From the NCBI GenBank assembly GCA_029248525.1, contig JAQWJE010000027.1, positions 1-64,000 of the forward strand: DNA of 64,000 nucleotides, in the 5' to 3' direction. Each line of letters begins with the position of its first letter. The stretch's first letter is position 1. The position numbers and the translations under genes were made by a program. The notes below the pieces were generated by a model. It was not told the DNA's origin and made no database searches. It saw nothing but the letters and a program-made list of their open reading frames with translations. Of the stretch, positions 1-64,000 are shown piece by piece. Origin of the DNA: Candidatus Binatia bacterium. GTDB taxonomy: Bacteria > Desulfobacterota > Binatia > UBA12015.

Positions 1-221
1 AAGTATCCAGCGTACAGCACCTGACCGGAACCACCGGGGTTCAAGGTCGGGCCGGCACCAAACCCGTCGGGCGATGTCGGACGGTTTGCCGGGTCAAAGG
101 ACAGAAGTCCGTTGTAGTTCTTGTAAATATTCTCTGATGCGATTGCGGTCGTACCCAACAAGGCGACAAGCCCTGTCACGGCCAAACCTACAAACGCCCT
201 CGTCGGGCTCCAAAGCTTCAT
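1..221 (-). CDS. Secreted protein, N-terminal part only (runs off the left edge)
   Basis: Only about 73 N-terminal residues are present. They begin MKLWSPTRAFVGLAVTG, a basic start followed by a hydrophobic stretch and an Ala-rich AIA-SEN site, as expected of a Sec signal peptide cleaved near residue 29. The mature part starts ENIYKNYNGLLSFDPANR and is rich in Gly, Pro and Asn. A GGAGG Shine-Dalgarno lies 5 nt before ATG 221. A second in-frame ATG at 239, with its own GGAGG, would add six residues (MKEEAG), but the shorter start gives the better signal peptide. The family is not recognised; exported location is an inference from the signal peptide. Confidence 0.6.
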   Translation of the reverse strand, partial: MKLWSPTRAFVGLAVTGLVALLGTTAIASENIYKNYNGLLSFDPANRPTSPDGFGAGPTLNPGGSGQVLYAGY

Positions 222-522
222 TCCTGCCTCCTCTTTCATAACCTTCCTCCTCAATTGGAAAGGTCTTCTCGGTTCTTGGGTCCACCCGACCGTTTCCTTT
301 TCGATCGTTTTTACGGCGGAACCGCTGTTCCCTAATCCCTCCAGGTAAAGCGGAACCGCCTCTCGAGAAACTATCTGCGTGGATGTGAAATCCCACGCAA
401 ATCCTCCTCTTGAAGGTCATGCTCCCTTCCCCGCAAGATCTGTTACAACGAAACTGGGTATTAATTCAACCCCTCACAACAAAAAAGCTGGCCCTTTGCG
501 TCATCAAACGATTCCGCCCGGA
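222..522. other. 301-bp non-coding stretch
   Basis: No convincing gene lies between the signal-peptide gene (start 221) and the stop of the next minus-strand gene (523). A 108-codon minus-strand open frame at 94-420 is arginine-rich, overlaps the real signal-peptide gene in another frame and looks non-coding. The stretch holds two GCGGAACCGC palindromes and an imperfect hairpin at 378-399 (GCGTGG arms). It probably carries the promoter and 5' leader of the secreted-protein gene, but no clear -35/-10 pair can be picked out. Confidence 0.5.
316..359. repeat. Two copies of the palindrome GCGGAACCGC
   Basis: GCGGAACCGC occurs at 316-325 and again at 350-359. Each copy is a near-perfect inverted repeat (GCGG-N2-CCGC), and the two start 34 bp apart, a little over three helical turns. 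They lie about 95-145 bp upstream of the start of the secreted-protein gene, where an operator would be expected. A regulator-binding role is inferred from spacing and symmetry only. Alternatively they could form small hairpins in a 5' leader. Confidence 0.35.
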
Positions 523-978
523 TCAAGTTCCCGAACGGCCCGGCGGCCAGCGGTACCAGGCACCGTCCTCAAACACCCACCTTTCCGTGATCATCGACTG
601 ATTTTCGAGATCCCGAAAGGCCGGTTTGTTAAAAATATGTCTTAATTCCAAAGTCACTACGCCCCCGGCCTCGTCCAGAGTCGCTGATTGCACGGTGGCA
701 CCGGTATGAATGATCAGCCCCTGGCCGAAAGAAGCAAAGCCCTGCGGCCCGACCCGTTTCCGGTAGGATTCGGCCATCATTTCATAGGCGCCCATTGTAT
801 CGCCTGAGGTTTTCCGGTCCCAGAATAGCTGCGCTCTCTGCACAAGGGCTTCTTCCGTCATTTGATCCGGGCCGATCCAGCCACGCTCCCAGGAAACAAT
901 AGCCCCTCCAAGAACCAGGGCACCCACGACCAGCCATACAGCCGAGGATCCGGCCTTTTTCGGTTGTTCTTCGCTCAT
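523..978 (-). CDS. Small membrane-anchored protein with NTF2-like C-terminal domain
   Basis: The 151-residue protein opens MSEEQPKKAG, followed by one hydrophobic segment (about residues 13-30), so it is probably an inner-membrane protein with a periplasmic domain. The rest (AQLFWDRKTSGD, AYEMMAESYRKR, then beta-rich sequence ending WVFEDGAWYRWPPG) has the helix-then-sheet pattern and terminal W-x-W-P strand of NTF2-like/SnoaL-type domains. The ATG at 978 was chosen because the upstream in-frame extension to 1044 has no such character. It is divergent from the glycosyltransferase gene at 1142. Function unknown; the fold call is tentative. Confidence 0.6.
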   Translation of the reverse strand: MSEEQPKKAGSSAVWLVVGALVLGGAIVSWERGWIGPDQMTEEALVQRAQLFWDRKTSGDTMGAYEMMAESYRKRVGPQGFASFGQGLIIHTGATVQSATLDEAGGVVTLELRHIFNKPAFRDLENQSMITERWVFEDGAWYRWPPGRSGT

Positions 979-1141
979 CGTGAATTCAGTCCTGCAGTTG
1001 CCGACCGCCGGACCTCCGGCTTCATACCCAGCCGGGAGCGCCAATGCAAGACCGGAAAAAACGTTTTATTCAGTGGGGTTTCGGCTCGATTCGCTGCCGG
1101 TGTTTCGCTTGTCGCCCGAAGGGAAGCTACCAGAAAGAGTG

Positions 1142-2650
1142 ATGACAGGCTCAACCCCAACCCCCTGGACGGGGGCACTGGCCGCCGGATTGCTGCTGGT
1201 CGGCCTCCTGGTGCAATTACCGCAATTAGGGGCGCCACTGCTGGAGGGGGCGGCCGGGAAGCAGGCGCATACCGCCATGATTGCTCGAAACCTTTCGAGC
1301 GGGCTTGCGGTTTTCAGTCGCCCGATCGTGGATGATATGGGAAACCCTGGTTATTTCATCAAGGAAATCCCGCTGGTTCCTCAGATCGCGGCCTGGGTGA
1401 GCGACGCCACAGACCTCCCGATCGATACCGCCGGGCGCTTGCTCGGCCTGGTGGCATGGCTCGTCGCCAGTCTCGTGTTTTTTATCGGCCTGGCCCGGAC
1501 CGTCGCGATTGAAAAAGCCCTTCTGTGCCTGTTTTGGTCCATTTTCGCCCCGCTAGCCTTCGCCTACGCGCCCGCTTTCCAAAACGACACCACCGCGATT
1601 GCGTTCTCCCTGATCAGCTGGGTTATCCTGCTGGCCTGGCGAAAGAAGCCACGGTTCTCCACCGCCCTGATCGCGGGGCTTTTCACCTCCCTCAGCCTGT
1701 TGCTCAAGCCCCATATCGTCTTCTGGCTGGCCCCGGCGGCCGCGGTTCTTGTTTTCGGGGGTGCCAACCGCCCACCATGGCGGCGCTGGGTTCCCCTGGC
1801 GATCGCGGGGATCGCAGGCGGGTTGCTCGCCTCGACCTGGTATTTTCATGCCGCCTCGATCCACCGGGCTTTTCCCACGCCCGGAGCTACGGTTGCCCAA
1901 GGATGGGTCGAGCCAGCGCTTCTATTTACTTCCTATTTCTGGGTCGAATTGGGCCGACAGATCGCCGTGATGGTGTTCACTCCCATCGGAGTCGGTCTCG
2001 CACTCGTCGGGCTTTTGCGGTCCAACCGCCGCCACCTTACCGAGTGGAGCCTGATTGCCTGGGGGGCGGGAGTGCTGGTTCAGGACCTGGTCTTTGCCAC
2101 GAGATTTATCGACGACCTCTCACATGGCACCGAATACTACCAACTCGCGCTGATCCCGGTCGCAGGCCTGTTGATCAGCGACGGGATCCTTCAACTACGT
2201 GATCGGGCCGGACGATTCGGCTCGCTGGTCGTAGGCCTGGCGCTGCTCGCGCTCGGGACCAGTGCACCGCTTCTCGCTCGGGAGGCCCGGACACCGCCGA
2301 CACATTATAAAACGGTGCTCGAAGACTGCGCGCGGGTGCGAGGCCTCACCAACAAATCAGACCCCTTTCTGGTCTTTGCGGATCGATCGGGAACCATCCT
2401 GTATTACTGCGAACGCCGTGGAACCACATTTACTCTCGGGACAGCGAAAGCACAGGCCAGACCGGGCGCACCCCCGGCCGCCGGCCGCAGCGATATCGAT
2501 CGGGCCGTCCGAACCGCACGGTTCGTCTACTTTCCTTTTCCCGATCAGGTCGATGACCCCAAATTTCTAGCGAACTTCGAAGAGAGCTGGCAGGAGCTGG
2601 ACATGGGCCCGAGCGCCGCGCGGCTGTTCCGCAAAGGCGGCTCCCGTTGA
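1142..2650 (+). CDS. Multi-pass membrane glycosyltransferase, GT39/ArnT-like
   Basis: This 502-residue protein has roughly ten hydrophobic segments from residue 12 onward and a soluble C-terminal third. The first loop carries LEGAAGKQAHTAMIARNL and IVDDMGNPGYFIKEIPLVP, resembling the first periplasmic loop of polyprenol-phosphate-sugar-dependent GT39 enzymes (ArnT, PMT), where acidic residues are catalytic. Such enzymes use lipid-linked sugars on the periplasmic face of the inner membrane. ATG 1142 (preceded in frame by GTG 1139) starts just before the first membrane segment. Its stop overlaps the next gene in TTGA, so the two are likely co-translated. The acceptor is unknown. Confidence 0.7.
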   Translation: MTGSTPTPWTGALAAGLLLVGLLVQLPQLGAPLLEGAAGKQAHTAMIARNLSSGLAVFSRPIVDDMGNPGYFIKEIPLVPQIAAWVSDATDLPIDTAGRLLGLVAWLVASLVFFIGLARTVAIEKALLCLFWSIFAPLAFAYAPAFQNDTTAIAFSLISWVILLAWRKKPRFSTALIAGLFTSLSLLLKPHIVFWLAPAAAVLVFGGANRPPWRRWVPLAIAGIAGGLLASTWYFHAASIHRAFPTPGATVAQGWVEPALLFTSYFWVELGRQIAVMVFTPIGVGLALVGLLRSNRRHLTEWSLIAWGAGVLVQDLVFATRFIDDLSHGTEYYQLALIPVAGLLISDGILQLRDRAGRFGSLVVGLALLALGTSAPLLAREARTPPTHYKTVLEDCARVRGLTNKSDPFLVFADRSGTILYYCERRGTTFTLGTAKAQARPGAPPAAGRSDIDRAVRTARFVYFPFPDQVDDPKFLANFEESWQELDMGPSAARLFRKGGSR

Positions 2651-3843
2651 CAAATTGGCGAAAGGATCTGAGCCATTGGCTCAAAGCCCGGGTACACCAA
2701 ACGCCGCGGCTGGATGCGTGGCTGGACGAGCGACTGCTGGCGGATGCGGCCAATGATCGGCGCCGCTCAATGTATCTGCGCTTGTTTCCCGAACGCGCAG
2801 GGCGCGCGCCGGTCCTGCAGAGGCAAGGCATCGCACCGACACGACGCCTCACAATTCTTTCCCTGGTACCACCCGAAGACACAGGGGGTGGTTCCCGACC
2901 GGCTCGTCTCGCAGAAGAATTTCTGCGAGACGGATGGTCGATCGACTGGCGCTGGGCCCTGCCCATCTTCCCCTGGCCCTCGCTCCGTCGCCCGAAGACG
3001 CCTCACGCCACAATTCATCATACTTCCGAGCGGGTGCCGTTGCTCCCGAGTGATCTGGTACTCATCGAAGCGCCTCACGCGGAATTCATGCCGCTGCTCG
3101 ACGCCATGCCCGGGAGTCCGGTTGTGCTCTATGAGCAAATCGATCTTTGGCAGGACGATCTTGCGCTGGGCTGGTTCGACGCGGACATCGAACGCGCCCT
3201 GATGACAAGAGCCGATTTCCTGAGCGCCACGTCGCGTCGCCTTGCCGAGGGGATCAAAAAAGACCTGACGCGACCCTGCGCCTACGTTCCCAATGCCGCC
3301 GACACCGATTTGTTCGAGATCGATCAAAATCGCGCCCGACCAAGCGATCTGCATCAAGGAGAACCCACGCTGCTCTACGTCGGTGCACTCTGGGGCGACT
3401 GGGTCGATCTCGAGTTGATCGAGACGCTCGCCGACCAGCTCCCCGGGGCGCAGATCCACCTGATCGGCCGCGCTGGCGAACGAACCCTGCCCAGACGAGC
3501 CAATCTTCATTACCTCGGGGAAAAACCCCGCGAAAGCATTCCGGCCTACCTGCAATATGCCGATGCTGCGCTGGTTCCATTTCGCGAGTCCGCGGTGGCC
3601 ATGGCCGTCAGCCCACTCAAGGCCTTCGAGGCATTGGTCATGGGCTGCCCTCTGGTCAGCACACCCATCCCGGAGATGCTCGCCATACCCGAGGTCGTCA
3701 CGGCAAAGCCGGAGGCATTCGCGGCCACCGTCACGCGCGTCAGTCGAAGTTCGCCTTCTGCCGAAACTCTCGCTCGCCTCCGCGCAGAATCTTCCTGGGC
3801 CAGGCGGGTCGAAACGATTCTCGAGATCACCGGTCTGAGCTAA
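2647..3843 (+). CDS. Glycosyltransferase family 4 (GT-B fold)
   Basis: This 398-residue cytosolic protein has the C-terminal Rossmann half of GT4 enzymes: PTLLYVGALWGDWVDLE (nucleotide-loop strand), NLHYLGEKPRESIPAYLQYAD, then ALVPF and SPLKAFEALVMGCPLVST, the last matching the donor-binding E-x7-E region. An ADTDLF segment follows the central linker. It starts with TTG at 2647, inside a TTGA overlap with the upstream membrane glycosyltransferase, which indicates translational coupling and a shared polysaccharide or lipid-glycosylation role. Its stop overlaps the convergent gene's stop. Donor and acceptor cannot be told from sequence. Confidence 0.8.
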   Translation: MTNWRKDLSHWLKARVHQTPRLDAWLDERLLADAANDRRRSMYLRLFPERAGRAPVLQRQGIAPTRRLTILSLVPPEDTGGGSRPARLAEEFLRDGWSIDWRWALPIFPWPSLRRPKTPHATIHHTSERVPLLPSDLVLIEAPHAEFMPLLDAMPGSPVVLYEQIDLWQDDLALGWFDADIERALMTRADFLSATSRRLAEGIKKDLTRPCAYVPNAADTDLFEIDQNRARPSDLHQGEPTLLYVGALWGDWVDLELIETLADQLPGAQIHLIGRAGERTLPRRANLHYLGEKPRESIPAYLQYADAALVPFRESAVAMAVSPLKAFEALVMGCPLVSTPIPEMLAIPEVVTAKPEAFAATVTRVSRSSPSAETLARLRAESSWARRVETILEITGLS

Positions 3844-4889
3844 TCAACCCGGTCGCGCAGCACGGTTGAATCCTGGTCGCGAGGCAGGTGCGCCGCCAGC
3901 ATTTCGCCGAGGAATCCGCTCGTCACCAATTGCAAGCCGGCCAGCGAACAGAGCACTCCGAAAATCAGCAAGGGGTGCCGACTGAAAATTTGACCGTAAG
4001 CGAGCCGGAGATAGCTCACGTAACCGACGCAGCCAATTCCGATCGAGAAAAGAAATGCGCCCGGCAAACCAAAGAAATGGGCCGGGCGCGAGTCGAAGCG
4101 AGTCAGAAAGAGAACCGTGAGAAGGTCCATCATGCCGCGGAAAGCACGCCCCCAGCCATATCGCGACTGACCAAAACGACGGGCCCGATGAGAAACCTCG
4201 ATTTCGCCGACATGAAACCCCTTGAAGGCGGCGACGACCGGGATGAAGCGATGCAACTCCCCGTAGATGCGGACATCGCGAACCACCTCTTGTCGGTAAG
4301 CCTTGAACCCGCAATTGAAGTCATGCAATTCCAGGCCATAGAGTCGGCGCACGACCATATTGAAAACGCGCGAAGCCACAACGCGTGCCCGGGAATCGTG
4401 GCGCTTGCGCTTCCACCCGCTGACCAGATCAAAGCCGGACGCCAACAAAGCCACCATCCGGGGAATCTCTTTCGGGTCGTCTTGCAGATCGGCATCGAGC
4501 GAAAATACGATCGGTGCCCGCGCGTGACTGAACCCGACGGAAAGCGCTGCTGATTTACCCAAATTGCGACGCAGCCGAAACCCGCGGACTTCGGCATGGT
4601 CCGCGGCAAGCGATTGGACCAGCGACCAGGAGCCGTCATTGGATCCGTCGTCGACGAAAACCATCTCCCAGCGTGGGGTCCGCTGCCCGTCGGGAAGACC
4701 GAGCGGCGCCCAATCAAGCTCGGGGTTGTCCAAAACCGTGCGGCATTCTTCCAGCAGCAGCGCGAGGCTCGCCCTCTCGTTATGAAGCGGCGCAATGATC
4801 GAGATATCCGGTGTCCTCGGCTCGGGCTGCACGCCTCCGACTACAGTTGGGGAAGGCACGCCCTCCGTGCGTTGCGCTGACGACGGCAT
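3840..4889 (-). CDS. GT-2 polyprenol-phosphate sugar transferase (DPM1/GtrB/ArnC type)
   Basis: The protein has 349 residues. An N-terminal GT-A domain (about residues 28-250) shows ISIIAPLHNERASL, VFVDDGSNDGSW (residues 78-88) and the metal-binding SLDADLQDDP (130-139), then NCGFKAYR. Two C-terminal membrane segments follow (about 262-290 and 300-328). This is the architecture of enzymes that move a sugar from a nucleotide to undecaprenyl phosphate, giving the lipid-linked donor that GT39-type enzymes such as the one at 1142 use. ATG 4889 shares its A with the stop of the upstream ATPase gene (TGATG). A weakly related Pro-rich N-terminus of about 25 residues is variable. Confidence 0.88.
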   Translation of the reverse strand: MPSSAQRTEGVPSPTVVGGVQPEPRTPDISIIAPLHNERASLALLLEECRTVLDNPELDWAPLGLPDGQRTPRWEMVFVDDGSNDGSWSLVQSLAADHAEVRGFRLRRNLGKSAALSVGFSHARAPIVFSLDADLQDDPKEIPRMVALLASGFDLVSGWKRKRHDSRARVVASRVFNMVVRRLYGLELHDFNCGFKAYRQEVVRDVRIYGELHRFIPVVAAFKGFHVGEIEVSHRARRFGQSRYGWGRAFRGMMDLLTVLFLTRFDSRPAHFFGLPGAFLFSIGIGCVGYVSYLRLAYGQIFSRHPLLIFGVLCSLAGLQLVTSGFLGEMLAAHLPRDQDSTVLRDRVD

Positions 4890-6574
4890 CAGTCTCGCGT
4901 TACGCGGATCAGCTCCGCTACCGTCGTCGCACCATCGCGAGCCTTGAGTGCACCATCTTCGCGAAGCGTGCGCATCCCTTGCTTGATGGCTTCCTCGCGG
5001 ACCGCATCCGCCGAAGCATGTTTCAGAATCAGGTCTCGAATCGGATCATCCACTACGAGCAACTCGTAGATCCCGGATCGGCCTCGGTAGCCGGAATGAC
5101 CGCAATTCTCGCAACCTTCGCCTTCCCATCCGCGAGCATCGCTCGCCGCCCCTCCCGTCAGCCCGGCGATCTCGGGCGGAAGCAGGGTTTCGGTCTGGTG
5201 GCGGCATTCGGAACAAATTTTACGAACCAGACGCTGAGCCAGCACACCGAGGAGAGAAGAAGCCAACAAATAATCTTCGACACCCATCTCGAGCAGTCGC
5301 GCCACGGCACCTGCGGCATCATTCGTGTGCAGTGTCGAGAAAACCAAATGACCGGTCAACGCTGCCTGGACGGCGATCTGAGCTGTCTCCGCGTCACGAA
5401 TTTCGCCCACCATGATGACATCGGGGTCCTGACGAACAATCGACCGAAGACCGTTGGCAAAGGTCAGTCCGATTTGTGGCTTGACGTGAATCTGGTTGAC
5501 GCCGTCAAGCTGATACTCGACGGGGTCCTCGACGGTGACGATCTTCTTGTCCGGAGAGTTCACTTTGGCAAGCGAGCCGTAGAGGGTCGTTGTCTTACCG
5601 CTACCTGTCGGGCCGGTGACCAGAATCATGCCATACGGCTTGACGATCATTTCATCCCAACGATCCAGCGTATCCCCGGGGAAACCGAGCTGCGCGAGGT
5701 CGAGCACGATGGAATCGCGGTCGAGAATACGAAGAACCACGCTTTCACCGTAAAGAGTGGGCAGCGTGGAGACGCGAAGGTCGATCTCCTTGCCCGACAT
5801 ACGAAGCTTGATGCGCCCATCCTGTGGCAGGCGTCGCTCGGCGATATTCAGCTTTGCCATGATTTTGATGCGGGAGACGATCGCCGCCTGAAGCCGACGC
5901 TGGGGCGGTTCCATCTCGTGCAACACCCCGTCGATCCGGTAACGGACCTGCAGGGAGTTCTCGAAAGGCTCGATATGAATATCCGAGGCTCGCTGCTCGA
6001 CCGCGCGATTGATCAGGACATTCACGAAACGAATGACCGGTGCCTCACTGGCGAGATCCCGCAGGTGGTCGACATCTTCCTCATCTTCGGAAAGGAATTC
6101 GACGGTGCCGTCGTCTTCGGCGGTTCCCCCGTCTGCGGCGGAGTCGCCGTAGCGGGCATCGAGAGCTTCCAGAATGTCTTTCTCTCGAGCCAGAACCGGG
6201 GTGATCTCGCACCCGGTGGCGACTTCGAGCCCCTGCACCACATCCCGATCTCCCGGATCGGTCATCGCAATTTGGAGGACTCCATTCTCCGAGGCCACCG
6301 GAAAGAGCTTCGCATGTCGGAGAAACTTGACGTTCAGCTCCGGGATTTCGGGAGCCTTCTCGGGGAAATCAGCCCCCGCCATCAGCGGAACGCCGAGATG
6401 CTCGCTGAAAACGGGGAGCAGGTCCTCTTCCGAGATAAACCCGAGATCAAGCAGAAGCTTCTCGACTCTCTCGCCCCGCTCTTCCTGCAATCGGCGCACC
6501 TTGCGCAAATCGTCGATGCTGACTCGGCCATGCTCAACGAGCACGTCCTCAAGAGATTTGATCGATGGTTCCAA
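4889..6574 (-). CDS. gspE: Type II secretion / type IV pilus assembly ATPase (GspE/PilB family)
   Basis: The 561-residue protein is a full-length GspE-like motor. It has an N-terminal MshEN/GspE_N domain (about residues 5-140), a linker rich in Asp and Glu (140-175), then SDIHIEPFENSLQVRYRIDG (198-216), Walker A GPTGSGKTTT (321-330), Walker B VIMVGEIRD (386-394), His box STLHTND (413-419) and a zinc knuckle CSEC (454-457) with CENC (488-491). The start is TTG 6574, seven bases after an AGAGGAC ribosome site; the next good start is deep in the domain. No gspF, gspG or pilC is nearby, so it is an orphan motor inside a polysaccharide operon. GspE versus PilB cannot be settled here. Confidence 0.9.
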   Translation of the reverse strand: MEPSIKSLEDVLVEHGRVSIDDLRKVRRLQEERGERVEKLLLDLGFISEEDLLPVFSEHLGVPLMAGADFPEKAPEIPELNVKFLRHAKLFPVASENGVLQIAMTDPGDRDVVQGLEVATGCEITPVLAREKDILEALDARYGDSAADGGTAEDDGTVEFLSEDEEDVDHLRDLASEAPVIRFVNVLINRAVEQRASDIHIEPFENSLQVRYRIDGVLHEMEPPQRRLQAAIVSRIKIMAKLNIAERRLPQDGRIKLRMSGKEIDLRVSTLPTLYGESVVLRILDRDSIVLDLAQLGFPGDTLDRWDEMIVKPYGMILVTGPTGSGKTTTLYGSLAKVNSPDKKIVTVEDPVEYQLDGVNQIHVKPQIGLTFANGLRSIVRQDPDVIMVGEIRDAETAQIAVQAALTGHLVFSTLHTNDAAGAVARLLEMGVEDYLLASSLLGVLAQRLVRKICSECRHQTETLLPPEIAGLTGGAASDARGWEGEGCENCGHSGYRGRSGIYELLVVDDPIRDLILKHASADAVREEAIKQGMRTLREDGALKARDGATTVAELIRVTRD

Positions 6575-6667
6575 TAATGAGTCCTCTATCCTCGTCGTAC
6601 CACGGCCTGCAGAATCGGTCCATTTGACGAATCGGCCGCCGTTTTCGCCAATTCTGACGCGCGAAAG

Positions 6668-7456
6668 CTACCAATATTCGTCCAATCGACCTTCCAAACG
6701 CTTCATCAGAGACATTGCGGCCAGCCCCAATCCGATAATCGTGGCCAGCAGCACGACAATTGTCAGAATTTCCGGCCCGTCCACCCCGAGAACCAAGCTT
6801 CGGTAGAACCCGATCAAGGCGGCCATCGGGTTCCAGGCCGCCAGAAAGCGGATACTCGAGGGCAGGAAATCGAGCTCATAGAGAACGGGCGACGCGAAAA
6901 AACCCACTGTCATCAGCGCGGTGACCACCCACATCGTATCGCGAAGGGCCAGATAAATGGGTGCCAGAACCAGACCGAGACTCAACGACAACGCAAGCGA
7001 AAGCCCCATCACGACAGGTAACCAGAGCCAGGCCAGTGCCGGGGTGACCAGTCCCGCCAGGCTGAAGGCACCGAGAAAAAGCAGGAAACCGATCATCTGC
7101 AACAGAAAGGACGAGATGGTGGCGGCACAAACGCACAGAAAAGGCGGCATCGGAATTCGTCGCAACAAGGCCGACTGGTCCACCAGTGCGGTCATCCCGC
7201 GGGTCGCGCCCTCCTGAAAGGCCCACCACGGGAACAACCCGCAAAACAGGGACGCCACCAGAACGCTGCGCCGCGTCGGATCCGAGGCTCCGTAGAGAAA
7301 TCCGAAAATCAGGCCATAGGACAGCAACTGGATCGCCGGGTTCAACAGAGACCAGAGAAGACCAAAGCGCGCGCCAGCGAAACGACCGCGGACATCCCGT
7401 CGAACCAGTTCCAGCAACAAGGTGCGATTTTCAACCAGCTCGCGAAAGAATCTCAT
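6668..7456 (-). CDS. wzm: ABC-2 type polysaccharide export permease (Wzm-like)
   Basis: The 262-residue protein begins MRFFRELVENRTLLLELVRRDVRGRFAG, the amphipathic N-terminus typical of Wzm/KpsM/TagG permeases, followed by GLLWSLLNPAIQLLSYG and about six membrane segments. It ends with LVLGVDGPE, the last membrane helix and a short basic tail. With the ATPase just upstream it would export an undecaprenyl-linked O-polysaccharide across the inner membrane. ATG 7456 was preferred over an in-frame start at 7666 because the extra 70 residues lie inside the wzt gene and lack family similarity. The gap to wzt is 22 nt. Confidence 0.92.
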   Translation of the reverse strand: MRFFRELVENRTLLLELVRRDVRGRFAGARFGLLWSLLNPAIQLLSYGLIFGFLYGASDPTRRSVLVASLFCGLFPWWAFQEGATRGMTALVDQSALLRRIPMPPFLCVCAATISSFLLQMIGFLLFLGAFSLAGLVTPALAWLWLPVVMGLSLALSLSLGLVLAPIYLALRDTMWVVTALMTVGFFASPVLYELDFLPSSIRFLAAWNPMAALIGFYRSLVLGVDGPEILTIVVLLATIIGLGLAAMSLMKRLEGRLDEYW

Positions 7457-7478
7457 CGATGCCCCTGCTCCGAGCCGT

Positions 7479-8569
7479 TCAGCTCGGTCCCCAGGAATGG
7501 TTGAGTAGCACGGTTCCCAGCTCTCGTCGTTCTCCGAGAATCCGAACGTCGGAGGTGCTGTGCAAGGCACCATCTGCGTCCCGCAAATGGAGGCTGTAGC
7601 TTCCTGGCAACAAGGTCTCGGGGGCGATCTCCAGAGCACCGCTTGCCGGGATCGACAATCGCGCAATCAATTGCCCCGTATGGCGCCGAACCTCAATCCC
7701 GAACGATGCCCCGGCCAGCCCGGACAAATCGACCTGCACAGCAACTGGATCGGCAAAAGAAATCTCGCCCCCTTCAGCCGCGGAGACCAGACACAATCGA
7801 CCATTGGGCATGACGGGCGACGTCCCGCCTGCTGCGGAATCCGTCTCCCTTGCCTCGACAAATTCCCGGTAGGCACGCGTCACGTCGGCGGCCCGACCCG
7901 CAGCCTCGACTCGCCCCTGATTGAGCCAGATCGCTTTTTGGCAAAGTTTCTCGACTTGGTAGAGATTATGCGAAGCCAGCAACATCGTTCCTCCGCCCGC
8001 CAGAAACTCCGTGACATGCAGCGAGCATTTTCGGGCGAAGGCTTCGTCCCCGACGGCGAGAATCTCGTCCGCGACAAAGACCTCCGGATGACCCGAGATC
8101 GCCAGACCGTAGCCGAGCCGCAAGCGCATGCCCGCCGAGTAGGTCCGCAAGGGCTCGGTCCAATGCCGTGGAAGCTCCGCAAAACGACGGACTTCCGCAA
8201 TACGATCCTCCAACAAATCGCCGGAGATCCCCTGCAGAAGCAAGGCGGCCCGCGCATTTTCCTCGCCGGTCCATTGGTCCACCAGACCGGCCGACAGATC
8301 CAGCAGGCAGGCGACCGTGCCGCGCCGCTGCATGCTACCCGAGGTGGGCTGGCTGAGGCCGGCCGCAAGCCGCAAGAGCGTGCTCTTTCCGGCACCGTTC
8401 TCGCCAACCACGCCGAGAGCCTGGCCTGGCCCCAGATCGAAGGACACATCGTGCAAGGCGAGGCGACGGTTATCCTCGGTGGCGCCGCGCCACAGACTTC
8501 GCAGGCCCGCCCTGAGGGGAAAGGCCTTGGTAACAGCGACGGCCTCGATTCCGGCCGGAGCGACGCCGG

Positions 8570-8573
<4 letters not shown>
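7479..8573 (-). CDS. wzt: ABC polysaccharide export ATPase with C-terminal sugar-binding domain (Wzt-like)
   Basis: The protein has 364 residues: an ABC domain (about 10-235) with Walker A GENGAGKST (57-65), signature TYSAGMRLRL (from 144) and Walker B EVFVADEIL (164-172), followed by a beta-rich C-terminal domain (about 250-364). In family members such a domain reads the polysaccharide end cap before export. The start is taken as TTG 8573, with GGAGAG just upstream and a TTGA overlap with the rmd stop; the longer in-frame start at 8705 lies inside rmd and adds unrelated residues. It works with the permease downstream. Confidence 0.92.
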
Positions 8574-10852
<2,279 letters not shown>

Positions 10853-10863
10853 GATGCCTTAAG

Positions 10864-11778
10864 CTACCTCTCCGGGCGCGGCGGAGGCAAACCAAGGACC
10901 CCACGGCGAAATTCCCGCGCCCAGATACCGGCCAGGATGAAATAAGCCGGCCAGGACCAGAGCAGAAGTCGGAGGTCCTGGCGCGAGTAGCGCGCGCACC
11001 ATACGACCGCCCGAGCAGTCCGGCCGGGTGGCAGCAACCAGGCCAGTGAAGGGTGCCGCACCAACCACTGCCCGGGCAGCCCCCCCGCCCTCCGCGCGGC
11101 GCCCGAGGCATGACCCAGTACCCGAGCGTACCGAGCGAAGTCACGCCAACCGTCAGCCGTCGCGTGATTGACATGCAGCCGAGGATCGAAGCGCATGGCT
11201 TCTCCTGCCGACCAGAGCGCCCAATTGAAAAGCCAATCTTCGGAAGCACGCACGTCAGGAAATCCCCCTGTGGCGAGGAATCGTTCTCGGGCGATGGCGA
11301 AACATGCGGTCGGCAGCTGCCAGGTTCTTCGGGCCGGAACGCCGGGAAGACTCTCCTTGAACTCGAAAAGGTGGCGCAATCGCGCCGATACCCCGGGGGC
11401 CCCCGACAGGCCGATGGCCCCACCCACCACGGCGGGCAATTCTCTTAGCGCGCGATCCGCGGAGGCCAGCAAATCGTTTGCCGCGACAATATCGGCGTCG
11501 AGAAACAAGAGCCAATCTCCGCGGGCTGCCTTGGCACCTGCATTTCGAGCCTTCCCCGGGAAGGCTCGTTCCTCCAGATGGCGATACTCCAGTCCCCGCA
11601 ATTCCTCAGCGAACTTCGCAACGGCCCCCCGGGTAGCGTCGCCTGCCGAGCTATCCACGACAATGACTTCAAAGGAAGGGGCGTCGACCTGATCCGCGAG
11701 GGAGCGAAGACAAGCACCAATCGTCGCACTCGCTTCCCACGCCGGAATCACGACCGACCATGCGGGCCGATCGCTCAC
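10864..11778 (-). CDS. GT-2 family glycosyltransferase
   Basis: The 304-residue protein has a GT-A domain with WSVVIPAWEASATIGACLRS, VIVVDSSAGDATRG, FPGKARNAGAKAARGDWLLF and the metal motif FLDADI, then ASEDWLFNWAL (the acidic E/D catalytic-base region). Near the C-terminus are a possible membrane-associated segment (LLWSWPAYFILAGIW) and a basic tail. The start is GTG 11778, which overlaps the lptD stop (TAGTG). A start at 11952 is open but would lie inside lptD and add unrelated sequence. Location in the gmd/rmd/wzm/wzt operon suggests assembly of the exported polysaccharide. Confidence 0.82.
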   Translation of the reverse strand: MSDRPAWSVVIPAWEASATIGACLRSLADQVDAPSFEVIVVDSSAGDATRGAVAKFAEELRGLEYRHLEERAFPGKARNAGAKAARGDWLLFLDADIVAANDLLASADRALRELPAVVGGAIGLSGAPGVSARLRHLFEFKESLPGVPARRTWQLPTACFAIARERFLATGGFPDVRASEDWLFNWALWSAGEAMRFDPRLHVNHATADGWRDFARYARVLGHASGAARRAGGLPGQWLVRHPSLAWLLPPGRTARAVVWCARYSRQDLRLLLWSWPAYFILAGIWAREFRRGVLGLPPPRPER

Positions 11779-14198
11779 TAGTAGAGCGCACCCGCTGCGG
11801 GTCGCGCGCCGCCAACAGAGGGGAAGGAATTTGTGAAACTGCGAAACGGGGAATCCCCCAGAGAGCCCAGTCCCACCAGAGAGACCTGAATGCGAAAATC
11901 GATCTCGTCGGGATTGACCCGGTCGACAACGGCCAAATCCACCACCCAACAATCCCCGGGGGAGATCAGGCGCAATCCCAACCAGTTCTCGAGAAAACGC
12001 CCGGCGATAACATCGTAGCGACCCAGGTAGGATGCGGCGATATGATCGTTCAACCGATAGGTAGCCGCCAGGTTGAGGTTCTCGAGCGCCCCTCCGGAGT
12101 TGAACTGGTAATAGAGTGTGGCTGAGTTCGCCGGTCGCAAGCCGGGCAACAATGCGGAATCGCCCACGGGCCGCGGCCGCGGATCAAAAAGGTTGGCACC
12201 GACCTCGGCAAATAGAAGGCTCCGATCGGCAACCGAAACGACCGCACGGCTTCGGACAGATGCCCAATTGACCGGCGACACCTGAAAGCCCAGATCGATT
12301 CCCGAGAAACGATCGATCAAATCATCGCTCTCCGGCACCAACGAATCCACGACCGAAAAACTTTGCTGGATATAGGCGCTGGCAATCTCCCGCACCTGCG
12401 TCCTCTCCTGCCCGCCATCGACCACCGGCGCTGCTGCCGGCCCGTAGAGGGCCTCGCCCACCAGCGCATTCCCTTCCGTCTCGCCCGCGGGCACTCCCGC
12501 CGTCGAGCGCCCTCCCCGACGAAACTTGCCGAGGAATTTGGTCGCAATGCCGTAGGTCACAAGGTTGCGCGCATTGATCCGATCGAGAGAATCCCAAAGC
12601 GGGAGATCTTCCTGGTTCACCTCGGGAACATACGTATAGGCCCCATATGGCTGGATCACATGCTTGAGCTTGAGGAAATCTCCGCGGTCGACATTAAAAA
12701 CACGCGCCAACTCGGAGCGAAAATTCGCCTGCAGTTGCAAGGTCTCGCGATTCTGGAAACTCGCCACTTCCCGAGTGGGTCGCACACCCTCGACAGGGGG
12801 CCAGTCAGGGATCTGATTATCGGTCAGGAAATAGGCCGTCTCCCGGAGTGTGAGTTTGACCGACCCGAATCCGTAGGGGCCCAAATTGAAGGGGACCGTC
12901 GCCTCCGGTGCAATATCGATTCTCCCGCCCGAAGCCCACTCCTCACGATAATAGTAGACGCCCTGCGTATTGAGGCCGAGGCGTAAATTTCCATCCAGAA
13001 GATTGAAAGTTTTCAGCAGGGAAACTCGCGGCAAGGCCTGCGGCACCTTGGCCTGCTCCTGAATCAGATCCTGGTACCAGACAGCCTCCGCCTTGAGAAA
13101 GCCGTCATCGAAAAACTTCAATGCCCCAACCTCGGAGGTCGTGTAGCGCAAGGTTGTCAGATTCAAGGATCGCGCCGGCAGAAACGTCAGCGTATTCATC
13201 TCCCGCAAAAACAGGCTGTCACTCACCAGGAACGGCTTGGCGTAAAGAGCACTCTCCCACGGTCCCGGCTGCCGGTGTTGCCCGATCACGCTCCAGCGAT
13301 TCTCGGGCACCGTTGGATCTGCGAGTGTCTCCGGGTCGACGATATAGGACTGTCGATCCCCGCTCAGGCTTTCATTGAAGTAGGAGAGCGAGATCCGACC
13401 CGCGGTCTCCGGCGAAAGCATATAGCGATAATCGCCAATCAGACCGATACGCGCCGAGCTCTCAAGGTCGAATGTCAGAGTGAGGTCCTGGCTCTTGTCG
13501 ATCGCCCAGAAAAAAGGCTGCACATACTGGAAACCCCGCCGATTGGAGATTCCGAACCGGGGAAAGAGAAACCCGCTATGACGCTGCTCGCGAACCGGGA
13601 TCAGCCCGTAGGGAATATAAAAAACCGGAACGTCCTTGATCTTGAAAACGCCATCGTGCACCTCTCCCCAACCCTCGAGAGTCAAATCCACTTGTCGGCT
13701 GGAGATACTCCAATCCGGCGCGCCCGACTCGCATTGGCATGTCGTCAACTCGCCATCACGGATCTGGTATCGCTGCCCGAAGCCCTTGGCCATCCAGGCT
13801 CCGCGCATCTGGAATCGAGTCATCGGCAAGTAGATCTCGACATCATCCAGAACGCCGGTCTCCTCCTGAAGACTGAGAACTGCTCTTTGGGCGCGAATCC
13901 TTGCCCCCGGGTCCTCAAGAACAACCCTACCACGCGCCGTCGCCTCGGATGTCGATCGATCCACCTCGATCTGATCTGCAACCAGAATGGTTTCCCCATT
14001 CGTGATTACAACATCGCCTTTCGCCTCCAGCTTCCCCTTTTCTCGATTATAGGAAACCGAGTCTGCATCGATCGTAATGCCTTCGGATTCGGTGTTGCGG
14101 TTCCCGAAGGAATCTCCCAGTGGTCCTTGACCATAGGCGGCCCCGGCCCCCATCGCCCAGAGAATACAAACCAAAAGAAGACTCTGTCGGTGGCCCAT
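11778..14198 (-). CDS. lptD: LPS-assembly outer-membrane protein LptD
   Basis: The protein is about 806 residues with a signal peptide (LLLVCILWAMGAGAAYG, cleaved near 23) and an OstA/LptA-like periplasmic domain (about 38-150) with repeated strands such as GKLEAKGDVVITNGET and ATARGRVVLEDPGARI. The LptD barrel begins around VPVFYIPYGLIPVREQRHSGFLFP. Cysteines C154 and C156 (TTCQC) and one near the C-terminus (GDCWVV) could make the inter-domain disulfide known from LptD. It inserts LPS into the outer leaflet together with LptE. ATG 14198 overlaps the folC stop (TGATG). lptF and lptG are elsewhere in this window. Confidence 0.95.
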   Translation of the reverse strand: MGHRQSLLLVCILWAMGAGAAYGQGPLGDSFGNRNTESEGITIDADSVSYNREKGKLEAKGDVVITNGETILVADQIEVDRSTSEATARGRVVLEDPGARIRAQRAVLSLQEETGVLDDVEIYLPMTRFQMRGAWMAKGFGQRYQIRDGELTTCQCESGAPDWSISSRQVDLTLEGWGEVHDGVFKIKDVPVFYIPYGLIPVREQRHSGFLFPRFGISNRRGFQYVQPFFWAIDKSQDLTLTFDLESSARIGLIGDYRYMLSPETAGRISLSYFNESLSGDRQSYIVDPETLADPTVPENRWSVIGQHRQPGPWESALYAKPFLVSDSLFLREMNTLTFLPARSLNLTTLRYTTSEVGALKFFDDGFLKAEAVWYQDLIQEQAKVPQALPRVSLLKTFNLLDGNLRLGLNTQGVYYYREEWASGGRIDIAPEATVPFNLGPYGFGSVKLTLRETAYFLTDNQIPDWPPVEGVRPTREVASFQNRETLQLQANFRSELARVFNVDRGDFLKLKHVIQPYGAYTYVPEVNQEDLPLWDSLDRINARNLVTYGIATKFLGKFRRGGRSTAGVPAGETEGNALVGEALYGPAAAPVVDGGQERTQVREIASAYIQQSFSVVDSLVPESDDLIDRFSGIDLGFQVSPVNWASVRSRAVVSVADRSLLFAEVGANLFDPRPRPVGDSALLPGLRPANSATLYYQFNSGGALENLNLAATYRLNDHIAASYLGRYDVIAGRFLENWLGLRLISPGDCWVVDLAVVDRVNPDEIDFRIQVSLVGLGSLGDSPFRSFTNSFPSVGGARPAAGALY

Positions 14199-15451
14199 CA
14201 AAAGGCTCCGCCGCCAAGTTCGAAAACACTCGACAGCCCACGACTTTGGAGAATCAGTTCATAGACGGCACCTGCGAGAAACAGGGATCCGGCGACCAGC
14301 ACGGGAGACTCCGCCGACTCCCGCAGCAACTGCCTCAATGCTTCCTCGGGCCTCGCGAATATCCTCACATCTGCGCCTTCCGGAAAAGCTGTCGCTAGTT
14401 CTTCGGGCGCTACGGCTCGCTCATTCTCCAAACCCACCAGCACAATCTCCGAGGCATCCGCGGCCAGCAGGCTTGCGATCGCGCGCCAGGGTTTGTCGCG
14501 CATCGCAGCGAAGACCAGACGATAGGGCAGCCCCTGCGACAGCGCCGGCAAGGCCTCCCGCAGAGCCACCGCGGCTTCCAGATTATGAGCACCATCAATC
14601 CAGAGCGGCATGCCCAGGGATTGCGCATCCAATCGTCCGGGCCAGCGGGTCGCCGTGAAGGCTTTCTCGCGAATCTCCGGCAAGACAGCAAGCTCGGGAC
14701 ATTCTGCGCTCAGGCCCTTCAGCAACGCTGCTGCCGTATCCGCGTTTCGCTGCATATGAGGACCGACTAACTGTAATTCTCGTAACGTGGCAAACGGTCG
14801 GACCAGATCGGCACCCATCTCGGCCGCCCGATGCTCCAGTACGGACGCCACCTCGGATGACAGCCCCTCGCCAAGAACGGTTGTGCGGCCCGACCGAAAG
14901 ACGCCTGCCTTCTCGAGAGCGATCTCGACTTCCGTGTTCCCCAACCACTCCCGATGGTCCAGACCGATGCTCGTAATCGCCGAGACTGCGGGCTCCACGA
15001 CATTGGTCGCATCCAACCGTCCACCGAGGCCGACCTCCAGAACTCCGACATCGATACCGCCCCGGGCAAAGGCCAGAAGTGCAAGAACGGTAGTGATTTC
15101 AAAAAAAGTCAGGCCTGTTTCCTCGGGAGGGGCCAGAACGCGGACCTCCTCCACCAGATCGACCACCGTAGCCTGAGAAATTTCGCACCCGCCGATCCGA
15201 ATTCGCTCCGTGAAGTGGACCAGATGCGGCGAAGTGTAGAGGCCTGCGGCCAAACCTTGCGCGAGCAAGGCGTTCTCCACGAGCGCTGCGGTCGAGCCTT
15301 TGCCGTTCGTGCCTGCAATCAGCACCGCGGCAAACTTTTCTTCCGGATTTCCCAGCCTGGCCAGAGTCTCGCGCACCCGCTCCAGCTTCAGATCCCATCC
15401 TCGACTCGCCTCGAGGCCGAGCAAGTAGGTAATCGTGTCGGCGTAGGCCAT
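14198..15451 (-). CDS. folC: Folylpolyglutamate/dihydrofolate synthase
   Basis: This 417-residue Mur-ligase family enzyme has P-loop GTNGKGST (47-54), YTSPHLVHFTERIRIGG, the metal-binding ENA/EITT regions (FFEITTVLALLAF), VGLGGRLDATNVV, SIGLDHREWLGNT and C-terminal WIDGAHNLEA. It adds glutamate to folates in the cytosol and may also form dihydrofolate. It lies 7 nt after trpA. accD, often found between trpA and folC in other bacteria, is absent here. Its stop is shared with the lptD start. Confidence 0.95.
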   Translation of the reverse strand: MAYADTITYLLGLEASRGWDLKLERVRETLARLGNPEEKFAAVLIAGTNGKGSTAALVENALLAQGLAAGLYTSPHLVHFTERIRIGGCEISQATVVDLVEEVRVLAPPEETGLTFFEITTVLALLAFARGGIDVGVLEVGLGGRLDATNVVEPAVSAITSIGLDHREWLGNTEVEIALEKAGVFRSGRTTVLGEGLSSEVASVLEHRAAEMGADLVRPFATLRELQLVGPHMQRNADTAAALLKGLSAECPELAVLPEIREKAFTATRWPGRLDAQSLGMPLWIDGAHNLEAAVALREALPALSQGLPYRLVFAAMRDKPWRAIASLLAADASEIVLVGLENERAVAPEELATAFPEGADVRIFARPEEALRQLLRESAESPVLVAGSLFLAGAVYELILQSRGLSSVFELGGGAF

Positions 15452-15458
15452 GGCAGGG

Positions 15459-16277
15459 TCAGGTGGTTGCTCTGGCGGTCGCTTTCTTCAGTTCGCTGCC
15501 AAGGGCGGCCACCGCAGCAACCGCGGCCGCCTGATCCGAAGCCGCCTCGACCAAGGTCGAGAACTTGCTTCCGACAATGACGGCGTCGGAAATCGCGGCA
15601 ACGCTGGAGGCTTCCTCCGGCGTTGAAATCCCGAAGCCAACTCCGATCGGAAGCTCGGTCTCCGCGCGAATCCTGCCGACAAGCTCGGCGATCGGACCGG
15701 TCTGGACTTGTTTGTCCCCCGTGACGCCGGCGACCGAAACAAAATAAACGAATCCACTGGCACTCTTGAGCACACGCCGGATTCGTTCCTTGGTGCTTGT
15801 CGGCGCGAGAAGGAAAATCATGTCGAGGCCCGCTTTGGCCAGAGGCAGGCGAAGCTGGTCCGCCTCGTCGACCGGCGCGTCCACGCACAGAACCGCATCG
15901 CCTCCCGCCGCCGCCAGCGCTTGCGCCAAGGCCTCAGGCCCGAACTGCAGGAAAGGGTTGGCGTAGCCGAAGAGAACAATCGGAATTTCCGTTCGAGCCC
16001 GCAAGCGCGAGACGAGATCCAGTACACCCGTCAAGTTGGTCCCGGCAGCAAGCGCTCGCTCGGCGGCGCGCTGCAGAACCGGTCCGTCGGCCATGGGATC
16101 CGAAAAAGGGACCCCGATTTCCAGAATATCAGCACCCTCATCCACCAGCGCCATCGCCATCTCCTCGGTCGCATCGAGATTCGGGTCGCCCGCCATCAGG
16201 AAAGGAATAAAGGCCGCCTCATTCTTTTTCTGGAGACGGCGGAAGCAACTTCGCAGACGCTTGCTGTAACTCTTCAT
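15459..16277 (-). CDS. trpA: Tryptophan synthase alpha chain
   Basis: The 272-residue TIM-barrel protein contains IPFLMAGDPN, ILEIGVPFSDPMADGPVLQ with catalytic Glu53 and Asp64, FGYANPF, and the phosphate-binding VGFGISTPEEA. It cleaves indole-3-glycerol phosphate and channels indole to TrpB. The start ATG at 16277 shares its A with the trpB stop (TGATG), so the 1:1 subunits are translationally coupled. The C-terminus ends with an Ala- and Lys-rich tail. Confidence 0.97.
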   Translation of the reverse strand: MKSYSKRLRSCFRRLQKKNEAAFIPFLMAGDPNLDATEEMAMALVDEGADILEIGVPFSDPMADGPVLQRAAERALAAGTNLTGVLDLVSRLRARTEIPIVLFGYANPFLQFGPEALAQALAAAGGDAVLCVDAPVDEADQLRLPLAKAGLDMIFLLAPTSTKERIRRVLKSASGFVYFVSVAGVTGDKQVQTGPIAELVGRIRAETELPIGVGFGISTPEEASSVAAISDAVIVGSKFSTLVEAASDQAAAVAAVAALGSELKKATARATT

Positions 16278-17479
16278 CAGACAGGCCCCTCATCCAAGCC
16301 GAGGCAAGAGACCACCGTCGCCATATCCTTGTCCCCGCGGCCCGAGAGGTTCACGACGATATGTTGGTCTTTGGACAAGGTCGGCGCGAGGCGCGTGACC
16401 TCGGCCATCGCGTGGGCCGTCTCGAGAGCAGGAATGATGCCTTCGGTCTCGGCCAGCAGCCTCAAGGCTGTCAACGCCTCGTCGTCCGTAGCGGTGACAT
16501 ATTCCGCTCGACCGATATCTTTCAGAAACGAATGTTCAGGACCTACGCCCGGATAGTCCAGCCCCGCAGAAACGGAATGTGCTTCTGTGACCTGGCCGAC
16601 TTCATCCTGCAACAGATAGGAGCGCGCCCCGTGCAGAACGCCCGGTGTTCCCGCAGTCAGAGTCGCTGCATGATTCCCCGAGGCCACCCCGTGGCCGGCC
16701 GCTTCGACCCCCACCAGGCGGACACTCTCGTCCTTGGCGAAAGGGTGAAAGAGACCGATTGCGTTTGAACCGCCCCCAACGCACGCGACCAGGACATCGG
16801 GCAGTCCCCCAATAATCTTGCGAAATTGCCGCTTCGTCTCGGTACCGATGACCGACTGCAGATCCCGCACCATCATGGGATAGGGATGGGGGCCGGCCGC
16901 CGATCCGATCATATAAAACGTGTCTTCGACGTTTGTGATCCAGTCGCGTAGGGCTTCATTCATCGCATCCTTGAGGGTCCGGCTACCACTTTCCACCACC
17001 CGAACCTTGGCGCCCAACAACTTGATGCGAAACACGTTCAGAGACTGACGCTGCACATCCTCCGCGCCCATGAAAACTTCGCATTCGAGGCCGAAGCGTG
17101 CGGCGGCAGTTGCCGAGGCAACCCCGTGCTGCCCCGCGCCCGTCTCCGCAATGATCCGTTTCTTCCCCATCCGCCGGGCGATCAGAATCTGGCCGATGGT
17201 ATTGTTGATTTTATGAGCACCCGTGTGGCAGAGATCTTCTCGTTTGAGCCAGATCTGCGCACCACCCAATTGATCACTGAGGCGCGACACATGCGTCAGA
17301 GGCGTCGGGCGACCGACGTACTCCGAGAGCAATTCGCGAAACTCCTTCTTGAACTCCGGGTCTCGCCGAATCCTCCGGTAGGCCTCCTCCAACTCCACGA
17401 GCGCCGGCATGAGCGTCTCGCTCACGTAGCGGCCTCCGAACGAGCCGAAATGTCCCTTTCGATCAGGCTGATTTTGCAT
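16277..17479 (-). CDS. trpB: Tryptophan synthase beta chain
   Basis: The 400-residue PLP enzyme starts [21 protein letters not shown]. It has [12 protein letters not shown], the cofactor lysine K90 in [25 protein letters not shown], and the phosphate-binding GGGSNAIG. It condenses indole and serine into tryptophan. The ATG at 17479 lies 17 nt inside the end of trpF; an in-frame start at 17587 lies well within trpF and adds unrelated residues. This is the trpB1 type, partnered with the adjacent trpA. Confidence 0.97.
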
Positions 17480-18077
17480 TCTGGATAAACTCCAACGTCG
17501 CTTCCTGGTCCTTGCAGCCGGGGCTGGATTCAACCCCGCTTGCCACATCAACAGCAAAGGGCCTCGTTGCCTGCACTGCCTGCGCAACGTTGCCCGGATT
17601 CAAACCTCCGGCGACGATCAGTTGCCCTGCCGGCACCTGCCGAGCCAGGTTCCAGTCGAAACCCACCCCGGCTCCGCCAAACCCGCCATCGGCTCCACCT
17701 TCGCAGAGATAATAATCAGGCCCTTCAGAGTCGACCGCAGCCGCTATACTTCCTTCATCATAGACACGAATCGCGCGAATGACAGGACACGGCCAGCCAA
17801 GAAGCATTTCAGGCGGCTCATCGCCGTGAAATTGCACGGCATGAAGCCTGGCCGCGAGGCGAGCCTCCTCGACCTCCATTCGGTCCGAGTTCACAAAAAC
17901 CCCCACGCGCCATACATCATCCGGGATTTGCTCGGAGATCTCGACAGCCGCAGCAAGGTCCACGAACCGCTTGCTCTGGTGATAGAAGTTGAGCCCGATC
18001 ATATCCGCTCCGGCCGCCGCTACCATGCGGGCATCGGCCGGGGTTGTGACGCCGCAAATCTTGACCAGAACCGCCAT
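17463..18077 (-). CDS. trpF: Phosphoribosylanthranilate isomerase
   Basis: The 204-residue TIM-barrel enzyme has the catalytic cysteine in VKICGVT (Cys8), [40 protein letters not shown] and the catalytic Asp in [15 protein letters not shown]. It converts N-phosphoribosylanthranilate to the CdRP intermediate. ATG 18077 (MAVLVKICG) is the family start; the in-frame start at 18146 would intrude into trpC. It is 8 nt after trpC and overlaps trpB by 17 nt. Confidence 0.96.
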
Positions 18078-18084
18078 CGGATGC

Positions 18085-18903
18085 CTACGCCGATTCCGAC
18101 GCGGATACCTCGGCCAGCAAGGTCGCGAGACGATCGCCGGGGACATCCGCGGTCATAAATGCTTCGCCGACAAGAAAAGCACCCGCTCCTGCGCTCGCGA
18201 GGCGCCGGAAATCGGCGCCAGAATTGAGCCCGCTCTCGGCAACAATGAGCCGGTCGGCGGGGATGGCGGGGGCCAGCTGCTCGGTCGTCGCCAAATCCGT
18301 GACGAAGGTATGCAAGTTTCGATTGTTGATCCCGATCAAGGCAGCCCCGCTCGCCAGAGCCGATTCCAGTTCCCGCTCTTCATGGATTTCAACGAGAACT
18401 TCGAGGCCGATCGCCGTCGCCGCCTGCGTCAGATCCACCAACTCCCGGACCTCCAATACCGAGGCAATAAGCAATGCGGCATCTGCGCCCGCCGCGCGCG
18501 CCTCTTCCAACTGGTAGGCGTCAATCACGAAATCCTTGCGCAGCAGCGGAATCTCGACCTCGTCACGAACAGCCTTCAGATCCGCGAGACTACCGCCGAA
18601 GAAATCTTCGTTGGTCAGAATGGATAGGGCGGCCGCTCCGGCTTGCTCGTAGCCACGAGCAATCTCCACAGGGCGATACGGGTCGCGCAGAACCCCTTTG
18701 GACGGAGACCGCCTCTTGCACTCGGCAATCACGGCTGGGGAATGTCGCCGCAGAGCGCCTTGCAGACTCCGCCGATCGGCCGCGTAGCGAGGAGCCGCCT
18801 GCAGTTCGGCGACCGAAATCTCTCTCTTCGCTCGAGCCACGACGTCCTTCTCGACCTCGACAATCCTCGCCAGAATATCCGGAACCTCGGGATTTGTACT
18901 CAT
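18085..18903 (-). CDS. trpC: Indole-3-glycerol-phosphate synthase
   Basis: The 272-residue TIM barrel has the family motifs VIAECKRRSPSKG, LSILTNEDFFGGS, LLRKDFVIDAYQL, ALIGINNRNL and IVAESGLNS, covering the catalytic Lys and Glu residues. It closes the ring of CdRP to indole-3-glycerol phosphate. It is a separate gene, not fused to trpF as in enteric bacteria. ATG 18903 overlaps the trpD stop (ATGA). Confidence 0.97.
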   Translation of the reverse strand: MSTNPEVPDILARIVEVEKDVVARAKREISVAELQAAPRYAADRRSLQGALRRHSPAVIAECKRRSPSKGVLRDPYRPVEIARGYEQAGAAALSILTNEDFFGGSLADLKAVRDEVEIPLLRKDFVIDAYQLEEARAAGADAALLIASVLEVRELVDLTQAATAIGLEVLVEIHEERELESALASGAALIGINNRNLHTFVTDLATTEQLAPAIPADRLIVAESGLNSGADFRRLASAGAGAFLVGEAFMTADVPGDRLATLLAEVSASESA

Positions 18904-19949
18904 GCCACATCCCCTCGCGCGAACTCGCGATTGGATATCTCGACCAGCCGCGCCAGAGCATCAGCGGCCGCACCCGAGCTCATCGATGCCTGGGCTTTTT
19001 TGACACCATCCTCGATCGTTTCCGAGAGCCCCGCCACATACAGCGCCGCACCCGTATTCGCCGCCACAACATCCGCTTGCGGGCTTGGCTCACCTGCCAG
19101 AATCTGTCGGACGATGCGGACAGAATCCTCCAAAGTCTCCGCCCGCAAGTCGGCGGGCGACACTTCCGATAGTTTGAGGTCCACGGCCGACAGCGTGAAC
19201 GACCGGAGCTTGCCCTCGCGAACCTCGATCAGGTCGTTCTCGGCAGCAAGCGAGATTTCGTCCAGACCATCACGACTATGAACGACCAATGCGTGCTCAA
19301 CCTCAAGCTCCGCGAGGGCCTCTGCGACCAAAGTCAATGCCTCGCGTGAGGGCACGCCGATCACCTGCCGGCGGACACCCGCGGGATTGATCAGTGGGCC
19401 CAGGAGGTTGAAAATCGTACGGATCTTCAACTCGGATCGAATCGGCGCAACGTGTCGCATCGCAGGATGAAGTCGGCGAGCAAACAGAAAGGCGATTCCG
19501 GCTTCGTCCAGACAGCGACCGGAACCGTCTGCCGAAAGCTCAATAGCCACACCGAGGGCCTCGAGCGTATCCGCACCGCCGAATTTTCCTGAAGCTGCTC
19601 GGTTTCCGTGCTTGGCGACAGCGGCACCTGCGCCCGCGGCAACCAGGGCCGAGGCTGTCGAAATACTGAAGGTGCTCTGACCATCGCCTCCGGTTCCGCA
19701 GGTATCCACAAGCGGCTTCTGGTGTGTGGAGACCCGACTCGAGTGCTTCCGTAAAGCTCGCGCTGCACTCACCAGTTGGTCTGCAGACTCGCCCTGAACC
19801 CGCAGGCCCGTCAAAAAACTTGCCGCGAGAACCGAAGAAGCTTCGCCGCTGATCAGTGCCTCGACAGCTGCACCTGTAGCGTCGGCCGGCAGCCTTTCCC
19901 CGGAGGCCAGAACACTCAGGGCTTTTCGTAAAACGTCGTCAGCAATCAC
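18900..19949 (-). CDS. trpD: Anthranilate phosphoribosyltransferase
   Basis: The 349-residue protein has the PRPP-binding loop DTCGTGGDG (82-90), [24 protein letters not shown] and the anthranilate-side [16 protein letters not shown]. It joins anthranilate to PRPP. The start is GTG 19949, within a GTGA overlap with trpG. It is not fused to TrpG. Confidence 0.97.
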
Positions 19950-20530
19950 GATCGCGATACCTCTTCGAGAAAGTTGGCCAGCAAAGACTTGCCTTCGCTC
20001 GTCAAAATGGACTCCGGGTGAAATTGCACACCCTCAAGGAACCATTCCTTGTGACGGACGCCCATGATCACTTTTTCATCCCCATCATAGGTCCATGCCG
20101 TCAAATCCAGATCCGCCGGGAGGGACGCCGGTTCGATCACCAGCGAATGGTAGCGCGTCGCTTCCAGATTCTGGGGGAGGTCCTGAAATATCCCCGTCCC
20201 CGTGTGCTGGATGGGCGAAGTCTTGCCGTGCATGATCCGAGGGGCGCGGACAATTTTTCCGCCCAGGGCAGCCCCGATCGATTGATGACCGAGGCAAACA
20301 CCCAAAATCGGCGTTCTTCCTCCGAATTCCCGGACAATCGGAACCGAGACGCCTGCAGCTTCGGGCGTTTTGGGCCCCGGAGACAGTACGATCGCGGCCG
20401 GGTTTCGCTGCTGCACATCGGCAAGCTTCAGCTGATCATTCCGGACCACTTCGACCTCGGCACCCAACTCAAAAAGGTACTGCACGAGATTCCACGTGAA
20501 GGAATCATAGTTGTCGATCATGAGAATCAT
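19946..20530 (-). CDS. trpG: Anthranilate synthase glutamine amidotransferase subunit
   Basis: The 194-residue class I amidotransferase has [15 protein letters not shown], the oxyanion region [11 protein letters not shown], nucleophile Cys79 in [12 protein letters not shown] and the His171/Glu173 pair in QFHPES. It supplies ammonia to TrpE. Such subunits sometimes also serve PabB in folate synthesis, which is plausible here because folC is in the same gene string and no separate pabA is seen in the window. ATG 20530 is 7 nt after trpE; the in-frame start at 20605 lies inside trpE. Confidence 0.95.
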
Positions 20531-20537
20531 TGCTGAA

Positions 20538-22019
20538 TCACCCGAGAGCTTCCGCCATCTCGATGGCCGCAAATACGCTGCGGGACTTCCGGACGCACTC
20601 CTCATATTCAGACTGCGGATCCGAGTCGTAGACGATACCCGCCCCCGCTTGCACCCAGGCTTTTCCGTCCTGCATCAGAGCCGTGCGGATCGTGATTGCC
20701 GTATCCATGGCTCCATCGAAACCCAGATATCCGAGTGCGCCGCCGTAGAGTCCTCGACTGACTGGCTCGAGTTCGTCGATAATCTCCATCGCACGGACCT
20801 TGGGCGCTCCGGACAGGGTGCCTGCCGGAAACGCAGCACGCAGCGCATCGATCGCATCGAACTCGGCGGCTACCTGCCCTTCCACATTCGAAACGATATG
20901 CATCACATGCGAGTAGCGCTCGATCTTGAATTCCTCAGTGACCTTCACCGACCCTGGCTCGGCAACCCGGCCAACATCGTTCCGCCCCAGGTCGAGCAGC
21001 ATCACGTGCTCCGCTCGCTCCTTGGGATCCGCGAGAAGGCCTTCCGCCAGACGACCGTCTTCCAGAGGGTCCGCCGCGCGGGGCCTGGTTCCGGCAATGG
21101 GGCGAACCGTCATCACCCCTTGCTCGAGGCGCACCAGAACCTCCGGAGAGCCACTGACGACCGCAAATCCATCCAACTCGAGGTAGGTCAGGTAGGGCGA
21201 AGGATTGATGGACCGCAAGCAGCGATAAACATCGAACGGGGCGGCATGAGTCGACCGACTGAAACGCTGGGCGAGAACAACCTGAATGATGTCGCCGGAA
21301 ACGATATATTCTTTCGCGCGGCCGACGAGATCCTTGTAGCCCTCCTCGGTCATATTCGACTCGACCTCACCCGGCGAGGTCATTCCGATCCGCCCCTGCA
21401 AGACCGGCGCGGGAGCCTCCAGTCGGAGGGTCAGCTCTTCAAGTTTGGCAACCGCCTGAGCTCGCGCCTCTTCAAGGTCGCCACCAGCGCGCACATCCGC
21501 GTGGGTGAGCAGCAGAATCTTCTGCTCCCGATTATCAAAGATCACCAAAGTATCGACCAGCAGCAAGGCCAGGTCGGGCAAGACCATTGCCGCAGGTGGT
21601 GGCTCGGGCAGATCTTCGATGAGCCGCACGGCATCATAACCAATCCAACCGACCAGACCGCCCCGCAAGCGCGGCAATTCAGGAACTTCGGCCATGACGA
21701 ATTGCGCAAGGATCTGGCGCAGCTCCAGCAACGGATCGACGTCGTTGAAGCTCTCGGAGCGACCGTCAGCCCAGGAGACCGTCATCTCGCGGCCCGTGGC
21801 TCGGATGATCGCAGCCGGCTCGGTCGCCAAAAAACTGTAGCGGCCCCACTGCTCGCCGCCCTCATTACTCTCGAGAAGAAAGCCTTCGCCGCCGCGGTGG
21901 ATTTTCTGGAAAGCCGTCACTGGCGTATCACGATCGGCAAGCACCTCGGTCCAGACCGGAACGTGCGTCACCCCGGAGGCCAAGCGCTCAAACTGAGGCT
22001 GAGTAGGATAGCTCCTCAT
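20538..22019 (-). CDS. trpE: Anthranilate synthase component I
   Basis: The 493-residue protein has the N-terminal feedback site LLES (48-51), which binds tryptophan in TrpE, and the C-terminal chorismate-binding domain with [66 protein letters not shown] and [12 protein letters not shown]. It makes anthranilate from chorismate with TrpG. It starts 5 nt after the SPOR gene, so there is no room for a trp leader peptide or attenuator. Regulation is probably mostly allosteric through the LLES site. Confidence 0.97.
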
Positions 22020-22024
22020 GATCG

Positions 22025-22696
22025 CTACTCCTCCACCAGAAACGCGCGCGGATACCGCTCCTTGTTCTTGAGTCGGACCACCATCGAGGTCGCTTGCTCC
22101 ATCGTCGCAAACCGCCCCACTCGCACTCGATACCAGGTCTCCCCGCGCAAACGGACCTTGAAGAGATAGGCCGGGTAGCCCTTGCCTTCCAGCTGTCGGA
22201 TCAAACGATCCGCTGTCGCAGGATCCTTCGTCGCATTCACCTGCACAGCCCAGGTGCCCGCGTCCACCATATTCACCGTCGGCTTCGGTGTGGGGGCTGG
22301 TCGCACCGGGGTGCGCGTCTGGACGGGAGCCGGTGCCATTGTCGGGGCAACGCGCGGGGGTACTCTCGTGGGGGCAACTCGAGGTGCGCGCGTCGCCGTC
22401 GGTGCCGGTTTGACGGCAAGGCGGAATGGCGATGTCGGCCTTGGCTCAGGAGAGCGCTGCGCCTGCTCCGCTACGGCAACCGAAGTTGGCTTGGTCGCAG
22501 GCCGAGTCCTGGCCTGCGCCGGTCCATCGATGGGCAAACGAACGACGTGCTCCTCGCTGCGGACACGACTCTCCTGCAATCCCTTTCCGACAAAAATGCC
22601 AAGAAAAAAGACAACCGCCGATCCGCCGGCAAAAGCCAGGATCAGTCCCAGAACCTCCAACCATCCGAACTCGAACCGCCGCCCACTGCCTGCCAT
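22025..22696 (-). CDS. Membrane-anchored SPOR-domain protein
   Basis: The 223-residue protein has a short cytosolic start, one membrane helix (about residues 12-37, with FFLGIFVGKGL), a long periplasmic linker rich in Pro, Ala, Arg and Thr with repeated VAPT units (about 90-145), and a C-terminal SPOR domain (about 145-223: WAVQVNATKDPATADRLI, WYRVRVGRFATMEQA). SPOR domains bind denuded septal peptidoglycan, so a cell-division or envelope role is likely. It lies 3 nt after argS, an order I recall from deltaproteobacteria, and directly precedes trpE. Confidence 0.9.
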   Translation of the reverse strand: MAGSGRRFEFGWLEVLGLILAFAGGSAVVFFLGIFVGKGLQESRVRSEEHVVRLPIDGPAQARTRPATKPTSVAVAEQAQRSPEPRPTSPFRLAVKPAPTATRAPRVAPTRVPPRVAPTMAPAPVQTRTPVRPAPTPKPTVNMVDAGTWAVQVNATKDPATADRLIRQLEGKGYPAYLFKVRLRGETWYRVRVGRFATMEQATSMVVRLKNKERYPRAFLVEE

Positions 22697-22699
22697 TTT

Positions 22700-24358
22700 T
22701 CACATCCTATCTGGTGCCGAGACGCCCAGAACCGACAATCCGTCGGCCACAACTCGCTGCACGAGGCGCAAAAGGAAGAGGCGCGCGCGCCTACGCGGCT
22801 CTTCGGCATCCCCGAGCACTCGGTGCTGGTTGTAGAAACGATGCAAGAGTGCCGCAAAATCCTGCAGATAGAAAACCAGCCGGTGGGGCTCGAGTTCCCG
22901 GGCGGCTATCTCGACAACTTCTGCATAGGCCGCCGCCGCTGTGATCAGCTCCTGCTCCTCGCGCAAAACGAGGGGAGCCAGATCAGCCAGCGTCGGATTC
23001 CCCTCGGGCAGGCTCACCCCTTTCTCGCCCGCCTGCGCAAAAAGGTTGGCGATGCGGGCGTGGGCATATTGCACGTAATAGACCGGATTATCGGTCGAAC
23101 GCTTCTTTGCCAATTCCAGATCAAATTCCAGATGCGTGTCCGATTTCCGACTGAGGAAAAAGAAGCGAACGGCGTCCGTGCCAACCTCGTCGATGAGATC
23201 GTCGAGCGTGACATACTCGGCTCGGCGCGTGGACATCTTCACCTGCTCCCCGTGCCTGGTGAGGGTGACAAATTGATAGATCACCGCGCGGATGCGCTCG
23301 GCCGGCAGACCCAGCCCCGCCAAACCAGCCTTCACCTCCTGATTTTCGGCAATATGGTCGGCACCCAGCACGTCGACAATCTCATCAAAGCCGCGGCCCA
23401 GCTTGTTTTCGTGGTAGGCGATATCCGGGAGGCGATAGGCCGGCTCACCTGAACTTTTCACCAGAACACGGTCCTTGGGGAGGCCAACCTTCTCGCCGAG
23501 CAGCCACACAGCACCTTCGCGGCGATCGACCAATCCCCGTTTTTCCAACTCGGCCAGAACCCGATCGATCGACCCGCTCGCGTAGAGCGTGTCCTCGTTG
23601 AAGAACTCGTCGAACCGGATCCCGAGGCGTTCCTGCGTTTCTCGAATCTCGCGAAAAATCGCCTCCTCGGCAGCATCCCGAAAGGCGGTTCCCTCATGCC
23701 CCACAAGGTCCCGGCCATGCGCATCCCGGAGCCCCGCGGCAACCTCGCGGATATAATCGCCCTGATAGCCGTCTTCGGGAAAATCCGCGGGTTCGTCGAC
23801 CAACTCCAGATACCGGCCGCGCACCGAATCGCCAAGAACCTTCATCTGACGGCCGGCATTGTTGAAATAGTACTCGCGATGGACGTCATGGCCGGTCGCC
23901 TCGAGAACTCGCGCGATCGAATCACCCAGAACGGCATTCCGGCCGTGCCCAACGGTCAGGGGACCTGTCGGATTCGCGCTGACAAATTCCACCTGAACCC
24001 GACGCCTCTCGCCGAATTTGGAGATGCCCAGAGCAGAATCGGAAGCCAGATCGACCATGAGGGTGCGAAAAAGCTCCGGCTTCAGTCGGAAATTGAGGAA
24101 TCCGGGGCCGGCAATCTCGATGGATTCCACCCAGCCCGCTGGGTCCTCGACGTTCTCGATCAAGATCTCCGCGATGGCACGGGGCGCCTTTTTCTCAGGC
24201 TTGGCGAGAATCATCGCGATATTACTCGCGAGATCGCCATGATCTCTGTCCTTCGGACTCTCCAGAGTCGCTGCCGGTGCCTCTCGGCTTACCAGCTGTC
24301 CGGCTTCCGAGGCACGAATCAGCGCCTCGGAGAGTAAACCCTCGATGCGGCTCTTCAC
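22700..24358 (-). CDS. argS: Arginyl-tRNA synthetase
   Basis: The 552-residue class I synthetase has the HIGH-type motif in SANPTGPLTVGHGRN, VQVEFVSANPTG just before it, and the KMS-type region VKMSTRRAEYVTLDDL. The C-terminal DALR anticodon-binding domain includes YVQYAHARIANLF and ALLHRFYNQHRVLG. It charges tRNA-Arg. Start GTG 24358. A 114-bp gap separates it from rplQ; this is the largest break downstream of the alpha operon and the most likely place for a promoter serving argS-SPOR-trp, although only a weak TTGACC can be seen there. Confidence 0.96.
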   Translation of the reverse strand: MKSRIEGLLSEALIRASEAGQLVSREAPAATLESPKDRDHGDLASNIAMILAKPEKKAPRAIAEILIENVEDPAGWVESIEIAGPGFLNFRLKPELFRTLMVDLASDSALGISKFGERRRVQVEFVSANPTGPLTVGHGRNAVLGDSIARVLEATGHDVHREYYFNNAGRQMKVLGDSVRGRYLELVDEPADFPEDGYQGDYIREVAAGLRDAHGRDLVGHEGTAFRDAAEEAIFREIRETQERLGIRFDEFFNEDTLYASGSIDRVLAELEKRGLVDRREGAVWLLGEKVGLPKDRVLVKSSGEPAYRLPDIAYHENKLGRGFDEIVDVLGADHIAENQEVKAGLAGLGLPAERIRAVIYQFVTLTRHGEQVKMSTRRAEYVTLDDLIDEVGTDAVRFFFLSRKSDTHLEFDLELAKKRSTDNPVYYVQYAHARIANLFAQAGEKGVSLPEGNPTLADLAPLVLREEQELITAAAAYAEVVEIAARELEPHRLVFYLQDFAALLHRFYNQHRVLGDAEEPRRRARLFLLRLVQRVVADGLSVLGVSAPDRM

Positions 24359-24472
24359 CTTCGACTCCTCCGACGTTCCGGTACCACGAAGAGGAGCTAC
24401 CGACTTAGTTTGTGCGGGTCAAACCTCTGCTTCTCCACAAACGAAGAAGAGCCTGGTGGTCCAATAAAAGGC

Positions 24473-24883
24473 TCAGCTTTCAGCAGCCGGCTTGCGTCGC
24501 GGTTTCTTCTTGGCGGGAAGGTCTTCACCCGAACCGGTGAACTCAATCACCGACATCGCCGCAGCGTCCCCGCGGCGTACGCCCAACTTCGTGACACGGG
24601 TATAACCACCCGGTCGGTCGGCAAATCGCGGCGCGACTTCGTCAAAAAGGCGGCTCACGGCATCGCGGTTACCTACAAAAGCCACGGCCCGACGGCGCGC
24701 GGCCAATGTACCCTGCTTGCCCAGCGTCACCATGCGATCGGCGATCCGACGAAGCTCTTTCGCCTTGGCGTCCGTGGTTTCGATCCGATCCCGTTTGATG
24801 AGTTCGGCCACCAGATTTCGGTAGAGTGCAGAGCGGTGGGCCGATGATCGACCCAGTCTCTTGCCAGCTTTCATGTGTCGCAT
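24473..24883 (-). CDS. rplQ: 50S ribosomal protein L17
   Basis: The 136-residue protein begins [24 protein letters not shown], the L17 signature, with [14 protein letters not shown] and [17 protein letters not shown] in the core. The last 25 residues are a basic extension ([11 protein letters not shown]). It binds 23S rRNA near the exit tunnel. It closes the alpha operon, 42 nt after rpoA. Confidence 0.97.
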
Positions 24884-24925
24884 GGTTCGTCCGTATCTAT
24901 CGCTTTCGTTTTCCCGAGAAGGATC

Positions 24926-25957
24926 TCAGGACTGCCCCTCGAGGGCCATTCGTCGCTGTTCCAGTTCCGTCCGAGACGGGAAGTTGTCCAACCGCATCCC
25001 GAGTGACAATCCCATATCGGTCAAAAGCTCGCGGATCTCGTTGAGAGATTTACGACCGAAGTTCTTGGTCTTGAGCATCTCGGCTTCGGTTCGCTGCACC
25101 AATTCCCCGATATAACGAACGTCGGCATTCTGGAGACAATTGGCCGATCGGACCGAAAGCTCCAACTCGTCGACGGTCTTGAAGAGGTTCTCGTTCAGAT
25201 CCGAGCCGACTTCTTCCGGCACGGCCACCGGCGCTTCGACCGGCTCTTCGAAGTTGATGAAGATATTGAGCTGGTCCTGAAGGATGCGTGCCGAGTAGGC
25301 GATGGCGTCCAGGGGGCTGACGCTCCCATCCGTCCAGATTTCCATGGCGAGCTTGTCGTAATCGGTGCGCTGACCCACTCGAGCGTTGGTCACATTCACA
25401 TTGACCTTGCGGATCGGGGAGAAGATCGAGTCGATGGCAATGGTTCCCACCGGAGCGCTATCGTCCTTGTTTCGGTCAGCCGGCACATAACCTCGACCCG
25501 CTTCGATGGTGAGATCGACCGTGAGCTGTGCACCCTTGCCCAGGTTGGCAATCACATGGCCCGGGTTGAGGATCTCCAACTCAGGGCCGCACTCGATATC
25601 GCCTGCGGTGACTGCCTTCTCCCCCGACACATTGATGCGCGCCGAGGTATGTTCGGCACCATCATGAAGACGGAAACGAGCTTCCTTGAGGTTCAGGATG
25701 ACATCGGTGACGTCCTCGACCACTCCATCGATTGTGGAGAATTCGTGGAGGGTATTTTCGAAGCGAACCGATGTGATCGCCGCTCCTCGAAGTGAGGACA
25801 GCAAAATCCGACGGAGCGAATTCCCGAGAGTCGTACCAAAGCCTCGCTCGAGCGGCTCGCACTCGATCTTGGCGTAGTTGTCTTTCATGGTCTTCGCGTC
25901 AGCTTCGAGTCGCTGAGGTTTGGTCAGCTCTCGCCAATTCAGTGAATAAGAGTTCAA
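24926..25957 (-). CDS. rpoA: RNA polymerase alpha subunit
   Basis: The 343-residue protein has the assembly domain (about 1-235: [49 protein letters not shown]) and the C-terminal promoter/activator domain (about 255-330: [39 protein letters not shown]). The N-terminal [12 protein letters not shown] resembles deltaproteobacterial alpha subunits. The start is TTG 25957, with GGGAG about 8 nt upstream; the first in-frame ATG (residue 24) would cut off conserved sequence. The gene normally before it, rpsD, is missing. Confidence 0.97.
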
Positions 25958-26016
25958 CTGGATTCTCCCGATTTCGTTTTCGTCCCGGTCTCCCGGCTAA
26001 TTCGAATTGAGTTCAA

Positions 26017-26098
26017 CGACGAAGGTTTGCTTGATCGACAGAGTCGTCGGTGAGCGCTCCGATAGCACTCTGACTCTGCCCTTGGGTCGGTCTCACCG
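26017..26098 (-). promoter_or_regulatory. Possible structured leader between rpsK and rpoA (alternative hairpins)
   Basis: The 143-nt space between rpsK and rpoA, where rpsD normally sits, contains two inverted repeats. CGGTGAG/CTCACCG (26048-26054 with 26092-26098) encloses a second short pairing CCGA/TCGG. CGACGA/TCGTCG (26017-26022 with 26044-26049) shares positions 26048-26049 with the first, so the two cannot form fully at once. That arrangement is what a translational switch for rpoA would look like, but arms of six to seven pairs can occur by chance. A switching role is inference. Confidence 0.35.
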
Positions 26099-26100
26099 CT

Positions 26101-26574
26101 TCAGACGCGTCTGCGTTTGGGGGGGCGACAACCATTATGCGGAATAGGCGTGACATCGCGGATTGCCGTGATGGCAAACCCGGCGCCCTGCAAGGAACGC
26201 AAAGCAGGCTCTCGACCACCACCGGGTCCGTTCACCAGGACCTGGACGGATCGCATACCCTGATCCGAAGCTTTCTTGGCCGCATTCTCCGCAGCTAACT
26301 GGGCTGCGAAGGGAGTGCCCTTTCGTGAGCCCTTGAAGCCCACGGAACCTGCACTTGCCCACGAGATCGCTCCACCTTGCGTATCGGTGATGGTGACGAT
26401 CGTATTGTTGAAAGTGGAGTGGATATGCACCACTCCTTCGGCCACGATCCGCTTGCCCTTTTTGCGCTTGGGGGCAGCCGTGGCTGGAGATGCAGCAGCG
26501 GTCTCTTCCGAAGCGGCCGCCGGGGCGGGTGCTTCTTCGGTGACTGCTTCCGGAGTATCTTCCGGATTCGACAT
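26101..26574 (-). CDS. rpsK: 30S ribosomal protein S11 with acidic N-terminal extension
   Basis: The protein has 157 residues. The S11 core begins near residue 37 ([20 protein letters not shown]) and contains [28 protein letters not shown] and the C-terminal [16 protein letters not shown]. The first 35 residues (rich in Glu, Ala, Thr and Pro) are an addition compared with the usual length of about 129. The core binds 16S rRNA at the platform near the E site. It is followed by rpoA instead of rpsD. Confidence 0.97.
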
Positions 26575-26650
26575 TCGGTCTTTCTCCCTGCTTTTTTTCG
26601 TAAAGGCGTCGGGCCGGAACGGCCCTTTCGCTCAAATCAGATGGATTGGC

Positions 26651-27034
26651 TCAGCCCTTCGAGGGCGCCTGCTTCTTGCCGGCAATCGCACGGCGCGGTC
26701 CCTTGCGGGTTCTTGCATTGGTCGAGGTGCGCTGGCCGCGCGCGGGCAGCCCGCGTCGATGCCGCAAACCACGGTAGCAACCGAGTTCAACGTACCTTTT
26801 AATGTTCAGTGTCACTTCACGACGAAGGTCGCCTTCGACCTTGTAGGTCTCGTCAATGACGCTGCGGATACTCTGGAGGTCTTCTTCGCTCAAAGCGTCC
26901 GAATTCTTGCTACGATCCACGCCGGCCTCGTCGCAGATCTGCTGCGCGCTCGTCCGACCAACCCCGTAGATATAAGTGAGAGCAATTTCTGCTCTCTTGT
27001 TATGCGGAAGATCCACTCCTGCAATACGTGCCAT
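26651..27034 (-). CDS. rpsM: 30S ribosomal protein S13
   Basis: The 127-residue protein starts [26 protein letters not shown] and has [20 protein letters not shown] and the basic C-terminus [16 protein letters not shown], all standard for S13. It sits at the head of the 30S subunit and contacts the P-site tRNA and 23S rRNA. It follows rpmJ by 13 nt and is separated from rpsK by 76 nt. Confidence 0.98.
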
Positions 27035-27047
27035 GCCTAATCGCTCC

Positions 27048-27161
27048 CTAACCCTGACGCTGCTTGTGACGCGGGTTCTCGCAAATCACCCGAACGATTC
27101 CCTGCCTCCGAATGACCTTGCATTTGGGACAGATCTTCTTGACTGATGCTCGAACCTTCAA
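27048..27161 (-). CDS. rpmJ: 50S ribosomal protein L36 (TTG start)
   Basis: The 37-residue gene encodes [14 protein letters not shown], then [15 protein letters not shown]; the Cys4-type zinc ribbon is visible as C-x2-C and C with a downstream His. No ATG fits: the only nearby ATG, at 27169, hits a stop after two further codons. The reading frame starts at TTG 27161, eight nt after a GAGG that overlaps the infA stop. This is the zinc-binding (C+) form. It is 10 nt from infA and 13 nt from rpsM. Confidence 0.93.
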
Positions 27162-27171
27162 AACTTCATCC

Positions 27172-27390
27172 TCATTTCGCTCGATACGTAATTCGACCTC
27201 GGCTCAAGTCATAGGGGGAAAGCTCCACCGTAACTTTGTCACCAGGAAGAATCTTGATGTAATGTTTACGCATTTTGCCCGAAATATGGGCAATAATCTT
27301 ATGATCGTTTTCGAGCGTTACACGGAACATGGCATTTGGCAGCGCCTCCTGCACGGTCCCGTTAACCTCAATCGCTTCGCCTCTGGGCAA
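27172..27390 (-). CDS. infA: Translation initiation factor IF-1 (TTG start)
   Basis: The 72-residue OB-fold protein has [38 protein letters not shown] and [13 protein letters not shown], typical of IF-1. It blocks the ribosomal A site during initiation. The frame begins at TTG 27390 (residues LPRGEAIE), with AGAGG a few nt upstream; the first internal ATG would remove a third of the fold. It lies 9 nt after map. Confidence 0.95.
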
Positions 27391-27399
27391 ATCAGCCTC

Positions 27400-28164
27400 T
27401 TATGCAGCTATCGTCAACACTTCAGGCCCATTGGCCGTCACTGCTACGGAATGTTCAAAGTGCGCGGCGATGTTCCGGTCCCGCGTCACTGCGGTCCATC
27501 CATCCTCGAGCACATCCACTTCCCACGTCCCCAGGCAGACCATTGGCTCGATTGCGAGCACCATGCCTTCCTTGATTCGCGGGTTCTGACCCCTGCTTAC
27601 GTAATTCGGTACTTGGGGATCTTCATGCAGCCGTTGGCCGATGCCGTGTCCCACAAAATCCTTCACTACACCGTAACCGCCGGCTTCCGCGTGCTTCTGA
27701 ATCGCTGCGGAAATATCGCGAATACGGTTTCCAATACAGAGTTTTTCAATGCCCCGATCCAGAGATTCAGAAGTGATACGGATCAAATCATCCGCCTCGC
27801 TCGTCACCTTCCCGACCGGGATCGTGATTGCGCCATCCCCGTAATAACCCCCACGAATGACGCCAAAATCCAGTCCGACAATATCCCCATCCTGCAGAAT
27901 CCGCTGGTCACTGGGCATACCGTGAACAACTTCCTCGTTAATGGATACGCAAAGCGTTGAGGGATACGTCTTCCCGCCTACGGTGTAACCTTTGAAGGCC
28001 GGTTCTGCACCTGCCTTTTTTGTCCAGGCCTCAGCCAGCCGGTCGAGCTCTCCTGTAGAAATACCGGGACGAACTTCTTCCCGTAAACGTTGAAGAATTT
28101 CGCCCACGGTCCGACAGGCCGAACGAATCACTTCAACCTCTTCCTGACGGCGAAGGACGATCAT
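27400..28164 (-). CDS. map: Methionine aminopeptidase, type I
   Basis: The 254-residue protein has the dimetal ligands in VGLDFGVIRGGYYGDGA (two Asp), FVGHGIGQRLHEDP (His), MVLAIEPMV (Glu) and HFEHSVAV (Glu). TLCVSINEEVVHGMP holds the substrate-side His. It removes the initiator Met from new proteins. Its start overlaps the adk stop (ATGA). The secY-adk-map-infA order is common. Confidence 0.97.
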   Translation of the reverse strand: MIVLRRQEEVEVIRSACRTVGEILQRLREEVRPGISTGELDRLAEAWTKKAGAEPAFKGYTVGGKTYPSTLCVSINEEVVHGMPSDQRILQDGDIVGLDFGVIRGGYYGDGAITIPVGKVTSEADDLIRITSESLDRGIEKLCIGNRIRDISAAIQKHAEAGGYGVVKDFVGHGIGQRLHEDPQVPNYVSRGQNPRIKEGMVLAIEPMVCLGTWEVDVLEDGWTAVTRDRNIAAHFEHSVAVTANGPEVLTIAA

Positions 28165-28823
28165 AATCGTTCACTCAAGGCAGGAAACAGCCTGGCGGCG
28201 ACCTCAGGGGCAGAACCTGTACCGTCGACCTTCACCAACTGCGCGCGGCTTTCGTAAAATTCGAGAAGTGGCTCAGTTTCCTTGCGGTAGATTTCCAGCC
28301 GCGCCTGGATCACTTCTTCATGATCATCGTCGCGCTGGTAGAGCTCTCCGGAACAGCGATCACAGATACCGGCGATCTTGGGAGGGCTGAAGTCGACGTG
28401 GAACATCGCGCCACATTCGCGGCAGGTACGGCGACCGGAAAGACGCCCCACAACTTCGTCACCGGGAACATCGAGACAGGCGGCAAGGAATTTCATCGCC
28501 GATCCTCGCAGGATCGACTCGAGGCCCTCGGCCTGCGGTTTGGATCTTGGAAAGCCATCCAGCAGGAAACCGTCTGCACAATCAGGTTGCTCGATCCGGG
28601 CTTGCACGATGCCCAACATCAACTCATCGGGAACCAGTTTGCCGTGGTCCATCAGGCTACGTGCCTCGAGGCCCAGCTCGGAACCTTTGGAAGCCTCGGA
28701 TCGCAGAATATCCCCCGTCGAAATATGAGGAATGACGATCTTCTGAATCAGAAGATCAGCCTGGGTACCTTTGCCGGCTCCCGGAGGACCCAGCAGTACC
28801 AATTGCAATCCGTGCTCAGCCAC
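28161..28823 (-). CDS. adk: Adenylate kinase, zinc-LID type
   Basis: The 220-residue enzyme has P-loop GPPGAGKGT (12-20), PHISTGDILR, the AMP-binding LLDGFPRSKPQAE and a LID with four cysteines (C134, C137, C154, C157), which should bind zinc. It interconverts ATP, ADP and AMP. Start GTG 28823, 12 nt after secY. The LID cysteines are the Gram-positive/deltaproteobacterial style rather than the enteric hydrogen-bonded LID. Confidence 0.97.
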   Translation of the reverse strand: MAEHGLQLVLLGPPGAGKGTQADLLIQKIVIPHISTGDILRSEASKGSELGLEARSLMDHGKLVPDELMLGIVQARIEQPDCADGFLLDGFPRSKPQAEGLESILRGSAMKFLAACLDVPGDEVVGRLSGRRTCRECGAMFHVDFSPPKIAGICDRCSGELYQRDDDHEEVIQARLEIYRKETEPLLEFYESRAQLVKVDGTGSAPEVAARLFPALSERL

Positions 28824-28835
28824 CTGGGATCCGAC

Positions 28836-30146
28836 CTAGCCGCGCCGCCCGCGGATACGTCCGCCCTTCATGAAGCCATCATAGTTGCGCGTCAATAGAT
28901 GGGTTTCCATCTGCCCAACCGTGTCCAGCGCCACGCCAACGACAATGAGCAGGGCGGTTCCTCCAAAGAAGAATGGTACATTGAACTGCTGAATCAGCAC
29001 CGTCGGCAAGACACAGACAGCGGATATGTAGATAGCACCGCCCAGCGTGATTCGTGTGAGAATCCGATCGATGAACTCGGCCGTCTTGGACCCTGGACGA
29101 ATGCCGGGAATGTAGCCGCCGACCTTCTTCATATTGTCCGCCACCTCGACAGGGTCGAAGGTCACCGCTGTGTAGAAGTAGCAGAAAAAAACGATCAATC
29201 CGACGTAAACGATATTGTAGATCCAGCTTCCGGGTTGCAGCGCATCAGCGACCTGACCGGCAATCGGGTGCTCCACAAAGCTCGCGATGGTCCCCGGGAA
29301 AATCAGCAATGATGAGGCAAAAATCGGGGGAATCACGCCTGCTGTGTTGATCTTCAGAGGCAAATGAGAGGATTGGCCGCCATACTGACGTCGACCCACG
29401 ACGCGCTTGGCGTATTGAACGGGAATCCGTCGCTGGCCTCGTTCCATATAAATGATGGCGCCAACGGTCAGAATCATGAAAAGAAGCAGGCCGATTACCG
29501 TGAACAGGCTGAGCTCGCCCTCATTCATGAATTGGAAGGTGGAAGTCGCAGCGGACGGCAAGGAGGATACGATGCCGGCGAAGATCACAAGCGAGATCCC
29601 GTTTCCGATACCGCGCTCGGTCACCTGCTCGCCAAGCCACATGATAAAGGCTGTGCCCGCGGTCAAAGTGACCATGCTCATGAGGCGGAAGGACCAACCG
29701 GGTTCGAAAACAACCCCTCCACCACCAGGTGTCTGGATCTGCTCCAGACCGACACTGATAAACATCGATTGGATCAGCGCCAGAACGACCGTGCCATAAC
29801 GCGTATATTGCGTGATCTTGCGGCGCCCGGCCTCGCCCTCTTTCTTGAGATTCTCAAGAGTCGGCACGACTACGGTAAGCAATTGGATAATGATGGAGGC
29901 GCTGATGTAGGGCATGATTCCCAGCGCAAAAATGGAGAATCTCTCCAGAGCACCACCCGAAAACAGGTTCACCAATCCGAAGACATCATTGGCAGCCGCT
30001 TGAAAAAACGACTGCATCGCCGCACCGTCAATTCCCGGCGTCGGGATGGCCACACCGATGCGGTAGACAGCCATCATCCCCGCTGTGAAGAGAAGGCGTT
30101 TCTTCAGCTCCTCAACACGCAGCGCATTGGAGAACCCGGTAGTCAC
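28836..30146 (-). CDS. secY: Preprotein translocase subunit SecY
   Basis: The 436-residue protein has ten expected membrane helices, the plug region after helix 1 ([15 protein letters not shown]), [64 protein letters not shown] and [17 protein letters not shown], all SecY signatures. It forms the inner-membrane protein-conducting channel with SecE (gene at 55475). Start GTG 30146, in a GTGA overlap with rplO. Confidence 0.98.
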
Positions 30147-30586
30147 GCTAGAACCTCGACCTCGCCACCCTGAGCCTCGATCGCTTTCCGGGCTGCGCCG
30201 CTGAAGCCTTGAGCCTTCACGGTGAGCTTGCGATCAATTGATCCCTTGGCCAGAATCTTCACCGGCATATTCGTATTCCGGACCAGTCCTGCGGCACGCA
30301 GGGCTGCCGGATCCACGACACTGCCCGCCTCGAAAGCGGTAAGGCCGGAGAGGTTCACGACTTCGTATTCGGTGCGAAAGGGGTTGTAGAAACCACGCTT
30401 GGGCAAGCGACGATGCAGCGGCATCTGTCCGCCTTCGTAGCCCACTTTCGTGCTGCCACCCGCGCGAGATTTGCTGCCCTTGTGACCACGGCCAGCCGTC
30501 TTGCCCAAGCCGGAGCCCTGGCCACGACCAACGCGTTTGCGATTCTTGGAGGAACCCGCGGAGGGTCTTAAATTTGAGAGATCCAT
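30143..30586 (-). CDS. rplO: 50S ribosomal protein L15
   Basis: The 147-residue protein begins [20 protein letters not shown] and has the glycine- and basic-rich arm [20 protein letters not shown], then [15 protein letters not shown]. This ATG was chosen because it matches the family start; an in-frame start at 30730 lies inside rpmD. It is a late-assembling 23S rRNA-binding protein. It is 1 nt after rpmD and overlaps secY. Confidence 0.97.
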
Positions 30587-30587
30587 T

Positions 30588-30845
30588 TCAGACTTCCTCC
30601 ACCGCGACCAAATGGGCCACCGTGCGAATGCGGCCACGAGCTGGCTGCGAATCTTTGACAACTGCGGACGAGCCGCGCTTGCGCAGCCCGAGCCCACGCA
30701 AAGTTGCTCTCTGGCTCTGCGTCCCGCCAATCTCGCTACCGCTCAGAGTGACCTTCCAGCTCCGATCGGCAGACTCGTCGTCCTGGTTCATTCGTCGGAC
30801 GAGATCCTCGATTCGCAGACGCCGAACTTTTCCTTTTGCCGCCAT
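30588..30845 (-). CDS. rpmD: 50S ribosomal protein L30, N-terminally extended
   Basis: The L30 core occupies about residues 28-85 (WKVTLSGSEIGGTQSQRATLRGLG, RTVAHLVAVEE). The frame opens at 30845 with an AAGGA site upstream, giving 85 residues, about 25 more than usual; the extra part is basic then acidic (MAAKGKVRRLRIEDLVRRMN). An internal ATG at residue 19 would give a more usual length, but its ribosome site is poorly spaced. The choice of start is therefore uncertain. Confidence 0.9.
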   Translation of the reverse strand: MAAKGKVRRLRIEDLVRRMNQDDESADRSWKVTLSGSEIGGTQSQRATLRGLGLRKRGSSAVVKDSQPARGRIRTVAHLVAVEEV

Positions 30846-30874
30846 GGTTTTTCAGTCCTTCCCGTAGTTCCGAA

Positions 30875-31393
30875 TCAGGCGATATCGAGCTCAGCGAGCT
30901 GCTTGCCACGAGCCTCAGCCACTTCCTCGGGAGACCGCAGGTTCACGAAAGCCTCGACGGTCGCGCGAACCATATTGTGCGGATTGTTCGACCCGATACA
31001 TTTGGTCAGAACATCCTGAACGCCGGCTGCTTCCACAACCGCACGGACGCCGCCGCCAGCGATGACGCCGGTACCTGGTCCCGCGGGACGCATCATCACC
31101 TTCCCCGCGCCGTAACGGCCGACGATTCCGAAAGGAATCGTGCCTTCACGCAGAGGAACTTTGATGAGAGATTTCTTGGCCCGGTCAATCCCCTTGCGAA
31201 TCGCTTCAGGAACTTCCTTTGCCTTGCCCACACCAAAGCCGACATGCCCGGCTCCGTCACCGACCACAACGAGGGCGCCGAAACGGAATCGACGGCCACC
31301 CTTCACGACCTTGGCCACGCGGTTAATGTGAACAACTTTTTCTTTGAGATCGAGCCCCTCGGGGTCGATACGATCGCTAACGCCAACCTGCAC
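30875..31393 (-). CDS. rpsE: 30S ribosomal protein S5
   Basis: The 172-residue protein has [59 protein letters not shown] and [16 protein letters not shown], the conserved S5 blocks. It supports decoding accuracy and helicase activity at mRNA entry. Start GTG 31393 ([13 protein letters not shown]), 29 nt after rplR. Confidence 0.97.
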
Positions 31394-31422
31394 TTTGGTC
31401 TACTCCTGAGTTCCCGCGCGGC

Positions 31423-31791
31423 TCAAAATTCGAGGCCAGCTTCGCGTGCGGCTTCCGCCAGCATACGAACGCGTCCATGGTAGAGGAATCCGTTTCGGTC
31501 GAAAACGACCTTCTTGATTCCCGCATCGAGAGCTTTCTTGGCAACCAGAGATCCGACTTCACGAGCCGCATCCCGGTTTCCGGCGAAAGAAAGCTTGTCT
31601 TTCAGCTCTGGCGAGAGCGTGGAAGCTGCCGCCAAGGTGCGACTCATGGGATCGTCCGAGATCACCTGCGCATAGATATGATTGGAACTACGGAAGACGG
31701 TGAGCCTGGGTCTGGCCTCCGTCCCCTGTACTTTCTTGCGAACACGCGCCTTCCGGAGAAGACGACGGGGTCTACTGATTCCCTTTAACAT
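31423..31791 (-). CDS. rplR: 50S ribosomal protein L18
   Basis: The 122-residue protein starts [21 protein letters not shown] and contains [18 protein letters not shown] and [26 protein letters not shown], as in L18, which carries 5S rRNA into the ribosome. A TTG directly before this ATG could add one residue. It follows rplF by 12 nt. Confidence 0.97.
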
Positions 31792-31803
31792 CAAAATTCT
31801 CCG

Positions 31804-32346
31804 TTAGGCTGCTGCGCCGGCCTTACCGGCTTTGCGACGCACGCGTTCTTCTGCGTACTTGATACCCTTGCCCTTGTAGGGCTCCGGCGGACGAAGTTCA
31901 CGAATTTGCGCCGCGGTCTGGCCCAGAACCTGACGATCAGGTCCATCGAGCGTGATCAACGTCTGCTTGTCGATCTTCGCCTTTACGCCATCGGGCAACT
32001 GGAACAGGATCGGGTGCGAGAAACCGAGATTGAAGAGGATGGTATCCCCCTTCAGTTCGGCGCGGAAACCAACTCCGTTGATCTCCAGAACCCGGGTAAA
32101 TCCCTGACTGACACCGGTCACGGCATTCGCGATGAGAACTCGCAGCAAGCCGTGTAACGAGCGTTCCTGACGGCTGTCGCCCTGACGCTTTACAACAACC
32201 TTGCCGTCCGCCTGCTCCACGGTCAGCTGTTCCGGAATTGCGATTGCGGACTCCCCTCGGGAGCCTTTTACACCGACAGAACCGTCTCCGATCGAAACAG
32301 TCACTCCGTCTGGTACGCTTATGGGAAGTCTACCCACCCTAGACAT
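31804..32346 (-). CDS. rplF: 50S ribosomal protein L6
   Basis: The 180-residue protein has the two alpha/beta repeats of L6: SRVGRLPISVPDGVTV to QGFTRVLEINGVGFRAEL, then LNLG-type FSHPILFQLPDGVKA and the C-terminal signature ELRPPEPYKGKGIKYAEE. It binds near the sarcin-ricin loop. Gap of 44 nt to rpsH. Confidence 0.98.
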   Translation of the reverse strand: MSRVGRLPISVPDGVTVSIGDGSVGVKGSRGESAIAIPEQLTVEQADGKVVVKRQGDSRQERSLHGLLRVLIANAVTGVSQGFTRVLEINGVGFRAELKGDTILFNLGFSHPILFQLPDGVKAKIDKQTLITLDGPDRQVLGQTAAQIRELRPPEPYKGKGIKYAEERVRRKAGKAGAAA

Positions 32347-32390
32347 GATCTTCCTTCCTGACCCTCAGGTCCGATGATGCTTGCGTCCGT

Positions 32391-32786
32391 CTACCAGACG
32401 GCGCAAAGCACCTCGCCACCGACCTTGCGCGCACGCGCTTCCCGGTCGGTGATCAAGCCCTGAGGCGTTGACAAAATACTGACACCCAGGCCGCCGCGTA
32501 CGCGCGGTGCATCTGCTGCGCCAACGTATACCCGCAGACTTGGCTTGCTGCGCCTTTCGAGTCCCGTGATTACCGGCTTGCGATCGGCACCGTAAACCAA
32601 GCCCAGACGAATCTGGCGCTGCACGCCCTCGCCAACGGTCGTCACGTCCTTGAGATACCCTTCTCGCACCAGCACTTTGGACAAATTCTCCTTGATGCGG
32701 GAGTAAGGGATATCCACTCTTTCCTTACGAGCCTGACATGCATTACGAATGCGTGTCAGTAAATCTGCTATCGGATCTGTAAGCAT
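32391..32786 (-). CDS. rpsH: 30S ribosomal protein S8
   Basis: The 131-residue protein begins [29 protein letters not shown] and ends with [28 protein letters not shown], both S8 signatures. It is a primary 16S rRNA binder, and in E. coli it represses the spc operon at the rplE start. It follows rpsN by 21 nt. Confidence 0.98.
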
Positions 32787-32807
32787 CGAAACCCTCCAAC
32801 TACCGAG

Positions 32808-32993
32808 CTACCAGCTCGCCTTGGTCATGCCCGGAATCTCGCCGCGCAGCGCCAATTGGCGCAGGCAGATCCTGCAAAGTTTGAATTTCCTGTAAACACC
32901 GCGGGGTCTCCCGCAGGACAGGCAGCGATTATAACTGCGTACCGCGAACTTTGGAGTTCGAGCCGCTTTGATTCGCATCGAGGTCTTGGCCAT
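32808..32993 (-). CDS. rpsN: 30S ribosomal protein S14, zinc-binding type
   Basis: The 61-residue protein carries C-x2-C and C-x2-C pairs ([36 protein letters not shown]), so this is the short zinc (type Z, C+) S14 rather than the 100-residue zinc-free form. It assembles into the 30S head. It lies 15 nt after rplE. Confidence 0.98.
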
Positions 32994-33008
32994 CGCGCTT
33001 TTCCGCCT

Positions 33009-33575
33009 CTAATTCTTTCGGAAGGGCATACCCAGCGCACGAAGAAGGGCGAGGCCCTCGCTATCCGTTCTCGCTGTGGTGACGACGGTGATCGTCATCC
33101 CCTTCACTTTGTCGACTTTGTCGATATCAATCTCGGGGAAGATCGTTTGATCGTTCAGCCCCATCGAAAAATTGCCGCGACCGTCGAACCCCTTGTCGCT
33201 GACACCCTTGAAATCTCTGACTCGAGGAAGAGCCGAGCTGATCAACCGATCGATAAACTCGAACATCCGATTGCCGCGCAATGTAACCATCGCGCCGATC
33301 GGCATACCTTCGCGGAGCTTGAAGTTCGCGATTGCTTTCTTGGCACGAGTCACAACCGGCTTCTGACCCGTGATCGTTGCCAACTCGACGACTGCTGTAT
33401 CGAGGATTTTGGCATTCTGGATCGCGTCGCCCAGCCCCATATTGAGAACGATCTTGTCGAGGCGGGGAACTTCGTTGATGTTCCCCAACTCCAAATCCTT
33501 CTGGAGCTGCACCTGCATGCTCTCATGATAAACTTTCCGGAGCCGTGCCACCGGAGCTGCTGTTGCTTCACCCAT
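33009..33575 (-). CDS. rplE: 50S ribosomal protein L5
   Basis: The 188-residue protein has the L5 blocks [51 protein letters not shown] and [14 protein letters not shown]. It binds 5S rRNA with L18. The first 12 residues ([12 protein letters not shown]) are a short addition. Its start overlaps the end of rplX by 8 nt. Confidence 0.98.
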
Positions 33576-33933
33576 CGATCAACTCTTTGCTTCTCCGGCT
33601 GACCCGGACCTTGGTGCCGTCTTCCAGGATTTTCATCCCGATACGCGTCGGCTCGTTTGATTTGGGACATACGATCATGAGATTCGAGAGATGAATCGAA
33701 GCCTCTTTCTCGATAATCCCGCCAGCCTGCTGGCCCTGACCCTTGGAATGACGCTTCACCATGTTCAGGCGCTCGACCTTGGCGCGATTTTTAGCCGCAA
33801 GAATCTCGATCACCTTGCCCGTCTTGCCGCGGTCCTTGCCGGCGATGACCAGAACATTATCACCCTTGCGAATGCGGGTCGGTGTCCGCTCCGGGCGCTG
33901 CGCCCAGGCTTTCAATTTGGACATCGTACTCAT
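33568..33933 (-). CDS. rplX: 50S ribosomal protein L24
   Basis: The protein has a KOW domain: [22 protein letters not shown], then [21 protein letters not shown] and [15 protein letters not shown]. At 121 residues it is somewhat longer than usual because of an N-terminal [18 protein letters not shown]; an internal ATG at codon 4 is an equal start candidate. It initiates 50S assembly near the exit tunnel. Confidence 0.97.
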
Positions 33934-33939
33934 CTCCCC

Positions 33940-34308
33940 CTAGATCACTTCCGGAGCGAGAGAGACGATCTTCATGAACTTCTTCCCTCGCAATTCCCGA
34001 GCGACCGGTCCAAAAATACGCGTGCCGACCGGCTCGCGATTGTTGTCGATCAAAACGGCTGAGTTGTTGTCGAAACGGATATAGGACCCATCCGGGCGAC
34101 CTACTTCCTTCGCGGTGCGAACAACCACAGCCTTGACCACGTCGCCTTTTTTCACCTTGGAATTGGGCTGCGCTTCTTTCACCGAGCCAACGATCACGTC
34201 CCCGATCGAGGCGTAGCGACGGCGACTGCCGCCCAGCACCTTGATGCATAGGAGTCGTTTGGCGCCGGAGTTGTCGGCGATCTGCAATACGCTTTCTGTC
34301 TGGACCAT
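33940..34308 (-). CDS. rplN: 50S ribosomal protein L14
   Basis: The 122-residue protein starts [28 protein letters not shown], with [29 protein letters not shown], the standard L14 sequence. It sits at the subunit interface. It lies between rpsQ (22 nt) and rplX (6 nt). Confidence 0.98.
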
Positions 34309-34330
34309 TTTAGTTCATCCGATCCTTGAG

Positions 34331-34585
34331 CTACTCGGCGGCCTTGCGCTGGATGGACTGCACCGCCCAGCGTTTGTCCTTGGAAATCGGCCGAGTCTCG
34401 ACAATTTCCACGACGTCGCCGACGTTACAGCGGTTCTGTTCATCGTGCGCCTTGAAGTTCTTTCTCGCGCGAACGTACTTCCGGTACTTCGGATGCTTCA
34501 CGAGGCGTTCGACGCGAACGACGACGGTTTTATCCATCTTGTCCGAAACGACCACGCCGGAGCGATGTTTTCGATGTTGATCCAT
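34331..34585 (-). CDS. rpsQ: 30S ribosomal protein S17
   Basis: The 84-residue OB-fold protein has [24 protein letters not shown] and [23 protein letters not shown], the S17 signature. It is a primary 16S rRNA binder. The start is 14 nt after rpmC. Confidence 0.98.
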
Positions 34586-34599
34586 AGTTAGTACCGCCG

Positions 34600-34800
34600 T
34601 CAGCCTTCGCTCGAAGCCTTGCGCTCCGCCTTGATCGTGAGCACGCGGGCAAGATCCCGCCGCGCTACTCGACCGGCCATCTTGTTCTCGGTCTGGCCGG
34701 CGGCCATCCGGAGACGAAGACGGAAGGTCTCTTCTCGCAAATCTTTCTCTTTTTGATCGAGTTCGGGATCACCGAGCTCACGAATTTCTTTAGGCCGCAT
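34600..34800 (-). CDS. rpmC: 50S ribosomal protein L29
   Basis: The 66-residue protein starts [21 protein letters not shown] and contains [15 protein letters not shown] and LTIKAERK, the helical hairpin of L29 at the exit tunnel. The ATG at 34800 overlaps the end of rplP by 11 nt; an in-frame start 30 nt upstream lies deeper in rplP and adds no family sequence. Confidence 0.96.
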
Positions 34801-35209
34801 GCTGTCCTCGCTCGGAGAATCGGGTTTCAATCGGCAGCTTGTTGGCTGCCAGACGGAAGGCTTCCTTTGCCGTTTTGGCGTCGACGCCTTCCATCTCGAA
34901 GAGGATTCGTCCCGGCTTGATGATGGCGACCCAGAAATCAGGAGCGCCCTTACCCTTGCCCATTCGAGTTTCAGCGGGCTTCTTGGTCATGGGTTTGTCC
35001 GGGAAAACTCGAATCCAGACGCGCCCGCCACGCTTGATATGACGCGTGACAGCGATACGAGCCGCCTCGATCTGCCGTGCGGTAATCCAACCCCGACCGA
35101 CAGCCTGAAGACCGTAATCACCGAAAGCCAACGAGGAACCGCGCCAGGCAGTCCCGCTGCGTCGACCCTTCTGGATCTTTCTGTATTTTACCTTCTTGGG
35201 CGAAAGCAT
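34790..35209 (-). CDS. rplP: 50S ribosomal protein L16
   Basis: The 139-residue protein begins [24 protein letters not shown] and has [25 protein letters not shown] and [24 protein letters not shown], typical of L16, which positions tRNA at the A site. The C-terminal end overlaps rpmC. Confidence 0.98.
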
Positions 35210-35218
35210 GATCTCTTC

Positions 35219-35878
35219 CTATGCGCCGCTGGCCTGGCGCTGCTCTTCGTCCTTGGAAAGGACGTCGCCGCGCATGACCCAGCATTTGATTCCGATAATT
35301 CCGGCTGTGGTCTTCGCCTCAGCCTGCCCGTAACTAATATCCGCTCGGAGAGTATGGAGAGGCACCCGGCCCTCACGATACCACTCTCGCCGTGCAATCT
35401 CGTGACCACCGAGTCGACCGGAAGCCTGAATACGAACGCCTTGGGCGCCCATACGCATGGCGCGGGCAACGGCCTCTTTCATCGCTCGACGGAATGCGAC
35501 CCGCCGCTCGAGTTGCAAAGCGACGTTTTCGGCCACCAATTGAGCATCCACGTCCGGACGGCGGACCTCGATGATGTTGATGAAAGCTTCGCGCCCCATC
35601 AACTTGTTCAATTCGGCCTTCAGCTTCTCGATCTCGGCGCCCTTCTTGCCGATCACCAGCCCCGGCCTGGCGGTGTGAATATTCACCTTGGCCTTGCCAG
35701 CGGCACGCTCGATCTCCACGCGAGAGATCCCGGCGTGATAAAGGCGCTTTTTGATGAAGCGACGAACTCGAATGTCTTCGTGAAGGAGCTCTCCGAAATC
35801 TCGCTTGGCGAACCAACGAGAGTCCCAGTTCTCAATCACACCGACTCGGAAGCCCTTGGGATGCGTTTTCTGTCCCAT
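35219..35878 (-). CDS. rpsC: 30S ribosomal protein S3
   Basis: The 219-residue protein has the start [22 protein letters not shown], the KH domain with [21 protein letters not shown], and the C-terminal domain with [23 protein letters not shown] and [19 protein letters not shown]. It lines the mRNA entry site. It follows rplV by 4 nt. Confidence 0.98.
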
Positions 35879-35882
35879 AGTC

Positions 35883-36230
35883 TTAACTCTGCCCCGTCTG
35901 TTTCTCGTCGACGATGACGGTAATATGGCTGCTTCTCTTGTTGATCTTGGTTGCCCGGCCTTGCGCCCGGGGAAGCATGCGCTTCAATGTCGGCCCCTCG
36001 TCCACCCAGCAGCGGGTAACTATGAGCTCATCGACATCCACGTTTTTGGTGTCTTCGGCGTTCGCAACAGCGGAACGCAAAGTTTTGGCCACGATCCGTG
36101 CGGCCTTTTTGGGCGTAAATTCCAGAACCGAGAGGGCCTCTTCGACCTTCCGACCGCGGATCATGTCCACAATCAAACGTGCCTTCTGCGGTGAAATTCG
36201 TACGAACCGAGTGCTTGCGCGCGTTTCCAT
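35883..36230 (-). CDS. rplV: 50S ribosomal protein L22
   Basis: The 115-residue protein contains [38 protein letters not shown] and the extended loop end [26 protein letters not shown], which reaches into the exit tunnel in L22. Spacing to rpsS is 12 nt. Confidence 0.98.
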
Positions 36231-36242
36231 GATCTCTACCCG

Positions 36243-36530
36243 CTAGCGACGCGTCTTGGCGTCGGATTTCCGATCGCCCGCGTGTCCGTGGAAGGTCCGC
36301 GTCGGCGCAAATTCGCCAAGCTTGTGACCGACCATATTCTCGGTGATGAAGGTCGGAATAAACTTCCGGCCATTGTGAACGGCAATCGTATGTCCCAGCA
36401 TATCGGGGGTAATCGTCGAACGGCGTGACCAGGTCGGAATGACCTTTTTGTCGCCGCTCGCATTCATACCGTCAACCTTCTTTTGAAGATGGTCGTCAAT
36501 GAATGGGCCTTTTTTGACCGAGCGTGGCAT
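36243..36530 (-). CDS. rpsS: 30S ribosomal protein S19
   Basis: The 95-residue protein starts [21 protein letters not shown] and has [21 protein letters not shown] and [23 protein letters not shown], the S19 signature. It forms the head complex with S13. It follows rplB by 18 nt. Confidence 0.98.
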
Positions 36531-36548
36531 CTCTAAACGTCCTCCGGC

Positions 36549-37382
36549 CTACTTTTTCTTGCGACGCTGTACGATAAATTGCGTCGTGCGCTTATTGCGT
36601 CGAGTTTTGTAACCCTTGGTGGGCATGCCCCACGGGGATGTCGGATGGTTGCCACCCTTGGATCGGCCTTCGCCACCACCATGGGGGTGATCGACCGGGT
36701 TCATGGCGGTGCCGCGAACCTTTGAGCGCCGGCCCAGCCAGCGATTGCGTCCGGCCTTACCGATCTTGGTATTTTCGTGCTCGGTGTTCCCGACCTGACC
36801 TACCGTCGCGCGACAGTCGATCAGGACCCTCCGTTGCTCACCCGAGGGCAGCTTGACTTGAGCATAGCGGCCTTCCTTGGCCATCAACTGAGCGGAGCCA
36901 CCAGCACTGCGAACCAACTGGCCACCCTTGCCCACCTTCAGCTCGATATTGTGAATAATCGTACCGAGAGGGATATCGGAAAGCTGCAGGCAGTTGCCCG
37001 GCTGGATATCGGCTTCGGGACCGGCCAAAACCGTATCACCGACCGACAAGCCCACCGGAGCCAGAATATAAGCCTGGGCACCGTCGGCATACTTCAACAG
37101 AGCGAGATTGGCGCTGCGGTTCGGATCGTAGTCGATCGAGGCGACGCGGGAGGGGATTCCAACCTTGTCCCGACGGAAATCGACCTCACGATAGAGACGC
37201 TTGTGACCACCACCGCGATGTCGCGTGGTAATGCGCCCGTTGCTGTTGCGGCCGCCGGTTTTGGCGTTCAGCCTTCCGGTCAGCGCACGTGGGGACTTCT
37301 CCTTGGAGAGTCCGGAAAGATCGCGAGAGGTCTGAAAACGACGTCCCGGCGAAGTAGGATTATAACGGCGGCCTTTACGCAT
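36549..37382 (-). CDS. rplB: 50S ribosomal protein L2
   Basis: The 277-residue protein has [20 protein letters not shown], the SH3-like core, RTALRGTA-type [20 protein letters not shown] with the conserved His near the peptidyl-transferase centre, and [15 protein letters not shown] at the end. It is required for subunit joining and peptide bond formation. It lies 8 nt after rplW. Confidence 0.98.
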
Positions 37383-37390
37383 GATTAGCC

Positions 37391-37681
37391 TCAGGCACCC
37401 TCAAAGAAGTCAATGCTATGGCCCTCGGAGAGGGTCACGTATGCCTTCTTCCAGGAAGGTTTACGGCCAACGTGGCGACCGACGCGCCGCGTTTTACCCA
37501 GCAGACGACTCGTTCGGACTTTCTCGACTTTGACCTCGAAAAATTCCTCGATTGCATGCTTGATCTCGACCTTGTTTGCTCCCGATGCGACCTTGAAGAG
37601 AAACTGGTTACCTTGCTCCCCAACCAGGGTTCCCTTCTCCGTGATCAGCGGAGCCAGAATAATTTCCGAATAATGCTTCAT
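37391..37681 (-). CDS. rplW: 50S ribosomal protein L23
   Basis: The 96-residue protein has [25 protein letters not shown] and [21 protein letters not shown], with the basic loop [21 protein letters not shown]. It is the docking site for trigger factor and SRP at the exit tunnel. Its start overlaps the rplD stop (ATGA). Confidence 0.98.
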
Positions 37682-38313
37682 GCGTTCAACCGTTCCGCCA
37701 ACGCCTGAACGGCGTCGGGCGTCAGAATCAAATTCTTGTGGCCGAGAACATCAAGGACGTTTACACCCTCGGGTCGAAGAACCTTGACTCTGGGGATGTT
37801 GCGGGCCGCGAGCTCGAGAGCTTCGTTAGGCTGATCACCGGAACCACTGACGATCAGCGTTGAACCCTCGAGTTCCAATTTGGACAGCATGGCGACAACG
37901 CTCTTGGTCTTGGCTTCCGGTAGCTCGATCGCATCCACAATTGTGAGTGCACCGTTGCGTTGGCGGTCGGAAAGAACAGCCTTGATCGCAACCTTCCGAG
38001 CCTTCGCCGGAAGAGAATAACCATAATTCCGAGGCTGGGGTCCAAAGACCACGGCGCCACCTTCCCAGAGAGGAGAACGGCTGGAGCCAGCGCGAGCGCG
38101 ACCCGTACCCTTCTGCTTCCAGGGCTTGGCTCCGCCACCAGACACGAAATGGCGCGTTTTTGTCGCGTGCGTGCCGGCGCGTCGCTGCGCCTGCTGCATT
38201 TTCACGACTTCGTACACGAGGTGATCGCGAGGGCCTTCGGCAAAGATCTCGGGGAGGTCCATCTCACCCTTCGCTCCGCCGTCAATTGCCCGCAAGGGAG
38301 CTGTAACACTCAT
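37678..38313 (-). CDS. rplD: 50S ribosomal protein L4
   Basis: The 211-residue protein has the extended basic loop KTRHFVSGGGAKPWKQKGTG, RAGSSRSPLWEGGAVVFGP and the C-terminal domain SGSGDQPNEALELAARN to GVNVLDVLGHKNLILT. In E. coli L4 also represses its own S10 operon; a leader for that here would have to lie upstream of rpsJ, where only 11 nt separate it from tuf. Overlaps rplC and rplW by ATGA. Confidence 0.97.
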   Translation of the reverse strand: MSVTAPLRAIDGGAKGEMDLPEIFAEGPRDHLVYEVVKMQQAQRRAGTHATKTRHFVSGGGAKPWKQKGTGRARAGSSRSPLWEGGAVVFGPQPRNYGYSLPAKARKVAIKAVLSDRQRNGALTIVDAIELPEAKTKSVVAMLSKLELEGSTLIVSGSGDQPNEALELAARNIPRVKVLRPEGVNVLDVLGHKNLILTPDAVQALAERLNA

Positions 38314-38999
38314 GACAACACCTCAAGCGGAGCTGCCGGTCGAATCACAACCAGACCGCCATTAGGTCCCGGGACCGAGCCCTTGACCAGCAGGACATTC
38401 TGTTCTCCGCGAATCTGCATCAGCTTGAGATTGCGAGTCGTGATCTTCTCGTTGCCATACTGACCCGGCATTTTCTTGCCTCGGAACACGCGTCCAGGGT
38501 AGGAAGCGTTGCCGATCGAGCCACCATGTCGGAAGAACTCGTGCGAACCGTGAGTGGCGCGAACTCCGTGGAAACCATGACGCTTCATCACACCCGTGAA
38601 GCCACGCCCCTTGCTGGTTCCGCTTACGTTCACCAAGTCACCATCAGCGAAGACATCACCGACCGAAACTGTGGCTCCCAACTCGAGATCGCCGGCACCC
38701 TGAAACTCCTGCAGGTGGCGGAAGGTTCCCTTGCCGGCTGCGTCTGCGTGTCCGATGCGGGCCTTGCTTTCACGCTTGGCCTTCGAAGACTCAAAGCCTA
38801 GCTGGACAGCATCATAGCCATCCCGACCGGCAGTCTTCTTCTGCACGACGACACAAGGACCTGCTTCGATCACTGTGACCGCAATCGCTTCGCCCGAAGG
38901 CGTAAGCAGCTGGGTCATACCGACCTTGCGACCCATCAGCCCCAGTCTCTTGCGAGCCGGTGCCGGGCCCATTTCGGCTACTGCTTCAGCCGATGCCAT
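38310..38999 (-). CDS. rplC: 50S ribosomal protein L3
   Basis: The L3 core starts near residue 18 (KRLGLMGRKVGMTQLLTPSG) and has VSGTSKGRGFTGVMKRHGFHG, THGSHEFFRHGGSIG and MPGQYGNEKITTRNLKL. Three in-frame ATGs are close together. The third, at 38999 (MASAEAVAEMG, 229 residues), is the one correctly spaced from a G-rich ribosome site. The Ala- and Glu-rich head of about 15 residues is a family-atypical addition. Confidence 0.95.
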   Translation of the reverse strand: MASAEAVAEMGPAPARKRLGLMGRKVGMTQLLTPSGEAIAVTVIEAGPCVVVQKKTAGRDGYDAVQLGFESSKAKRESKARIGHADAAGKGTFRHLQEFQGAGDLELGATVSVGDVFADGDLVNVSGTSKGRGFTGVMKRHGFHGVRATHGSHEFFRHGGSIGNASYPGRVFRGKKMPGQYGNEKITTRNLKLMQIRGEQNVLLVKGSVPGPNGGLVVIRPAAPLEVLS

Positions 39000-39066
39000 C
39001 GGCATACCCCCCTGCATATCGAGAATTCATTATGAAATTTATCGCTTTCTGCGAAATCCGCCCGAC

Positions 39067-39375
39067 CTACTGAAGCCGGATCTCGACGTCGACACCTGCC
39101 GACAAATCGAGTTTGCCCAACGCATCGATCGTTTGCTGGGTAGGATCAAGGATGTCCAAGAGCCGCTTATGCGTTCGGATTTCGAAATGCTCTCTCGACT
39201 TTTTGTCGACGTGCGGAGAGCGGTTAACCGTGTACCTTTCGATCCGAGTCGGAAGCGGCACCGGCCCGGCCAGACGACCGCCCGTGCGCCGGACGGTATC
39301 CACGATCTCGCGGACCGACTGGTCGAGCAGACGGTAATCATAGGCCTTGAGCCGAATACGGATTCTATCGTTCAT
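39067..39375 (-). CDS. rpsJ: 30S ribosomal protein S10 (NusE)
   Basis: The 102-residue protein begins [21 protein letters not shown] and has [24 protein letters not shown] and [20 protein letters not shown], the S10 signature. S10 also links ribosomes to RNA polymerase by binding NusG (encoded in this window). It sits 11 nt after tuf, so the S10 cluster has no separate leader here. Confidence 0.98.
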
Positions 39376-39386
39376 AGTAAGACCGA

Positions 39387-40577
39387 CTACTCGAGAATCT
39401 TGCTGACCACTCCGGCGCCGACGGTTCGGCCACCTTCGCGGATAGAGAACTTCAGACCCTCATCCATCGCGATCGGCGTGATGAGTTCGACGGTCACCTT
39501 GATGTTGTCACCAGGCATCACCATCTCCGTACCTTCCGGGAGATTGAGAATACCGGTCACATCCGTCGTGCGGAAGTAGAACTGAGGACGATAGCCGTTG
39601 AAGACCGGCGTATGACGACCGCCTTCTTCCTTGGTCAGAGCGTAAATCTCGGCCTCGTACTTCGTATGAGGGGTGATCGAACCGGGCTTGGCCAGAACCT
39701 GACCGCGCTCGATATCTTCACGCTTCACGCCGCGGAGGAGTGCACCGATATTGTCGCCGGCCTGTCCTTCGTCGAGGAGCTTGCGGAACATCTCGACGCC
39801 CGTGCAAGTGGTCTTTTCCGTCGGCTTGATGCCCACGATCTCGACCTCTTCACCGACCTTGACGATACCTGCTTCGACACGACCCGTGGCAACTGTGCCG
39901 CGACCCGAGATCGAGAAGACATCCTCAATCGGCATCAGGAACGGAGCATCGATCGCTCGGACCGGATCCGGGAAGTACGTGTCCAACGTCTCCATCAACT
40001 TCGAGATCGCGCCCGTGCCGAGGTCACTGGTGTCTCCCTCGAGGGCCTTGAGTGCGCTCCCCGGAATGACAGGAACATCGTCTCCCGGGAAATCGTACTT
40101 GGACAGCAACTCACGGACCTCAAGCTCAACCAATTCGAGGAGCTCTTCGTCTTCGACTGCGTCACATTTGTTCATGAAAACAACGATCTTGGGCACGCCC
40201 ACCTGACGGGCGAGCAGGATGTGCTCGCGCGTTTGCGGCATGGGACCGTCGGTTGCGGCAACGACGAGGATGGCCCCGTCCATTTGCGCTGCTCCCGTGA
40301 TCATATTCTTCACGTAGTCGGCATGACCCGGGCAATCGACGTGCGCATAGTGACGCGCCTCGGATTCGTACTCCACGTGTGCGGTAGAAATCGTTATACC
40401 GCGGGCCCGCTCTTCCGGAGCCTTGTCGATGCTATCGAACGCAGCGTACTCACCAAGATTCTTCTCAGCCTGCGTCTTCGTGATCGCAGCCGTGAGCGTC
40501 GTCTTACCGTGGTCGATGTGTCCGATCGTGCCGACGTTTACATGCGGCTTGGTGCGCTCGAACTTTTCCTTGGACAT
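39387..40577 (-). CDS. tuf: Elongation factor Tu
   Basis: The 396-residue GTPase has G1 GHIDHGKT (19-26), [31 protein letters not shown] and NKCD, then domains 2 and 3 with [11 protein letters not shown] and [20 protein letters not shown]. It delivers aminoacyl-tRNA to the ribosome. This is the only tuf copy in the window; the usual second position, between tRNA-Thr and tRNA-Trp upstream of secE, is empty. Confidence 0.98.
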
Positions 40578-40659
40578 CTGAGTCTCTCCCCGTTTGAGCC
40601 GGACATTCCGTCCGACCCGCGAGCCCCTATATGGAGTCTCGCAACCCTAAGTTTTTGAT

Positions 40660-42738
40660 TTATGCGCCTGCCGACTTGGCCGTAATCTCTTCCGAGACCG
40701 AGGATGGCGCTGCCTCGTATTGTGAAAACTGCATTGAGTAGTTCGCGCGCCCCTGCGTCATGGAACGCATCTCGGTGGCGTAACCGAACATTTCCTTGAG
40801 TGGCACCTCGGCGCTGACGACCTGAGCTCCGGCCCGAGGCTCCATGCCCTGGACCTTCCCTCGTCGACTGCTGAGGTTACCGATCACGTCCCCCATGAAC
40901 TCTTCGGGCGTGACAACTTCGACGGACATCATAGGCTCGAGAAGAACCGGCGATGCCTTGCGACAAGCATCCTTGACCGCCATCGAACCGGCAATCTTGA
41001 ACGCCATCTCGGACGAATCGACTTCATGATACGAGCCGTCCTTTAGTACGATCTTGACGTCGACGACGGGATAACCAGCCATGACACCCGTCTGCAGAGC
41101 TTCGCGGACACCCTTTTCCACGGCCGGGATGTATTCCTTCGGAATGTTTCCGCCCTTGATGGTGTCTTCGAAAACGATGCCGCCGCCTGGCTCCTGCGGC
41201 TCGACGTCGATGACGACATGGCCGAACTGGCCTCGTCCACCGGTCTGCCGGGAGAATTTAGTCTCCTGCGAAACAGGAACACCGATCGTCTCGCGGTAGG
41301 CCACCTGCGGCTTGCCGACGTTTGCCTCGACGTTGAATTCGCGCTTGAGGCGGTCGACGATAATTTCGAGGTGCAACTCGCCCATTCCGGCGATAATTGT
41401 CTGGCCGGTCTCTTCATCGGAGCGCACGCGGAAAGACGGATCCTCGGCGGCCAGCTTGCCAAGCCCGACCCCCAACTTCTCCTGATCGCTCTTGGTCTTC
41501 GGCTCGATCGCGATATCGATCACCGGATCCGGGAAATCGATGGATTCCAGGATCACGGGATCTCGTTCGTCACACAGAGTATCGCCCGTGCGGGTATCCT
41601 TCAGTCCGGCTGCGGCCGCGATATCTCCGGCAACCGCGTCCTTGATTTCCTCACGCTTGTTGGCGTGCATCTTGAGGATACGACCGATGCGCTCCTTGCG
41701 CTGACGCACCGAGTTGTAGACGTAAGTTCCCGTCTCCATGCTGCCCGAATACACGCGGAAGAATGTGAGACTGCCGACGAAGGGGTCGGCCATGATCTTG
41801 AACGCAAGCGCGCTGAAAGGCGCATCGTCGGAAGACGGTCGGGTCACAGGTTCGCCCTTGGCATCGACGCCCTCGACGTCGCTTTTGTCGACAGGCGACG
41901 GGAGATAATCCACGACGGCGTCCAGCAGCGGCTGCACACCCTTGTTCTTGAAAGCCGTTCCACAGAGCACGGGCACCATCGTGCCACCGAGGGTCGCCTT
42001 GCGGACGGCTGCCTTCAGTTCGTCAATCTCGATCTCGCCGCCCTCGAGGTACTTCTCCATCAGGGCGTCGTCGCCCTCGGCCGCACCCTCGATCAGCGCT
42101 TCGCGAAACTTGTCGGCATCGGCCTGCAAATCCTCGGGGATATCGTCCTCGCGGTAGCTGGCACCCATGTTTTCGGTGTCCCAGATCAGGGCCTTCATCT
42201 TGACCAGATCGACAACGCCGGCGAAGTCTTCCTCGGCGCCGATCGGCAGATTGAGGCGCACGGGGTTTGATCCCAAGCGGTCCTCGATCATCCCGACGCT
42301 CATCTCGAAGTCAGCGCCTACGCGGTCCATCTTGTTGATGAACGCGATGCGAGGCACATCGTATTTATCGGCCTGGCGCCAGACCGTTTCGGACTGCGGC
42401 TCGACGCCTGCGACCGAATCAAACAGCGCCACAGCTCCATCCAGCACGCGAAGTGAGCGTTCGACTTCCATCGTGAAGTCAACGTGGCCCGGGGTATCAA
42501 TAATATTGATCCGGTGGTCGTCCCACTCACAAGTCGTCGCCGCGGACGTGATGGTAATCCCGCGTTCCTGCTCCTGCTCCATCCAGTCCATGGTGGCCGA
42601 GCCTTCATGGACTTCACCGATCTTGTAGTTGATCCCGGTATAATAGAGGATCCGCTCGGTGGTCGTGGTTTTACCGGCGTCGATATGAGCCATGATCCCG
42701 ATATTACGGACTTTTGAGAGAGCTATGGTGCGAGGCAT
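40660..42738 (-). CDS. fusA: Elongation factor G
   Basis: The 692-residue GTPase has G1 [14 protein letters not shown] (17-30), [23 protein letters not shown] and [10 protein letters not shown], then domain IV with [15 protein letters not shown] and the C-terminal [20 protein letters not shown]. It drives translocation. It lies in the rpsL-rpsG-fusA-tuf order, 12 nt from rpsG and 82 nt from tuf. Confidence 0.98.
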
Positions 42739-42750
42739 GAGACCGATTTC

Positions 42751-43382
<632 letters not shown>

Positions 43383-43409
43383 CGACTAGATGCCTAGTAA
43401 ATAAGCACG

Positions 43410-43781
43410 CTACTTCGGCCGCTTTGCGCCGTACTTGGAGCGACCCTGTCTGCGATCCTGCACGCCGACCGTGTCCAACGTTCCTCGAACGATATGATAG
43501 CGAACGCCGGGCAGATCCTTCACACGACCGCCTCGAATGAGAACGACCGAGTGTTCCTGCAGGTTATGACCGATACCTGGAATATAGGAAGTGACTTCAA
43601 TCCCGTTGGTCAACCGCACACGCGCCACCTTGCGGAGGGCGGAGTTCGGCTTCTTCGGGGTTGAGGTATAAACCCTTGTACACACACCGCGCTTCTGCGG
43701 AGATTTCTGCAGTGCTGGCACTGTTGGACGGCGCTTCTGTACTACGCGCCCTTTTTTCACCAGCTGATTGATCGTCGGCAT
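43410..43781 (-). CDS. rpsL: 30S ribosomal protein S12
   Basis: The 123-residue protein starts [24 protein letters not shown] and has [21 protein letters not shown] and [20 protein letters not shown], with the lysines that normally give streptomycin sensitivity. It controls decoding fidelity. It begins the str group and has its own upstream promoter candidate after rpoC. Confidence 0.98.
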
Positions 43782-43808
43782 GAGGGAACCCGATTCCTCG
43801 ATATGTCC

Positions 43809-43850
43809 ACTCGCTTACTGCGAGTCAGCGCCATACGTTAGCGACGCTAA
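43809..43850 (-). promoter_or_regulatory. Two inverted repeats in the rpsL 5' leader
   Basis: ACTCGC/GCGAGT with a five-base loop (43809-43825) and TTAGCG/CGCTAA around a single base (43838-43850) lie between the rpoC-end promoter candidate and the rpsL start. They would be in the 5' leader of the str transcript. They have no T-tract. Possible roles are leader stability or ribosomal-protein binding; function is not shown by sequence. Confidence 0.35.
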
Positions 43851-43922
43851 TGATTTATTGATTTTCCCCGCCTTCAGGGTCGCCGGATTCGGCGTCTTGG
43901 GGGGAACCTTTAAAACTCCCGA

Positions 43923-43951
43923 GCTTTAGGGAACGCAAGCCTGACTGTCAA
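43923..43951 (-). promoter_or_regulatory. Promoter candidate for the rpsL-rpsG-fusA-tuf group
   Basis: On the minus strand, TTGACA (43946-43951) is a perfect -35 box, followed after 17 bases by TAAAGC (43923-43928) as a partial -10 box. The TGA stop codon of rpoC (43948-43950) is embedded in the TTGACA. A leader of about 135 nt to the rpsL start would follow. The -10 match is only three of six, so the call rests mainly on the -35 box, the spacing and the 166-nt gap. Confidence 0.5.
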
Positions 43952-46900
43952 GCCACCCCTATGGAGGAATCGCCTACCAAACCCTCTTCTTCGTCCGGCA
44001 GGAGCTCCTGTTCGGGCTCGTGGACCTCGACTTCGACCTCCTGGTGCTGCACCAGACCCGAACCTGCAGGCACCAGACGTCCCATAATCACGTTTTCTTT
44101 CAGGCCGCTGAGGTCGTCGACCTTTCCGTTGATCGCCGCTTCCGTGAGCACCTTGGTGGTTTCCTGGAAGGATGCCGCCGAGATGAAGCTTTCCGTGGAC
44201 AAACTGGCCTTGGTGATCCCCAAAAGCAGCGGTTCCGCACGAGCCGGCTCGGCGCCTTCAGCTTCCAGGCGCTCATTCACTTCGCTGAGGCGCCAGGCTT
44301 CGACCGGATCCCCCAGCAGGAAGTCCGAATCACCGACCCAGGTGATCTTGACGCGACGCAGCATTTGGCGAACGATTACCTCGATATGCTTATCGTTGAT
44401 CTTCACGCCCTGGAGTCGATAGACCTCCTGAACCTCATCCACGAGGAACTTGGCGAGCTCCTGGCGTCCCTTCACGGCAAGAACGTCATGAGGGTTGGTT
44501 TGGCCATCCATCAACTGATCGCCGGCCCGCACATGGTCGCCTGGATGCACACGCAGATGCTTGCCCTTGGGGATCAGATATTCGCGCTTCTCGCCCACTT
44601 CCGGGGTCACTTCGATCTTGCGTTTGCCCTTGGTGTCCTTGCCATAGGAAACCACACCATCGATCTCGCTGACGGTAGCAGCCTCCTTCGGCTTGCGAGC
44701 CTCGAAAAGCTCGGCGACACGAGGCAGACCACCGGTAATATCCTTCGTCTTGGTGGTCTCTCGAGGCATCTTGGCCAAAACGTCGCCGGCCGCAATCTCA
44801 TCGCCTTCGGCAACGTTGAGGTGAATCCCGACAGGCAACTGATAGCGCGCCTCACTCCCGTTGGGGAGCAATAATATCTTGCCACTCGCATCGCGAACGA
44901 CGATGCTCGGCGACGGCTGTGCCACATCCTCTTCGGCTTTTTTGGCTGCCGTCTTTTTCTTTTTGGCGCCGGTCTTCTTGGCCGCCGTCTTTTTCTTTTT
45001 GGCTTTGGGCGCCTCGATCGTCTGCGCCTGTGACGCGCTATAATCGATCACCACAGTGGTCGACATTCCGGTCCGCTCATCCAACTCTTCACGCATCGTC
45101 ACGCCTTCGATGAGGTCCTGGAAATGGGCCACACCCGAGAGTTCGGTGAGCATCGGCGTTGTATAGGGGTCCCACTCGGCCAAAAGGGCTCCAGCTTCAA
45201 CCGAATCACCGTCTTTCACCTGCAAATGGGCGCCGGCAACGATTTTATGACGTTCGCGCTCGCGCTCGCGATTCCCGCTCTGCTCCACAACCGAGAGCTC
45301 GCCATGGCGTGACATGGCCACCAGTCCGCCGTCTTTGCGGCCCACCGGATCCACATCATGAAGACGAACAACGCCGTCATATTTGGCTTTCAAATCGGTG
45401 TTTTCAGCAGCGCGACTCGCGGTGCCACCGATATGGAAAGTGCGCATGGTCAACTGCGTGCCTGGCTCACCAATCGATTGTGCGGCAATCACACCCACCG
45501 CTTCGCCCAGGTTCGCGATGTTCCCGCGAGCCAGATCACGACCGTAACATTTGGCGCAGACGCCCCGTCTCGTATCGCAGGTCAGAACCGACCGGATCTT
45601 GACCGAGTCCACATTCGCGTCCTCGATAATCCGAACTTTCTCTTCGTCGATCTCGGTATTGGCCGGGACCAGAAGCTTCTGATCAAACGGATCGAGGATA
45701 TCCTCCAGAGCCACACGGCCCAGAACTCGTTCGCCCAACGACTCGATCACTTCGCCGCCCTCCATCAAGGAGTGCAGCTCGATCCCGTCGAGAGTCTGAC
45801 AGTCTTCTTCCGTAATGGTGGCGTCTTGCGCCACGTCCACGAGGCGTCGTGTCAGATAGCCCGAGTTGGCAGTCTTGAGCGCTGTATCGGCCAGTCCTTT
45901 TCGGGCGCCGTGGGTCGAGATGAAATATTGGAGAACGGTCAATCCCTCGCGGAAGTTGGCCGTAATCGGAGTTTCGATAATTTCTCCGGACGGTTTCGCC
46001 ATCAATCCGCGCATCCCTGCAAGCTGACGCATCTGCTGCTGGGAGCCACGAGCACCGGAGTCGGCCATCATGAAGACCGGATTGAAGCTGTCCGTCTCTT
46101 CCTGTTTCGAGCCATCGCTGAAGGTCTCGACACGCAACTCGGCAGCCATGACCTCGGCCACGTCATCGGTCTTCTGAGCCCAAACATCGACGACCTTGTT
46201 GTAGCGCTCGCCGTCGGTGATCAAACCCTTTGCGTATTGATCGGCAATCTCGGCGACGTCCTTGGCCGCTTCCTCAATCAAGGCATCCTTGGTGGCCGGG
46301 ATACGCATATCCTTGATCCCGATCGAGACGCCCGCCATGGTCGCGTATTTGTAGCCAGTATCCTTGAGCTTGTCGGCAAAGATCACGGCCGCCTTATTCT
46401 GTGCGCGGCGGTAGGCAATATCGATAATATTGGCGAGTTCCTTCTTCTTCAGAGTCTTGTTGATCTCTGCAAAAGGAAGTTCCGGCGGGCAAACCTCATA
46501 GAGGAGCACCCGGCCGACGGTCGTGCGATAGATCTCGCCAGCGATGCGGCAGTTGATAGCGGCCTGAAGGTCGACTTCCCCCTGATCAAAAGCCACGCGA
46601 ACCTGGTCGGGACCAAAGAAACAGTCTTTCTCGACCTGATCCGCCTGCTCTTCGAGAGGCAACTGTGTGCCCTTCGCAAACGGCCTGCGCCGGGACATCC
46701 AGTACAACCCCAACACCATATCCTGCGAGGGGACGATAATCGGCTTCCCGTTCGCTGGTGAGAGGATGTTGTTGGTCGACATCATGAGGGTTCGCGCCTC
46801 GACCTGGGCTTCCACCGAAAGCGGAACGTGAACCGCCATCTGGTCGCCGTCAAAGTCGGCATTATAGGCCGAGCAAACCAACGGGTGGAGCTGGATCGCC

Positions 46901-48237
46901 TTCCCCTCGATCAAGACCGGCTCAAACGCCTGAATGCCCAGACGGTGAAGGGTCGGTGCACGGTTGAGAAGCACCGGGTGTTCCCGAATGACTTCGTCGA
47001 GAATATCCCAGACTTCAGGGCGCGCCTGATCCACCATCTTCTTGGCGCTCTTGATCGTGGTAACGAAACCACGCTCCTCGAGCTTATTATAGATAAACGG
47101 CTTGAACAGCTCGAGGGCCATCTTCTTGGGGAGACCGCATTGGTGCAGTCGCAACTCGGGGCCGACAACAATCACGGAGCGACCCGAATAGTCGACGCGC
47201 TTGCCGAGCAGGTTCTGACGGAATCGGCCCGTCTTGCCCTTGAGCATATCCGACAAGGATTTCAGAGGGCGCTTGTTCGGGCCCGTGATCGCTCGACCAC
47301 GACGTCCATTATCGAAAAGGGCGTCGACAGCTTCCTGAAGCATCCGCTTCTCGTTGCGAATGATGATATCCGGAGCTTGAAGCTCCATCAGACGCTTGAG
47401 GCGATTGTTCCGGTTAATGACGCGACGGTAGAGATCATTCAGATCGGAGGTCGCGAAACGACCACCGTCCAGAGGCACCAGAGGGCGCAGGTCAGGCGGA
47501 ATGACCGGGATGACCTCGAGGATCATCCACTCGGGTCGGTTCCCCGAGCGGCGCAAGGCACTGATCACCTTCAGACGCTTGGCCAACTTCTTGCGCTTGG
47601 CCTCACTCGTGGCGTCCTTCAGGTCCTGACGAAGAGCCAGTGCATCGGCCTCGACATCGAGTCCCTCCAGCAACTCGCGGATCGACTCGGCACCCATCCC
47701 GGCCCGGAAACTGCCCGGACCGTATTCCTCGACTGCCTGACGATGCTCTGTCTCGGTCAGCAACTGGCATTCTTCCAGCTCGGAGTCCTTGGCATCGATC
47801 ACGACGTAGGATTCGAAATAAAGGATCTTCTCGACTTCCTTGAGCGTCAGGTCGAGAGCCGTTGCGATACGAGACGGCAAGCTTTTCAGAAACCAGATAT
47901 GTGCGACCGGCGTGGCCAGTTCGATATGGCCCATGCGCTCGCGGCGCACTTTGCTCTGAATGACTTCAACACCGCATTTCTCGCAGACGACACCACGATG
48001 CCGCATGCGTTTGTACTTGCCGCAGTTGCACTCGTAGTCCTTGGTCGGTCCGAAGATCTTGGCGCAGAACAAGCCATCCCGCTCCGGCTTGAAGGTTCGG
48101 TAATTAATCGTCTCCGGCTTCTTGACCTCGCCATGAGACCAGGAGCGGATCGTATCCGGCTCCGCAATCGAAATGCGGAGAGACCCGAAGGCGACCGGAT
48201 TCTTTGGCTTCTCAAATAGACTGAAAAGATCTTCCAT
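43948..48237 (-). CDS. rpoC: RNA polymerase beta' subunit
   Basis: The 1429-residue subunit has the N-terminal zinc ribbon (C70, C72, C85, C88), the active-site NADFDGD (about 458-464), a second zinc cluster ([16 protein letters not shown]) and a trigger-helix region TMRFHIGG-type [15 protein letters not shown]. The C-terminal block is [18 protein letters not shown] followed by [21 protein letters not shown]. Between about residues 1074 and 1108 a lysine- and alanine-rich insertion ([10 protein letters not shown] twice) interrupts the SI3-type region. It lies 3 nt after rpoB. The C-terminal tail is acidic ([13 protein letters not shown]). Confidence 0.98.
44948..45003 (-). repeat. 20-bp direct repeat coding the lysine-rich insertion in RpoC
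   Basis: The identical 20-mer GCCGTCTTTTTCTTTTTGGC occurs at 44948-44967 and 44984-45003, 36 bp apart, in frame (36 is a multiple of three). It encodes the repeated [10 protein letters not shown] of the beta' insertion. Exact repeats in phase suggest that the insertion grew by slippage or recombination and that its length may vary between strains. Confidence 0.8.
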
Positions 48238-48240
48238 CGG

Positions 48241-51200
48241 TCACTCCTGTGGCTCGGCGGCGTCCAGCACCGGAGCCTCTTCCTCAATAAGTTCAACGTC
48301 CAAAGCGAGGCTCTGCAATTCCTTGAGCATCACATTGAAAGATTCGGGCAGACCCGGTTCCAGAACCGTCTCGCCCTTCACGATAGCCTCGTACATCCGT
48401 GTGCGACCGATGACATCATCGGACTTCACAGTCAGCATTTCCTGCAGAGTGTACGCGGCGCCGTAAGCTTCCAGAGCCCAGACTTCCATCTCACCCAAAC
48501 GCTGACCACCAAACTGCGCCTTGCCGCCCAAAGGCTGCTGCGTGACGAGAGAGTATGGTCCCGTCGAGCGCGCGTGGATCTTGTCGTCCACAAGGTGGTG
48601 AAGTTTCAGCATGTAAATAATGCCGACGGTGACAGGCTGCGAGAAGCGATCGCCCGTCTTGCCGTCGAAGAGCCACGACTGCCCGGTGTCCGAAAGTCCG
48701 GCCTTCTCGAGCAAGCCGAAAATCTCTTCCTCGGAGGCGCCATCGAATACAGGCGTCGCTGTATGAATGCCCCGAGTCGCCTTGCTTGCCACGCGCTCCA
48801 GATCCTGAGCACTCGCCGAGGCAAATACATCCTCGAATTCCGGGCCATAGGCATCTGACAGCTTGCTGCGCAGTTCGTCTTCGGCGCCACTCTGGCGAAA
48901 GGCTTCCAACGCCTCAGCGACCTGGAGGCCCAATTGGCGGGCCGCAAAGCCAAGGTGCGTTTCGAGAATCTGGCCCACGTTCATACGTGAGGGAACGCCG
49001 AGCGGATTCAGAACAATATCCACGGGCGTGCCGTCCGCGAGGTAGGGCATATCTTCTTCCGGTAAAATTCGGGAGAGAACACCCTTGTTCCCGTGACGAC
49101 CGGCCATCTTGTCACCCACCTGAAGCTTGCGCTTGATGGCAACAAAAACCTTGACCAATTTGATCACACCGGGAGAAAGCTCATCGCCTCCCTGAAGCCG
49201 GCTCTTTTTCTCTTCGGTGACGCCGCGAAGGTGGTCGATCTGGTCACGCATCGCCCGACACGTACCCTCCAGCTCCTCTTCGGATTTATCATCGCCGATA
49301 CGAATATCGCCCCAAAGCATCGAGGGAATATTTTCATCGATATCTTCGGCCGTAATCTCCTGGCCCTTGGCAAGAAGCTGACGCCGATGATCATCGGCGA
49401 GTTTTCCGGAGGCAACCTTGCCGACGACCAATTCCTTTACTTTTCGAGCGGTGCTTTCGCGAAGAATTCGGACCTGATCGCCCTCGTCCTTGACGAGCCG
49501 AGCGACTTCCTCCTCTTCGATCTCGCGAGAGCGCTCATCCTTGCTCACACCCTTGCGCGAGAAGACGCGGGCCTCGATCACCGTGCCCTCGACTCCCGGA
49601 GGAACCTTGAGCGCGGTATCGCGCACTTCACCGGCCTTCTCACCGAAGATCGCACGAAGCAGTTTTTCTTCCGGAGAAAGCTGCGTCTCGCCCTTCGGCG
49701 TGATCTTGCCCACCAGAATGTCTCCGGGGCGAACCTCGGCACCAATCCGAATGATTCCCGACTCGTCGAGATCTGCGAGGGCTTCCTCGCCGACGTTCGG
49801 AATGTCTCGCGTAATATCCTCTGGTCCGAGCTTGGTGTCGCGAGCAACACACTCGAACTCCTCGATGTGCACGGAAGTGAACCGATCTTCTTTGACCAGG
49901 CGCTCACTCACGAGGATCGAATCCTCGAAATTATAACCGCCCCAAGGCATGAACGCGACGAGCACATTCTGGCCCAGGGCCAGATCACCGACCTGCGTGG
50001 CAGGACCGTCTGCAAGAACATCACCAACAGCAACCCGGTCTCCCGGTTGCACAATGGGCTTCTGGTTCATGCAGGTGCTCTGGTTCGATCGCTGGTATTT
50101 GACCAACCCGTGGATATCGATCCCGGTGTCACTGCCATCGGTCTTCGGATTGTCGGCGCGAACCACAATTCGGGTTGCGTCAACGCTCTCGACCACACCT
50201 TCGCGCTTGGCAACCGCCGTGACTCCGGAATCCCGGGCCACGATCGCTTCCATTCCGGTGCCCACAAACGGGGCATCGGTTCGCAGAAGAGGAACGGCCT
50301 GACGTTGCATGTTCGAGCCCATCAGAGCTCGGTTGGCATCATCATGCTCGAGGAAAGGGATCATCGAGGCCGCCACCGACACCAACTGGTTGGGCGAGAC
50401 GTCCATATAATCCAGCCGGTCCGGAGGAACCTGCTGGAACTCACCAGCCGTCCGGGCAGAAACCAGATCGCGAACATAGCTTCCGTCGGCATTAAGCGGA
50501 GCATTCGCCTGAGCAATCGTATGCTGCTCTTCCTGCAACGCCGAGAGGAATTTGATGTCGTCGGTTGCCACACCCTCGGCTACCTTGCGATAGGGTGTCT
50601 CGACAAAACCGAACTCATTCACGCGAGCATAGGTGGAGAGCGAAGCAATCAATCCGATATTGGGACCTTCAGGGGTCTCAATCGGACAGACGCGACCGTA
50701 GTGGGTCGGATGGACGTCACGAACCTCAAAGCCGGCTCGTTCGCGGGTCAAACCACCCGGGCCAAGTGCCGAAAGACGTCGCTTATGCGTCACTTCCGAC
50801 AAGGGGTTGGTCTGGTCCATGAACTGGGAAAGCTGCGAGGATCCGAAGAACTCCTTCACCACTGCCGCGACCGGTTTGTAGTTGATCAGCTCCTGAGGCA
50901 TCAGAGTCTCGATATCCTGCAGACTCATCCGCTCCTTGATCGCCCGCTCCATGCGGACCAGGCCGATGCGGAACTGGTTCTCGACGAGTTCACCGACCGC
51001 GCGCACCCGGCGATTGCCAAGATGGTCAATATCGTCGGTGGTGCCGTTACCATTCTTCAGGTCGATCAGATAACGAACCGCCTCGAGGATATCGGACGAA
51101 CGCAAGGTACCCTGATCGAGAGGTGTCGCTTCTTCGTTCCCGAAGAGCTTGTGGTTCATCTTCAGACGACCCACCTTGGAAAGATCGTAGCGGTCCGGAT

Positions 51201-52389
51201 TGAAGAACAGGTTGTCGAAGAATGTCCGCGCGGTTTCGCGCGTCGGAGGATCGCCCGGACGCAAGCGCTTGTAGATCTCCATGATCGCCTCATCAGGCGA
51301 GGTGATCTTGTCCTGCATCATGGTGTTGCGGAGGAATGGTCCCACGTCGTCGGTGAAGAGCACTTCGATCTTCTTGATCTTCTTCTCGATCAAGGACTCG
51401 AGCTCTTCGGGGCCGATTTCCTGGTTACACTCCAGAATCAATTCGCCCGTAGCCGGGTCGGGGACATCCACCGAGGAAATCTTGCCCACTAGATCCTCGA
51501 GAGGCATGGGTAAATCCTTGACCCCAGCCGCCTCGATATTCCGCAGGGCGCCCTTGGTCAGCTTCCGGCCGGCCTTGACGACAACTTCGTTGTTCTCCGG
51601 ATTCCGGATATCCATGCTGATCCGCGTGCCGAGATGCAGATCGGAGCGGAAGGCCCGCGAGGCGTGGTCGGCCTTCAGCGTGATCTCTTCCTTTTTGTAG
51701 AAGTAGTTCAGGAGATCTTCTGTCTCCATACCGAGCGCGCGCAACAAGACAGAGGCGTGGAATTTCCGACGCCGATCGATGCGAACGTAGATGGTATCCT
51801 TGGCGTCGAATTCCAGATCGATCCAGGAGCCGCGATAAGGAATGACTCGCGCCTTGAAAAGCAGTTTGCCGGAGGAGTGCGTCTTGCCCTTGTCGTCGTC
51901 GAAGAACACACCGGGCGAGCGGTGGAGCTGTGATACAATCACGCGCTCGGTCCCGTTGATCACGAAAGTACCGTGATTCGTCATGAGCGGGATCTCACCG
52001 AAGTAGACCTCCTGCTCCTTGACGTTCTTGATCGAGCGAGCGCCGCTGGTGGGATCCACATCATAGATCACCAGATGGACGGTCACTTTCAGGGGGGCTG
52101 CGTAGTTATTACCCCGTTGCTGGCATTCGTCGATATCGAACTTGGGTTCGCCAATCGAGTACCGTACGAAGTCCAGTTCAGCGGTCTCGTTAAAGTCCTT
52201 GATCGGGAAGACCGATTTGAAAACCGCCTGCACGCCGACATCTTCCCGTTCATCGGGAGCCACGTCGAGTTGCAGGAAGTCGTCGTACGACCGCCGCTGA
52301 ATTGCAATGAGATTGGGAATATCAACAACGCGTCGAATCTTCCCAAAGCTACGCCTGGGACGGAAATTATCCGCTAGCTGAGCTGCCAT
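48241..52389 (-). CDS. rpoB: RNA polymerase beta subunit
   Basis: The 1382-residue subunit has the fork-loop/rifampicin region [19 protein letters not shown] (about 513-531) followed by [20 protein letters not shown], with no obvious resistance substitution. [17 protein letters not shown], the catalytic-side [29 protein letters not shown] and the C-terminal [20 protein letters not shown] are also present. It begins 158 nt after rplL, beyond an attenuator-like hairpin, and is followed by rpoC after 3 nt. Confidence 0.98.
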
Positions 52390-52450
52390 CTACGCTCTAC
52401 GCTCCTGTCGCACCGGTGCGCCTAAACGCAGCAGAACGACCTTTCGAGCC

Positions 52451-52494
52451 AGAAAACGAGCACGCACGAAGCCCGTCGGGCTTCGTGATGCTCG
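52451..52494 (-). terminator. Attenuator-like hairpin with T-tract between rplL and rpoB
   Basis: On the minus strand an inner 10-bp perfect stem (CACGAAGCCC with GGGCTTCGTG, three-base loop, 52465-52487) is extended by an outer stem CGAGCA/TGCTCG (52457-52462 and 52489-52494) across a small bulge. It is followed directly by TTTTCT (52451-52456 region). This is an intrinsic-terminator shape inside an operon, at the position of the known rplL-rpoB attenuator of E. coli. Partial read-through would lower rpoBC relative to L7/L12, which is needed in several-fold excess. The role is inferred by analogy. Confidence 0.75.
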
Positions 52495-52519
52495 CTTCCA
52501 AAGGTAATACGATCCGGGA

Positions 52520-52543
52520 CGAGCGCGCCATATGGCACGCTCG
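52520..52543 (-). promoter_or_regulatory. Near-perfect inverted repeat just after rplL
   Basis: A 24-nt inverted repeat with arms CGAGCG and CGCTCG, one mismatch, then GCC-ATAT-GGC, lies 5 nt after the rplL stop and about 25 nt before the attenuator hairpin. It has no T-tract. In E. coli an RNase III site follows the rplL-rpoB attenuator; here the order is reversed. A processing or 3'-end stabilising hairpin for the rplL message is plausible. Confidence 0.45.
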
Positions 52544-52547
52544 ACGA

Positions 52548-52940
52548 TCAATCGAGCTCGACAGCGGCGCCAGCCCCTTCGAGTTTCGTCTTGATCTCTT
52601 CCGCGTCGGCCTTCGAAACGCCTTCCTTGACGTTTTTGGGGGCCCCGTCGACCAGATCCTTGGCTTCCTTCAATCCGAGACCGGTGATTTCGCGAACAAC
52701 CTTGATCACCTGAATCTTCTTTTCGCCAGCGCCCTTGAGAACGACATTGAACTCGTCCTTCTCTTCGGCTGCGCCGCCGGCGTCACCGCCAGCGCCACCA
52801 GCTGCGGCTACCGCAACCGGGGCCGCCGCAGAGACACCCCACTTCTCTTCAAGCTGCTTTACCAGCTCGGAGACTTCGAGGATCGTCAGTCCCGAAAGCG
52901 TTTCAATCAGCTCGTTTATCTGCTCCGCCGTCATGGCCAT
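52548..52940 (-). CDS. rplL: 50S ribosomal protein L7/L12
   Basis: The 130-residue protein has the N-terminal dimerisation domain ([25 protein letters not shown]), an Ala/Gly-rich hinge (about 40-58), and the C-terminal factor-binding domain with [21 protein letters not shown]. It forms the multi-copy stalk that recruits EF-Tu and EF-G. ATG 52940 is followed by another ATG two codons on. It follows rplJ by 74 nt. Confidence 0.98.
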
Positions 52941-52965
52941 TTTCTTCTGTACTCCCTGGATAGGT

Positions 52966-53007
52966 CGGGTCTTGAAGACCCGTGGTGGTTTGGATTCCTA
53001 CGGAATC
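52966..53007 (-). promoter_or_regulatory. Two short hairpins between rplJ and rplL
   Basis: The 74-nt gap between rplJ and rplL holds GATTCC-TAC-GGAATC (52993-53007) and CGGGTCTTGAAGACCCG (52966-52982, up to eight pairs). Neither has a T-tract. They could help set the 4:1 or 6:1 L12:L10 ratio by stabilising or cleaving the rplL message. This is inferred from position alone. Confidence 0.4.
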
Positions 53008-53014
53008 TTTGCGC

Positions 53015-53542
53015 TTATTCCCCGGCTGCGCCGGAGTCGGCGCGCGCCTGCAACAACCGAGCGACCTGGCCGCCCGGCTCGTTGAGAAGACGCACGAGCT
53101 GGGTGCTCGGCGTCGTAAGTAAACTGAGGAACTTCGCGCGGACTTCGTCCAGACTCCCCAGTTTCGAAAGCTTCTTTACGCCCGCCTCGTCGTACAAGTC
53201 CCCATCGAGGATCGCGGCACGGACGTCGAGCTTTTCTTCGTGTTCCTTCGAGTAATCAACAATTTCCTTGAGCACGGCGATCGGATCGCCATACCCGAAG
53301 ACGAGGGCTGTCTGCCCCTTCATCTGTTCGCCGAAATCAGCGAAATCCGTATCTTCGACCGCTCGCTTGGCCAGACTATTCTTGGCGACCTTGTACTCGC
53401 CATCGATCGCTCGCACCTTGTTGCGCAGGTCGGTGACCTCGGCAACGGTCAAACCGTGCGGCTCGGCCAGAAGGGCAACACTCGCCCGCGCGAAACGATC
53501 CCGCAAATTATCGACGGCTTCTGTTTTTTCTTGCAGATTCAC
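53015..53542 (-). CDS. rplJ: 50S ribosomal protein L10
   Basis: The 175-residue protein has VNLRDR-type start NLQEKTEAVDNLRDRFARAS, LRNKVRAIDGEYKVAKNSLAKRAVE, and a C-terminal helix (LLTTPSTQLVRLLNEPGGQVARLLQAR) that carries L12 dimers. Start GTG 53542, 21 nt after rplA, so an L10-type autoregulatory leader would have to include the end of rplA. The tail is GEADSGAA-like. Confidence 0.97.
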   Translation of the reverse strand: MNLQEKTEAVDNLRDRFARASVALLAEPHGLTVAEVTDLRNKVRAIDGEYKVAKNSLAKRAVEDTDFADFGEQMKGQTALVFGYGDPIAVLKEIVDYSKEHEEKLDVRAAILDGDLYDEAGVKKLSKLGSLDEVRAKFLSLLTTPSTQLVRLLNEPGGQVARLLQARADSGAAGE

Positions 53543-53563
53543 CTGAAGGTTCTCCGTCTCTTC

Positions 53564-54271
53564 TCAAGCAGCCGTCGAGGCTGCTGTGGATGGATCCACC
53601 GCAACTCCGGGGCCCATCGTTGTCGAAATAGCCACGGAACGCATATAGGTTCCCTTTGCGGTCGAAGGCTTGGCTCTGACCAGGCTCGAAATCACTTCGT
53701 TGGCATTGTCGACCAACTTCTCGGTGCCGAAGGAACGACGGCCGATCGGAACATGGACGATGCCGGCTTTTTCGACCCGGTATTCCACTTTACCCGCCTT
53801 CAATTCTTCCACGGCGCGAGTCACATCCATGGTGACCGTTCCGACCTTCGGGTTCGGCATCAAGCCTCGTGGTCCGAGGACCTTCCCGAGACGGCCCACG
53901 ACGGCCATCATGTCCGGGGTCGCGATCACCTTGTCAAAGTCGAGCCATCCCTCGCTGGTGATCCGCTGGGCCAGTTCCTCTCCGCCCGCGAAATCAGCAC
54001 CAGCAGATTCTGCTTCGGCCAGCTTCTCGCCCTTGGCGAAAACCAGAACCCGAACGGACTTTCCGGTGCCATGGGGCAGAAGGCAGGTTCCGCGTACATT
54101 CTGATCGGCCTGTCGGGGGTCGACGCCGAGACGAACCGCCAATTCGACAGTCTCGTCGAATTTCGGGGCATCTGCCTCGAGTGCAACGCCGATGGCGTCC
54201 TCGATGGAATAGCGGCGTCCTGCTTCAACTTTGCCGCGAGCATTGGTCATTCTTTTGCTGAGCCGTGCCAT
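53564..54271 (-). CDS. rplA: 50S ribosomal protein L1
   Basis: The 235-residue protein has the L1 blocks [58 protein letters not shown] and [11 protein letters not shown], with [15 protein letters not shown] near the end. It forms the L1 stalk and, in many bacteria, represses rplK-rplA. It lies 23 nt after rplK. Confidence 0.98.
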
Positions 54272-54294
54272 GATTCTGCTTTCTTTCGTCTCTC

Positions 54295-54720
54295 TCAGCC
54301 TTCGACGGAGATGCCCATGCTTCGGGCCGTTCCGGCGATAATGTTCTCGGCCGCGTCGAGGGTATTTGCGTTGAGATCCTTCATTTTGGTCTCGGCGATT
54401 TCACGAACTTGAGCCTGGGTCACGCTGCCAGCGATCGTCCGGCGAGGTTCGCTCGATGCCTTTTTCAGCTTGGCTGCCTTCTTCAGAAGCACAGAGGCTG
54501 GAGGCGTCTTGAGAATATAGGTGAACGAACGGTCGGCGTAGACCGTGATGATCACCGGAATGATCAGCCCGGACTGCTGCTGCGTATCGGCGTTGAAAGC
54601 CTTGCAGAACTCCATGATATTGACGCCGCGCTGGCCGAGAGCCGGTCCGACAGGAGGACTCGGGTTCGCCTTTCCCGCAGGGATCTGGAGCTTGATTTCG
54701 CCTATGACCTTCTTTGCCAC
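54295..54720 (-). CDS. rplK: 50S ribosomal protein L11
   Basis: The 141-residue protein has [32 protein letters not shown] (the Pro-rich N-terminal domain that binds thiostrepton-type drugs) and the C-terminal rRNA-binding domain ending [19 protein letters not shown]. It sits at the GTPase centre. Start GTG 54720, 39 nt after nusG. Confidence 0.97.
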
Positions 54721-54759
54721 TTGGTTTCCTCTACAATTCTGGAGCTTGACCGAACGGGG

Positions 54760-55422
54760 TCAGCCCTTTTCCACCTGAACATACTCGAGCTCGACCGGAG
54801 TCGACCGCCCGAAGATGCTGATGAGAACTTTGAGCTTGCCTTTTTCGGGCTTCACTTCTTCGACTTCTCCGTTGAAGTCCTGGAAGGGACCATCGATGAC
54901 CTTTACCTTGTCGCCGATTGCGAAGAGATCCTTCGGCTTCGCAGAACCCTCTTCCATTTGCTGGGTAATCTCGAGAACCTCGGCTTCGCTGATGGCCGGA
55001 GGGTCATCCGTGCCCCCGACAAATCCGGTGACGCGAGGCGTCGCTCGGATGAAGCCCTTTAGGAAGTCCCCCAGGTCGCCGACGTGCACGAGAACGTAAC
55101 CCGGGAAAAATTTCCGTGTCGAAGTCCGTCGCTGGCCCTTGACCAACTCCACAACCTTCTCGGCCGGCACGAGAACCTCGAAAAAGGATTTGAGCTGCTC
55201 CACGGCAACTTCGGCTTCCTGAAGAGCGTATTCGTCTCGAGAGCTCAGGGTATCCTTCGCCTTGAGGATCTCGATCTCGGCTTCCTTGCGGGTGATCTCG
55301 TTGCGCTTGCGCTCGTCCATCGAGACCTTCACCTTCGCCTCATAACCCGAATAGGTATGCACGACGTACCAATAGGACCGGGGCTTGGCCGGAACTTCAT
55401 CCGCTACGGTGTCATTCGACAT
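54760..55422 (-). CDS. nusG: Transcription factor NusG with a helical insertion in the NGN domain
   Basis: The 220-residue protein has the NGN domain (SYWYVVHTYSGYEAKVKVSM at 16-35, QRRTSTRKFFPGYVLVHV, RVTGFVGGTDDPP) and the C-terminal KOW domain (FAIGDKVKVIDGPFQDFNGEV). It binds RNA polymerase and S10 or Rho. About 35 residues (roughly 43-80: TRKEAEIEILKAKDTLS to EAEVAVEQLKSF), strongly charged and helical, are inserted before FEVLVPAEKVVE, making the protein longer than the usual 175-185. It lies between secE and rplK. Confidence 0.96.
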   Translation of the reverse strand: MSNDTVADEVPAKPRSYWYVVHTYSGYEAKVKVSMDERKRNEITRKEAEIEILKAKDTLSSRDEYALQEAEVAVEQLKSFFEVLVPAEKVVELVKGQRRTSTRKFFPGYVLVHVGDLGDFLKGFIRATPRVTGFVGGTDDPPAISEAEVLEITQQMEEGSAKPKDLFAIGDKVKVIDGPFQDFNGEVEEVKPEKGKLKVLISIFGRSTPVELEYVQVEKG

Positions 55423-55474
55423 CAGACCCTCCTTTCGACAGCCGTGATGGCTCTGGTGAAATAGCGACGCGTCA

Positions 55475-55741
55475 TCAGGCCGTCCCCATGAACAGCTGCA
55501 TGACGTAGGAAAGAGCGAAGTCCACCAGCCCGAGGAAAGTGGCCGAAATCACGACAACCGCCAAAACCACAGCCGTTGCCTGATAGGTCTCTTTCCGCGT
55601 GGGAAAGTGGACTTTGGCGAGCTCGTACCAAGCTTCGCGAAGGAATTGGATGGACCTGGGGACGATCGTTGTGACTCCGCCCGCAACTCCAGCCTGTCCT
55701 GCGCTGGTTTGATTCGATTCTTTTTTGGAAGCCTTTGCCAT
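55475..55741 (-). CDS. secE: Preprotein translocase subunit SecE
   Basis: The 88-residue protein has a soluble N-terminus (MAKASKKESNQTSAGQAG), the conserved amphipathic IQFLREAWYELAKVHFPTRKE and one membrane helix (about 60-84). This is the minimal SecE of most bacteria. It pairs with SecY. ATG 55741 was chosen because the in-frame extension to 55813 runs into tRNA-Trp. It lies 45 nt after tRNA-Trp and before nusG; rpmG, often here, is absent. Confidence 0.95.
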   Translation of the reverse strand: MAKASKKESNQTSAGQAGVAGGVTTIVPRSIQFLREAWYELAKVHFPTRKETYQATAVVLAVVVISATFLGLVDFALSYVMQLFMGTA

Positions 55742-55786
55742 TTTAAATTTCTTCGATCCGGTCGCCACAGCCTGATTGATCTGCAA

Positions 55787-55861
55787 CAGGCCAGGCAGGA
55801 TTCGAACCTGCAACCCCCGGATTTGGAGTCCGGTGCTCTAGCCAATTCGAGCTACTGACCC
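55787..55861 (-). tRNA. tRNA-Trp (CCA anticodon)
   Basis: A full cloverleaf is visible: acceptor GGGTCAG paired with CTGGCCT (two G-T wobbles), D-arm GCTC, anticodon arm with loop CTCCAAA, T-arm GCAGG-TTCGAAT-CCTGC, and discriminator G. The 3' CCA is not encoded. The tRNA-Trp, secE, nusG order is conserved in many bacteria. Confidence 0.97.
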
Positions 55862-55913
55862 TTGATTTCCTGCCCGATTCTTTCAGCCCTTCGGCCAAAC
55901 AGACTCTTTCACG

Positions 55914-55986
55914 AGCCCAGGAGCGGACTTGAACCGCCGACCTCGTCATTACCAATGACGTGCTCTGCCAACTGAGCTACCTGGGC
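55914..55986 (-). tRNA. tRNA-Thr (GGT anticodon)
   Basis: The acceptor GCCCAGG pairs perfectly with CCTGGGC. The anticodon arm is CGTCA-TTGGTAA-TGACG and the T-loop TTCAAGT. The discriminator is T, and CCA is not encoded. In E. coli this position (thrT) is followed by tufB; here only 52 nt follow before tRNA-Trp. Confidence 0.97.
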
Positions 55987-56018
55987 TTTCGCCTTTTCGA
56001 TCTATTTTCCTAATCTGA

Positions 56019-56092
56019 AGCGGGAAACGGGATTCGAACCCGCGACCCCGAGCTTGGAAGGCTCGTGCTCTAGCCAGCTGAGCTATTCCCGC
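56019..56092 (-). tRNA. tRNA-Gly (TCC anticodon)
   Basis: The acceptor GCGGGAA pairs with TTCCCGC; the anticodon arm is CGAGC-CTTCCAA-GCTCG; the T-arm is GCGGG-TTCGAAT-CCCGT. The discriminator is T. CCA is not encoded. It reads GGA and probably GGG. Confidence 0.97.
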
Positions 56093-56134
56093 GCTCTATG
56101 ATGAACTTTTTCACTTCCCTGAATTTCAATGGAA

Positions 56135-56217
56135 TGGAGAGGGTAGGACTCGAACCTACGTAGGCTTACGCCGGCAGATTTACAGTCTGCTCCCGTTGAC
56201 CACTTGGGTACCTCTCC
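56135..56217 (-). tRNA. tRNA-Tyr (GTA anticodon)
   Basis: This class II tRNA of 83 nt has a long variable arm. The acceptor GGAGAGG pairs with CCTCTCC; the anticodon arm is GCAGA-CTGTAAA-TCTGC. The discriminator is A. CCA is not encoded. Confidence 0.97.
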
Positions 56218-56235
56218 TCCGCTTAACGCCGCCTA

Positions 56236-56308
56236 AGCCGATGATCGGACTTGAACCGACAACCTACTGATTACAAATCAGTCGCTCTACCAATTGAGCC
56301 ACATCGGC
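56236..56308 (-). tRNA. tRNA-Thr (TGT anticodon)
   Basis: The acceptor GCCGATG pairs with CATCGGC; the anticodon arm is ACTGA-TTTGTAA-TCAGT; the T-arm is GTCGG-TTCAAGT-CCGAT. The discriminator is T. It is the first tRNA of the Thr-Tyr-Gly-Thr-Trp cluster, the same order as thrU-tyrU-glyT-thrT in E. coli. CCA is not encoded. Confidence 0.97.
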
Positions 56309-56405
56309 CCAACAGCCCCATGCGCTCCGTCCCTTAACGCTCCATCTGTCTGATAAAACTACGAAAAAACCAAAAACAACATCCCGGAACGCGAGTTGAA
56401 CGCAC

Positions 56406-56428
56406 CCCGAGGGCTGCGCTCCCTCGGG
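56406..56428 (-). promoter_or_regulatory. Strong hairpin between rlmB and the tRNA cluster
   Basis: CCCGAGGG and CCCTCGGG form an eight-pair stem with a seven-base loop about 45 nt after the rlmB stop. No T-run follows directly; T-rich sequence appears only about 30 nt further on. It may be a weak terminator, a 3'-end stabiliser of the rlmB message or part of the tRNA leader. Which one cannot be told from sequence. Confidence 0.5.
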
Positions 56429-56448
56429 AAGGGATAGTCAAGCGAATC

Positions 56449-56476
56449 TTGATACCATTGCGGCAAACAGTGTCAA
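56449..56476 (-). promoter_or_regulatory. Promoter candidate for the tRNA-secE-nusG-rpl-rpoBC transcript
   Basis: On the minus strand, TTGACA (56471-56476) and TATCAA (56449-56454) are separated by 16 bases. The rlmB stop codon TGA (56473-56475) lies inside the -35 box. Transcription would start around 56442 and read through the five tRNAs into secE. The -35 box is perfect and the -10 matches four of six bases. It is the best-looking promoter in the window. Confidence 0.6.
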
Positions 56477-57276
56477 GTTTGGTCTTTGAGCAGTCTCGCG
56501 AGAGCGAAGATGCCCAGGCCGCTGGCGACAGACACGTTCAGGGACGCCGTGCGCCCCGCAAGAGGGATCTGCAGAAGGCAGTCGAGATTGCGAAGAACCA
56601 GAGGGCGAAGCCCCTTCCCCTCTGCCCCCGCGACCAAAACGGCAGGCAAACCGGGCAAACTCGCCGGATCGAGAACATCCCGATCTCCATCCGCATCCAG
56701 CCCCATCCGCCAGAAACCCTCTTTTTGCAGGGATTGTAGCGCTCGGACCAGGTTCGCAACCCGGCAGAAAGGCAAATATTCCGTAGCGCCGGCCGCGGTT
56801 TTCACCAACGCGGGCGTCATATCCGGCGAACGGTCCCTCGTCAGAATCAGCCCCCCAAAACCCGCCGCTTCCGCACTCCGGGCGATCGCACCCACATTGC
56901 GGGGGTCGGTGACCCCGTCGAGAGCCAGTAAAAGCTTGGGCTTTGCCGTGAGGAGTTCGGCCAGGGGCCTCATTTCAGGGGGACGACCCGCCAGAATAAT
57001 GCCTTGGTGGGTGACCCCCCCGGAAATTGCGTCCAGCGCGGCTGCATCGAGCAACTCGGCCCGGAGCCCGGCTCGCTCGAGGCGCGTCGCCATCTCCCCC
57101 GAAGGCGGCGCCTGAAAATAAGCATGGCGCACCGCGTCAGGCCGACTCTCGAGAAAAGCAGCCGCGGCGTGCCAGCCGCAGGCGAGATAACTTCCCGCGC
57201 GATCTGGGCGCGGGCGATTTACACGGGCGCTTCCTACCGTTACATTTTTCCGGGCGCCATGGGGCGAACGTTTCAC
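56473..57276 (-). CDS. rlmB: 23S rRNA 2'-O-methyltransferase, SpoU/TrmH family (RlmB-like)
   Basis: The 267-residue SPOUT methyltransferase has the substrate-binding N-terminal domain (about 28-110: ACGWHAAAAFLE) and the knotted SAM domain with motif 1 LDGVTDPRNVGAIARSAEA, motif 2 VAGAEGKGL and motif 3 IPLAGRTASLNVSVASG. RlmB methylates G2251 of 23S rRNA; TrmH-type tRNA methylation is a less likely alternative. Start GTG 57276; the first about 25 residues are poorly conserved. The start overlaps the divergent lptF by 18 nt. Confidence 0.88.
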   Translation of the reverse strand: MKRSPHGARKNVTVGSARVNRPRPDRAGSYLACGWHAAAAFLESRPDAVRHAYFQAPPSGEMATRLERAGLRAELLDAAALDAISGGVTHQGIILAGRPPEMRPLAELLTAKPKLLLALDGVTDPRNVGAIARSAEAAGFGGLILTRDRSPDMTPALVKTAAGATEYLPFCRVANLVRALQSLQKEGFWRMGLDADGDRDVLDPASLPGLPAVLVAGAEGKGLRPLVLRNLDCLLQIPLAGRTASLNVSVASGLGIFALARLLKDQT

Positions 57277-58440
57277 CGCTATATCCTCTTTGAGGTTCTG
57301 GCTCCGTTCAGCGGAGGCCTTGCTCTTTTCACCTTCATTCTCCTGATCGCGAGGATCATGAGGCTGGTGGAGCTGATCGTCAACCGGGGGGTACCTTTCG
57401 AGCAGATCCTGCTTCTGTTCTCGTACATCCTACCTGCGTTCCTGGAGGTAACGGTACCCATGGCCCTGCTGCTGGGCGTGATTCTGGCTGTCGGGCGTCT
57501 CTCGTCCGACAGTGAAATCATAGCGATGCGCGCCTCCGGTGTCAGTCTCTACCAGATTGCTCAGCCAATCGTCGCCCTTGCCCTGATAGTTTGCGCGGGT
57601 TCGTTCATGCTCTCTCTCCATGCACGCCCCTGGGGAAACGCAGCCCTGAAGGCAGGAATTTTCGAACTGGCCCGAACGCGAGCGACCGCCGGGCTGAAAG
57701 AGCAGGTCTTCAACGACGACTTCGCCGGGCTGGTGATCTATAGTGAGGAAATTGAACCCCCCGGCACCCAACTCAAGCGCATTCTGATCTCGGATCATCG
57801 CGAGGGCGGCGCCGCAAACACGGTGATCGCGCAAAGAGGGGAAATCGTCGCCGACCAAGCCGCACAAACGTTGAACCTGCGCCTTTTCGACGGCACGATC
57901 TTTACCAATGCCCCCAAACGGCAAACCTACGAACGGACCGATTTCAAAATTTACGATGTCCTGCTGGACCTTGGGGAAGCCTTGGGCAATCTGCCGTCCC
58001 GCCAGATTGCCGCCAACGAGATGCCCCTGGCAAAACTTCGCGAACGAATTCGCACCCAGCAAGCGGCTGGTGATCCCGCTATTCGAGAAAGAGTCGAATT
58101 CCAGAGACGTCTTGCCGTTCCCTGTGCGGCACTCATTTTTGCTTTGCTGGGAATTCCTCTGGGACTCCAGCCGGTTCGTGCCGTACGGTCCCGAGGGATG
58201 GCCGTGAGTCTGGGAGTCATACTGGTCTACTACCTGCTTCTGGGTTCGGCCGAAGCTCTGGCGCAAAACGGACGCGTGCCGATCGTCGCCGCCATCTGGA
58301 TGCCAAATGCCCTTTTGGGCCTGACCGGAGCCATCCTCTTCCGACGCGCCGCCCAGGAAAATGTCCGTAATTCCGGTAGCCTGATAGACCAGCTACGCCA
58401 GCGGCTCGATCGCGGAAGAAAGAATGGGGGCGGCGCGTGA
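57259..58440 (+). CDS. lptF: LPS export permease LptF
   Basis: The 393-residue protein has three N-terminal membrane helices (residues about 10-110, with FEVLAPFSGGLALFTFIL and TVPMALLLGVILAVGRLSSDSEI), a periplasmic beta-jellyroll-like domain (about 125-270: LVIYSEEIEPPGTQLKRILI, FTNAPKRQTYERTDF) and three C-terminal helices. It forms the inner-membrane LptB2FG exporter with LptG. ATG 57259 gives the family start but has no clear ribosome site and lies inside the rlmB start region. lptB and lptC are not in the window. Confidence 0.93.
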   Translation: MGRTFHRYILFEVLAPFSGGLALFTFILLIARIMRLVELIVNRGVPFEQILLLFSYILPAFLEVTVPMALLLGVILAVGRLSSDSEIIAMRASGVSLYQIAQPIVALALIVCAGSFMLSLHARPWGNAALKAGIFELARTRATAGLKEQVFNDDFAGLVIYSEEIEPPGTQLKRILISDHREGGAANTVIAQRGEIVADQAAQTLNLRLFDGTIFTNAPKRQTYERTDFKIYDVLLDLGEALGNLPSRQIAANEMPLAKLRERIRTQQAAGDPAIRERVEFQRRLAVPCAALIFALLGIPLGLQPVRAVRSRGMAVSLGVILVYYLLLGSAEALAQNGRVPIVAAIWMPNALLGLTGAILFRRAAQENVRNSGSLIDQLRQRLDRGRKNGGGA

Positions 58441-59531
58441 GGTGGTTCGGACTGCTCCCCACGATATCTCGATACGTGGTCGGAGAATTTCTCCGTGCTC
58501 TCGGAATTGCGCTCGGGTTCTTCGTCGTTCTCTACCTGACCGTTGACTTCTTCGAGCGCCTGCCGCGCTTCCTGAAACATTCACCGCCCGCAGGACTGAT
58601 GGTGGAGTATTTTCTGTTGAAAATACCTCTGATCGTGACTCAAATGATCCCGGTCGCCATCCTCGCAGCCACGCTCTTCGGCCTCGGGACACTCGCCAAG
58701 AATGCCGAGCTGATGGCCATGCGGGCCGGCGGCATCAGCCTCTGGCAGATTGCGGCTCCGATTGCCCTGCTCTGCTTCTGCCTGTCTCTCGCCACGCTCG
58801 CGTGGAACGAGTTTGTCGTCCCGGCAGCCACAGCGCGAACTGCCATCATCGAAAACGTCGAGATCAAGGGGAAAGTGCAGCGCACGCACCTTGGGCGCAA
58901 CGGGCTCTGGTACCATCACGAAACCGGCATCACGAATATCCAGAAAGTGGACGCCACCGGCCAGCTCGTCACCGGAATCACAATTTATGAAATCGACAGC
59001 GAATTCCGCCTCCTCCGAATCCATACGGCACCGTTGGCCTGGTGGAGCGGCGGCCGCTGGATGACCGAGGAGGGGTCCTTGATATCCTTCCAACGCGACG
59101 GCGGGGTCCGAACGCAAGCTTTGGGCCCGCGCGCCCTCCAGCTCTCCGAGTCGCCAGAGGATTTCAATGCCGTCGCGCGGAATGCTGACGATCAGACATT
59201 TGAGGAATTGGCGAATGCCATCCGGGAACTAGGGGCCAAGGGGATCGACACAACCCGGATGCAAGTCGAGCTCTGGATGAAAACGGCTATCCCCTTTACC
59301 GGCTTCGTCATGTGCCTGATCGGAATCCCGCTGGCGTCCCGGCACAGCCGGAACTCCAGCCTCGCCGCCAATACCGGCATCGCCATGCTCGTGGGCTTCT
59401 CCTACTGGATCGTGCTCGCCCTCACCATGAGCCTCGGAAAGAGCGGCGTCCTGCCACCCATTCTGGCCGCGTGGACAGCCAATGGCATCTTTACCGCGAT
59501 CGGGATCGTATTCTTCCTCGGCTCGGAGTAG
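58437..59531 (+). CDS. lptG: LPS export permease LptG
   Basis: The 364-residue protein starts at GTG 58437 in a GTGA overlap with lptF. It has three N-terminal helices (ISRYVVGEFLRALGIALGFF, VTQMIPVAILAATLFGLGTLAKNAELMAMRAGGIS), a periplasmic domain (about 115-275, with NGLWYHHETGITNIQ) and three C-terminal helices (IPFTGFVMCLIGIPLASRHS). It pairs with LptF to extract LPS from the inner membrane and pass it towards LptD. The gene ends just before a bidirectional terminator. Confidence 0.95.
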   Translation: MRWFGLLPTISRYVVGEFLRALGIALGFFVVLYLTVDFFERLPRFLKHSPPAGLMVEYFLLKIPLIVTQMIPVAILAATLFGLGTLAKNAELMAMRAGGISLWQIAAPIALLCFCLSLATLAWNEFVVPAATARTAIIENVEIKGKVQRTHLGRNGLWYHHETGITNIQKVDATGQLVTGITIYEIDSEFRLLRIHTAPLAWWSGGRWMTEEGSLISFQRDGGVRTQALGPRALQLSESPEDFNAVARNADDQTFEELANAIRELGAKGIDTTRMQVELWMKTAIPFTGFVMCLIGIPLASRHSRNSSLAANTGIAMLVGFSYWIVLALTMSLGKSGVLPPILAAWTANGIFTAIGIVFFLGSE

Positions 59532-59540
59532 GACAAAAAA

Positions 59541-59566
59541 AGCCGTGCAGGTAAACCTGCACGGCT
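59541..59566. terminator. Bidirectional terminator between lptG and rpsI
   Basis: An 11-pair perfect stem (AGCCGTGCAGG with CCTGCACGGCT) has a four-base TAAA loop. A run of A flanks the left side and TCTTTT the right, so it can terminate both lptFG (plus) and rplM-rpsI (minus), which converge here. It lies 10 nt after the lptG stop and 43 nt from the rpsI stop. Confidence 0.92.
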
Positions 59567-59608
59567 CTTTTCGAACTCTGCTCCGGATCAAGAACCGGAA
59601 AGCGGAGA

Positions 59609-60001
59609 CTAGCGCTTCGAATACTGAGGACGTTTTCTCGCTTTATGACGTCCGTACTTCTTGCGCTCGACCTCGCGTGAATCGCGTGTGAGGTAACCAA
59701 CCTTCTTCAATGCAGGGCGCATCTCGGGATCTGCGACCAGAAGGGCGCGGGAGATTCCGTGACGAATCGCGGAAGCCTGAGCCGAAACACCGCCGCCGCG
59801 GACGTTGATGTCCAAATCATAGCGACCTTGAGTCTCGGTCACGTCGAATGGTTGTCCGACGATCATCCGTGAGGTCTCACGTCCGAAATAATCTTCGATT
59901 GCGCGACGGTTGACAGTGATCTGTCCCGCCCCAGGTTTCATTCGGACCTGAGCAATTGCGCATTTGCGCTTGCCGGTCGCCTGAATCGTTTGCTCAGCCA
60001 T
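59609..60001 (-). CDS. rpsI: 30S ribosomal protein S9
   Basis: The 130-residue protein has ATGKRKCAIAQVRMKPGAGQITVN, the conserved GGGVSAQASAIRHGISRAL and the C-terminal YGRHKARKRPQYSKR, whose last basic residues touch P-site tRNA. It is cotranscribed with rplM, 15 nt upstream, and ends at the bidirectional terminator. Confidence 0.98.
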   Translation of the reverse strand: MAEQTIQATGKRKCAIAQVRMKPGAGQITVNRRAIEDYFGRETSRMIVGQPFDVTETQGRYDLDINVRGGGVSAQASAIRHGISRALLVADPEMRPALKKVGYLTRDSREVERKKYGRHKARKRPQYSKR

Positions 60002-60016
60002 GCTTGATTATCCTGT

Positions 60017-60466
60017 TCAGTCCAGCGGGGCCACGACTTCCGCCTGTTGTGCTTCATGCGGGTGGTCGCTGGCCGGGTAAACCTTCAATTTTGTGATCAA
60101 CTGTCGCGAGAGTCGATTCTTGGGAAGCATCCCCTCGACCGCATCACGGATCAATTTTTCCGGGTTCTCTTCGCGCATCTTGGCGGCGGGCGTTGCCTTG
60201 ATCCCACCCGGGAAACCGGTGTGACGGTAGAAGATCTTGTCCGTTTCCTTTTTGCCGGAAAGCTTCACTTTGGAGGCGTTCAGAACAATGACGAAATCGC
60301 CGCAATCCACATGCGGCGTGAATGTCGGCTTGTTCTTCCCCCGCAACAAGACCGCAACCTGGGTTGCCAGTCTGCCCAAGGCGCGCCCTTCGGCGTCCAG
60401 AACTTTCCACTGACGCTGCTCGAGCGCCTCTTCGCGGGTCGTAAATGCTGTGCTTTGTTTGGCCAT
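60017..60466 (-). CDS. rplM: 50S ribosomal protein L13
   Basis: The 149-residue protein has KVLDAEGRALGRLATQVAVLLRGKNKPTF, VDCGDFVIVLNASKVKLSGKK and MLPKNRLSRQLITKLKVYPASDHPHEAQ, standard for L13. It is an early 50S assembly protein. It is 78 nt downstream of tRNA-Asp, with which it may be transcribed. Confidence 0.98.
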   Translation of the reverse strand: MAKQSTAFTTREEALEQRQWKVLDAEGRALGRLATQVAVLLRGKNKPTFTPHVDCGDFVIVLNASKVKLSGKKETDKIFYRHTGFPGGIKATPAAKMREENPEKLIRDAVEGMLPKNRLSRQLITKLKVYPASDHPHEAQQAEVVAPLD

Positions 60467-60544
60467 GAAGTTACTTTAAGTCGAATCCTGGCCCTTGCGG
60501 GCCAGCACTCTCTCATCCCTTTTTGAATACCCAGATCGAAGTAA

Positions 60545-60618
60545 CGGGGCCGACGAGACTTGAACTCGCGACCTCCGGCGTGACAGGCCGGCACTCTAAC
60601 CAACTGAGCTACGACCCC
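60545..60618 (-). tRNA. tRNA-Asp (GTC anticodon)
   Basis: The acceptor GGGGTCG pairs with CGGCCCC; the anticodon arm is CCGGC-CTGTCAC-GCCGG; the T-arm is GCGAG-TTCAAGT-CTCGT. The discriminator is G, as aspartyl-tRNA synthetase needs. CCA is not encoded. It lies upstream of rplM on the same strand. Confidence 0.97.
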
Positions 60619-60768
60619 GCGGGCCTTTTTCCACTAACAACCACCTCGGCGGGCAGCAAGACCCACGTCGGTTCACCTTCGCAAGCAAGCATGTGGCTGA
60701 TAAAGATGCTAGACCAATCTCTGATCCTGGCAGCAAAATGAATTTCAGATCCATGAGGAGAAATCAGA

Positions 60769-60870
60769 ATGCTTTTTGACGATTATATGATGTTTACATT
60801 CGGGGCCATGGTCGCCGCCGGCTGTATCGCCCTGACCTTCCTGATCCTGAGCGTCATCGAAGAAGATTAG
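60769..60870 (+). CDS. 33-residue single-pass membrane protein
   Basis: The frame runs from ATG 60769 to TAG 60870. It begins MLFDDYMMFTFGAMV, continues with one hydrophobic helix (about residues 8-30) and ends acidic (SVIEED). A strong AGGAG site lies eight nt before the ATG. The gene lies alone on the plus strand between two minus-strand tRNAs and is followed by a good terminator 55 nt later. Size and topology resemble small accessory subunits of membrane complexes, but no family is recognised. Coding status is supported by ribosome site, composition and terminator, not by homology. Confidence 0.6.
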   Translation: MLFDDYMMFTFGAMVAAGCIALTFLILSVIEED

Positions 60871-60925
60871 AAAATTTCCCGCCGGTGCTGATCGCGGCGA
60901 GAAAATTGAAGAATATTCGAAAAAA

Positions 60926-60953
60926 AGGGAACGAGCCTTCTGGCTCGCTCCCT
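60926..60953. terminator. Bidirectional terminator between the small ORF and tRNA-Val
   Basis: AGGGA-x-CGAGCC pairs with GGCTCG-x-TCCCT around a TTCT loop (11 pairs, one internal mismatch). TTTTT follows on the plus strand, and a run of seven A on the left becomes T7 for minus-strand transcripts. It ends both the 33-residue ORF transcript and the lon-HU-tRNA-Val side. Confidence 0.92.
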
Positions 60954-60962
60954 TTTTAATCA

Positions 60963-61035
60963 TGGGCGGTATCCGGATCGAACGGATGACCCTCGGCTTG
61001 TAAGGCCGATGCTCTCCCAACTGAGCTAACCGCCC
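60963..61035 (-). tRNA. tRNA-Val (TAC anticodon)
   Basis: The acceptor GGGCGGT pairs with ACCGCCC; the anticodon arm is TCGGC-CTTACAA-GCCGA; the T-arm is ATCCG-TTCGATC-CGGAT. The discriminator is A. CCA is not encoded. It follows HU by 57 nt and precedes a terminator. Confidence 0.97.
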
Positions 61036-61092
61036 AGATTCCGAACTACCGGTTTACGCGACGCATCATGGATGCGCCAGTCTTCACGGACT

Positions 61093-61365
61093 CTAGTTCA
61101 GAGAGTCCTTCAAGCCTTTACCGGCTTTGAATTTCGCTGCACGAGATGCAGCAATCTCAATGGTTTCTCCCGTTTTCGGGTTACGCCCTTGGCGCGCCTT
61201 ACGATTCGACACCGTAAAGGTTCCAAATCCGGAGATGTTCACTTTATCGTCAGCCTTCAGGGCCGTCGTGATATCATCAAAAATCAGATTTACCGTTCTT
61301 TCGGCCAATGCCTTCGGAAGGTCCATCTTGGTTGCCACTGCTTCGATCAGATCTGCTTTTGTCAT
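61093..61365 (-). CDS. hup: DNA-binding protein HU
   Basis: The 90-residue protein has MTKADLIEAVATKMDLPKA, the dimer core with VNISGFGTFTVSNRKARQGRNP, KTGETIEIAASRAAKFKAGK and a short C-terminus. It bends and compacts DNA as a dimer. IHF-alpha or -beta cannot be fully excluded, but the length and lon-HU order favour HU. The ribosome-binding region contains a nine-G run. Confidence 0.95.
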   Translation of the reverse strand: MTKADLIEAVATKMDLPKALAERTVNLIFDDITTALKADDKVNISGFGTFTVSNRKARQGRNPKTGETIEIAASRAAKFKAGKGLKDSLN

Positions 61366-61371
61366 CAGTCT

Positions 61372-61380
61372 CCCCCCCCC
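61372..61380 (-). promoter_or_regulatory. Nine-G run in the HU translation initiation region
   Basis: On the minus strand nine consecutive G lie just before AGA-CTG-ATG of the HU gene, forming part of the Shine-Dalgarno (GGGAG). The spacing between GGAG and ATG is four bases. Mononucleotide G runs of this length are prone to slippage during replication, which would change the sequence around the ribosome site by single bases. Confidence 0.6.
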
Positions 61381-61493
61381 TTTCGAGGTGACTCCCGGAT
61401 ATCAGGAGCTGGAAAGGCGTTCAAACGAAAGCTCAATGTTTTTGGGGGGCAAATCGAGACAGCGATCGAAGCTCGCTTTTTGCCACCAAGGTT

Positions 61494-63944
61494 CTAGTGA
61501 CGAATGACGTCCCCGGGCGAGTCAGCTTCGGGCGGAAACGGATTTGGAATAGTCCCGGTGGGCTTCAGGAAATCCTCGGGATTATCCAGAACCAGAGCCC
61601 TGCGAAGCACCACATCCATATGCGCGACCGCCTCGAGGGTGAGGTCTGCCCGGATGGACTCAGGGATATCCTGAATATCCTTCTCGTTTTCCTGAGGAAT
61701 CAGGATGTGCTTGATGCCGCCACGATGAGCCGCCAGGACTTTCTCCTTCAAACCGCCGATCGGCAGGACATTTCCGCGCAGAGTCACCTCCCCAGTCATC
61801 GCAAAATCCGATCGAACCGGAATGCGCGTCAGAGCCGAAACCAATGATGTGGCCAGAGTAATCCCGGCCGAGGGGCCGTCCTTCGGCGTCGCACCTTCGG
61901 GCACGTGAATATGGACATCGACCTGCTGGTAGAACTCGCGCGAAAGGCCGAGATCATCAGCCCGCGATCGCACATAGGACATGGCTGCCTGCGCCGACTC
62001 CTGCATCACCTCGCCCAGTCGGCCCGTAATTGTCAGCTTGCCCTTCCCGGGAACCACAGACACTTCGGTTTCGAGCAACTCTCCACCCATATCGGTCCAC
62101 GCCAGTCCGGTGGTTACGCCCAATTTGGCTTCCGTGCCCGCACGGCCGTAGCTGAACTTCTGGGGACCGAGGTACTTTTCCAAGTTCTCGGAGCGAATTT
62201 GCACGGGATCTTCGGACTTGGATCGAACAACTTCCACGACCACCTTGCGGCAAAGCCCCGAAAGCTCGCGTTCCAGACTGCGAACACCGGCTTCCTTGGT
62301 GTAGTGGCGAATCACGCCGAGGATCGCATTATCGGAGAAAGTCAGGGCTTCCTCTTCCAATCCATTGGCACCACGCACCTTGGGGACCAGATAGCGCTTG
62401 GCAATGTTGAGTTTTTCGATCTCCGTGTATCCGGGGATTCGAATGATCTCCATGCGATCCTGCAGGGGGCGCGGGATTCCTTCGAGATTATTCGCCGTCG
62501 TGACGAACATCACCTTCGAAAGATCATAATCCACGTCCAGATAATGGTCGTTAAAGGTCGTATTCTGCTCCGGATCGAGCACTTCCAACAAAGCCGAAGA
62601 AGGGTCGCCCCGGAAGTCGGTCGACATCTTGTCGATCTCGTCGAGCAGGAAGACGGGATTTCCGGACTGCGCCTTTTTCATCGACTGGATAATCTTGCCC
62701 GGCAAGGCGCCGATATAGGTCCGGCGGTGGCCACGAATTTCAGCCTCGTCGCGCACTCCACCCAGAGAAATACGAACAAACTGGCGTCCGATGGCGCGAG
62801 CCACCGATTTGCCCAATGAGGTTTTCCCGACCCCGGGAGGGCCCACGAGACAAATGATGGGCCCCTTCAGTTCTCCGACGCGAGCCTGAACGGCAAGATA
62901 CTCGATAATGCGCTCCTTGACCTTCTCGAGGCCATAGTGGTCATCATCGAGAACGCCTTCGGCGGCATCGAGATCGATCTGATCATCAGAGTATTCGCCC
63001 CAAGGCAGGGCAATCATCCAGTCGATATAGTTGCGGACGACGGTCGCCTCGGCGGACATGGGCGACATCATCTTGAGCTTCTTCAGCTCCTTGACCGCCT
63101 TGTCCTGAGCTTCTTCGGTCATCTTCTTCGCGAGGATCTTCTCCTCGAGTTCCTGGATTTCGTTCTTGAATTCGTCCTTCTCACCGAGCTCCTTCTGGAT
63201 GGCTCGCATCTGCTCGTTGAGATAGTACTCCTTCTGGGTCTTCTCCATTTGTTTCTTGACCCGCGAACGGATCCGCTTCTCGACCTCGAGAATCTCGATC
63301 TCGGACCGCATGAAGCCAAGAACTTTCTCGAGCCTGGCCGACGGGTCTTCCGTTTCCAGCAACCCTTCCTTGTCCTCGATCTTGATGCTCAGGTGCGCGA
63401 CAATCGTATCCGCCAGGCGCGCAGGTTCCGTGATCGACGCTACGGACATGATCGCCTCTGGCGGGATTTTCTTGTTGAGCTTGACGTAATTCTCGAATGT
63501 CGAATTTACGCTCCGAACCAGAGCCTCGATCTCGTTGGTGACCTCGCAGTTTTCCTCGATTTCCTCGACGTCGACCAGGAAAAATTCGTCATGCGGAACG
63601 TATCGCTCGATACGCGCGCGCTTCTTTCCTTCGACCAGCACCTTCACGGTGCCGTCCGGGAGACGGAGCAATTGGACGACTGTGCCCAGCGTGCCGACAT
63701 CGTAGATATCGGCCTCCGCAGGCTCGTTGGTCTTGGCGTCTTTCTGAGCCGCCAGAAGCACAAATTTCTGCTTGTTCATCGCCTCTTCGAGGGCGCGGAT
63801 CGAGCGCTGGCGGCCTACGAAGAGAGGCACGACCATATGCGGGAATACAATAATATCCCGGAGGGGCAGGAGGGGAACGCGCAGACCGCCACCTGAATCC
63901 TCGGTGTCTGCCTCGGGCTTATCCTTATCATTGCGGAACAACAT
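61494..63944 (-). CDS. lon: ATP-dependent protease Lon
   Basis: The 816-residue protease has the N-terminal substrate-binding LON domain (about 20-215: [22 protein letters not shown]), a coiled-coil stretch (about 225-310), the AAA+ module with Walker [10 protein letters not shown], Walker [10 protein letters not shown] and sensor regions, and the C-terminal protease with catalytic Ser692 (PKDGPSAG) and Lys735 (GGLKEK). It degrades misfolded and regulatory proteins. It precedes HU by 128 nt and follows a gene that may be clpX. Confidence 0.98.
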
Positions 63945-63956
63945 AGATCTATCGCC

Positions 63957-64000
63957 TCACGCCGTTTCGGCGGTCTTCTGGTAAAGCACGATGGGGTGCT
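63957..64000 (-). CDS. C-terminal tail of an upstream gene, possibly clpX (partial)
   Basis: Only the last 13 codons are inside the window (HPIVLYQKTAETA, then TGA), ending 12 nt before the lon start. A short PIVLY-type end followed by a few polar residues is how ClpX proteins often end, and clpX directly before lon is a common order. The identification rests on 13 residues and position, so it is weak. The two other minus-strand frames give basic, less plausible peptides. Confidence 0.4.
   Translation of the reverse strand, partial: HPIVLYQKTAETA

Follow-up and report, generated by a model that had tools for sequence, protein, structure and literature searches.

A 33-codon frame in a tRNA spacer of a Binatia genome very probably encodes a single-pass membrane protein that belongs to a small family so far seen in one bacterial lineage

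The locus discussed here belongs to a 64-kb stretch of DNA (referred to in its whole length as the window) and has the gene order lon - hupB - tRNA-Val - ORF - tRNA-Asp - rplM - rpsI. Among these genes only the ORF is read from the plus strand, with lon, hupB, both tRNAs, rplM and rpsI all on the minus strand. The features are as follows.

60017–60466, minus strand: rplM (ribosomal protein L13), a conserved neighbour
60544–60619, minus strand: tRNA-Asp(GTC), from an Rfam search
60635–60659, minus strand: probable tRNA-Asp promoter, TTGCYG then TGTTA, in the window and in all eight relatives read
60756–60760, plus strand: AGGAG ribosome-binding site, 8 nt before the ATG, read from the sequence
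60769–60870, plus strand: ORF of a putative single-pass membrane microprotein (group A, see below), 33 codons and a TAG stop, based on homologues and a held-out profile
60922–60957, both strands: bidirectional terminator-like hairpin common to the ORF (plus) and tRNA-Val (minus), the stem being unbroken on the minus strand
60962–61036, minus strand: tRNA-Val(TAC), from an Rfam search
61093–61365, minus strand: hupB (HU DNA-binding protein), a conserved neighbour

Searching positions 60300–61500 with Rfam yielded only the two tRNAs at the gathering score. The initial annotation described the ORF as isolated between two oppositely oriented tRNA genes; it does lie between two tRNAs, but both of these, being on the minus strand, oppose the ORF and not each other. 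The intrinsic terminator likewise attributed to the ORF does exist as a hairpin, which starts 51 nt past the stop codon, but it carries T-runs on both strands and is common to the ORF and tRNA-Val, lying 4 nt beyond the 3' end of the latter. Because the stem is unbroken on the minus strand (-27.3 kcal/mol for a 45-nt slice) and is interrupted by a single mismatch when read from the plus strand (-20.5 kcal/mol for a 38-nt slice), the hairpin suits tRNA-Val no less well than the ORF, and it is not a terminator of the ORF alone. On the opposite side, the promoter-like pattern TTGCYG...TGTTA before tRNA-Asp recurs in each of the eight relatives (loci L022 and L024–L030), so that the first part of the region upstream of the ORF belongs to tRNA-Asp. 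The upstream sequence showed no promoter for the ORF itself, and the 150 nt before it contain no sigma-54-like site with correct spacing, the nearest look-alike being one base too wide.

The ORF translates as MLFDDYMMFTFGAMVAAGCIALTFLILSVIEED, followed by the TAG stop. The short plus-strand frame with its AGGAG, the single membrane helix and the acidic end of the product, all pointed out previously, stand up to closer inspection. The Kyte-Doolittle maximum over a 19-residue stretch reaches 2.39 at residues 12–30, AlphaFold run on the single sequence predicts one helix spanning residues 2–32 (mean pLDDT 93.1), and an acidic tail follows the helix, the product having a net charge of -5 and not a single basic residue. 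With fewer than 50 residues and one hydrophobic helix, it has the general make-up of a small single-helix membrane protein. It is also the sole ORF of 25–60 amino acids in the 64-kb window with an AGGAG 5–10 nt before its ATG. One hundred first-order Markov copies of the window, used as a null model, contained on average 3.91 such ORFs per copy; those that also reached a hydrophobicity of at least 1.8 over 19 residues averaged 0.02 per copy and were present in 2 of the 100 copies.

The same spacer could be compared in eight relatives from other genera, in which both tRNA-Val and tRNA-Asp were located beside hupB (the comparison left out G005, with only tRNA-Val in the locus, and G008, G011 and G012, for which no close hupB copy was found). 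The tRNA-to-tRNA stretch measures 47 to 365 nt in these genomes versus 342 nt in the window. In none of the eight does it contain an open frame that reaches 1.8 in membrane-helix score, and the family profile introduced below gives nothing above noise there (best E 8.9). The 365-nt spacer of G007 (L025, 1916–2280) is as long as that of the window and bears short GGCCGGC-type repeats, with no family member. In the same-species genome G058 the DNA of the ORF is identical to that of the window, and is thus uninformative on selection.

Homologues do, however, occur at other sites. When the genomes of relatives were searched with the 33-residue query, matches were obtained in G012 (E 7.6e-4) and G011 (E 0.07), in both cases full-length 33-codon ORFs with the same start and stop, located at a different locus from that of the window and 45% (G012) and 36% (G011) identical to the window ORF. 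The alignment of these three sequences, our group A, has 12 of 33 columns invariant, including MLFDDY and the small residues G12, A16 and C19. A profile of the three (A1) weakly matched ORFs in G009, G011 and G005, which constitute group B, and a six-row profile extended this group to G012. Group B ORFs, thus known from four genomes, are 36–37 codons long, conform to the pattern MQ..x[VI]DDYILFIxGMVVFG... and are encoded on the plus strand. Their neighbours in the loci read are minus-strand genes, SH3-like on one side and folA-thyA on the other (SH3-like and thyA as judged from the sequence by eye). Group C emerged from further profiles, with 31-residue members of the pattern xEAYVMxMxG... in G001, G006 and G010; in G001 about 230 nt lie between the ORF and the start of the next gene on the same strand, which by eye is UspA-like. 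The three groups sit at different loci, with B and C together spanning 31–37 residues and seven genomes, and all ten members (the window ORF and nine homologues) are preceded by a purine-rich ribosome-binding site at a similar distance from the start.

Profiles built without the window sequence provide a check on its membership. A nine-row profile aligned with the window ORF along its full 31 positions, at E = 2.2e-4 in its genome. No other match among 395 genomes was as good, a KdpF coming second at E 0.003, which shows the noise level; a similar profile retrieved the window ORF with E = 8.7e-7 among 19,743 ORFs from the loci compared. Both profiles contain the group A sequences of G011 and G012, which carry most of the signal. 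When the whole of group A was left out, the profile of B and C matched the group A members of G012 (0.0038) and G011 (0.0092) with a false match at 0.0085 between them, and the window ORF at 0.81; a profile lacking group C matched the members of G001 at 0.0012 and G006 at 0.11. Group A is thus firm and the union of the three groups appears likely, the link of A to B and C being only suggestive.

At least one member is present in nine of the 14 genomes of this bacterial family (G000, i.e. the window genome, G058, G001, G005, G006, G009, G010, G011 and G012), with one copy only in the window genome, and none was found in G002, G003, G007 or G008, in each case at E up to 0.2. A candidate from G004, MAEYVYPIVVGLVV... 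(E 0.006), was not counted as a member. Near positions 4756–4809 (minus strand) of L216 from G004 there is a candidate small membrane ORF, MAEYVYPIVVGLVVAAIALSLAMLVANATDVPHRP, with unproven kinship to the family. Outside this bacterial family no match covering all profile positions was obtained, whether in the class (148 genomes, E up to 0.2) or in the phylum (395 genomes, E up to 0.1); the weaker matches that were translated were unconvincing by eye, most of them belonging to longer frames or to frames on the opposite strand, and one being a KdpF. As seen so far, the microprotein family is thus restricted to this Binatia-like family of bacteria, so called because the closest named relatives according to the HU protein bear the labels Deltaproteobacteria or Candidatus Binatia.

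The curated resources contain nothing convincing for it. Pfam and NCBIfam models matched one or a few members each: the best in Pfam were DUF6672 at E 0.01 and, for one member, COX7a at 0.011, the best in NCBIfam had E 0.073, and a CcoM model, again for one member, gave E = 0.45. The best PHROGs match, at E 0.014, was to a family of unknown function. PADLOC, plasmids and phages gave no match, nor did Foldseek, and a search by sequence of solved structures in PDB gave nothing meaningful (best E 0.71). A full-text literature search for small proteins of Binatota or microproteins of Binatia found no paper, and one for UBA12015 led to a paper on saltern metagenomes.

Members of the family in related genomes are under purifying selection, in two genera, as judged from dN and dS (NG86; the core comprises 28 codons). 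The ratio dN/dS for the G011 and G012 homologues is 0.20/0.96; over the core, the six pairs within group B have dN of 0.065–0.129 and dS of 0.38–1.65, and the three pairs within group C have dN of 0.064–0.34 and dS of 0.34–1.21. In all ten within-group pairs, the window left out, the nucleotide identity of the ORF exceeds that of either 80-nt flank. For the window copy itself the signal is not clear, dN being close to dS, in pairs too diverged to inform: against the G011 homologue dN is 0.69 and dS 0.72 in the core (0.60/0.95 for all 33 codons), and against that of G012 0.60 and 1.10 (0.51/1.55). The low dN/dS that the initial annotation proposed to look for was found in relatives, but not clearly for the window copy, and coding conservation across species is strongest among the relatives and indirect for the window ORF.

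The surroundings of the group A homologues in G011 and G012 suggest a possible functional context. In both genomes the homologue comes first, ahead of a pair of adjoining ferritin-like genes on the same strand, the next start lying 23 and 47 nt away. The encoded proteins are weakly similar to models of R2-like ligand-binding oxidase (R2lox) and aldehyde decarbonylase, and among solved structures the first is closest to a VlmB homologue. Seven of the 14 genomes have a close copy of the first gene (at least 76% identity), and the second adjoins it in six of these, G002 being the exception. The ferritin-like (diiron) gene loci are listed here.

L127, 7866–9532
L126, 2642–4307
L130–L134

Upstream of the diiron gene, all seven genomes with a close copy have a sigma-54-like site, scoring 8 to 10 of 11 against the sigma-54 consensus. 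Among 500 Markov copies of the same 300 nt, the score was reached by 83 for G011, 15 for G012, 0 for G009, 2 for G003, 14 for G002, 2 for G007 and 1 for G010. The sites are thus most weakly supported at the two loci that have the microprotein (G011 and G012), where its ORF sits between the site and the diiron gene; it is absent from that place in the other five. Before group B and C ORFs the scores do not stand out from those of shuffled sequence (114 to 423 of 500); only G001 (9 of 11, reached by 4 of 500) differs, with a site that has no counterpart in its two group C relatives.

The simplest way of dismissing the ORF would be to regard it as a non-coding chance frame in a tRNA spacer. The initial annotation itself had named the loss of the frame beside conserved tRNAs as evidence against a gene, and this is literally what is seen in all eight other-genus relatives with both tRNAs, with no diverged genome having the ORF at the same site. 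However, related genomes have full-length homologues with the same start and stop elsewhere, and since family members occur at other genomic sites, the test by flanking tRNAs misleads here. Together with the matches of the held-out profiles, the purifying selection in relatives and the comparable ORF in only 2 of 100 Markov copies, this makes a chance frame very improbable, and we consider positions 60769–60870 to be very probably a gene for a single-pass membrane protein. That its product might be a KdpF-like accessory subunit of the K+-transporting ATPase is suggested by the one helix of about 30 residues and the weak pattern similarity of KdpF to the family profile: a KdpF (Pfam E 3.1e-7), followed by a frame that reads by eye like KdpA, ranked second in the phylum scan, behind the window ORF. 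Yet kdpA was found in none of the nine genomes carrying the family (of which G058 is only 63% complete and the window genome assembly 98.92%), its single occurrence among the 14 genomes being in G003, which lacks a member. Moreover, the KdpF model PF09604 matched none of the members scanned, the KdpF of L250 serving as a positive control (E = 3.1e-7). As far as the assemblies show, KdpF is thus rejected, and we assign this identity a negligible probability.

Two further readings concern what the protein might do. It could be a membrane-active peptide that slows or kills the cell when made, either like a type I toxin or like the energy-dampening small membrane proteins induced by stress, of which YohP is the type (PMC12719787). 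Size, class, the single helix and the stand-alone gene fit, as might the sigma-54-like site before the homologue in two relatives, which a regulated stress gene could have, the likeness to YohP lying in size and class and in this possibly regulated promoter. Against it speak the one copy in the window genome (E up to 0.2), the lack of any plasmid, phage or PADLOC match, the charge of -5 with no basic residue, and the purifying selection on members in two genera, so that a toxin seems less likely and this reading as a whole unlikely. The other possibility is that the microprotein is a membrane partner or anchor of the diiron enzyme, which it would bring to the membrane or control. While the homologues in G011 and G012 do lead the diiron pair behind a sigma-54-like site of the type seen at all seven diiron genes, five of the seven genomes lack the microprotein at that place, the window ORF has no correctly spaced site, and the window genome holds no close diiron copy. 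Because the latter has only four distant matches (30–34% identity), a role with the diiron protein cannot be the general function, and we reject a fixed partnership as a general rule, the two not always being found together; as an explanation of the microprotein we find it distinctly unlikely. We have equally little confidence in a scenario in which the gene moves between genomic sites and promoters, standing alone between tRNAs in one genus and elsewhere captured at the head of a sigma-54-type diiron operon, where its product may anchor or gate the enzyme.

The reading that we favour, with some reservation, is that the ORF is a genuine gene that forms a unit by itself, and that its 33-residue product, a single-pass membrane protein from a small lineage-restricted family, would act in trans on a larger membrane protein, probably as an accessory subunit or regulator. 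The helix of CydX or AcrZ packs against a larger partner protein. Like these and similar single-helix accessory proteins, the ORF product has one helix, no enzyme domain and a length in the range of 30–50 residues; unlike them, it matches no curated model convincingly, including those of CydX and other named small oxidase subunits, and has no partner gene adjoining it in the window. Small proteins of this kind are easily missed in annotation (PMC4325964, PMC7267776, PMC10903887).

Concerning orientation, partner and effect, we infer the following. An acidic, tyrosine-bearing start (DDY), one hydrophobic helix and an acidic tail would be arranged with the N-terminus out and the C-terminus in, since basic residues, in the relatives that have them, sit at the C-terminal end. 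Action in trans is suggested by the gene's solitary position in the window and by its neighbours differing from genome to genome. The face of small residues (G12, A16, C19) may pack against a larger membrane protein and, by analogy with CydX or AcrZ, may tune or stabilize that partner.

The finding would weigh more if a partner complex were found. As it stands, it adds a microprotein family from uncultured bacteria that the curated libraries searched do not hold. It also indicates that a small gene can be real though absent at the same site from every comparable relative of another genus, and it is thus a warning that loss of local synteny alone is an unsafe test of small genes.
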